Assembly (NCBI RefSeq): GCF_000934755.1
Contig: NZ_JYNP01000055.1
Coordinates: 1 to 37,102 of the forward strand
Source of the DNA: Desulfonatronovibrio magnus
Lineage (GTDB): Bacteria > Desulfobacterota > Desulfovibrionia > Desulfovibrionales > Desulfonatronovibrionaceae
Direction of reading: 5' to 3'
DNA: 37,102 nucleotides
Below, piece by piece: positions 1-37,102 of the stretch. Position 1 is the first letter of the stretch. Every line of letters starts with the position of its first letter. The position numbers were made by a program, and so were the translations under genes. The notes beneath the pieces are model-generated. The model saw only the letters and a list, made by a program, of their open reading frames with translations, had not been told where the DNA came from and made no database searches.

Positions 1-623
1 AACCCATAATGCCTGAAAGTGCAGAGTCTTTGCCTCGGATGCCTGGTGTGAATACCAGCCTTGGCCTGTCTAAGGCTTCAGGTAATCAGGCTCTGTATAC
101 CGGAATGCTTGGCAAATTTCAGAACAAGTATCTGGATTCCATCCAGCAGATAGAACGTATGCTGCAGGAAAATCAGCTTCAGGAGGCTTTACGTCTGGCC
201 CACACCCTAAAAGGTACAGCTGGCAATCTGGGTATGCAGGAGCTTTACAAGGCTGCAGCGGCTTTGGAACAAGGCATTAAAGGCCAGGCCCGGGACCTGA
301 ATCAGTTGTTTGCCACAGCCAGGTCCAGCATGAATACAGTACAGGAGTCTTTGCAGAAAATCCTGGCCTCTCCCCCCCACCATCAGCAAACTGTAGAACC
401 GGGCACAGTAGACATTAAACAGGCTGCAGCCCTGGTCCAGGAGGCATCCATGCTGCTGGACGAAAACATCAGTCAGGCCATGGAAAAACTGCAGGAGCTA
501 TTGCAGATGCCGGTGTCTTCTGATTTGCAGACCAGACTGCAGGAGGCTTACAGACTCGTGGAAGAATTTGAAACTGACGAGGCCCGCAAAGAGCTGGAAG
601 AAATTGCCGCTGACCTTAATTGA
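1..623 (+). CDS. C-terminal Hpt domain of a probable hybrid sensor kinase (5' end outside the window)
   Basis: An Hpt (histidine phosphotransfer) domain is seen: counting from the ATG at base 9, the motif AHTLKGTAGNLG places the phospho-accepting His at residue 65, within a helical, Leu/Gln/Glu-rich protein. The same frame is open upstream of base 9 to the window edge (codons for Pro-Ile precede the ATG). The stretch LPRMPGVNTSLGLSKASGN before the His is the linker commonly found before Hpt domains at the end of hybrid histidine kinases. I therefore infer that this is the 3' part of a longer gene and that the ATG at 9 is internal. The roughly 90 residues after the Hpt helices have no recognised domain. 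Role: final relay in a multistep phosphorelay in the cytoplasm. A free-standing Hpt protein starting at base 9 is the alternative. Confidence 0.75.
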   Translation, partial: PIMPESAESLPRMPGVNTSLGLSKASGNQALYTGMLGKFQNKYLDSIQQIERMLQENQLQEALRLAHTLKGTAGNLGMQELYKAAAALEQGIKGQARDLNQLFATARSSMNTVQESLQKILASPPHHQQTVEPGTVDIKQAAALVQEASMLLDENISQAMEKLQELLQMPVSSDLQTRLQEAYRLVEEFETDEARKELEEIAADLN

Positions 624-732
624 GCAGTGCGCAGCTGATGGTATAACAGAACAGTTCTTGGGGCTGGCAGCCATTTTGAGTCAGACCTCAGCACGTTTAC
701 CCTGTAGCTACATTTGAAAGCTCTAATGTCAA

Positions 733-1179
733 TTACTGTATTGTAGGATTGTGAGGCACAACTGTAACTCCTTTTCTTGGAAGCTTGGCTGCCCTGAATC
801 TTACAAACGAAGTGTTGGGATCTTCTCCCATGCTCTGGATAATAATGACCATTCCTATTTGGAGCTTAGCATAATAGAAGAAGCTTGAAGGCTTTCCTCC
901 AAGAAAAAAAGGGCCGTGGTAAAAGTCGAACTCTTTATTGTAGGTAATCAACATATTGGTAATTTTAGCATCCGGCCTTACAAACTGCTTGCCGACCTCT
1001 TTAAGGACCTGCTTCATCAGTTTATCTTTTACTAACTTTCCTGCTGACATAAAACTTCTGTCATCAGGAAAGTGGTCGAGAAAGTATTTTCCCACCTCAA
1101 CGATGTCCACTGCATTTTGAAGCAGGTCGCTTAATTCTTCGATTTTTCTAAAGTAATCTGGTTTTGCTTTCATGTTCAT
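733..1179 (-). CDS. hypothetical protein, 148 aa
   Basis: I do not recognise this protein. It is a small soluble protein with no signal peptide or membrane segment. It has a charged helical N-terminal half (KIEELSDLLQNAVDIVEVG) and a C-terminal half rich in beta-type residues (FFYYAKLQIGMVIIIQSMG). It begins 21 bp after the stop of the AAA-ATPase-like gene on the same strand, so the two may be co-transcribed. AAGGATT lies just before the ATG at 1179. A second in-frame ATG at 1173 has better spacing and may be the true start. It is convergent with the Hpt gene; the 109-bp gap between them shows nothing notable. Confidence 0.55.
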   Translation of the reverse strand: MNMKAKPDYFRKIEELSDLLQNAVDIVEVGKYFLDHFPDDRSFMSAGKLVKDKLMKQVLKEVGKQFVRPDAKITNMLITYNKEFDFYHGPFFLGGKPSSFFYYAKLQIGMVIIIQSMGEDPNTSFVRFRAAKLPRKGVTVVPHNPTIQ

Positions 1180-1200
1180 AATCCTTGTAATAGTTTACCA

Positions 1201-2991
1201 TCAAGGCCCGGAATAGACCTCTTCCCACCATATCCTCTCAAATCCAAGGCTGACCACAGCATAACCGCGCAGTCGCAGGTGGTCGTGCTTCCTGCTTAAG
1301 CTCTCCATGTTCCTGCGCACCTGTTCCCTGGCCTCGGCCATGGCCTGTTGCATGAGCTTCATGGACTCAAGCTTTTCTCTGTCCATGGTTCTAACTTCTT
1401 CTCCGCCTGTTCCAGCGTCCTTGAGGCTGACGAACTTGAACTCCACAAGTATGTCCAGAATTTTGTATTGCCGTGCGTCAGGGCGGATAATCATGGTCAG
1501 GTCCGTCCGGCCTCGTTCAATCTCTAATTCTGAATCCATGACGTATAGATTGTCGTTGTAGAGCAGGGTGAGAAAAGCGGTTTTTACAGTCAGTTCATTG
1601 GCCCAGCGGTAGTCTGCAGTGTGAAAAACCTTGAAATACTTCTGCTCTATGAACCGACAGATGGGATCCATATCGCCTGTCTGATAAAGTTTTTCAGCAG
1701 CCCATTTTCCTTCATCTCTGCGTATGGGGTCAGGCAGAAGCATTTCAGCGATCTGCTCCACATAAAGCTTTCGTATTACAAGATTTGGCACCCGCAGGAT
1801 CAGCTTGCCCAGATCTGTCCTGCCCTGTAATGAAAGCACTCCGAAATAGTAGAGCAGCGAAACCATGAAGCTATTGTCCTTGCTCTGATCCCTGAGCATA
1901 TCCCGCATGCCGAACCTGCTGACAATATCATCAACTTCTACTACATAGCCATCCGTAGTCAGGTCCAGCAGCAGCTGACCACCACCTGGAATTTGAGAAA
2001 TATATTCCAGCTTGCTGCGGTCAGTGGCCATATTATCATCCAGCATATTGCGGGGATAGGTACATTCCTGTTCCAGGGTATCAAGAAAAAAAAGTGCCAG
2101 TGTGGGATTGATGACCATGTTTCTGGCATCAGGGCTGAACAGGTAGCCATCATACCAGATTTTAATCATGGATGCTGCACCAAGGCCTGCACTTTCATCA
2201 AAGCCGCAATCTTCTGCAACTGCTTCAACTGCCTTCTGTGTTTCTAATAATGTAAAACCGCAAAGATCATTATGCTGCTGGTTCAGGTAAATATTTCTGG
2301 CAATATTAAATCCGCTGGTGATATCACTCATAACCACCGGCGAGACTCCGGTAATAAAAATGCGGTCAATAAGCGACTGGCTGGTGGCTGACTTGACAGC
2401 CTTAAACAGTGTTCGCAAAGGCCCTTCCTCAAAGACCAATGCCTCATAGCGGCGCTTGTTGTCCATGGCTGCCCCCATCATAACTTCATTGGCGAAATTA
2501 TCATATTCGTCAATGAGCAGGTAAAGAGGATGACCGCTCATGCGCAAAGAGTAAACCAGTGAATCTATGGAACTGAGAGCATCGTCGGGATTGATGTTTA
2601 CACTCTGAATATCAAATTCTTGATAATACTTCAAAAAACCTTCAATGCGAACATTGATGTGATTATGCAAAGCCCGCTTTATCTGCTGGACATTCCCTGT
2701 AGGGTCAACACATGAAAAATCCCACTGCAGAATAAAATATTTATTGCGATAAGGGGTAGGATTCTTTCCTATGGATAAATGTCCAAACATATCATCAAAA
2801 AGATGAGCTGAAGCCAGGTCATAATAGTTGAATAATGTTGAAAGGAGCAAAGTCTTGCCGAATCGTCTGGGGCGAATAAAAAGCTGGTATTTACCATGCT
2901 CCAGCAAGGGGATGCGGCTGGTGCGGTCAGCGTAAAAGTAGTCACTTAAAGTAATCTCTCGAAAATTGGATATACCATACGGAAACTTCAT
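1201..2991 (-). CDS. AAA-ATPase-like / PD-(D/E)XK nuclease superfamily protein
   Basis: The 596-aa protein has the signature of the AAA-ATPase-like family (PF09820) with a C-terminal PD-(D/E)XK nuclease-like domain (PF08011). The N-terminus carries a Walker A variant, RPRRFGKT (residues 40-47), preceded by the characteristic YADRTSRIPLL segment. Walker B is LLIDEYDN (about 158-165, Asp161-Glu162). The nuclease-like core shows GRTDLTM (Asp about 497) and VEFKF (Glu517-x-Lys519), both expected metal/catalytic residues. AGGG sits about 6 nt before the ATG. The family is large, often multi-copy and of unproven function; nuclease or defence roles are guesses. It is intact at normal length. A small unknown gene follows 21 bp downstream, and the upstream gap holds heptamer repeats. 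Confidence 0.9.
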   Translation of the reverse strand: MKFPYGISNFREITLSDYFYADRTSRIPLLEHGKYQLFIRPRRFGKTLLLSTLFNYYDLASAHLFDDMFGHLSIGKNPTPYRNKYFILQWDFSCVDPTGNVQQIKRALHNHINVRIEGFLKYYQEFDIQSVNINPDDALSSIDSLVYSLRMSGHPLYLLIDEYDNFANEVMMGAAMDNKRRYEALVFEEGPLRTLFKAVKSATSQSLIDRIFITGVSPVVMSDITSGFNIARNIYLNQQHNDLCGFTLLETQKAVEAVAEDCGFDESAGLGAASMIKIWYDGYLFSPDARNMVINPTLALFFLDTLEQECTYPRNMLDDNMATDRSKLEYISQIPGGGQLLLDLTTDGYVVEVDDIVSRFGMRDMLRDQSKDNSFMVSLLYYFGVLSLQGRTDLGKLILRVPNLVIRKLYVEQIAEMLLPDPIRRDEGKWAAEKLYQTGDMDPICRFIEQKYFKVFHTADYRWANELTVKTAFLTLLYNDNLYVMDSELEIERGRTDLTMIIRPDARQYKILDILVEFKFVSLKDAGTGGEEVRTMDREKLESMKLMQQAMAEAREQVRRNMESLSRKHDHLRLRGYAVVSLGFERIWWEEVYSGP

Positions 2992-3044
2992 AATCAGCCC
3001 TGGGTTGCCTGTTATCTCTTAATTGGGCTCCATTTTGATTTTAA

Positions 3045-3122
3045 TTCTTCAGCCTTCAGCCTTTTTAGCCTTCAACCTTCAACCTTCAACCTTCAGCCTT
3101 CAGCCTTCTAAGCCTTCAGCCT
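3045..3122. repeat. degenerate heptanucleotide tandem repeat (CCTTCAG)n
   Basis: About ten imperfect copies of CCTTCAG with variants CCTTCAA and interruptions (TTTTTAG, CTAAG). It lies between the stop of the membrane hydrolase gene and the start of the AAA-ATPase-like gene. The same unit recurs at 14365, 17913, 18751, 18988 and 27808. Confidence 0.85.
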
Positions 3123-3187
3123 GTATAACCACAACTTAACGATTCTTGTTGAATTTGGGTTGTGGGCACAGCCGGCATTAACAATTG

Positions 3188-4819
3188 CTATTTTATTTCA
3201 CTGAAATGTTCGCGCAAGAGCGACAAGGCATCATCATCCCAGCCTGGCGGCTCTGTTAATGCCACCCAGGCATCAAAATAATGTTCTGCAGCATATTCAT
3301 GGCCGTAGCCTGGTGGAGATTTTCCAGCTGCCATATCAGCAGCAAGCTGAAGCATGGTGATAATGGGGAACCAGCGCAGGTCCGAGGACACATCCGGGCC
3401 GCGAGGATCCCGCATCCATGCAGGTTCCTGATAGAATGAATCCGGAGAAAAAAAAGTGATGGGATCGCTGGCATACTGCAGAAACGCAATACGAAAGTCG
3501 CCCCAGGGGGCTTCACCCTGATCTAACCCCCCTGCCTGGTTGGCAAACCGAACCACAGAGTCATCCCGGAAGCTGGGCAGCCACTCCGGCGTGCCGGGCC
3601 GACGGCGTTGAGTTATATCTCTCCATGTGTCCATCCGGAAAGGCGGGCCAACCCAGAGAGCACCATTGAAAGGATCATCAATAATATCGTAGAAATCAAA
3701 GGAGCGATCCAGATTCATGGCACCCAGGCTCAATCCAAACAAATAGAGGGCAGGTCTTTCGTTCTCCGGCAAGTCACGCCAGCGGCCATAAACAGCCTCA
3801 AACAGGGCACGGGTACTCTCTACTCCATAGTTGCCGTCAGCCACCACCGATAATGGGCTTGGCAGATAGCTGTACTGAGCAGCAACACTGGCCACATCAC
3901 CCCGGTGCAGATACTCTAAAGTATCCACCCCTGCCGGATCAATCCAGCCAGTGCCAGTGGGAGCAATGAGTACCAGCAGGGAGCGATTGAAACCGCCAAT
4001 CCGCTCAAGCTCGGCCAGAGCCAGGTCGGCTCGCTCCTGTGGTGTTTCAGCAGCATTCAGACCAACGTAGACTCTCAAAGGATCTTTTGTCTGCTCTGTT
4101 GTAAACACTGCAATATCCTGTGCTGTAGGGCCACCCGCTAAATAACGACGGCCCTGTCGCCCCATGGTTTCCCAGGAAATCAGCGACTCCGGGCTGCCAG
4201 CGCGCAGGGCATCCTGAGGCTGGGACTGTTCGGGTTCAATCAGGGCATCAACCTGTTGATGAGAATAATCTGCGCTTCTCAAAAGTGATGAAAAAAGAAC
4301 TCCGTTCATCATGGCCCAGAAAAGATAGAACGACATGAGCAAACCAGTCACCACAGAGACCCTGTGGGGCACGACACGGCGTAAATGGTGCGAAAAGAAT
4401 TTTCTGATGGCTGTAAATAGCTTACCCAGTGCCAGCAAGCTTAGAAACACCAGCACTGCCACCAGACCAACCCACAGTGCCCGCACACCCGGGACTTCCT
4501 CCATGCCCATGAGAGCGCGTATATCATTCTGCCACTGACTGGCCTGCAGAAGAAAACTGATGGCCAGCAAAGCGCAAAGACTTGCAACAACAGCATGAAT
4601 GATGCGCTGAATGCGTTTTGATGGGCAAGGCAGCTCAAAATAGCGCCACAGCACACAACCAAGTACACCGGTTGCATACCCGGCAGCCATGGATAAGCCT
4701 GAAATGATACCCTGAACAGTATCCCCACGGGGCACCAGGCTTGGAGTCAGGGAGAGCGCAAAAAAAGAAGTGCCCACAAGCAGGCCGACGGTTGAAAAAT
4801 AATGTCCAATGCGAATCAT
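3188..4819 (-). CDS. membrane-anchored alpha/beta hydrolase (Abhydrolase_9 family)
   Basis: The 543-aa protein has an N-terminal membrane region with about five hydrophobic segments (roughly residues 8-28, 35-60, 75-95, 113-133, 155-180). A soluble alpha/beta-hydrolase domain follows, with nucleophile elbow GLSLG at 362-366 (Ser364). This matches the two-part architecture of the Abhydrolase_9_N/Abhydrolase_9 (DUF2319) family. Other family-like segments are RYLAGGPTAQDI and VYVGLNAAETPQERADLAL. The substrate is unknown; the catalytic domain is expected just outside or at the membrane. The ATG at 4819 has only a weak AAAGG upstream. The 190-bp gap upstream (4820-5009) shows no gene or repeat that I can support. 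Confidence 0.87.
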   Translation of the reverse strand: MIRIGHYFSTVGLLVGTSFFALSLTPSLVPRGDTVQGIISGLSMAAGYATGVLGCVLWRYFELPCPSKRIQRIIHAVVASLCALLAISFLLQASQWQNDIRALMGMEEVPGVRALWVGLVAVLVFLSLLALGKLFTAIRKFFSHHLRRVVPHRVSVVTGLLMSFYLFWAMMNGVLFSSLLRSADYSHQQVDALIEPEQSQPQDALRAGSPESLISWETMGRQGRRYLAGGPTAQDIAVFTTEQTKDPLRVYVGLNAAETPQERADLALAELERIGGFNRSLLVLIAPTGTGWIDPAGVDTLEYLHRGDVASVAAQYSYLPSPLSVVADGNYGVESTRALFEAVYGRWRDLPENERPALYLFGLSLGAMNLDRSFDFYDIIDDPFNGALWVGPPFRMDTWRDITQRRRPGTPEWLPSFRDDSVVRFANQAGGLDQGEAPWGDFRIAFLQYASDPITFFSPDSFYQEPAWMRDPRGPDVSSDLRWFPIITMLQLAADMAAGKSPPGYGHEYAAEHYFDAWVALTEPPGWDDDALSLLREHFSEIK

Positions 4820-5009
4820 GGCCAGACCTTTGTTTGAAAGCGGATCTAACGCAACAGAGAAACAAATTTAGTAAGTTGCTTGCCCTGCATGGTTTTGGGC
4901 AAGATCAGAACATCTGGACAGCCTGATAACAGATTTGATGGTATTGCAGCAAAATCCAGATCCTGTGTGGTTTAAATGCTTTAACGCAAATCTGCGGGAA
5001 GCTTCAGCC

Positions 5010-5345
5010 TCAGGGACTGGTCATCACTTTTATTGCTTTTAGACTCTCTCTTGTCTCAGGCGATAAATTTTCAATGTGCTCATCTTTCAGTATACCGTGA
5101 AACTGAAGATGTGTCAGCTTCATCAAAAAGCTTGACCGCTTAAAATCATTGAAGCAATCTCCAACAATCCGGTCTGATTTTTCAATGTGCCGGTACAGGG
5201 CAATGTATTTATCATACTCAGAACCCTCACCCTGTCTGAGGATGTCCATGGATTTACTGTTGATCCGGGTGCACAGGGAGCAAAGTAAATCATTTTTTAT
5301 TTTACGTATGTACTTCCAGTCTCTCTCTGGTGGCAAAAAAGCCAT
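5010..5345 (-). CDS. hypothetical protein, 111 aa
   Basis: I do not recognise a family. It is a charged, helical, soluble protein (start MAFLPPERDWKYIRKIKND) with two cysteines close together (LLCSLCTRIN) and an acidic C-terminus. The start is well supported: AAGGAG is 7 nt before the ATG. A foldback element with its target duplication (5359-5555) sits immediately upstream of that ribosome-binding site, so the native promoter may have been displaced or the element may now supply one. Confidence 0.6.
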   Translation of the reverse strand: MAFLPPERDWKYIRKIKNDLLCSLCTRINSKSMDILRQGEGSEYDKYIALYRHIEKSDRIVGDCFNDFKRSSFLMKLTHLQFHGILKDEHIENLSPETRESLKAIKVMTSP

Positions 5346-5366
5346 TTCTTCACTCCTTATTCTGAT

Positions 5367-5547
5367 GTATCTGTTTAGCGCTTTTAAGGAAAGCAGGGGA
5401 CAGGCACTCCGGGACCCACTTGAGCATCAATTTGTGCTCAAAGTGACTCATTTTTGGCACAAGTGGGTCCCGGAAGAGCCAGTCCCCCTCCGGGCTGTAT
5501 CCCTCCGGGCAGGAAGCCGTGCCACATCCAAAGCGTTAAACAGATAC
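5367..5547. mobile_element. MITE-like foldback element, copy 1, with 8-bp target duplication
   Basis: A 181-bp element. The left end GTATCTGTTTAGCGCTTT (5367-5384) and right end AAAGCGTTAAACAGATAC (5530-5547) are inverted repeats, 17 of 18 matching. A perfect 8-bp direct repeat ATTCTGAT flanks it (5359-5366 and 5548-5555). Inside, CCGGGACCCACTTG (5409-5422) pairs perfectly with 5460-5473, and GAGCA/TGCTC forms an inner hairpin, so the whole unit can fold back. It has no open frame of its own. A 31-bp block at 5487-5517 (two CCTCCGGGC repeats) is missing from copy 2 at 12009. The 8-bp duplication fits IS66-type transposition in trans (inference). Confidence 0.85.
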
Positions 5548-5555
5548 ATTCTGAT

Positions 5556-5858
5556 TGAATGATTTATCTGAAAAAAGCTGCGCAGCAAGAAATTCAGCCA
5601 AAAATATCTTCATAAACCGCAAATGTTTACCACTATCCAAATTTCGTGGGCCTGAGCACAAAAAAGGGCTACATGTGGCTGGAGAGAACTCTCCAGCTTA
5701 AAAAAAATCACCTGCCCAGAGCATTGTTTTGCAAATTTCAATCATAAATTGAAATATGCATGCATTTTTCAAACAGATAATTCGATATTCTATTCCTGAG
5801 AGCAAGGTTTGCACCATTTGGCTCGTCATGTTTTATGCGCCTGCAGCCTCAATAACGC
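5556..5858. other. intergenic region with one perfect hairpin
   Basis: No gene is seen. GCTGGAGAG (5678-5686) is followed two bases later by its exact complement CTCTCCAGC (5689-5697). The hairpin is followed by an A-run on the + strand, so it is not a canonical terminator for either strand. The remainder is AT-rich sequence without recognisable features. Confidence 0.5.
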
Positions 5859-6554
5859 TTAATTCATGCCGCAACATTTTTTAAATTTTTTTTCGCTGCC
5901 GCATGGGCATGGTTCATTTCTTCCGATTTTGCGGGCTGACCGCTTTATTGTTCCGCGCTGTTCCTGTTGGAGACGTGAAGCATTTGATTTTCTTTGCTGA
6001 TCAAAATAATCATAAATCTTGGGAACACCTACAGCCAGAGTGGTCAGTATTTCTTTTCGCTCGTCTGAAGGGATAGGGCCTGGCCATAGCTTGGAATCAG
6101 GGTTTTGTTCGTTAGCAAGCAGCAAAATTGGAATCAAGGCATATGATTGGTCATCGTCTTCAATATACGCATGCCAGCCATCTCCTCACAGATTAATGCC
6201 AAACAGAAAGCCGGAAGCCCAGTCATTGCCAATGTATCCTTCCTCATGTTCAAGCATGAAAGGAATGAAAACATCGTTATTATCAAGCTGACTTATAATG
6301 GAATTCCAGTGCCTGAGAATCAGTCCCGCATACTTTTGGGCCTGCTCAGCTGTTTCAAATTCACGTTCCTCTCCCCAGATATAGTGCAAAAAATCACCGG
6401 GCATGACCAGCTCCGGTGAACAGACAATCGCTGCCAGAAAACCATCCATCATTTCAATGTTCATGGACTCTGGACCTTCACCAAGAAAACCTGCCAGTTC
6501 TTCCAGCTCATGATCCGAAAGCTGCTCATGACCAGATTGAAGTAATTCGCTCAT
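5859..6554 (-). pseudogene. YecA/UPF0149 family protein with C-terminal SEC-C zinc motif, broken by an in-frame TGA
   Basis: Two open frames lie in the same reading frame and are separated by one TGA (complement of 6186-6188). The upstream part (from ATG 6554, SD AAGGTGG) encodes the UPF0149/YecA domain: LSDHELEELAGFLGEGPESM, MDGFLAAIVCSPELVMPG, EGYIGNDWASGFLFGINL. After the TGA the frame continues as [20 protein letters not shown] and ends in a SEC-C motif, [18 protein letters not shown]. Homologues usually have Arg at the stop position (pattern L-R-x-x-G-W), so a CGA-to-TGA transition is the simplest explanation. The family is thought to bind zinc and associate with ribosomes or SecA-like partners. 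Without the TGA the length (about 231 residues) is normal. Sequencing error or readthrough are the alternatives. Confidence 0.8.
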
Positions 6555-6742
6555 TATAACCACCTTCTTAGGTCTTTTTTACCTTGAATTTTCCTCTCCA
6601 AACTCACGAAGATTTTTAGTATCATTTCATTAGATTGCCATATTCACTCTGAAAAAAATTATACCCAATTCTCAAGTCACGTAAAGAACGCAGTGTCTCA
6701 TGACCATTTTCAGCCATTTTGCAAAATTCTGCTTTTCTTTTC

Positions 6743-7810
6743 AACTTACAAGTAACTAGAATCGTTTTGCTAATAAATTCAGATGGTTACAATTTTCACA
6801 TTTTTATGATTTTTGCTTATGATTCATGTACATTTGCCAGCAAAGTTCCGTCAAAGATGGGAACTTTGAGCCTGGCACAGCTTCCTGCCCGGAGGCTTAC
6901 AGCCCGGAGGGGGACTGTCCCTCGCTGTGTAAATTTTGTCATTAAAGCCAATTTCTTCCAGGGACCAATGCAGCATCAAACTTTTTTATAGTACCTCGCG
7001 GGGACTGTCCCAATTTCCAGAAAAGTGACAGACTCGTAAAGTTACTCACACGTTCGGTCCCGGTCCGCCCGGGTGAGGAGCTTCTAAGTAACCAGAACCA
7101 AATTAGCAATAAATTCAGAGCATTATGTCTTTACCATACAGATTGCTCCGGTCTCTCAGGCTCCCTCGTGGGTGACAGGTTTTCAGCAACCACATCCCAG
7201 ACACTTCAGATGTCATTGCGAGCGAGTTTTCGAGCGCGGCAATCCCTAACGCGTAAAGGCTGATTTTTTAGTTACTCACAAGTTCGGTCCCGGTCCCCCC
7301 CAGGTGAGGAGCTTACAAGTAACTTCAAAAAAACTGGACCCCGGATCAAGTCCGGGGTGACGGTTAAAGCAAGCTATTACTCTTTATCGTCATTCCGGCG
7401 AAAGCCGGAATCCAGGCTTTTCCTTGTTCTCAAGCTCCAGCCTGGGAATGAGGGGTAATATTTTTACTTATGATTGATTCTCAATCACCAGAAAAATTCC
7501 GTCAAAGATGGAAACTTTGCGCTTAGCACAGCTTCCTGCCCGGAGGCTTACAGCCCGGAGGGGGACTGTCCCTCGCTGTGTAAATTTTTCCATTGAAGCA
7601 AATTTCCTCCAGGAACCAATGCAGCATCAGTCTTGTTTGTAGCACCTCGCGGGGACTGTCCCAATTTCCAGATATGGGACTGTTCTTCAAGGTGGAGGCG
7701 GCTTCCAGCCGCCTGGAATTAAATAGCCTGCAGGATGCAGGCTCCACTATAAAGACAGTTACTCACAAGTTCGGTCCCGGGGACCCTGTGAGGAGCTTCT
7801 ATGTAAGTAC
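6743..7810. repeat. intergenic repeat mosaic, array 1 (modules A-B-D-A-C with palindromic spacers)
   Basis: Reading left to right: module A (about 6743-7040), palindromic spacer P (7041-7092), module B (7093-7270), P (7271-7323), module D (7324-7460), module A (7461-7690), module C (7691-7757), P (7758-7810). All are inverted relative to the other six arrays. P runs from GTTACTCAC to a terminal AGTAAC-like arm with a CCCGGG-type core. Module A holds two GGGACTGTCCC palindromes and the 31-bp block (6880-6910 and 7531-7561). Module D has two REP-like hairpins: CCCCGGA/TCCGGGG (7339-7357) and ATTCCGGC/GCCGGAAT (7392-7411). Open frames inside (for example 7523-7747) only reflect the repeat sequence. 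Confidence 0.85.
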
Positions 7811-8118
<308 letters not shown>

Positions 8119-8164
8119 TTAACTCAGCGGGCAAATATGTAATAAGCCCTTGCGATAAGATCAC

Positions 8165-8193
8165 AAATTATCTAAATCCCTGATTGCCGTCAA
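8165..8193 (-). promoter_or_regulatory. predicted sigma-70 promoter for tRNA-Ser
   Basis: On the minus strand, TTGACG (complement of 8188-8193) is followed after 17 bp by TAATTT (8165-8170); GATAAT overlaps it at 15-bp spacing. It lies about 45 bp upstream of the tRNA 5' end, back to back with the alaC promoter. Confidence 0.5.
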
Positions 8194-8202
8194 CCATATT
8201 AT

Positions 8203-8232
8203 TTGACATTTGTCCAAAATAAAAACTATTAT
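8203..8232 (+). promoter_or_regulatory. predicted sigma-70 promoter for the alaC-hom operon
   Basis: A perfect TTGACA (8203-8208) is followed after 18 bp by TATTAT (8227-8232). Transcription from about 8239 would give a leader of roughly 108 nt before the alaC start codon. Confidence 0.6.
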
Positions 8233-8264
8233 CATAAACAGGTTGCTGCATTTGCCAGGGAATC

Positions 8265-8402
8265 ATGGCTGCTGCAGCGGATAATATGCACTGGTGCTGC
8301 GGTTTGACTAAAACTGATTTTTATTATTCTCAAAAAGGAGCTCCATATGTCCGAATTCGCCAGAATAAACCGACTCCCTCCCTATGTCTTTGCCATTGTT
8401 AA
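8265..8402 (+). other. possible alanine-rich leader ORF upstream of alaC
   Basis: A short frame of 45 codons starts with an ATG at 8265, preceded by AGGG about 4 nt upstream. It begins Met-Ala-Ala-Ala-Ala (GCT GCT GCA GCG), later reads MHWCCG, and ends at a TAA at 8400-8402, overlapping the alaC start in another frame. The four alanine codons directly precede an alanine-forming aminotransferase gene, which suggests a leader peptide. No antiterminator/terminator pair was confirmed, so this is speculative. Confidence 0.3.
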
Positions 8403-9519
8403 TGAACTGAAAATGCAGATGCGCCGTCAAGGCGAGGATATTATTGACCTTGGCATGGGCAATCCAGATCTGGCAACCCCTAAACACATTGTCGACAAGC
8501 TTGTGGAAGCTGCCCGGAAAGAAGTCAATCATCGCTATTCAGCCTCGCGCGGGATTCCCAATCTGCGCCGGGCCATTTGCGACTGGTATAAAAGGCGCTA
8601 CAACGTAGATCTGAACCCTGAAACAGAGGCCATTGCCACCATGGGTGCCAAAGAAGGACTGTCACACCTCGCTATGGCCATGCTCAGCCCCGGGGATGTA
8701 GTTTTTTCACAGGACCCAACCTACCCCATTCATCCTTACTCAGCCATCATCGCTGGTGCAGACGTCAGGAGAATCCCCATTGGACTGGACCGCGATTTTT
8801 TCGAAGATCTGCTTGTAGCTACAAGACAGACCTGGCCTCAGCCCAAAGTCCTGATTATCTGCTATCCGCACAATCCCACCACAGCTACTGTGGACCTGAA
8901 CTTTTTTCAGAAGATTGTTGATTTTGCAAAGGAACATAAGATCTATGTAATTCATGATCTTGCTTATGCTGATCTTTGTTTTGATGGATATAAAGCACCC
9001 AGCTTCCTCGAGATACCCGGTGCCAAAGACATAGGTGTTGAATTCTTTTCCCTGTCCAAAAGTTATTCCATGCCGGGCTGGCGCATGGGATTCTGCTGCG
9101 GCAACTCCACCCTGGTCAACGCTCTGACAAGAATCAAAAGCTATCTTGACTATGGCATATTTCAACCCATTCAGATAGCCTCCATCATTGCCCTCAATGG
9201 TCCTCAGGATTGTGTCCAGGAAATCGTGGATATCTACGAAGACCGGCGCAACGCTCTCGTGGAGGGTCTTAACAGAATTGGATGGGCAGTGGAAAAACCC
9301 AAGGCTACCATGTTTGTATGGGCCCGAATACCCGATGAATTTAAGAAACTCGGGTCAGTGGAATTCTCCAAGCTTCTGCTTCAGGAAGGCAAGGTGGCTG
9401 TATCACCGGGTCTTGGCTTTGGTCATTACGGTGATGATCATGTGCGATTTGCCCTTGTAGAAAACAGACACCGCATCAATCAGGCCCTTCGCGGCATTAA
9501 AAAAGTTCTGGGGGGATAA
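8347..9519 (+). CDS. alaC: PLP-dependent alanine aminotransferase (AlaC type)
   Basis: The 390-aa fold-type I class I/II aminotransferase transfers an amino group between glutamate and pyruvate (alanine synthesis) in the cytoplasm. The PLP-binding Lys is Lys238 in [15 protein letters not shown]. Other active-site residues visible are Asn176 (YPHNPT), Asp204 and Tyr207 (IHDLAYAD), Arg246 after the Lys loop, and the N-terminal GMGNPD. The sequence resembles AlaC more than LL-diaminopimelate aminotransferase, though these relatives are hard to separate by eye. The start is supported by AAAGGAG 6 nt upstream. It is the first gene of an operon: its TAA overlaps the hom ATG by one base. Confidence 0.85.
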
Positions 9520-10811
9520 TGGATAAAGATGTAATCAATCTGGCTCTGGCAGGTTTTGGCACTGTAGGAACCGGACTGGCCAGAATAATCCAGGAAAACA
9601 ATGAATGGATTGAACGAAGAATCGGCAAAAAACTGGTTATAACCAAGGTCCTGGTTCGGGATACTTCCAAGGTCAGATCTTTTATTCCCGGACCTGAGAC
9701 CAGATTCACCGACAATCTTGACGATATTCTTGAAGACCAGGAAACCGATATTCTGGTGGAACTTATGGGCGGTACGGAAATACCCCGCAAGCTCATTGAG
9801 GCTGGCCTCAAAAGCGGCAAACATGTTGTTACTGCCAACAAGGCCCTGCTGGCTGAGTACGGCAATGAACTTTTTGCCCTGGCTCATGACCAGAATCAGG
9901 GGCTTTATTACGAGGCCAGTGTTGCCGGAGGAATACCCATTGTACAAACCCTCAAGGACAGTCTGGCGGGCAACAAAATCAAATCCATCACCGGCATCCT
10001 CAATGGCACAGCCAACTTTATCCTGAGTGAAATGACTGCCAGGGGCCATGATTTCAGTGAGGCCCTGAAGGCTGCCCAGGATCTTGGCTATGCCGAGGCT
10101 GATCCTGCCTTAGACATTGAAGGGATGGATGCAGCGCATAAGCTGGTCATACTGATACGCCTGGCCCACGGAGCTGATTATCCCCTGAAAATTCTTCCTG
10201 TTCAGGGAGTATCCAAGGTTCAGGCAACAGATATATCGCTGGCCGGTGAATTTGGTTATGTGTTGAAACTGATCGCCCAGGTACGGGAAAAATCAGGCCA
10301 TCTGCAGGCAGGTGTGTTCCCGGCCCTTTTGCCCAAAAATCATATTCTGGCCAAGGTGGATGGCCCCTTCAATTCCATCCTTCTCGAAGGCAATGCAGTG
10401 GGCCCCATTATGCTTTACGGTCAGGGTGCCGGCGATCTGCCCACAGGAAGCGCTGTTCTGGCCGATATTATGGCGCTGGCCATAAGTCATGCCCAGATTA
10501 ATAATACCGGGTTCAGGGAAAGGACATTACCTTCAGCGAGAATCGTTGAGCCTGACCTTGGTGTTTCTGAGCACTATTTCCGCATGACAGCCTTGGACAA
10601 ACCAGGAGTTCTGTCAGCGGTTACCGGGGTCCTGGGAGAGCATAACATCAGCATAGCCCAGGCAGTGCAAAAGCCCGGACCTCAAGGCAAGAACGTCCCC
10701 ATAGTCTTTCTGACTCACAGGGCACAGTTAAAGGCCATAAACTCAGCACTGAAGGTTATTGATGAATTTGATTTCATCACTGCGCCAACAGTACACTACA
10801 GGATTTTGTGA
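9519..10811 (+). CDS. hom: homoserine dehydrogenase
   Basis: The 430-aa NAD(P)H-dependent enzyme reduces aspartate semialdehyde to homoserine, the branch point to threonine and methionine. It has an N-terminal Rossmann motif AGFGTVGTGL (residues 11-20). The catalytic domain contains VTANKALLAEYG, YEASVAGGIPIVQTL, GILNGTANFIL and AEADPALDIEGMDAAHKL. A C-terminal ACT domain starts at about residue 350 (LDKPGVLSAVTGVLGEHNIS), typical of the threonine-inhibited monofunctional form. Its ATG overlaps the alaC stop (TAATG), and its TGA overlaps the next start, so the three genes are translationally coupled. Confidence 0.95.
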   Translation: MDKDVINLALAGFGTVGTGLARIIQENNEWIERRIGKKLVITKVLVRDTSKVRSFIPGPETRFTDNLDDILEDQETDILVELMGGTEIPRKLIEAGLKSGKHVVTANKALLAEYGNELFALAHDQNQGLYYEASVAGGIPIVQTLKDSLAGNKIKSITGILNGTANFILSEMTARGHDFSEALKAAQDLGYAEADPALDIEGMDAAHKLVILIRLAHGADYPLKILPVQGVSKVQATDISLAGEFGYVLKLIAQVREKSGHLQAGVFPALLPKNHILAKVDGPFNSILLEGNAVGPIMLYGQGAGDLPTGSAVLADIMALAISHAQINNTGFRERTLPSARIVEPDLGVSEHYFRMTALDKPGVLSAVTGVLGEHNISIAQAVQKPGPQGKNVPIVFLTHRAQLKAINSALKVIDEFDFITAPTVHYRIL

Positions 10812-12001
10812 TGACCAAGGTTCTTATGCTTGTAGCCGACGGCATGGGCGACTGGCCCATCCCTGAACTGGACAATCAGACCCCCATGGAGGCAGCTGAA
10901 ACTCCAGCCATGGACTCCCTGGCCGCATTATCTAAGGTTGGTCTCTGTCAGACCATACCACAGCAGATGCCTCCGGGATCAGATATCGCCAATATGGCTC
11001 TGCTGGGCTATGATCCGGTTAAATACCATACCGGACGCGGACCAATAGAAGCTGCGGCTCAAGGCTTGAAGCCGGACTCCGACGATCTTGTATGGCGCTG
11101 CAACCTGGTCACCCTGGCTGGACAAGATGAAAATATGGTTATGCGTGATTACTCAGCAGGGCACATAACATCAGAGGCATCAACTCCTCTCATGCACAAA
11201 CTGCAGGATCAAGCCGGCACACAGGAATTCACCATTCACCCGGGTGTGCAGTACCGCCACCTTATTGTTCAGAAAAACGGCATGAATACTTCAGCCAGAG
11301 ATATCCAGATCAGACCTCCCCACGACATCCTTGATCAGCCTGTTTCCCCGGACATGGTTCAATATCAGCAATATCTGCCTTTGTGGGAAGTTGTAAACAA
11401 ATGCAACCACTTGCTTGCTACGGAATGCAGCCCTCACAAGGCCAATGCTGTCTGGCCATGGGGACAGGGTCCGCCTCTAAGCCTGCCCTTGTTTACTGAC
11501 AGGTATGGTCTTAGCGGTGCGGTCATTTCCGCGGTGGACCTCATTAAGGGGCTGGGCCTGGCAGCAGGGCTTAAAGTACTGGACATACCAGGAGCCACAG
11601 GTCTGCTGGATACCAATTATCAGGGCAAGGCCCAGACTGCCATGGATTTTCTGCAGCATGGCGATTTTGTTTTTGTACACCTTGAGGGTCCTGATGAATG
11701 CGGGCATATGGGTTGTGTGGAGGATAAGGTCGAGGCCATATCCAGATTTGACCGTTTCATTGTCAACCCCTTGCTTAATCACCTGCAAGGCTCGGAATTT
11801 ATTATGATCATCTGCTGTGATCATCTGACTCCCATCCGCATCAGAACGCACTCTCGAGATCCGGTACCATTCCTGGTCTACAGCAGTATGATCCAGACTA
11901 CAGGGCCTCAAGTATTTTCAGAGAAAGCAGCCAGGTCGACTGAAATCCTGGTGGAATCAGGACATGATCTTCTGCCCCTGGCCATTGAAGGCAGGATTTA
12001 G
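10811..12001 (+). CDS. phosphoglycerate-mutase-like metalloenzyme (ApgM family), candidate homoserine kinase
   Basis: The 396-aa alkaline-phosphatase-superfamily protein belongs to the archaeal-type cofactor-independent phosphoglycerate mutase family. Visible motifs are VADGMGDWP (first metal site), PPGSDIANMALLGYDP with the expected Ser nucleophile, HTGRGPIEAAAQGL, HLEGPDECGHMG, and CCDHLTPIRIRTHSRDPVPF (metal-binding Asp/His residues). The subfamily adjacent to homoserine dehydrogenase (TIGR02535) has been proposed to be a homoserine kinase, which suits this operon with hom. A glycolytic mutase role is the alternative. I use the ATG at 10811, overlapping the hom TGA; a GTG at 10808 is also in frame. 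A foldback element begins 7 bp after the stop. Confidence 0.88.
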   Translation: MTKVLMLVADGMGDWPIPELDNQTPMEAAETPAMDSLAALSKVGLCQTIPQQMPPGSDIANMALLGYDPVKYHTGRGPIEAAAQGLKPDSDDLVWRCNLVTLAGQDENMVMRDYSAGHITSEASTPLMHKLQDQAGTQEFTIHPGVQYRHLIVQKNGMNTSARDIQIRPPHDILDQPVSPDMVQYQQYLPLWEVVNKCNHLLATECSPHKANAVWPWGQGPPLSLPLFTDRYGLSGAVISAVDLIKGLGLAAGLKVLDIPGATGLLDTNYQGKAQTAMDFLQHGDFVFVHLEGPDECGHMGCVEDKVEAISRFDRFIVNPLLNHLQGSEFIMIICCDHLTPIRIRTHSRDPVPFLVYSSMIQTTGPQVFSEKAARSTEILVESGHDLLPLAIEGRI

Positions 12002-12008
12002 ATCTTAG

Positions 12009-12160
12009 GTAATAGTTTAGCCCTTTTTTAAGGAAAGTAGGGGACAGGCACTCTGGGCCCCACTTGAGGATCAACCGATGATTTAAACGTTTCACTTTTG
12101 AGACAAGTGGGTCCCAGAAGAGCCAGTCCCCGTGCCACATGCAAATGACTAAACTATTAC
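12009..12160. mobile_element. MITE-like foldback element, copy 2, with 8-bp target duplication
   Basis: A 152-bp element related to copy 1. The left end GTAATAGTTTAGCCCTTT (12009-12026) mirrors the right end AAATGACTAAACTATTAC (12143-12160), 16 of 18 matching. It is flanked by GATCTTAG (12001-12008) and GACCTTAG (12161-12168), 7 of 8 identical. Internally CCCCACTTG and CAAGTGGG form a stem, as in copy 1, and the flanks GGGGACAGGCACT and GCCAGTCCCC match copy 1. It lacks the 31-bp block of copy 1: AGTCCC (12125-12130) joins directly to CGTGCC. GTAA ends with 8-bp duplications are a known IS66-family trait. Confidence 0.82.
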
Positions 12161-12192
12161 GACCTTAGCAAAAATCTTAACCTGCAGGATAT

Positions 12193-12630
12193 TTGATTTT
12201 GCAAAATCCTTCTTCCAATTTTCCAGTGCCTGAAACCTGGCATCCACACCGGGTATCTTACGGTGAAACCGATGCCATGGGAGTTGTTTATTATGCCAAC
12301 TATCTGCACTGGTTTGAAATATCGCGCAGCCAGTATATAAGAGATCGGGGAATAAGCTATGCCCGCATAGAAGAACAGGGCATCTATCTTCCGGTAACCA
12401 GTGCATACTGCCGCTACTTTCGCCCGGCTCGCTTTGATGACCTGATCTATATCAGGGCAGGCATCAGCAACTGGCGCAGGGCTTCGTTTACTTTTGATTA
12501 CGAGGTGACTTGTGAAGACAAAAAGGTGGTTCTAACTGCAGGGCAGACAGGCCATGCCTGCGTCAATACCAGAGGCAAACCAGTTAAAGTTCCTGACTGG
12601 TTAAGGGCAATGTGTGAAAAGGTGGACTGA
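12193..12630 (+). CDS. acyl-CoA thioesterase, YbgC / 4-hydroxybenzoyl-CoA thioesterase family
   Basis: The 145-aa hotdog-fold protein has the family motif YGETDAMGVVYYANYLHWFE, with catalytic Asp27, and the later segment CRYFRPARFDDLIYIRAGI. It hydrolyses acyl-CoA thioesters in the cytoplasm; the physiological substrate is not evident. No ATG exists before the catalytic motif, so the start must be non-canonical: TTG at 12193, or TTG at 12199, which has better spacing (9 nt) from AGGA at 12186. Copy 2 of the foldback element ends only 24 bp upstream and may have altered the 5' region. Length is normal for the family. Confidence 0.88.
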   Translation: MILQNPSSNFPVPETWHPHRVSYGETDAMGVVYYANYLHWFEISRSQYIRDRGISYARIEEQGIYLPVTSAYCRYFRPARFDDLIYIRAGISNWRRASFTFDYEVTCEDKKVVLTAGQTGHACVNTRGKPVKVPDWLRAMCEKVD

Positions 12631-12706
12631 AACAGGCGAAGCAGGCTTTGCAGCAACACGGCTGGAAAAACTGCCAGTAATTGGAGTCATTTCAGGCTCA
12701 GGGCTG

Positions 12707-12735
12707 GTAACAGTTTAGCCTTTTTACAGGTAAGT
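12707..12735. mobile_element. solo left end of the foldback element family
   Basis: GTAACAGTTTAGCCTTTTTA (12707-12726) closely matches the left inverted repeat of copy 2 (12009). No matching right end or target duplication is seen, so this is a remnant. The rest of the gap 12631-12799 shows nothing else. Confidence 0.55.
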
Positions 12736-12799
12736 GCCTGTCCAGGGTGGCCAAGGTAATAATTAACGCAAAGTGTCGCTGCAGTGTGAGCAAGTCATG

Positions 12800-13516
12800 C
12801 TAATTGCTGTAATGCTGTTCAACGCTTTCAAGTCCGCAGCGCACCCTGCTGAGCATATCTCTGGAACTGCAGCCCACAACGCTATTAAACCAGTGTGCAT
12901 GAACGCCCACAATTCTTAATGGCATCTGCCTGATTTTTAGTATACGTGCTGCATAAAAACGATGGTTTCCTGACCAGCTTTTATACAATTGTCCCTGAGG
13001 ACCAACAATAGCTGAGCCCGTATCACCGGCCTTATTTTTCTGGTAACCTTGAGTGCTCATACTTTCTACAAGATCTAGAACATAGCACTCAAAAAAGTTT
13101 GCCACATGGTCGGCATTGTACATTACCATATGCTTATGCTTAACAAAACCCTTGCGCCTTATTTCATTCATCATGGTCTGAAACCATAAAGAATTTTGTG
13201 GATTTCTGCGATTCTGCACAAAATCTTTCATTTTTTTGTACTTGGATAGCAGTTCGATTCTGCGCGGTCTTCTAAAGAAAACATTCGGAATCACAAAAGG
13301 GTCCATTGCAGCCAGCTTCTGCTGAATATGAGCAGAAGCAGCAGGAAAAGGCTTCAAAGTTGTTTTCAGAAACTTGGCTGGGTACTTGATGACCGGCCTG
13401 TTGGTTCCCACGTCTGCCTCAACCTTTACTGGATTGATTATGATCTCAAGCTTAGAACCCAGACCGGAAAAAATATAATTTTTGGTAATCAGATTTGGCA
13501 CCAGAGTTACTAACAT
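12800..13516 (-). CDS. hypothetical protein with ParB/Srx-like motif
   Basis: The protein is 238 aa from the ATG at 13516 (AGGA close upstream; a TTG at 13528 would add four residues). The only recognisable part is near the C-terminus: GPQGQLYKSWSGNHRFYAARILKI, resembling the G-x-HR-x-x-A-A signature of ParB/Srx-like folds. The rest is basic, with no signal peptide or membrane segment. It is divergent from the WaaP-like kinase gene with about 45 bp between starts, so the two may share a control region and perhaps a role in cell-surface glycan synthesis. That link is inference; function unknown. Confidence 0.6.
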   Translation of the reverse strand: MLVTLVPNLITKNYIFSGLGSKLEIIINPVKVEADVGTNRPVIKYPAKFLKTTLKPFPAASAHIQQKLAAMDPFVIPNVFFRRPRRIELLSKYKKMKDFVQNRRNPQNSLWFQTMMNEIRRKGFVKHKHMVMYNADHVANFFECYVLDLVESMSTQGYQKNKAGDTGSAIVGPQGQLYKSWSGNHRFYAARILKIRQMPLRIVGVHAHWFNSVVGCSSRDMLSRVRCGLESVEQHYSN

Positions 13517-13560
13517 ATATCCTGACAAAGCATACGAAGTATAAAACAGGTTTGCGTTTT

Positions 13561-14340
13561 ATGGGGCAAAAGCGCTTCCTGGCAGACATAACCAGCCTGA
13601 TCAGCGGCTGTTCGCCAGCAGATCCTGGCCTTGTCCCCCCCCTGAAGAAGCTCAGGATAATCAAGCACACACCCAACCTTATCCTGACAGGTGAACTTCC
13701 TTCCTGCTCTAAAAGTCCGCGTACTCAGTACGTAATAAAAATATTCAGGCACCGGGGCATCCTGTCCTGGATAATCAGCCCGTTCAAAGAGTCCAAGGCG
13801 TTTAAGTCTTACAAAACCGCCATCCGCCTGGTTCATAGCAGCCTTGCAACACCCAGTCCCGTTATTGCAGTTGAGTCAAGAAAGCTCGGTTTTGTAACCG
13901 TTAGCAGTTATGTAACCCTGGCTGTTGATAATTGCATCGTTCTCAGAAAGTTTATTAAAGAGACCTGCCCAAAAGATCCTCTGTGTGATGAAGTGCTTGA
14001 ACTGCTGGCAAATTATGCCTTGGACATGCACGATAACGGGATATGGCACCGGGATTTCAATTTGAGCAATTTTTTGCTTACAGGAAGTCCGGGCAGTTTT
14101 GAGCTGAATATCATTGACCTTAACCGGGCAAAATACTTTTCCAGTCTAAGGATCTGGCATAGAGCCCTGGACCTGGCCAGGCTGGATTTGTACCAGCACC
14201 AGGAAAAGTTTTTCAAGATGTACTGCCGTGACCGATTTAAATTTAAGACAATGCTGGCCATAGCCCGCCTGGCCAGGTCAAGACGGAGCCTGTGGCGCAA
14301 TTTCATCAACAAGGCACTTCCCAACCGCAAAAAAAAGTAA
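13561..14340 (+). CDS. lipopolysaccharide kinase family protein (WaaP/Kdo-kinase-like)
   Basis: The 259-aa protein kinase-like fold shows an ATP-site Lys60 (QYVIKIFRH), catalytic loop HDNGIWHRDFNLSN (His163-Arg164-Asp165, Asn167, Asn170) and the metal-binding IIDLNRAKY (Asp186). This fits the Kdo/WaaP/InaA group, which phosphorylates sugars of the LPS inner core at the inner face of the membrane. I choose the ATG at 13561. An upstream TTG frame from 13495 would overlap the divergent gene and lacks a good ribosome-binding site. Heptamer repeats follow the stop. Confidence 0.8.
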   Translation: MGQKRFLADITSLISGCSPADPGLVPPLKKLRIIKHTPNLILTGELPSCSKSPRTQYVIKIFRHRGILSWIISPFKESKAFKSYKTAIRLVHSSLATPSPVIAVESRKLGFVTVSSYVTLAVDNCIVLRKFIKETCPKDPLCDEVLELLANYALDMHDNGIWHRDFNLSNFLLTGSPGSFELNIIDLNRAKYFSSLRIWHRALDLARLDLYQHQEKFFKMYCRDRFKFKTMLAIARLARSRRSLWRNFINKALPNRKKK

Positions 14341-14364
14341 AGGTCTCCAAGTAAAAAAATCAGC

Positions 14365-14450
14365 CCTCTTCCTTCAGCCTTCAGCCTTCAGCCTTCAGCC
14401 TTCAGCCTTCCCCCTTCTTCCTCTTCCTTCAGCCTTCCCCCTTCCGCCCT
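14365..14450. repeat. degenerate heptanucleotide tandem repeat (CCTTCAG)n
   Basis: Five consecutive good copies of CCTTCAG at about 14381-14415, then degenerate pyrimidine-rich copies (CCTTCCC, CCTTCTT). It lies between two convergent gene ends (14340 and 14467). Confidence 0.88.
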
Positions 14451-14466
14451 GTTTGCTAAACACGCT

Positions 14467-15423
14467 TTAGCCCGGAGGACCCAGTGCACCCTGCTGGTGC
14501 AGGTAATTGAGAATATTGCCCCCACCGGTCAGTACAACCCTTCTCCCCTGACTTTCCTCAGCAATCATTACCGGCACTCCTCTGAAACCATTTGCCCTGA
14601 AAAACGACCTAATCCTGGCTATGTCGTCTGCCAGCCCGTCCATTACCTGCACATCCGGGACAGTGCCGCGCTGTTCCAGGCGCACAATTTCCATAAAAAG
14701 ATTATCATCAGTGTCGCTCAGTTCAGAAATACGAGTCAGCTTGCGCAAATCCGGAGGGGCTGTATCTAAGGGATAAAGTTTCCAGGTAAAGATTTCAGGA
14801 TCATTCATGGCCAGATTAACCATTACATCAGTACAATGAGGGCAGTGAAGACTGAAAAAATAATGGTATACTGGCCATGAACCGGCTTGAGGTCCAGCCC
14901 AGGTGATGGGCCGGAGCTGTTCCAGCATGGGTGCTCTGTCCGGAATACTGATCATGGCACCGGCAATGCCTCCGCCCACCCAGATGGTCAGGCCGAGAAG
15001 CAGTGCGGTTACCTGCCGTCTCACCAGGCTGAGAAGAAGCAGAGTTAATAGCAGTGCTGCCCCAACTCCCACGCACAAATGACATTGTTCCTGAATAGAA
15101 AAAAACTGAAATCCCAGAAGAGCGCCGTCAAAGGCCAGAGCACCAGCCATGAGCACCCCGATAATCAGCCACAGCCATTTTTTATCATAGCGTGAAGCAA
15201 AAAAATAAAACCCCCAGGTCAGAGTAAAAAAAAACAGCCCTCCAGTAACCAGGCTATGTTCGTCTAAGCGCACAAAATCTCCGACAATGGCGCAGGCTTC
15301 TGTGGGGCAAATACTACCCCCTCCACTGAGACGCATGTAAATGTCCAGCCCCAGGGCTGCAACCGTCAACAAGAACACTAAGTGCAGTGCTGCAGACCTG
15401 TTAAAATATGCCTTGATATTCAT
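14467..15423 (-). CDS. VKOR - thioredoxin-fold (DsbA-like) fusion protein
   Basis: The 318-aa membrane protein forms disulfides in the periplasm. The N-terminal vitamin K epoxide reductase domain spans about residues 10-155, with several membrane helices, the loop cysteines Cys39/Cys44 (CPTEAC) and the quinone-side CHLC (Cys114/Cys117). After a last membrane segment (about 138-158), a thioredoxin-fold domain has active site HCPHC (Cys194/Cys197) and the cis-Pro region GFRGVPVMIAE. The VKOR part should re-oxidise the attached domain and pass electrons to quinone, replacing DsbB/DsbA. It starts 4 bp after the stop of the GH57 gene, so the two form one transcript. Confidence 0.9.
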   Translation of the reverse strand: MNIKAYFNRSAALHLVFLLTVAALGLDIYMRLSGGGSICPTEACAIVGDFVRLDEHSLVTGGLFFFTLTWGFYFFASRYDKKWLWLIIGVLMAGALAFDGALLGFQFFSIQEQCHLCVGVGAALLLTLLLLSLVRRQVTALLLGLTIWVGGGIAGAMISIPDRAPMLEQLRPITWAGPQAGSWPVYHYFFSLHCPHCTDVMVNLAMNDPEIFTWKLYPLDTAPPDLRKLTRISELSDTDDNLFMEIVRLEQRGTVPDVQVMDGLADDIARIRSFFRANGFRGVPVMIAEESQGRRVVLTGGGNILNYLHQQGALGPPG

Positions 15424-15427
15424 AAGC

Positions 15428-17596
15428 TTAACCCTGCCTTATAAATAGTTGTCTCAAAATATCATGATCAATCTGATTTCGTGACTCCCATAGCCTGTTC
15501 TGCACTGCAAAAAGATCTGGAAATACGCCAAGTCTAACAGATCTTGACGCGAGGTTGGCAGCACGTCCCCAGTCCGGCTCATCCTTATCTGTCAGGTTGT
15601 CTAAAATTTTAGTCACCCTTTGTTCAAGCAGCTGCTTTATGTATGGATTATACTTAATCACCTCGGACCAGTATTTTTCGAAATCTTCTGCTGCATCATT
15701 AAGGCTCAAAAAGTACTGGATAATTCCCGGACCTGCAGCTCCTGAACCGGCCAGGGGTACAGATTGTCCTTCTTCAAAGGGACAGATGAGAAAAGGTTCA
15801 AGCCTGGCCCCATGTTCAGCTGCAACAGACCAGATCTGTAATTCAGCGTCTTTTTCCAGAACGCGTAAAATATAATCTCTGAGCCTTCTGTCAAGCATAT
15901 TAAGAGACATCACCCGGTCTTCATCTGAAAAAACAGATGGGCAGACACAGTTCTTATTGTCCTTCAAAGTAAAGGTGGCTTTACTGGTTTCACCGGTTTT
16001 ATTCCACTTATAACTCAGCTCAACCTGACCATCACTTTTCTGTACTGAAAAATCCATACCTGGAAAGCTCATGAATTCCCTGTCACGTCCCAGGCTTATG
16101 CCCACCACCGCAAGCTGGGTCGGGCCTATTTTTCTGGGTTTGACAAGCTTACGCCAGACTTCTCTGCCATCTCCAAGGCGCTGATCATTGGAAAAGGCCT
16201 CTTCCAGGACTTCAAGAAACTGCTCTTCCACATCCAGTCCATCAAGATCCTGCATCATCTCCAAGCCTCTCAAGGCATAACTCAAAGCATTGAGGGGCTC
16301 AATCCTGGATACTTCATCAAAAAACCACGCGCAGCTGGCAAAACTGGCCAGGCCAACTCTCTGCATTTCCAGAAGCTTCAAAGCATTGACCTTCTGGGAT
16401 TCATCAAGATTTTTAACCTGGTGACGGGCGATAAAATCATCCCTGGTCAGGGCTGAGCAAAGGCATTGCCCATAATCAAGCAGTGCCTGTTGTGGGTCCT
16501 TGAAATAGTCAGGCCCCTTGTATCTGTAATGCTCATCAAGGTAATACTTGAGCAGGTTCAGTGACCTGCGCAACGGTCTGCGCCACCTCTGGTTCCAATC
16601 AGGGTGCCCGCCATCAGTGCATCCGCAGTCATCTCGCCACCTTTCAACACCATGAACACAACTCCACGATGATTTCTCCCAAATCCTGACTTTCATGGTG
16701 GGTGGATTCTCGGCAAGATATGATGCATAATTAGTCAGCTGCAAAGGACTGTCATCCTTGAGAGCCTGCTCCAGAGCATAAGCCAGAGCCATCTCTCCAA
16801 ACTTGAAGTGATGACCATACGATTCACCATCAGTAGCCAGGCTCAGCATGGCTGTTGTTTTTCTGGAAGTCAGCCTGTGCCAGAAACCCCCTCCATCTCG
16901 CAGAAGTTTTTCAAATGCCACTGCCTGGGAAAGAGGACCATCGTAAAAAAATACACTGATTTCATTACCTGAGGGAAGCTGGATTAGATATGGCTGGTCA
17001 GTATCCAGGGTACCTTCATCAATCCTGCGCCAGTCATCACTGTCCAAGGGAGCTACAGATTCAGCCTGTCTCGGGGCCAGGATGGTAAATTTAATGCCCG
17101 CTGCAGCAAGAGCTTCCAGGGTGTCGGTACATACTGCAGTTTCGCCCACCCACATGCCTTCAGGCTTACGCTGATATCTATGTTCAAAGTCAGCTATTGA
17201 CCAGCTGATTTCAATATTGCGGTCATGATCAGTGGACAGGGGCATAATGATATGATGATAGGCTTGAGCCATGGCATTGCCATGACCAAAGTGCTGGATA
17301 CTTTTCCGGTCGCCTTCAAGGATTCTGGCATATGTATCCGGACTGTGTCTTTCCATCCAGCTGAGCAGGGTGGGTCCAAAATTAAAACTGATATATTCAT
17401 AACAATTAATTATGTTGAATACATACCCCTGGGAATCCATTCTCCTGGCATAGGCCAGGGGAGCGTATGATTCACGGTCAATACGCTGGTTCCAATTGTG
17501 AAAAGGCGCTGCACTGGCCTCGGGCAATACTTCGTCAAGCCAGGGATCAAACCTCGGAGGCTGGTAAAAGTGTCCATGAATACAAAGATGTGACAT
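15428..17596 (-). CDS. DUF3536 / glycoside hydrolase family 57-like protein
   Basis: The 722-aa protein has the N-terminal GH57-type barrel motif CIHGHFYQPPRFDPWLDEVL, followed by NINCYEYISFNFGPTLLSW-like family text, and GMWVGETAVCTDTLEALAAAGI (candidate nucleophile Glu region). LATDGESYGHHFKFGEMALA carries the second expected acidic/His cluster. The C-terminal half matches the DUF3536 extension. GH57 enzymes act on alpha-glucans (amylase, branching or transferase activity); the exact reaction is not readable here. No signal peptide, so it is cytoplasmic. It is the first gene of a two-gene unit with the VKOR fusion. Confidence 0.88.
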   Translation of the reverse strand: MSHLCIHGHFYQPPRFDPWLDEVLPEASAAPFHNWNQRIDRESYAPLAYARRMDSQGYVFNIINCYEYISFNFGPTLLSWMERHSPDTYARILEGDRKSIQHFGHGNAMAQAYHHIIMPLSTDHDRNIEISWSIADFEHRYQRKPEGMWVGETAVCTDTLEALAAAGIKFTILAPRQAESVAPLDSDDWRRIDEGTLDTDQPYLIQLPSGNEISVFFYDGPLSQAVAFEKLLRDGGGFWHRLTSRKTTAMLSLATDGESYGHHFKFGEMALAYALEQALKDDSPLQLTNYASYLAENPPTMKVRIWEKSSWSCVHGVERWRDDCGCTDGGHPDWNQRWRRPLRRSLNLLKYYLDEHYRYKGPDYFKDPQQALLDYGQCLCSALTRDDFIARHQVKNLDESQKVNALKLLEMQRVGLASFASCAWFFDEVSRIEPLNALSYALRGLEMMQDLDGLDVEEQFLEVLEEAFSNDQRLGDGREVWRKLVKPRKIGPTQLAVVGISLGRDREFMSFPGMDFSVQKSDGQVELSYKWNKTGETSKATFTLKDNKNCVCPSVFSDEDRVMSLNMLDRRLRDYILRVLEKDAELQIWSVAAEHGARLEPFLICPFEEGQSVPLAGSGAAGPGIIQYFLSLNDAAEDFEKYWSEVIKYNPYIKQLLEQRVTKILDNLTDKDEPDWGRAANLASRSVRLGVFPDLFAVQNRLWESRNQIDHDILRQLFIRQG

Positions 17597-17856
17597 ACAT
17601 TATCCTGAAAAAACCTCCCAGCCTCTTCAGGCAGGAGAAAAAAATGGTGAATATAACAAAACATTGCCAATTTGACTGATAACAGGCAAAATTACAAACT
17701 TTATATATAGAGACATTCCTGGTTACAGGTAGCGTATTGCTCTTGCGGCTTCAGCCGCTTATTCAAAATGTGGATGTAGCCACAAACTAATGTGTTCCCG
17801 GGCTAAAGCCCCGGGAACAAGGGCTATGTAAAAGCAAAAGTCCTAAGGTGGGCTTT
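17597..17856. repeat. intergenic hairpins of REP type
   Basis: No gene is seen. Two strong hairpins occur: GCGGCTTCAGCCGC (17745-17758), a near-complete palindrome, and GTTCCCGGG / CCCGGGAAC (17794-17802 with 17810-17818). Neither is followed by a T-run, so terminator function is not supported. Confidence 0.6.
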
Positions 17857-18020
17857 ACCCTCACCCCAATTTAAACAAGGATCGTTAAGTTGGGGCGATA
17901 ACCTTACTTTTTTAGGCTGAAGGCTGAAGGCTGAAGAATAAGGTTACTGGACATTATTGCTCTTTCAAGATTAAAAAAACTTTCTTGTTTTTTTCTACAG
18001 GATTGAAACGGTAAGTTACT
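17857..18020. repeat. direct repeat E, left copy, flanking the rdgC-like gene
   Basis: About 160 bp closely related to 18696-18850. Shared landmarks in the same order are CCCAATTTAAA, GGATCGTTAAGTTGGGGCGA, AGGCTGAAGGCTGAAG, AGAATAAGG, TTATTGCTCTT, and TCTTGTTTTTTTCTACAGGA. CCCCAA and TTGGGG can pair into a stem. It includes a reversed run of the heptamer (17913-17938). Confidence 0.8.
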
Positions 18021-18070
18021 AACTGTCTGATTTTGCTACCATTTCCTGGCTACTTAAAAGGAGAAATTTT

Positions 18071-18685
18071 ATGGGTATATTAAGTTCAAGCGCCAGCATT
18101 ACGAGATACAGAATTGTCCAGGATATTCCGGATGACTTCTTGACAGAAGTACCTGAACGGCTGATCAAACATAAATTCAGGGATATTGATCACACTGCGG
18201 ATGAAAGGAGTTTCGGCTGGACATCCTTTGATGATATGCTGGATATGAACTGGAATTCCAGCACGCCACACAAGGGCCATTATCTGGCTTTTGCACTGCG
18301 ATTAGACACAAGGCGCATCCCGCCTGCTGTGCTGAAAAAACATCTGCGACTGGCCCTGGACCAGGCCAGACAGGAACTTGAAGCCAAAGGCCAGAAGTTT
18401 ATTTCCCGGGATCAGAAAAAAGAAATCAAGGAAAATGTACAGATCAAGCTGTTTGCCAAAACCCTGCCCATTCCTGCTGTATTCGATGTAGTCTGGGACA
18501 CTTCCAACAACTTTATTTATCTGGCTTCTACCAGTCCCAAAATCAGAGAACTCTTTCTTGATCTTTTCAATGCCACCTTTGAACTGCACCTTGAGCAGCG
18601 TACAGCATATTTTTGTGCTCTTACCGGTATGGATCAAGGAGCAAAAAAACAATTAGATGAACTTGAGCCTGTTATCTATATCTAA
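18071..18685 (+). CDS. rdgC: RdgC-like recombination-associated protein, short form
   Basis: The 204-aa protein resembles the N-terminal two thirds of RdgC: FGWTSFDDMLDMNW, HYLAFALRLDTRRIPPAVL, KKEIKENVQIKLFAKTLP, and VVWDTSNNFIYLASTSPKIREL. RdgC (about 300 aa in E. coli) forms a ring around DNA and limits RecA activity. This version lacks the C-terminal part, as in short delta-proteobacterial forms (family knowledge; not verified). AAAAGGAG is 8 nt before the ATG. The gene is isolated and lies exactly between two 160-bp direct repeats, which could excise or amplify it. Confidence 0.75.
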   Translation: MGILSSSASITRYRIVQDIPDDFLTEVPERLIKHKFRDIDHTADERSFGWTSFDDMLDMNWNSSTPHKGHYLAFALRLDTRRIPPAVLKKHLRLALDQARQELEAKGQKFISRDQKKEIKENVQIKLFAKTLPIPAVFDVVWDTSNNFIYLASTSPKIRELFLDLFNATFELHLEQRTAYFCALTGMDQGAKKQLDELEPVIYI

Positions 18686-18695
18686 TGCTGGCTGT

Positions 18696-18850
18696 ACCCG
18701 CAACCCAATTTAAATTTGGATCGTTAAGTTGGGGCGATAACCAAAATTTTCAGGCTGAAGGCTGAAGAATAAGGATCTTGGTTATTATTGCTCTTGTCAG
18801 GGTTAAAAATTATCTTGTTTTTTTCTACAGGATTGAGGCAGTAAGTTCTA
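18696..18850. repeat. direct repeat E, right copy, flanking the rdgC-like gene
   Basis: Second copy of the repeat at 17857-18020, same orientation, about 840 bp away. It diverges by substitutions and has one fewer heptamer unit (18751-18769). Confidence 0.8.
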
Positions 18851-18987
18851 AATCTGTTCCAACCTGCGTACAAACAATCATCTGCGCACAAGGTGGCAAA
18901 AAAACCGGTAACAAGGGCACTCAAATGATCGCCCCTCACTTGAGTGCCCTGCAAGGTTATTTTTGTGACTTACTCCTGACCAACCCC

Positions 18988-19103
18988 TCCAGCCTTCTCT
19001 TTTCTTCCTTCACCCTTCTTCCTTCAGCCTTCAGCCTTCACCCTTCAGCCTTCACCCTTCAGCCTTCACCCTTCAGCCTTCAGCCTTCACCCTTCAGCCT
19101 TCT
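18988..19103. repeat. degenerate heptanucleotide tandem repeat (CCTTCAG/CCTTCAC)n
   Basis: The longest run in the window, about 16 units, in which CCTTCAG and CCTTCAC alternate partly regularly. It lies at the 3' end of ahcY (stop at 19107). Confidence 0.9.
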
Positions 19104-19106
19104 AAC

Positions 19107-20552
<1,446 letters not shown>

Positions 20553-20572
20553 TCAGCTGCATTGCTCATGCA

Positions 20573-20614
20573 GACAGCAAGACTGAAGTCTGTCCCCTGC
20601 CTGAACCTGCTGTC
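20573..20614 (-). promoter_or_regulatory. leader hairpin upstream of ahcY
   Basis: Upstream of ahcY, GACAGCA and TGCTGTC (20573-20579 and 20608-20614) are exact inverted repeats, with a smaller GACTGAAGTC hairpin inside. No T-run follows. A regulatory role is only possible, and it may instead be a repeat remnant. Confidence 0.25.
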
Positions 20615-20717
20615 ATGGCATTCATGAACTGATACTCTCAATCTAAAAAATAAAGCACGCAACATAGCCATCATTGTTGCGGGTGTAAACCTTTTCTTGC
20701 ACGGATGAGTTGAACAC

Positions 20718-21053
20718 TTAGTATGGTGTCTGTTTGGAAAATATATAAACACCAACATTGGGCAGTTCAATTATAAATCCATCAGCAGTGATGGTTCCGG
20801 TTATAACTCCGCCGGTTTTGGTATGCAGCCAGAGCTCATCACCTCGAACTTTCCACCTGAACCTCACCAGGTCAATTTCTGTCTCCCAGATGCCTTCACC
20901 ATTGTCTTTGAGCTCTATCTGAGAGTAAACTCCTGGAATATTTTCTTCACTTCCTTTGTACTTACCCGCCATCCCTGTTTGATCAGAGCAGGCTGCAAGC
21001 AGGGACAAAATCAGGATGATCAGAATAAGTACAGGGGTTTTCTCGGTTTTCAT
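20718..21053 (-). CDS. small predicted lipoprotein, 111 aa
   Basis: The N-terminus is a lipoprotein signal peptide: MKTEKTPVLILIILILSLLA followed by AC at the lipobox (LLAAC, Cys22). The mature part of about 90 residues is beta-rich with Trp/Gly pairs (GEGIWETEIDLVRFRWKVRG), like a small sensor or binding domain, but I recognise no family. It is expected to be anchored in the membrane facing the periplasm. Its own promoter region is occupied by repeat array 2, whose first palindromic spacer begins about 20 bp upstream of the ATG. Confidence 0.65.
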   Translation of the reverse strand: MKTEKTPVLILIILILSLLAACSDQTGMAGKYKGSEENIPGVYSQIELKDNGEGIWETEIDLVRFRWKVRGDELWLHTKTGGVITGTITADGFIIELPNVGVYIFSKQTPY

Positions 21054-21073
21054 AAGTTTTTTTCCTGCTGTAA

Positions 21074-21690
21074 ATTACTTGTGAGTTAAAAGCTCCTCAC
21101 CCGGGGGACCGGGACCGAACCTGGGAGTAACTGTCTTTAAAGTGGAGCCTGCATCCTGCAGGCTATTTAATTCCAGGCGGCTGGAAGCCGCCTCCACCTT
21201 GAAAAACAGTCCCATATTTGGAAATTGGGACAGTCCCCGCGAGGTGCTACAAACAAGACTGATGCTGCATTGGTTCCTGGTAGAAATTTGATTTAATGAT
21301 AAAATTTACACAGCGAGGGACAGTCCCTGTGCCAAGTGCAAAGTTCCCATCTTTGACGGAACTTTTCTGGCAAATGTGCATCAATCATGAGCAAAAATCG
21401 TAAAAATGTGAAAATTGTAACCGTCTGATTTTATTAGCAAAACGATTCCAGTTACTTGTAAGCTCCTCACCCGGGGGACCGGGACCGAACCTGGGAGTAA
21501 CTAAGAATCAGCCTTAGCGCGTTAGGGATTGCCGCGCTCGAAGACTCGCTCGCAATGACACCTGAGCTGTCAGGGATGTAGTTGCTGAAAACCTGTCATC
21601 CACGAGGGAGCCTAAGCGACGAAGCAATCTGTATGGTAAAACCATAATACTCTGAATTTATTAGCAAAACGATTGTAGTTGCTTGTTAGC
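21074..21690. repeat. intergenic repeat mosaic, array 2 (P-C-A-P-B)
   Basis: Order: spacer P (21074-21132), module C (21133-21205; hairpins GCCTGCATCCTGCAGGC and GGCGGCTGGAAGCCGCC), module A (21206-21450, without the 31-bp block: AGTCCC ends at 21327 and runs directly into TGTGCC), P (21451-21501), module B (21502-21675), then a decayed P half next to the stop of the DoxX-like gene. Both A and B end with the same tail (TTTATTAGCAAAACGATT). Confidence 0.85.
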
Positions 21691-21720
21691 GCGTCAAAGG
21701 CTCTGCACCGAATATTATTT

Positions 21721-22215
21721 CTACAGCCTTTTCAACATTGCCATAAACCTGTTTTCAAGATGCAGCATTCTATCGAAATAATAGATATGCACGCACATAA
21801 GCAACCATGTGATATCCCTGATAACCGTCATCCAGCTGATGGGTTCATCCGAACTGCTGAAGCATCCACAACTGATGGGGGAGTCACGCAGCAGATTGAT
21901 GAGCACTGCAATGGTGAACAAAACCAGCATAAAGGCAATAAGCACTGTAGCAGACCTGGCCCTGAAGCCTACTACGAGCATGATGCCGCATATCAACTCC
22001 AGCCAGGGCATGGTTATGGCCAGGAAATTGACTGACCAGTAGGGAACTAACTGGTAGCTTGCTATGGTTTCGGCAAATTCAGCGCCGTAGTTTATCTTGT
22101 ACATGCTGGCAAAAATAAACAGCCCCCCGATGTACAAACGCAGAATCAGGGCCAGGTAGGGACTTGTCAGCACTTTTAGTACAATCCCTTTATCCTGTTT
22201 CTTTTTTTTGTTCAT
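21721..22215 (-). CDS. DoxX/MauE-type membrane protein
   Basis: The 164-aa integral membrane protein has about four hydrophobic segments: LALILRLYIGGLFIFASMYK, FLAITMPWLELICGIMLVVG, ATVLIAFMLVLFTIAVLINL, and a last one near ITWLLMCVHIYY. The pair Cys116/Cys118 in SPISCGCFSS is typical of the DoxX/MauE redox-associated group. I use the start MNKKKK at 22215, whose ATG overlaps the upstream stop (ATGA); a longer start at 22245 would lie inside the previous gene. It follows a rhodanese-like and a thioredoxin-fold gene, which suggests a role in periplasmic sulfur or thiol chemistry (inference). Confidence 0.78.
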   Translation of the reverse strand: MNKKKKQDKGIVLKVLTSPYLALILRLYIGGLFIFASMYKINYGAEFAETIASYQLVPYWSVNFLAITMPWLELICGIMLVVGFRARSATVLIAFMLVLFTIAVLINLLRDSPISCGCFSSSDEPISWMTVIRDITWLLMCVHIYYFDRMLHLENRFMAMLKRL

Positions 22216-23975
22216 GGCTCCACCGGCATGTTCAGCTTTTTCCACTCATTTAACCCACCGGCAAGGATCCGCACATTCTTGTGACCGCGCAGGGACAATT
22301 CGTGAGCAACTTTTTCATCGTATCTTCTACTTATATTTCGCCCATACACTATGAGCTCTTTTTCCGGATCCATATTAGCAAAGCGCATAAGATATACAAA
22401 ATCAAACAGATTCAAGGGCAGACTGACAGCATCCGCGATTCTTTCCTGAGAATAAAACTCATTAGGCCTGGCATCTACAAAAACTGCAGCATTGTTCTGG
22501 TGCTTCAAGGCTGCCCAGTCAGCTTCAATCTCCGGTGCAGACGTAAAAGTCCAGGTCTTTGGTATGGGGCTGGTTCCGCCAGGGCTTGAAAGGTTGTAGG
22601 TCAGGCTTAGCACAAGAGTCAGTGAAAAAATCAGAATAAAATCAACAGCATTGACCCGTTCCAGACGTGTAAGCTCATTCTTGATGAGAGAGCTGATTCT
22701 ATTGCCGGCTTTTTGTAGAACATTGACCCTATCTCTGGTCTCCCTGAGTTCTTCAATGGTTTTGGACAATTCATAATTTCTGCGTCCCAAATCGAGGTTC
22801 AGTTTCTGAATTATCTCAAAAGACAGGACATTTTCTAAGGACAAGAGAAAATTTCGGGTTAAAGAGGTCAAAAGCTCTTCTTCATCAGTACTGAATTCCT
22901 CGTCTGTAATTTTGGAACAAAAACCCATCAGTCCAAAATAATTTTCATCCAGACTGAATACTGCTCCCATATCTAAGGGCAGATCCAGGGCCTGCCCTGC
23001 AAGATGACTTGTCTGCAGCGGCTGCACCTTGAAATCAGGCAGGGAAAAACATGCCGGAGACGGATAAAAAGACAATACAAGCTGTTTGACCCTGGTCTGA
23101 TCAAGCTGGTCCAGAGCCTTGGCCTTATCACCCCTGCGGGAAATAATCAGCCGGTTCTCCTGTACGTCAAAGAGCAGAATAAAGCCGCATCTGGCACTCA
23201 TTGCTCCCTGAGCCATAAGTAAAAAACCGTCCAGAAGTTTTTTTTTGTCAAAAACTCCGCTCAGTTCTCTAGCCATTTCTGAAAGGGCTTTAAAGTGGAA
23301 GACCTGTCGATCAAGGTCAGACTGCGCCTTTTGCGCATGGGACAGGGCGTTGTTAAGCTGCATGTTTTTCTGAAGAAGATCTTCGTTAAGCTGTCTGACC
23401 TCTCTTGAAGAGCCAGCCATCTTCAGGCAGTCCATAAGTACTTCTGTCATGCTGAGCAGAAAGTCTGTCTCGTGAGTGTCGTAATCATTGGAGGTTATTT
23501 TCGGACCAATTCCCACAAAGCCATAGCAGTCTGAACTGAGGGTCCATTGCACAAGCACTCTGGTATCTGCAGGCCAGGCAACTTCTTTGTCCTGGCCTTG
23601 GGGAGGTTCATTAACAGTGACTAAGCGCACCTGCTTGGGCAGAACCTCTTCCAGAACATCAAGATGATTAAAATAAACGCCATAAATTTGCGGACCGCAT
23701 TCCCGCAAGATCTGAGCTTCGCTGGCTGCAATTCCCCTGGACTCAAAAATGGATGTCCGGCCATAATTCTGCATGGAAACAGCAAATCCCCGGGATGTTC
23801 CCACTGTGCCTAAGATGATAAGCAGAAACTTTTCCAGGATCTCTTCCTGATCTTCGAGAAGTGTTAACTCACGTATAGCTTCATTGAGAATGCGCAGTTG
23901 ATAAGCCTGCCTCTCAAGCTGTTCCAGCCTTGACTGAGATGAGCTTTCGTCTATTGTTGGGTTCTGTTTAACCAT
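22212..23975 (-). CDS. GAF-domain protein with membrane segment and degenerate rhodanese domain
   Basis: The 587-aa protein has, in order, an N-terminal helix, a first GAF-like region (about 25-185), a coiled coil (about 187-218), a second GAF-like region (about 220-400), another coiled coil (about 400-440), one membrane segment (443-461, VDFILIFSLTLVLSLTYNL) and a C-terminal rhodanese domain (481-587: FVDARPNEFYSQERIADAVSL, ILAGGLNEWKKLNMP). The rhodanese active-site loop reads IVYGRNISRR: the usual catalytic Cys is replaced by Gly545, so sulfur transfer is unlikely. Topology would put GAF domains in the cytoplasm and rhodanese in the periplasm. No kinase domain is present. It overlaps the DoxX-like gene by ATGA and follows the thioredoxin-fold gene by 68 bp. 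Confidence 0.75.
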   Translation of the reverse strand: MVKQNPTIDESSSQSRLEQLERQAYQLRILNEAIRELTLLEDQEEILEKFLLIILGTVGTSRGFAVSMQNYGRTSIFESRGIAASEAQILRECGPQIYGVYFNHLDVLEEVLPKQVRLVTVNEPPQGQDKEVAWPADTRVLVQWTLSSDCYGFVGIGPKITSNDYDTHETDFLLSMTEVLMDCLKMAGSSREVRQLNEDLLQKNMQLNNALSHAQKAQSDLDRQVFHFKALSEMARELSGVFDKKKLLDGFLLMAQGAMSARCGFILLFDVQENRLIISRRGDKAKALDQLDQTRVKQLVLSFYPSPACFSLPDFKVQPLQTSHLAGQALDLPLDMGAVFSLDENYFGLMGFCSKITDEEFSTDEEELLTSLTRNFLLSLENVLSFEIIQKLNLDLGRRNYELSKTIEELRETRDRVNVLQKAGNRISSLIKNELTRLERVNAVDFILIFSLTLVLSLTYNLSSPGGTSPIPKTWTFTSAPEIEADWAALKHQNNAAVFVDARPNEFYSQERIADAVSLPLNLFDFVYLMRFANMDPEKELIVYGRNISRRYDEKVAHELSLRGHKNVRILAGGLNEWKKLNMPVEP

Positions 23976-24043
23976 ACTTAATGTTCACAAGGTAATTTCA
24001 AGACCTGAGGTTGATGGGTTTTGCATAAATTTTTTTCAACAGG

Positions 24044-24607
24044 TTATCCGCCTTGCGAAACAATATTTCTGATCTTTTCCATGAAAATGGACAATTCGGG
24101 AATTCTTCCGAGATGGGCATAAAGCACCAGCCCGTCACTTCTGACAATCAGGGTAAAAGGGGTGTCAGGACTGCCTATGGCCGCATGAAAGTCATACTCA
24201 TAGTCTTCAAGGATAGGATAAGGAGCTTTCCAGGTATCACGCAGATATTCAATTTCCATGGAAGTTGAACCAGGGGACACACTGAACATGAGCATTGTCT
24301 CGCTTAAGACCTCGTCTCGGTTGATCCGGTTGAAAAGATGGTTAATCTCGCTGGACTGGGCATGACAGACCGGACAGTAGGCACCTACCACCTCAATCAG
24401 AAAAAAATCCACATCCAGTTTCTCGAGAGTAAACATTTCTTCTTCCATCAGGCCCATATACTGCCTTTCCTTTTCAGTGTAAGGAGCCTTAAACTGCAAG
24501 TCAGCAATTACCTGCCCTTCTTTGACAGGATTTTTATCAGCCTGGGCAGGCATGCTCAAAATAAAAACCAACAAAAAAATGATTATACAGAAAAATGACC
24601 TTTTCAT
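24044..24607 (-). CDS. periplasmic thioredoxin-fold protein (TlpA/redoxin-like)
   Basis: The 187-aa protein has a signal peptide (MKRSFFCIIIFLLVFILSMP, cleavage expected after AQA at about residue 23) and a thioredoxin-fold domain with active site AYCPVCHAQ (Cys78/Cys81). The cis-Pro region is SPDTPFTLIVRSDGLVLYAHLG. It is likely a thiol-disulfide oxidoreductase in the periplasm; the partner is unknown. AAGGAG is about 10 nt before the ATG. It sits between the REC-STAS gene (70 bp upstream) and the GAF-rhodanese gene, in what looks like one operon. Confidence 0.8.
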   Translation of the reverse strand: MKRSFFCIIIFLLVFILSMPAQADKNPVKEGQVIADLQFKAPYTEKERQYMGLMEEEMFTLEKLDVDFFLIEVVGAYCPVCHAQSSEINHLFNRINRDEVLSETMLMFSVSPGSTSMEIEYLRDTWKAPYPILEDYEYDFHAAIGSPDTPFTLIVRSDGLVLYAHLGRIPELSIFMEKIRNIVSQGG

Positions 24608-24677
24608 GCCTCAAATCTCCTTGGAGAAATTTATATATTTTTTTAATCACTTGAGAATCATTCCTCTCATCTATACT

Positions 24678-25394
24678 TTATTTCAAATAGCCCAGAGCTT
24701 CCTCCTGGGTGCTGAAAACCGGAGTAATTCTGGTTATGCCCACTATTTCAAAAAACTTTTCCATATTTTCCGACATGCCTGTCAGTGCAGTTTTGCGGTT
24801 TTCATCCGAGCAGCGCGTCAGAACCTGAATCAGGATACCGATTCCAGCTCCGCTAACCGAAGTGTTTTCGCTGAAACGCAGCAGCACCGGCATATTTTGC
24901 TGTTCAAGTATTTCATCAAACACACCAACAAACAGATCTTCATGCGAGGCATTTATATTACCCTGCACATCCACCACTGCAACCCCTCCATCCCGGGACC
25001 AGGACAGCTCCTGCTCACTGCTTTCCAGAAGACTGATTCGTTCTTGAGCTCTTTTAAGTGCTGAATCAAGGGCGTTTTTTTGAATTGGCTTGTTGATAAA
25101 GTCCGTGGCATTGAGGTTCATGGCTTCAATGGTCAGATCCACATCACCATGTCCTGTAATAATAATAACCTCGGTTTGCGGGCTCATGGCCTTGATCTGT
25201 TTGAGGACTTCCAGGCCGTCCATGCCGGGCATCTTGATATCTGTGATAACAATGGCAGGCCTTTCCTTTTGAAATATTTTCAGCCCCTGCTCTCCATTTT
25301 CAGCAGTAAATACAGTATAGCCGTACACTTTTAAAAAAAGCTGAAACATGCTCAATGTGGGTTTTTCGTCATCGATAACTAATATTTTGCGCAT
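24678..25394 (-). CDS. response regulator: REC domain plus STAS-like domain
   Basis: The 238-aa protein has an N-terminal receiver domain (residues 1-115) with acidic pocket DDE, phospho-acceptor Asp52 (ITDIKMPGMDG), Thr80 and Lys102 (NKP). The C-terminal region (about 136-235) resembles a STAS/anti-sigma-antagonist domain: VAVVDVQGNINASHEDLF, VSGAGIGILIQVLTR. Where SpoIIAA-like proteins have Asp-Ser, this reads Ser181-Gly182, so the usual phospho-Ser appears to be missing. No DNA-binding domain is present. A paralogue of the same architecture lies at 30063. The cognate kinase is probably the neighbour at 25760. Confidence 0.85.
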   Translation of the reverse strand: MRKILVIDDEKPTLSMFQLFLKVYGYTVFTAENGEQGLKIFQKERPAIVITDIKMPGMDGLEVLKQIKAMSPQTEVIIITGHGDVDLTIEAMNLNATDFINKPIQKNALDSALKRAQERISLLESSEQELSWSRDGGVAVVDVQGNINASHEDLFVGVFDEILEQQNMPVLLRFSENTSVSGAGIGILIQVLTRCSDENRKTALTGMSENMEKFFEIVGITRITPVFSTQEEALGYLK

Positions 25395-25433
25395 TTGTCT
25401 TCTTCTTTTTTTGGAATAGTTTAGCTTTCTTCA

Positions 25434-25700
25434 AAGTAGTCAGGGGCGGTCGCTCAGAAGCTCCCCACCCGTGCGGACCGGAACCGAACCTGTGAGAAAC
25501 TTGAAATAGCCTCAACGTGTTCGAGATTGCCGCGCTCGAAGACTCGCTCGCAATGACACCTGAGGTGTCAGGGATGTGGTTGCTGAAAACCTGTCACCAG
25601 CGAGGGAGCATAAACGACCGAAGCAATCTGTATGGTAAAACCATAATGCTTTGAATTTATTACCAATTTGGTTTTAGTTAATTTGAAGGTTTGCCCATAT
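25434..25700. repeat. intergenic repeat mosaic, array 3 (P-B)
   Basis: A decayed spacer P (about 25455-25500), module B (about 25501-25672) and a short P remnant. It separates the sensor kinase from the REC-STAS gene. Just before it, GGAATAGTTTAGC (about 25416) resembles the end of the foldback elements. Confidence 0.75.
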
Positions 25701-25759
25701 CAGCCGTCCCATGAGCAAGATCCTGCCAGCCCGGTCCCTGTAAATAAATGATCTGCTGA

Positions 25760-27757
25760 TCATCTTCTGGCCGCTGGAAATGATACAGTAAAGGTAGTGC
25801 CTGCACCTTCAATGCTTTTTATTGCTATTTCCCCTTCGTAGTCTTTGATGATGCCGTAGGAGATGGACAATCCCAGTCCCATCCCCATTCCTGTCTGTTT
25901 AGTAGTGTAAAAAGGATCAAATATTTTTTGCTGAACTGATTCAGGCATACCTGTTCCGTTATCTGCCACACTCAAGGTCACCTGTCCATTTTGCAAACTT
26001 GTGGATATGGCAATCGTTCCCAGCTCAGGATGGATCTCTTCGGCCATTCTTTGAATAATGGCATCACGAGCGTTGGTGATCAAGTTGAAAATCACCTGCT
26101 CCAGCCTGTTTTTATGGGCCATGATGGGCGGTATATTTTCCTGCAGATCGAGCTTTATCTCTATGTTCTGCAATTTGAGCTGCTGCCCCATGATAGAAAG
26201 AACATTGTGCACCGGCTTACTGATATCTGTTTTTTCTTTGGTAAAATCGGACTTTCTGCCAAACTCTCTAAGATTATTGATTATTTCCGTAGCCCTGTCT
26301 ACCTGTATACTGATTTCATGACTGATTTGGGCCATCTGCTCGTTGGATATATCCTCTTTGTTCTCATGCATCATGCTCAGAAAGTCACTGCCCATTTTAA
26401 TGGCGTTGAGGGGCTGGTTCAATTCATGAGCAATGCCCGCTGATAACTGCCCCAGGCTGGTCATTTTGCTGGCCTGGATGAGCTGAGCATCCTTGTCAAT
26501 CATTTCAGAAATATCAGTGGTGGCAACGATAACCGCATCCTTATTCCTGTAGCGGCTTCTGCAGGCCTCAACATTAGTGTAAAATGGGACTTGTCCTTTT
26601 TTGTAATGAATGGCCTTGGTGTAGACAAAACTTTCGTCTTCCGGATTGGCTTCGAAATAGGCAATAAATTTGTCTCTGAATTCAGGGGCAAGCTTAATGA
26701 ACGGCATATTGACCAGTTCATCACGGTCATAGCCATAAGTATTCTGAGCGCTGGGATTAGCATCAATGATAATGAGGGTTCCGCAACTCAGAACAAATAT
26801 GGGAGCTGGACCGCTCTTAAATAGTGAGCGATACTTGCTTTCGGATTCCCGGACCCTGTTGCGGTAGAGCTTAATGCTGCGCACCATGTGCTTGAAGGAA
26901 TCACCCAGTTGCTGCACCTCATCGCCCACTTTCTTTTTTTTGACCATGCAGTCTATGCAGTATGATGCCTTTTGCGGGAAATTATCTATGTCTTGTGCTA
27001 CATCCATTACCTTGTCCACATGCCAGCACGGCAGATCAGTATTGTAATAGGCTGGACAATGCTCTTCACGGTTATCCGAACTGTCCTTGAAAAGAGCAAG
27101 AGATTTCATATCTAAGTTGCCACGGCTGATTTCATCAGCCACTTTAGTGAGCTGAGATATGGATTTAGTTATGTATTTGGACAACCAGTGACTTATAAGA
27201 AATATAAGCACCACTGTTCCGAATATAAAACCAAGAAATGTAATTCGCAGTTTATGAATAATCTGATGAATATGCTTTTCTTTGAGCCCTACGCGAACAG
27301 TTCCTATCTGATAAATACCTTCCCATATGGGTACTGCAATATCATAGGCGATTGAATCCTCCACCTGAAGCTTCCTGACACTGTAACTTCTGTCAGCAGG
27401 AATTGGATTGGCGTGTATTAGTTCTCTCGGAAAAGGGCGTATAAATGTGTGAGACAAGAGTTTTTGTTCTTCATCAATAATAAAGATATAATCTACCAGG
27501 ATCTGTCTTTCACCCAGTTGAGCTGCATCAAACACCAGACTTACAAGATTGGGATGATCTCTCGTCAAAACATATCCCTTGCCCTGCTCTGCAATACTCT
27601 GGGCAATGGCAATGCCGCGCAGGGTAAGTTCATTCACCAGACTGGACACAAGTATCCACCGGGCCATAATGGCAATGGCTACACTAAGCATGAGGACCAT
27701 GGCCAGAGTTGTGAAAAATATCTTATTTTTCAGACTTATGTCTTGAAAACGAAACAT
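25760..27757 (-). CDS. membrane sensor histidine kinase with PAS domain and four-cysteine insert
   Basis: The 665-aa protein (from ATG 27757, AGG 9 nt upstream; a TTG at 27811 would add 18 residues from repeat sequence) has membrane segments at about 13-37 and 172-192 around a periplasmic sensing domain. A HAMP-like region starts near 195 and contains an insert with Cys234, Cys244, Cys267 and Cys270 (CIDC). PAS follows (about 310-420, FVLSCGTLIIIDANPSAQNT), then HisKA with His444 (LSAGIAHELNQPLNAI) and HATPase (FNLITNARDAI, VADNGTGMPE, MGMGLGLSISYGIIKD). It phosphorylates response regulators, probably the REC-STAS proteins nearby. The cysteines could bind Fe-S, heme or zinc (inference). Confidence 0.9.
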   Translation of the reverse strand: MFRFQDISLKNKIFFTTLAMVLMLSVAIAIMARWILVSSLVNELTLRGIAIAQSIAEQGKGYVLTRDHPNLVSLVFDAAQLGERQILVDYIFIIDEEQKLLSHTFIRPFPRELIHANPIPADRSYSVRKLQVEDSIAYDIAVPIWEGIYQIGTVRVGLKEKHIHQIIHKLRITFLGFIFGTVVLIFLISHWLSKYITKSISQLTKVADEISRGNLDMKSLALFKDSSDNREEHCPAYYNTDLPCWHVDKVMDVAQDIDNFPQKASYCIDCMVKKKKVGDEVQQLGDSFKHMVRSIKLYRNRVRESESKYRSLFKSGPAPIFVLSCGTLIIIDANPSAQNTYGYDRDELVNMPFIKLAPEFRDKFIAYFEANPEDESFVYTKAIHYKKGQVPFYTNVEACRSRYRNKDAVIVATTDISEMIDKDAQLIQASKMTSLGQLSAGIAHELNQPLNAIKMGSDFLSMMHENKEDISNEQMAQISHEISIQVDRATEIINNLREFGRKSDFTKEKTDISKPVHNVLSIMGQQLKLQNIEIKLDLQENIPPIMAHKNRLEQVIFNLITNARDAIIQRMAEEIHPELGTIAISTSLQNGQVTLSVADNGTGMPESVQQKIFDPFYTTKQTGMGMGLGLSISYGIIKDYEGEIAIKSIEGAGTTFTVSFPAARR

Positions 27758-27807
27758 CAGTTGCTGCCTGTTAAAATGATTAATCCGATCTGATCCAGCA
27801 TCTTCCC

Positions 27808-27899
27808 TCAATCTTCAGCCTCATTCTTCCCTCTCCCTTCAACCTCCAACCACACTCTTCCCTCTTCCTTCAGCCTTCAGCCTTCTCCCTTCAGCCTTA
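27808..27899. repeat. degenerate heptanucleotide tandem repeat (CCTTCAG)n
   Basis: A pyrimidine-rich run with recognisable CCTTCAG copies at about 27867-27898 and degenerate copies (CCTTCAA, CTCTTCC) before them. It lies between the binding-protein gene and the kinase gene. Confidence 0.75.
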
Positions 27900-27935
27900 A
27901 AACCGGTGCCATTCAAATTGCCAACAAAGTCCGCC

Positions 27936-29162
27936 TTAATTTTCCTTTACATACATTTCTCTGATTTTGGCCCAGTCTGTAAGCAGAGTCAGCTCTCCAT
28001 TTCGGATGACCGTAAAGTAAACCCTGGACAGCCCCTGGTGATTATCCGGACTGAAAGATAAGGTATTGGCGATGCCCAGTGAAAAATCCTGAATTGATTC
28101 AATAGCGTCAATAAAACGTTCTCTATTGAGATTTCTGCCAGCCCGCCTTAAACCCTCCACCAGAACTTTGGCATTGATAAAGCCCTCCAAAGCAACGAGA
28201 TTAGGCTGTTCATCAGGATAATAATATCTGTAACGTTCTGTAAATTCCTGGACTCCTGACAAAAGCGCCTGTGACTCTAAAGAGTCCGGAGGTGGTACAA
28301 CCTGAGTCACAATAACCCCATCACCTTCCTTTCCAAGAATCCTGGCCAGCTCTTCACTGCCCACAAATGATACGTTGTGAAATACAGGATTAAATCCCTG
28401 TCTGCGGGAAATCTGAATAAATTTGGCACAGGCATCATAGGTTCCCACCATGACCACAGCCTGAGCTCCGGAATGAATAATATTTTCCAGCCCCTCTTCA
28501 ATATCCAGAGTGCCTCGGGTGTAACTGCCCCGGGCCACAGGAGCCAGCCCATACTCCTTGAGAGCAAGCTCGGTCCCTTTCAGTCCGTCAAAGCCGTAAG
28601 CATCATACTGATAAAACACAGCAATCTTATCAAACCCCAGCTCTTCAACAAAATACTTTACTGCTTCCCTTGTCTCCTCATAGTATGAAGCACGAACATT
28701 TATAATATATCGGTTAAAAGGAACACGAAAATCATTGGCTCCAGAAAAAATGCCCACAAGAGGAATCCTGGCCTCTGCTATCAAAGGCAGAACTTTGACA
28801 GTCGTGGGTGTGCCGACATAACTGAAAAGGCTGAAAACCTGGTCCTCAATAATAAGTTTCTGGGTATTGGCAAGACATTGTGGTGGATCATATCCGTCAT
28901 CATATGCAATAATTTTTATTTTTCGCCCATGAACTCCACCTTTTTCGTTTATATGATTGATATAAGAGAGTGCTCCCTTCAGAGTCTGGGAACCAAGAAA
29001 ACTGGCATGACCAGTCAAAGCAAGTGAGGAGCCAATATAAATTCTGGTGTCAGTTACCCCATGAGTAATTTGATCATGAGGTTCTTCTCCCTGCTCAGAA
29101 GAACAAGCCAGCAGCGCCATGAACATAATCACGAAGATAGCGTATAAAGGCAGTCTATTCAT
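27936..29162 (-). CDS. periplasmic binding lipoprotein, branched-chain amino acid receptor type (orphan)
   Basis: The protein is 408 aa from the ATG at 29162, which has GGAGG 6 nt upstream; an upstream in-frame ATG at 29285 adds 41 residues that look non-coding. Lipoprotein signal MNRLPLYAIFVIMFMALLAC has its acylated Cys at residue 20. The body matches the Peripla_BP_6 / LivJ-type family: IYIGSSLALTGHASFLGSQTLKGALSYI, GVHGRKIKIIAYDDGYDPPQC, FSYVGTPTTVKVLPLIAEARIPLVG, VGTYDACAKFIQISRRQGF. No permease or ATPase gene lies nearby. The next gene on the strand is a sensor kinase, so a ligand-sensing role is likely (inference). Confidence 0.87.
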   Translation of the reverse strand: MNRLPLYAIFVIMFMALLACSSEQGEEPHDQITHGVTDTRIYIGSSLALTGHASFLGSQTLKGALSYINHINEKGGVHGRKIKIIAYDDGYDPPQCLANTQKLIIEDQVFSLFSYVGTPTTVKVLPLIAEARIPLVGIFSGANDFRVPFNRYIINVRASYYEETREAVKYFVEELGFDKIAVFYQYDAYGFDGLKGTELALKEYGLAPVARGSYTRGTLDIEEGLENIIHSGAQAVVMVGTYDACAKFIQISRRQGFNPVFHNVSFVGSEELARILGKEGDGVIVTQVVPPPDSLESQALLSGVQEFTERYRYYYPDEQPNLVALEGFINAKVLVEGLRRAGRNLNRERFIDAIESIQDFSLGIANTLSFSPDNHQGLSRVYFTVIRNGELTLLTDWAKIREMYVKEN

Positions 29163-29364
29163 ATCTAACCTCCAGTAAGCTGACCTGACAGGAGTTTCAC
29201 AGCCAGGACACCAAACGTTTAAAATTACTGGAAAAGAAAGTTCAAAAAATGTCAAGTGGTTTTCAAGAAGTTCAACAGATAACATAATTTCGCATGGCCG
29301 CTCAAAATCAATCTGTTGCCATTTAAACTGTTTATGGCTAAATCGGATTTATTGCACTTCTTTA

Positions 29365-29945
29365 TTATTAGAGGCCCCTCACCCGGCGGCCCGGGACCGA
29401 ACGTGTTAGTAACTAAAAATCAGTCTTAGCGCGAGATTGCTTCGCTTCGCTCGCAACAAGGATTGCCGCGCTAGAAGACTCGCTCACAATGACACCTGAG
29501 CTGTCAGGGATGTACTTGCTCAAAATCTGTCATTGCGAGGGAGCCTAAGCGACCGAAGCAATCTGTATGGTAAAGCCATAATATTCTGAATTTATTGGAT
29601 ATTAGATTGTAGTTACTTGTAAGTGCTTCACCCGGGCGGCCCGGGTCCGAACCTGTGAATAACTTTAGGATACTGTCACTTTTTTGGAAACTTGGACAGT
29701 CCCCGCGAGGTACTATAAAAAAGACTGATGCTGCATTGGTTCCTGGAAGAAATTTGCTTTGATGAAAAAATCTACACAGCGAGGGACAGTCCCCCTCCGG
29801 GCTGTAAGCCTCCGGGCAGGAAGCTGGGCCAGGCGCAAAGCTCCCATCTTTGACGGAAATTTTCTGGTAATTTGGCATGAATCATAAGCAAAAATCGTGA
29901 AAAACAGAAAGCGATAACTCTCTGAATTTATTTTAAGATCATAGT
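29365..29945. repeat. intergenic repeat mosaic, array 4 (P-B-P-A)
   Basis: Spacer P (about 29365-29414), module B (29415-29611, with a short extra duplication of GCTTCGCTTCGCTCGCAA near 29440), P (29612-29663) and module A (29664-29945). Module A carries the 31-bp block at 29794-29824. It lies between divergent genes (29162/29285 and 30063). Open frames here are repeat artefacts. Confidence 0.85.
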
Positions 29946-29997
29946 TGGTTAGAACACATTAATCCCGGCCACTTAAAACAACACTCATTGCATCTAT

Positions 29998-30039
29998 TAA
30001 CAAATAACTAATAACAAATAACAATTAACAAATAACTGA
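29998..30039. repeat. three tandem 14-bp repeats upstream of the REC-STAS gene
   Basis: TAACAAATAACTAA (29998-30011), TAACAAATAACAAT (30012-30025) and TAACAAATAACTGA (30026-30039) sit 23 bp before the start codon at 30063. They may be a regulator-binding array or simple slippage. Confidence 0.8.
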
Positions 30040-30062
30040 CAACCATTATCTCTCAAGTAAAT

Positions 30063-30794
30063 ATGCTTGCACAAAATACATCTACTGACCAAGACATCAC
30101 AGAACGTACCAGAGTATTAGTGGTGGACGATGAGCCGGCCACCTTGAAAATATTCTGCATGTTTCTTGAAGCTTACGGATATCATCCACTAAGAGCTGAA
30201 AGCGGACCAGAGGCACTTTCAATTTTTGCCGAAGTTCTGCCGCCGATTGTCTTCACTGACATTAAAATGCCGGGAATGGACGGCATAGAAGTGCTCAAGC
30301 GCATCAAGGCCATGGCCCCCACCACCGAGGTGGTAGTTATTACCGGACATGGAGACATGGACCTGGCTATTAAGGCCCTCAATAACGATGCTACTGATTT
30401 CATCAACAAGCCCATAAAAAGGCATGAACTGGAAAATGCACTGGTAAGGGCCGGAAAGAGGATAGACCTCAGTCAGATGAGACAGGAATGCATAAATTTT
30501 ACCATCAAAAAGAAAAAAGCTGCCATCAAAATTGCCGGAAATGTTGACGCTTTTGCTGCCCCCTTTATCTGGGACGCCTACCATCAATGTTTGCAGGCCG
30601 GGGTCAATGCCGTGGACTTTATTTTTAGCGACAGTGCATCTTTCAACGGCGCAGGCATGGAAAATTTAAGAGAAATATTTGAGGATGCTCAAAACAAGGA
30701 AGTTCAGATAATTGTGTCAGGGATTTCTTCAAACTTCAAAAAAGTATTCCACGAACTTGGTCTCTCGAATTTACTCTCCACACCTGCACCATAG
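30063..30794 (+). CDS. response regulator: REC domain plus STAS-like domain (second copy)
   Basis: The 243-aa protein is paralogous to the one at 24678 and has a 12-16 residue N-terminal extension. The receiver domain has phospho-acceptor Asp66 (FTDIKMPGMDG), VVITGHGDMDLAIKAL, and Lys117 (NKP). The C-terminal STAS-like domain (about 148-243) shows AAIKIAGNVDAFAAPF and SFNGAGMENLREIFEDA, with Asn195-Gly196 where phospho-regulated STAS proteins have Asp-Ser. No DNA-binding domain. The ribosome-binding site before the ATG is weak. It is transcribed away from the binding-protein/kinase genes and ends 13 bp before the convergent membrane gene. Confidence 0.85.
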   Translation: MLAQNTSTDQDITERTRVLVVDDEPATLKIFCMFLEAYGYHPLRAESGPEALSIFAEVLPPIVFTDIKMPGMDGIEVLKRIKAMAPTTEVVVITGHGDMDLAIKALNNDATDFINKPIKRHELENALVRAGKRIDLSQMRQECINFTIKKKKAAIKIAGNVDAFAAPFIWDAYHQCLQAGVNAVDFIFSDSASFNGAGMENLREIFEDAQNKEVQIIVSGISSNFKKVFHELGLSNLLSTPAP

Positions 30795-30807
30795 TTTGCC
30801 AGAACAA

Positions 30808-31764
30808 TCAACCCCAGAAATAATATCCCACTCCTACCACAATCAGGCTTCCGGCCCTCAGGCTCTGGTTGTAAACAATGAGTCGCATGGCAAGTGCTGG
30901 ATTGAAAATGCCTGCGTAGTACGGCAACTGATGTCGCACAGCGCGCATGGGAGATGACAGAATATTGCCTGTTATGAGTGCAAGAACAACCTCCTTGATG
31001 CCAAGAGCGCCACTGTCGAGTAGCGACCCGGCAGCAGCAAGTCCGGCCGAAAACTCAGCCGCAAGCTGAAGAACAACAATACTGATGGCCTGGGGTGGCA
31101 AAAAACTTAATATGCCTACATGTTCTGACATAAAGCGCTCTGTCATGGCAAAAAAGCCGGTATGCTGCAGAACATAAAATAATGTGTATATGGGCACTGT
31201 GAAAACCATTATTTTTTTGAATCGTTTGCTGAATCTTGTTTTGACCTTTTGCAGAACTTTTTTCATATTCAATTTTTCATTCGCTGGAAGCTCGCACACA
31301 ACGCATTGATCTTCCTTGGCTGGCAAAATAAATCTTCCAATAAATATGACCACAATGGTTCTGAGCACAGCGGAAGAGATGGTCAGAAAAAGGTATGGAA
31401 GTGCAGCAGCCTTGATGAGCGGGGCAATGATAAAAAAGGTTGTGGGCAGATGCAGAAAGTACGTAGGCAGCGAGTTGAAAAGGTTGGAAAGGACCAGTTC
31501 TTTCCTGGTAAGCCTTTTTTGCTCGTAAGCTTCAGCCAGCATGGTATTGGCTGAAACCCCTGAAAAAAAGGCCATGGAAAAACTTGCTCCTGATATATCT
31601 TTAAGACGACCGGCCCGTACCAGAGGAGTGGCAAACATGGCCATAAAGCGCGTCCAGTTCAGGGCCTCAATAAGATTCCCCACGAACACGCCCATGGATA
31701 TGAACATACATATCTTGAGCAGGGGGAAAAAAAGACCGGTCCAGAGTTCCGGCAATGAAAACAT
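30808..31764 (-). CDS. nucleoside-recognition (gate) domain membrane protein
   Basis: The 318-aa integral membrane protein has about seven or eight hydrophobic segments. Segments such as ISGASFSMAFFSGVSANTML, RKELVLSNLFNSLPTYFLHL and the C-terminal SAGLAAAGSLLDSGALGIKEV match the nucleoside-recognition/Gate domain group also found in spore maturation protein relatives. The transported substrate is unknown. A central cytoplasmic loop has two cysteines (QCVVCEL). It starts 7 bp after the stop of a small gene (31772), so the two are probably co-transcribed. Confidence 0.78.
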   Translation of the reverse strand: MFSLPELWTGLFFPLLKICMFISMGVFVGNLIEALNWTRFMAMFATPLVRAGRLKDISGASFSMAFFSGVSANTMLAEAYEQKRLTRKELVLSNLFNSLPTYFLHLPTTFFIIAPLIKAAALPYLFLTISSAVLRTIVVIFIGRFILPAKEDQCVVCELPANEKLNMKKVLQKVKTRFSKRFKKIMVFTVPIYTLFYVLQHTGFFAMTERFMSEHVGILSFLPPQAISIVVLQLAAEFSAGLAAAGSLLDSGALGIKEVVLALITGNILSSPMRAVRHQLPYYAGIFNPALAMRLIVYNQSLRAGSLIVVGVGYYFWG

Positions 31765-31771
31765 AAGCTGA

Positions 31772-32017
31772 TCAGGCTGTCCCGGTTTCAGTCCAGGCAG
31801 CAGAAGGATTTATTAATATAGCCTCTCCTTTTCGCGACACAACATTGTTCATTTCAAGTTCCTCCAGCGCCTTGTCCAGAAGTTTAGAAGCCGCGTTCCA
31901 CCTGGACTCAATGTTTTCTCTTTCCAATGGTACCTTTGAAAAATCAAGATCAAAAAGAATAAGATACAAAGATACAGCTTCCACAGACAGGCCAAGTTTA
32001 AATATTTTATTATCCAT
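31772..32017 (-). CDS. small conserved-type protein, 81 aa, winged-helix-like
   Basis: I use the ATG at 32017 (GGAGAG upstream) rather than an in-frame ATG at 32059. The protein is helical with a pattern like a small winged helix: LSVEAVSLYLILFDLDFSK, ASKLLDKALEELEMNNVVSR, then KGEAILINPS as a possible wing. No family is firmly recognised. It is the first gene of a two-gene unit with the gate-domain membrane protein. Confidence 0.6.
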   Translation of the reverse strand: MDNKIFKLGLSVEAVSLYLILFDLDFSKVPLERENIESRWNAASKLLDKALEELEMNNVVSRKGEAILINPSAAWTETGTA

Positions 32018-32064
32018 CACATCTCTCCATTTATGTAACTCTACATGGAAAATTATCAACTGGA

Positions 32065-32650
32065 CTTAGAAGATCACCACCCGGGCAGCCCGGGACCGAA
32101 ATTGTGAGTAACTTATACCCCTCGTTCCCAGGCTCCAGCCTGGGGACAAGAAAAACAGCCTTAGCGCGTTTGGGATTGCCGCGCTCGAAGACTCGCTCGC
32201 AATGACACCTGAGATGTCAGGGATGTAGTTGCTCAAAACCTGTCACCCACGAAGGAGCCTAAGCGACCGAAGCAATCTGTAAGGTAAGGCCGTAATACTC
32301 TGAATTTATTACATATACGACTCCAATTACTTGTAAGTTTATCACCCGTGCGGTCCGGGACCGAACCTGTGAGTAACTGCCTGTAAAGTGGAGCCTGCAT
32401 CCTGCAGGCTATTTAATTCCAGGCGGCTGGAAGCCGCCTCCACATTGAAGAACAGTCCCATATCTGAAAATTGGGACAGTCCCCCTCCGGGCTGTAAGCC
32501 TCCGGGCAGGAAGATGTGCTAAGCGCAAAGCTCCCATCTTTGACGGAACTTTTTTGGCAAAAGTGCATCAATCATAAGCAAAAATCGTAAAAATATGAAA
32601 ATTGTAACCGTCTGATTTTATTTTCAAAACGATTATAGTTACTTTAGAAG
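32065..32650. repeat. intergenic repeat mosaic, array 5 (P-B-P-C-A with internal deletion)
   Basis: P (about 32065-32112), a short hairpin block (CCCAGGCTCCAGCCTGGG, about 32124-32141), module B (32150-32325), P (32326-32377), module C (32378-32450), a shortened module A (32451-32640) and a P remnant that reaches the stop of the next gene. Module A has lost about 90 bp between its two GGGACAGTCCC palindromes and keeps the 31-bp block (32484-32514). Confidence 0.85.
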
Positions 32651-32654
32651 TTCA

Positions 32655-33848
32655 TCACGCAGATAATACTGCTTGAGCAATGTATTCCTGCTCTTCCAAA
32701 CGCAGATAGGGATGCATGGGCAGGCTGAAAATCCTTTGCGACATTTCATGGCTTACCGGAAAATCATCCGGAGCATAACCTAAATAATGAAAAGACTTTT
32801 GCATATGCAAAGGCAGAGGATAGTAAATAGCCCAGGGCACTTTTCTGTGCTTTAAATTTTCAAGTATACGTTCTCTATGTGCAGCATCCGAGCAGACCAG
32901 ACTGTACTGGGCCCATGCGCTGGAACAATCGTCACTGATTTCCGGCACTGTGATGCCGGCCCCATTTTTCAGCAGCTGGTTGTAGTTTTCCGCCACCTGT
33001 TGACGCTTCCTGATTTCATCTGGAAAAATCGCCAGTTTTGCCAGAAGTACAGCTGCCTGAAATGTATCCATGCGAGCATTCATACCAAGACGAACATTTT
33101 CATACCTGTCCCGCCCCTGACCATGCACACGCAAAGACTCCAGCAGGGCATATATTTCCTCATCATTCGTAAAACACATGCCGCCGTCTCCATAGCACCC
33201 CAAAGGCTTGGCCGGGAAAAATGAAGTACAGGCAATCTGCCCCAGCGAGCAGGTGGATTTACCCTTGTAAGTGGCACCAAAAGACTGGGCTGCATCCACT
33301 ATAAGTGCCAGGTTTTCCTCCCGTGCAATGGCGTTCAGGGATTTGTAGTCACAGGGTTGCCCAAAAAGATCAACAGAAATTATGGCTTTAGGAGTCATTT
33401 TTTCGGGCACAGAATGGCCAAGATTGCTTACATTCCCAGGGGCAGGCAGGGGAGCGGACTTTTGTTCAGGGTGGTTCAGGGATTTGATGATCTTTTCTAA
33501 GCTTTTGGGGGATATATTAAAAGTCTTGGCATCAATGTCTGCAAAAACCGGAACCGCACCAAGAAAGGCTATAGCCTCGGCAGTGGCGAAAAAAGTAAAA
33601 GGCGTTGTCAGCACTGCATCTCCAGGCTTTATATCCATGGCCAGAAGGGATAGAATCAGGGCATCCGTTCCTGAAGAGCAGGCAAGGGCATGATTTGCCC
33701 CGGTAAGATCGGCCAGTTCAACCTCAAGCTTTTTTATTTCAGGTCCCATTACATAAGCTCCATGTTCCAGTACCTGGTTCAAACCATCGTGTACCTGGTC
33801 TTTGACCAGTTGAAACTGAGCCTTGAGATCAATAAATGGTATATTCAC
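32655..33848 (-). CDS. DegT/DnrJ/EryC1/StrS sugar-nucleotide aminotransferase (WbpE/GnnB-like)
   Basis: The 397-aa PLP enzyme aminates keto-sugars attached to a nucleotide. Motifs are FIDLKAQFQLVKDQV, GAYVMGPEIKKLE, CSSGTDALILSLLA, TPFTFFATAEAI, VDAAQSFGATYKG (PLP-binding Asp) and the Schiff-base Lys214 in SFFPAKPLGCYGDGGM. The C-terminal motifs WAIYYPLPLHMQ and LPMHPYL are typical. Residues about 122-150 form an extra Pro-rich loop. With the Gfo/Idh gene and lpxB upstream, a GnnB-like role (3-amino sugar for lipid A) is plausible; O-antigen WbpE-type function is the alternative. It is separated from those genes by repeat array 6. Confidence 0.88.
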   Translation of the reverse strand: MNIPFIDLKAQFQLVKDQVHDGLNQVLEHGAYVMGPEIKKLEVELADLTGANHALACSSGTDALILSLLAMDIKPGDAVLTTPFTFFATAEAIAFLGAVPVFADIDAKTFNISPKSLEKIIKSLNHPEQKSAPLPAPGNVSNLGHSVPEKMTPKAIISVDLFGQPCDYKSLNAIAREENLALIVDAAQSFGATYKGKSTCSLGQIACTSFFPAKPLGCYGDGGMCFTNDEEIYALLESLRVHGQGRDRYENVRLGMNARMDTFQAAVLLAKLAIFPDEIRKRQQVAENYNQLLKNGAGITVPEISDDCSSAWAQYSLVCSDAAHRERILENLKHRKVPWAIYYPLPLHMQKSFHYLGYAPDDFPVSHEMSQRIFSLPMHPYLRLEEQEYIAQAVLSA

Positions 33849-33879
33849 AACCGCTCCTTTATTGAAGTATTACGCAATT

Positions 33880-34475
33880 TAACTTGTAAGCTCCTCACCC
33901 GGGCGACCGGGACCGAACCTGTGAGTAACTAAAAAATCAGCCTTAACACGTTAGAGATTGCCGCGCTCGCCCCAGTTGAATGGCTGCGCCTACACTGCGT
34001 GTATTCAACGAGGTAAAAAGACTCGCTCGCAATGACAGCTGAGCTGTCAGGGGTGTAATTGCTGAAAACTTGTCACCCACGAGGGAGCCTAAGCGACCGA
34101 AGTAATCTGTATGGTAAAACCATAATACTTTGAATTTATTGCATATTTGGTTTTAGTTACTTGTAAGCTCCTCACCCGGGCGGACCAGGACCGAACCTGT
34201 GAGTAACTTTACGAATCTGTCACTTTTCTGAAAATTGGGACAGTCCCCGCGAGGTACTTTAAAAAAGATTGATGCTGCATTGGTTCCTGGAAGAGATTTT
34301 CTTTGATGACAAAATTTACACAGCGAGGGACAGTCCCTGTGCCAGGCGCAAAGTTTCCATCTTTGACGGAACTTTTCTGGCAAATGTGCATCAATCATAA
34401 GCAAAAATCGTGAAAATGTGAAAAACATAACCGTCTGATTTTATTAGCAAAACGATTCCAATTACTTGTAAGCAT
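33880..34475. repeat. intergenic repeat mosaic, array 6 (P-B-P-A)
   Basis: P (33880-33929), module B (33930-34155), P (34156-34207), module A (34208-34460) and a P remnant. Module B has a 48-bp insertion (about 33970-34017) with inverted ends GTTGAAT/ATTCAAC. Module A lacks the 31-bp block: AGTCCC ends at 34337 and TGTGCC follows. Confidence 0.85.
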
Positions 34476-34503
34476 TCATAGAAAGTATTCTGATGGTTTT
34501 GTG

Positions 34504-35490
34504 TCAGGGCCTTGCGATCTTTTCCAGAATAATATTGGCAACCTCCAGAGCCTGCTTGCCCTGTTCACCTGGAACTTCAGGTTCTCGGTCCTGCATAACA
34601 GCCATGGCAAACTCTTCCAGTTCCATCTTTAGAGAATTAACCTGAGGCGGAGACGGTTTTTCATACACAATATCCCTGGCCCTGTCGCCAACACCAATAT
34701 TGCCCACCACCATGGCAGCTCCTCCTGGATCTGGAAGAGGATATGTATCGCCAAGCCTGAATATATCCGCCTTTTTTTCCATAAAATCCATAGCAATGTA
34801 CTGATTCTTCTGAAACAGCCGCATTCTGCGCATCTGCTTAAGAGAGATTCTGCTGCTGGTGAGATTGGCCACACAACCGCTTTCAAACTTAAGCCTGACA
34901 TTGGCAATATCTTCTGCCTCGGAAACCACAGCTACCCCGCAGGCGTCAATGGATTTTACCGGACTTTTCACAAGATATAAAATCAAATCAAGATCGTGAA
35001 TCATCAGATCCAGCACAACACTGACATCACATCCTCTGGGATTGAACTGGCTCAACCTGTGAGCTTCAATGAACATTGGCTCAACGCGGTGCTCCCTGAC
35101 CGAGAGCATGGCGGGGTTAAAGCGCTCAATATGACCCACCTGGATCTTTTTTCCTTTGGACCTGGCAGACTGAATTATTTCTTCAGCTTCCTGCACTGTA
35201 GATGTAATGGGCTTTTCAATAAAGATATGACAATCATTATCCAGGGCTTTCATGGCAACATTATAATGCTCGCTTGTAGGTACTACTATACTTACAGCAT
35301 CGGCCTCAGCCAGCAGATCTTCAAGAACCTGGTAAGAATCAGTTCCGCATTCAGCGCATATTTTTTGCGCCTGGTCCTGATTGATATCATACGCACCAAC
35401 AAGTTCAATAATATCACTTTCAGCGGCCTGCCTTGCGTGGAAGGTTCCAAGATGTCCAACCCCTACCACTCCGAGCCGAAGTTTTTGCAT
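34504..35490 (-). CDS. Gfo/Idh/MocA-family oxidoreductase (GnnA-like)
   Basis: The 328-aa NAD-dependent sugar dehydrogenase has a Rossmann motif GVVGVGHLGTFHA (residues 7-19), the family EKP motif (92-94, FIEKPITST) and the active-site region DLMIHDLDLILYLV. It begins 30 bp after the lpxB stop on the same strand, so it is in the lpxB operon. In other bacteria GnnA, next to lipid A genes, oxidises UDP-GlcNAc at C3 so that GnnB can aminate it, giving amide-linked lipid A chains. That assignment is inference from neighbourhood; other sugar substrates are possible. Confidence 0.88.
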   Translation of the reverse strand: MQKLRLGVVGVGHLGTFHARQAAESDIIELVGAYDINQDQAQKICAECGTDSYQVLEDLLAEADAVSIVVPTSEHYNVAMKALDNDCHIFIEKPITSTVQEAEEIIQSARSKGKKIQVGHIERFNPAMLSVREHRVEPMFIEAHRLSQFNPRGCDVSVVLDLMIHDLDLILYLVKSPVKSIDACGVAVVSEAEDIANVRLKFESGCVANLTSSRISLKQMRRMRLFQKNQYIAMDFMEKKADIFRLGDTYPLPDPGGAAMVVGNIGVGDRARDIVYEKPSPPQVNSLKMELEEFAMAVMQDREPEVPGEQGKQALEVANIILEKIARP

Positions 35491-35520
35491 AACTAATTCC
35501 TCGCTGTTATCAATTACCTG

Positions 35521-36642
35521 TTATCTGTTACCCATAAACTTTAAAACCAGCCTGGCGCACTGGCGCGTGGCACCGACCCCGCCAAGCTTGGTCCGCAAAT
35601 CGCTTAGACTGTTTTTAATTTCCTGCCTGCTTTCCGGGTTATCCAACAACCTCCCAGATACCTCGGTCAGGCAATCACCCCTGGCTTCATGCTGAATCAA
35701 CTCTGGAAAAACTGTCTTACCCAGTATCAAATTGGGCATGCTGATATGCTTTACATGAATGAGCATTTTTCCCAGTAAATAGCTCAATGCAGAAAGCTTA
35801 TAGGCAACAATAGTTGGAACCTTTAAAATGGCACATTCCAGTGTGACTGTACCTGAAGCAGCAATGGCCATTACACTTTTTCTGATAGTTTCATGTCTAT
35901 TTTCCGGTTGAATATACCTGATCCACGGTCTTGGAGGACAATATTGCTGCAAAAGCTCCATAGTTATCCCCGGGGCCTGAACAATATTAAATCTCAGCTC
36001 CGGCCTTGTTTTGCGAAGATTTTCGGCACAGACAGTAAATTCAGGCAACAGGCTTGATATTTCCTTTTTTCTGCTTCCAGGTAGTAAGGCTATCTGATTG
36101 TTCTGCGGCTTTATCCTGTCTAATTCATCAAGCTGGAGCATTTCCATGAGAGGATGGCCAGTAAAGTGAGCTTTGATGCCATGATCATGAAAAAATTTCT
36201 GTTCAAAGGGAAAAATGCAGGCAACTGCATCAACATACTTTTGCAGGAACTTAACTCTGGACTTACGCCATGCCCAGATCTGAGGCGCAATATAGTAAAT
36301 AACAGGAATATTCAGACCAGCCGCCATGCGGGCCAGATGAAAATTAAAATCTGGAGCATCCATGAGCACCAGCGCTGAAGGGCGCTTGCTGCGCATCAGG
36401 GAATAGACGCGCCGTAAAAGAACCGTAATCCTGGGCAGTGCACTGAATACCTCAGTCAGGCCAACCAAAGACAGTTCTTCAGAGTTGCATACGGTCTCTA
36501 ACCCTGCTCGGCGCATGGCAGGACCGCCCATCCCCATTATAGACACCTCAGGCCTTACATTTCTTATGGCCTGCATAAGCATGGCCCCATAAACATCTGC
36601 TGATGATTCGCAAACATTTATCCAGACCAGATTGTTTTTCAT
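35521..36642 (-). CDS. lpxB: lipid-A-disaccharide synthase
   Basis: The 373-aa GT19 glycosyltransferase joins UDP-2,3-diacylglucosamine and lipid X at the inner membrane. Motifs are an N-terminal CESSADVYGAMLMQAIR (variant of the usual GE-x-SGD), MGMGGPAMRRAG, LVLMDAPDFNFHLA, IYYIAPQIWAWRKSRV, CIFPFEQKFF, FTGHPLMEM, LLPGSRKKEI, ASGTVTLECAILKVPTIVAYK, and PNLILGKTVFPELIQ. Length is normal for LpxB. It is the first gene of a unit with the Gfo/Idh gene. Repeat array 7 begins about 65 bp upstream. Confidence 0.95.
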   Translation of the reverse strand: MKNNLVWINVCESSADVYGAMLMQAIRNVRPEVSIMGMGGPAMRRAGLETVCNSEELSLVGLTEVFSALPRITVLLRRVYSLMRSKRPSALVLMDAPDFNFHLARMAAGLNIPVIYYIAPQIWAWRKSRVKFLQKYVDAVACIFPFEQKFFHDHGIKAHFTGHPLMEMLQLDELDRIKPQNNQIALLPGSRKKEISSLLPEFTVCAENLRKTRPELRFNIVQAPGITMELLQQYCPPRPWIRYIQPENRHETIRKSVMAIAASGTVTLECAILKVPTIVAYKLSALSYLLGKMLIHVKHISMPNLILGKTVFPELIQHEARGDCLTEVSGRLLDNPESRQEIKNSLSDLRTKLGGVGATRQCARLVLKFMGNR

Positions 36643-36709
36643 AGGCCTGTACTTTCCATATTAGTAACTTACCGCCACAATCCTGTAGTATAATACAAGA
36701 AAATTTTAA

Positions 36710-37102
36710 ACACTTATAAGCTCTTCACCCGGGCGGCCCGGGACCGAACCTGCGAGTAACTTTAAGAGTCTGTCACTTTTCTGGAAATTGGGACAGTCCC
36801 CGCGAGGTACTATAAAAAAGATTGATACTGCATTGGTTCCTGGAAGAAATTGGCTTTAATGACAAAATTTACACAGCGAGGGACAGTCCCTGTGCCTGGC
36901 GTAAAGCTCTCATCTTTGACGGAATTTTTCAGGCAAATGTGCATCAATCATAAGCAAAAATCGTAAAAACTTGAAACAGCCTTAACACGTTAGAGATTGC
37001 CGCGCTCGAAGACTCGCTCGCAATGACACCTGAGGTGTCAGGGATGTGGTTGCTAAAAACCTGTCACCCACAAGTGAGCCTAAGCGACCGAAGCAATCTG
37101 TA
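36710..37102. repeat. intergenic repeat mosaic, array 7 (P-A-B, runs off the window)
   Basis: P (about 36710-36760), module A (36761-36971, without the 31-bp block near 36890), fused without a spacer to module B (36972 to the window edge). The join is at AAAATCGTAAAAACTTGAAA. No gene is seen from 36643 to the end. Confidence 0.82.

What the first reader, a model, noticed from the sequence alone, without database searches (positions are those of the whole stretch)
6743..7810. Modular repeat arrays separated by a conserved imperfect palindrome
Seven intergenic arrays (6743, 21074, 25434, 29365, 32065, 33880, 36710) are built from the same modules A, B and C, with an approximately 52-bp spacer P between most of them. 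P has nested complementary arms: GTTACT/AGTAAC outside, CTCAC/GTGAG in the middle and CCCGGG/CCCGGG inside, so it can form a cruciform. Modules A and B share the tail TTTATTAGCAAAACGATT before P. The order is not random: in the common orientation B precedes P and then (C)A. This suggests P is the recombination or transposition substrate and modules are exchanged as cassettes. Array 1 is inverted relative to the rest.
Basis: partly seen in the sequence, partly recalled or inferred. Interest (0 to 1): 0.75.

Follow-up and report, generated by a model that had tools for sequence, protein, structure and literature searches.

The report
Genome-wide tandem mobile repeat cassettes
The repeats are short, gene-less jumping DNA units, present in hundreds of copies in a relative of soda-lake sulfate-reducing bacteria; they insert right after a short target word and pile up end to end, so the conserved palindrome between them is the joint where one unit's tail meets the next unit's head.

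Summary
In detail: seven arrays hold 13 units, and the P core occurs 497 times in the 4.81-Mb genome. P is not one module but a joint: the right end (RE, AGTTACTTGTAAG) of one unit meets the left end (LE, 41 bases, CTCC...AACT) of the next. A unit is LE + variable gene-less body + RE, median 307 bp. In a 2.42-Mb sample, units sit after TT(A/G)NAAG, leave no target duplication, lie between genes, and split a host MITE at CCTTAAAAG^CGC. The RE carries the same word, which explains tandem arrays. Arm covariation is weak, and the LE hairpin is only slightly more stable than shuffles. Best explanation: non-autonomous elements moving like IS200/IS605-derived PATEs, P being the circle joint. No autonomous copy or enzyme was identified and the RE has no hairpin, so PATE membership is not claimed. 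Targets also resemble the RE upstream of the word, complementary to bases beside the LE hairpin: a possible natural DNA guide, unproven. Found so far in two genera of one Desulfovibrionales family. New variant of a known kind.

The parts
7312..7799 (-). Array 1, unit 1: LE + modules C, A, F + RE (488 bp)
7081..7312 (-). Array 1, unit 2: LE + module B + RE (232 bp)
6745..7082 (-). Array 1, unit 3: LE + module A + RE (338 bp)
7270..7324 (-). P junction (RE of unit 1 joined to LE of unit 2)
   Evidence: alignment A2
7040..7093 (-). P junction (RE of unit 2 joined to LE of unit 3)
   Evidence: alignment A2
21090..21462 (+). Array 2, unit 1: LE + C, A + RE (373 bp)
21460..21689 (+). Array 2, unit 2: LE + B + RE (230 bp)
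21450..21502 (+). P junction of array 2
25459..25688 (+). Array 3: one lone B unit (230 bp), LE only on the left and a decayed RE on the right
29372..29623 (+). Array 4, unit 1: LE + B + RE (252 bp)
29622..29930 (+). Array 4, unit 2: LE + A; RE not recognised, end approximate
29611..29664 (+). P junction of array 4
32071..32337 (+). Array 5, unit 1: LE + start of D, then B + RE (267 bp)
32336..32649 (+). Array 5, unit 2: LE + C, A; decayed RE
32325..32378 (+). P junction of array 5
33888..34167 (+). Array 6, unit 1: LE + B + RE (280 bp)
34166..34472 (+). Array 6, unit 2: LE + A + RE (307 bp)
34155..34208 (+). P junction of array 6
36719..37102 (+). Array 7: LE + A running into B, cut by the window end

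Best explanation
A large family of non-autonomous mobile units. Each has a left end (LE) that can form an imperfect hairpin, a variable gene-less body made of REP-like palindromes and other conserved blocks, and a right end (RE) AGTTACTT(GT/AG)AAG. An enzyme supplied in trans cuts after TTRNAAG at the left flank and after the RE's own TTRNAAG. It joins the ends into a circle whose joint is P, and inserts the circle after another TTRNAAG without target duplication. Because the RE ends in the target word, resident units are themselves targets, so tandem arrays grow at RE|LE joints. Neighbours of the same type are rare, probably because direct repeats recombine away. Shown from sequence: the ends, target word, lack of duplication, split host repeats, intergenic placing, array logic. 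Inferred: the circle, single-strand chemistry of the IS200/IS605 kind, the trans enzyme, loss of like neighbours.
For: 497 copies of the P core. Left flanks of 143 distinct unit-free left ends read T.80 T.83 R.84 N A.87 A.93 G.91, and 60 of 143 are exactly TTRNAAG, against 0.00075 per position in the sample. 55 lone units: no correlation between target and RE at any of 13 positions, lowest p 0.058. A host MITE has 24 empty copies and 10 entered at CCTTAAAAG (one reads CCTTAGAAG); 5 of 10 resume the MITE right after the RE, 2 run into a next unit, 3 do not resume recognisably. 1 of 222 arrays has its LE in an ORF over 200 aa, a 4-mismatch head, while ORFs of 110 aa or more cover 80%. A and B bodies share variants of LE and RE. 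In relative G005, 16 of 24 anchored heads follow exactly TTRNAAG and 21 of 24 follow AAG; in G006 3 and 5 of 11; in G009, G016 and G017 together 2 and 5 of 8. Base +1 of the target is C in 54 of 132 right ends, flank background 0.19, p 5e-9, as reported for IS608, which also inserts 3' of a short word through a circle (PMC5934647, passages). Orientation bias 94:62 to the G-rich strand, the direction that I infer for insertion into the lagging-strand template, the preference stated for IS608 and ISDra2 (PMC6006769, abstract in listing).
Against: No autonomous copy seen: of 324 heads in 2.42 Mb, 274 have an RE within 600 bases, and only two of the other 50 have a clean RE 560-4500 bases on, both with ordinary modules behind the head. 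In the relatives' stretches no first RE lay at 600-4500 bases, but those stretches are short. G005 has 22 heads at up to 3 mismatches but no Y1_Tnp match (89% complete). The RE has no hairpin: its last 40 bases fold less well than shuffles, unlike IS608 or PATEs. Arm covariation is weak. LE extension and RE do not covary (p 1.0). The window's own arrays go against the skew trend, 6 to 1. No empty site in another strain was compared.
Confidence: 0.55

Rival explanations
1. Cassettes moved by a tyrosine recombinase acting on P as a folded or double-stranded site, in the manner of integron cassettes or of phage integrase acting on Neisseria dRS3 repeats.
For: Tandem cassettes with a shared imperfect palindrome at the joint, no target duplication, short shared core AAG. 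The genome has 24 tyrosine recombinase matches, 19 over the cut-off; of the 10 compared with NCBIfam one (C8:66727) scores best against the integron integrase model TIGR02249, 181 bits, under the cut-off of 265. The weak LE fold does not count against this rival.
Against: attC R boxes were not recognised in P by eye (consensus recalled, not computed). The target has a one-sided word; to its right only C at +1 is preferred. The C8 recombinase lies beside an IS91-type gene with no LE or RE nearby. Units form 222 arrays in half the genome, not one platform.
Confidence: 0.17
2. Rolling-circle elements moved by the genome's single IS91-type Y2 transposase, with LE as terminator and the target word flanking it, as recalled for IS91 or Helitrons.
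For: One Y2_Tnp match, E 3e-56. Fold at one end only, no duplication, tandem arrays.
Against: No LE or RE around that gene. One-ended products would be expected, but 274 of 324 heads have an RE within 600 bases and 123 of 139 tail matches a head within 700.
Confidence: 0.12
3. Not mobile units but REP/BIME-like mosaics spread by homologous recombination, with the palindromes acting as terminators or RNA-stability elements.
For: Bodies are rich in REP-like hairpins; 15-base blocks of the bodies are conserved up to 0.98 in A and 0.99 in B while the last 38 bases are 0.84; placing is intergenic.
Against: Precise ends, a target word and host repeats split at the same base require an end-specific insertion reaction.
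Confidence: 0.05
4. IS110-type insertion guided by RNA.
For: No target duplication, short core.
Against: Three IS110 DEDD matches in the genome, partial, one over the cut-off; target conserved on one side only.
Confidence: 0.03

Closest known systems
PATEs (palindrome-associated transposable elements) of Haloquadratum, related to IS605-type transposons (PMC3119063, passages)
   Same: Too short for a transposase, no target duplication, palindrome near an end, short target word at the 5' side, high copy number (177 and 194 in two strains there).
   Different: Only the LE folds; no related IS605-type parent found; several unrelated bodies; regular tandem arrays at RE|LE joints; target resembles the RE over up to 13 bases.
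IS608 / IS200-IS605 transposition (PMC5934647, passages)
   Same: Insertion 3' of a short word kept in the left flank, hairpin near LE, preference for C at +1, circle junction (there described, here inferred).
   Different: IS608 left and right cleavage words differ (TTAC, TCAA) and both ends have palindromes; here both words are TTRNAAG and the RE has no hairpin; no tnpA in the unit.
Neisserial intergenic mosaic elements (NIMEs; dRS3 + RS; PMC3898611, passages)
   Same: Intergenic arrays of varied repeats with a conserved inverted repeat, hundreds of copies.
   Different: dRS3 is a 20-bp repeat with 6-bp inverted ends and a phage integration target; P is a directional RE|LE joint with a defined insertion word.
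REPINs / BIMEs with RAYT (TnpA-REP) transposases (PMC3116915, and PMC8266576, passages)
   Same: Extragenic, palindromic, non-autonomous, high copy, tandem clusters; this genome holds RAYT-like genes.
   Different: REPINs are two inverted REPs, REPs preceded by a GTAG-type tag; here a unit has one folding end and a different RE, and spans 159-591 bp.

Membership tests
PATE / IS200-IS605 derivative | No target-site duplication | tested here: met
   55 lone units, no target-RE correlation; host MITE resumes at the next base in 5 of 10
PATE / IS200-IS605 derivative | Insertion 3' of a specific short word kept in the left flank | tested here: met
   TTRNAAG, 143 distinct left ends
PATE / IS200-IS605 derivative | Near-terminal palindromes at both ends | tested here: not met
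   LE folds at -2 kcal/mol or better in 265 of 274; the last 28 bases of RE in 9 of 274, fewer than flanks (38 of 169). One B-type RE of three folded singly showed a weak tip hairpin
PATE / IS200-IS605 derivative | Ends related to an IS605-type parent or a TnpA gene | tested here: inconclusive
   10 Y1_Tnp matches, none enclosed by LE and RE; the ends of the one IS200-type gene were only looked at by eye, and other species' IS ends were not searched
PATE / IS200-IS605 derivative | Single-stranded circular intermediate | not testable with these tools
   no reads
MITE | Terminal inverted repeats, often with target duplication | tested here: not met
   Only a subterminal 8-bp LE/RE complementarity; no duplication
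Integron cassette array | attC site with R boxes and an integron integrase | tested here: inconclusive
   best integrase below the TIGR02249 cut-off (10 of 24 matches compared); R boxes judged by eye only
NIME | RS modules flanked by dRS3 (ATTCCC N8 GGGAAT) | tested here: not met
   the P consensus does not hold that pattern, by reading; no pattern search was run
REPIN | Two inverted REPs with a GTAG-type tag | tested here: not met
   one folding end per unit; the GTAAG or AGAAG before LE belongs to the RE or the target

The most novel reading that the evidence does not exclude
The outer P arms are a built-in guide. The bases just 3' of the LE hairpin (AGTAACT) pair with the stretch just upstream of the cut word in the RE and in targets (AGTTACT). 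This would be a natural form of the extended base-pair targeting that was engineered in IS608, and it would make resident units preferred targets and so build cassette arrays. Unit-free left flanks match AGTTAC at exactly -13 to -8 with a mean of 2.71 of 6, against 1.61 in shuffles (highest of 2000 shuffles 1.90), and 2.35 against 1.58 when the 18 best of 143 are dropped. Direct protein reading of the same bases and relics of lost units are not excluded, and guide-RE covariation was absent.
Probability: 0.25. Interest if true: 0.75.

Novelty: new variant of a known kind. Interest (0 to 1): 0.5.

Why it matters
Bacterial intergenic mosaics are often described as repeats without a rule for how they form. 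Here the rule can be read from sequence: an end that carries its own target word makes tandem arrays of unrelated bodies. About 500 copies, a defined target and some very similar pairs (best 99.7% identical) make the family a tractable test of how gene-less elements spread. If the guide reading holds, it is a natural counterpart of engineered DNA-guided insertion.

Tried and rejected
P as a stand-alone spacer module: rejected, lone units carry its halves at opposite ends. Fixed module order: rejected. Central-dinucleotide exchange or a target duplication: rejected by lack of correlation. Retro-insertion with 5' truncation: disfavoured, 123 of 139 tail matches have a head within 700 bases. A body coding for a transposase: none seen; the only two long LE-RE spans begin with ordinary modules. 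One head (C117:12317) is followed by unfamiliar sequence, which I did not pursue. Known RNA family: only a tRNA in the window at gathering thresholds. Conserved RNA fold of A or B bodies: both-side changes in 3 of 36 and 1 of 44 predicted pairs. Plasmids and phages: no match to one A unit with its P, 318 bases. Exact P-core patterns: none in genome contigs or viral contigs, where records near the own genome may be left out. Papers: no report of this family turned up in searches of the open library, of which I saw listings and, for five papers, passages that bear on this; a sixth (PMC4853749) was looked at without use. Subscription papers are not covered.

Samples and drops: array and target counts use heads with up to 4 mismatches in 2.42 of 4.81 Mb. 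P alignment: 97 copies from the first 1.23 Mb, chosen because their left part looked like an RE within 3 mismatches, so their outer-arm pairing is favoured. A alignment 38 of 52, B 24 of 30 selected units. Lone-unit test: left flanks within 3 mismatches of the RE were left out. Clean left ends: 161 of 222 arrays, 43 dropped for unit remains upstream, 18 without anchor or too near an end; 143 distinct. first gave 0 occupied MITE copies through a script slip (two bases doubled); one search corrected it. One search scored only 40 of 592 candidates; searches list only the first places, though their counts are whole.

Full report
What is there. The window is contig C21 of a 4.81-Mb draft genome, 97.5% complete. 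The seven arrays hold 13 copies of P. A 21-base core from the 3' half of P, up to 3 mismatches, occurs 497 times in the genome, and the reversed pattern never.

P is a junction. In lone units only the right-hand part of P (CTCCTCACCCGGGCGGACCGGGACCGAACCTGTGAGTAACT, here LE, 41 bases) stands at the left, and only its first 13 bases (AGTTACTTGTAAG or AGTTACTTAGAAG, here RE) at the right; between them is a body. In arrays the RE of one unit runs straight into the LE of the next, which makes P. In 2.42 Mb I found 324 heads with up to 4 mismatches, 274 with an RE within 600 bases, lengths 159-591, median 307. They form 222 arrays: 143 single, 58 double, 19 triple, 2 quadruple. Units with a recognised RE fill 3.55% of the sample.

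Bodies. Common bodies are A, B, C+A, D+B and F types. They are rich in REP-like palindromes: GGGACAGTCCC in A; paired hairpins in C, like those beside a RAYT-like gene at C125; CAGGCTCCAGCCTGG in D; CCGGCTTTCGCCGG and CCGGACTTGATCCGG in F. Relatives carry partly other, partly similar bodies between the same ends: the G006 heads shown are mostly followed by D-like starts, some G005 heads by B-like starts. A and B units share variants of both ends, so ends and bodies have been reshuffled.

Insertion rule. At 143 distinct left ends with no unit remains upstream the flank reads T T R N A A G just before the unit. In 55 lone units the target word and the RE word do not correlate, so the RE word belongs to the unit and nothing is duplicated. 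A host MITE with inverted ends (seen by eye) supplies internal empty sites: 24 copies are intact at CCTTAAAAGCGCTAA, and 10 are entered at CCTTAAAAG (one reads CCTTAGAAG), of which 5 resume the MITE at the next base, 2 run into another unit and 3 do not resume recognisably. The base after the cut is C in 54 of 132 right ends. The word recurs in relative G005: 16 of 24 anchored heads exact, 21 of 24 after AAG; less so in G006 (3 and 5 of 11) and in G009, G016 and G017 (2 and 5 of 8). Arrays avoid genes: 1 of 222 LE positions lies in an ORF over 200 aa, and that head is a 4-mismatch match, while crude ORFs of 110 aa or more cover 80%.

Why arrays form, and their order. The RE ends with the target word, so a new unit can enter just after an old one. 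The order is not fixed: A-B 26, B-A 25, A-A 7, B-B 0 of 102 junctions, the other 44 involving other or unclear types. A-A plus B-B is 7 against 29.3 in shuffles, and 0 of 5000 shuffles were as low. Loss of like neighbours by recombination between direct repeats is the simplest cause. Collapse of near-identical tandem copies in assembly cannot be excluded.

Folding. P can fold, and 90.5% of pair cells are kept against 16-46% when the partners are slid. But shuffles of the letters give 90.0%, double changes are 11 against 4.7 with 8 at one pair, the covariation score is reached by 8 of 500 shuffles, and pair 20-49 is broken in 33 of 92 distinct copies. The LE alone folds at -5.3 kcal/mol on average, but only 0.43 better than dinucleotide shuffles; the RE folds less well than its shuffles. 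So an LE hairpin is possible and G+C-rich, while selection on its pairs is weakly shown. LE AGTAACT and RE AGTTACT can pair across the whole unit in the A and B alignments.

Possible guide. Upstream of the word, unit-free targets match AGTTAC at exactly -13 to -8 more than shuffles do (2.71 against 1.61 of 6; offsets -12 and -14 give 1.24 and 1.49). That is the complement of the LE extension. IS608 was engineered to use such an extension (PMC5934647, passages). Variants of LE extension and RE do not covary, so this stays a hypothesis.

Who moves it. The genome has 10 Y1_Tnp matches, three IS110 matches, one over the cut-off, 24 tyrosine recombinase matches, 19 over the cut-off, and one IS91-type Y2 gene next to an integron-integrase-like recombinase. 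I looked at flanks of up to 1.5 kb (18 kb for the Y2 gene) for all but four of these, the four being weak recombinase matches without a locus. Units or fragments lie within 1.5 kb of four loci, L014, L017, L102 and L105, no more than the density of units would give (inference); none encloses the gene. No LE-RE span with a transposase was seen among the 324 heads, though 50 of them have no RE within 600 bases. Relative G005 has 22 heads but no Y1 match at 89% completeness. The array strand is the G-rich strand in 94 of 156 scored arrays (p 0.013; 12 of 168 ambiguous), the direction that I infer for lagging-strand-template insertion, but the window goes the other way.

Distribution. 9 of 61 genomes (own one and 60 relatives) match the core: G005 22, G006 11, G009 4, G004 3, G017 2, and G002, G016 and G024 one each; G024 is of another family, and its single 3-mismatch match is no more than the reversed control shows (2 of 61 genomes). 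With an LE pattern over 395 genomes of the phylum, the own genome has 366 matches and 12 others one each at 3 mismatches, while the reversed control hits 8 genomes: chance level. No match in the plasmid and phage collections for one A unit, and none for exact core patterns in viral contigs or other species' contigs. So, as far as sampled, the family sits in two genera of one family and has expanded in one species. Best pairs reach 99.7% identity, the median best is 92% (135 of 141 units).

Verdict. The units work like PATE or IS200/IS605 elements, but they fail one defining feature that was tested (a hairpin at both ends), and no related TnpA or parent was found. I therefore call them a new variant of gene-less, end-defined mobile elements.

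Noticed in passing
L014 (G000:C125:22275-25625): A RAYT-like domain lies in one long open frame (1221 aa as reported) with sequence that looks like a DNA methylase (judged by eye), with C-type hairpins near it.
   Followed up: partly
2.42 Mb of G000, e.g. C114 around 77070 and C1:162264: A separate MITE-like repeat (end AAAAGCGCTAAACAGATAC) has 24 intact copies and 10 entered by the units, a frequent target.
   Followed up: yes
window 7312-7460, module F; also L192: Module F holds ATTCCGGCTTTCGCCGGAAT, a 20-base palindrome of the same layout as the Neisseria dRS3 pattern (ATTCCC N8 GGGAAT) but with another sixth base.
   Followed up: no
L180:5330-5840 (genome G009): One unit holds many tandem copies of a GGAGGGGAGAAGATAGAGGCCTCCTTCACCAA repeat inside its body.
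   Followed up: no
G000:C6:32014-32145: Two LE copies only 108 bases apart: a unit with most of its body deleted but both ends kept.
   Followed up: no
G000:C8:65570-67540 (L129): IS91-type Y2 transposase gene directly next to a tyrosine recombinase that resembles integron integrases but scores below the model cut-off.
   Followed up: partly
window 3051-3127, 14346-14450, 18961-19121, 27835-27925: Short tandem runs of a 7-base unit (TTCAGCC-like) in several places.
   Followed up: no
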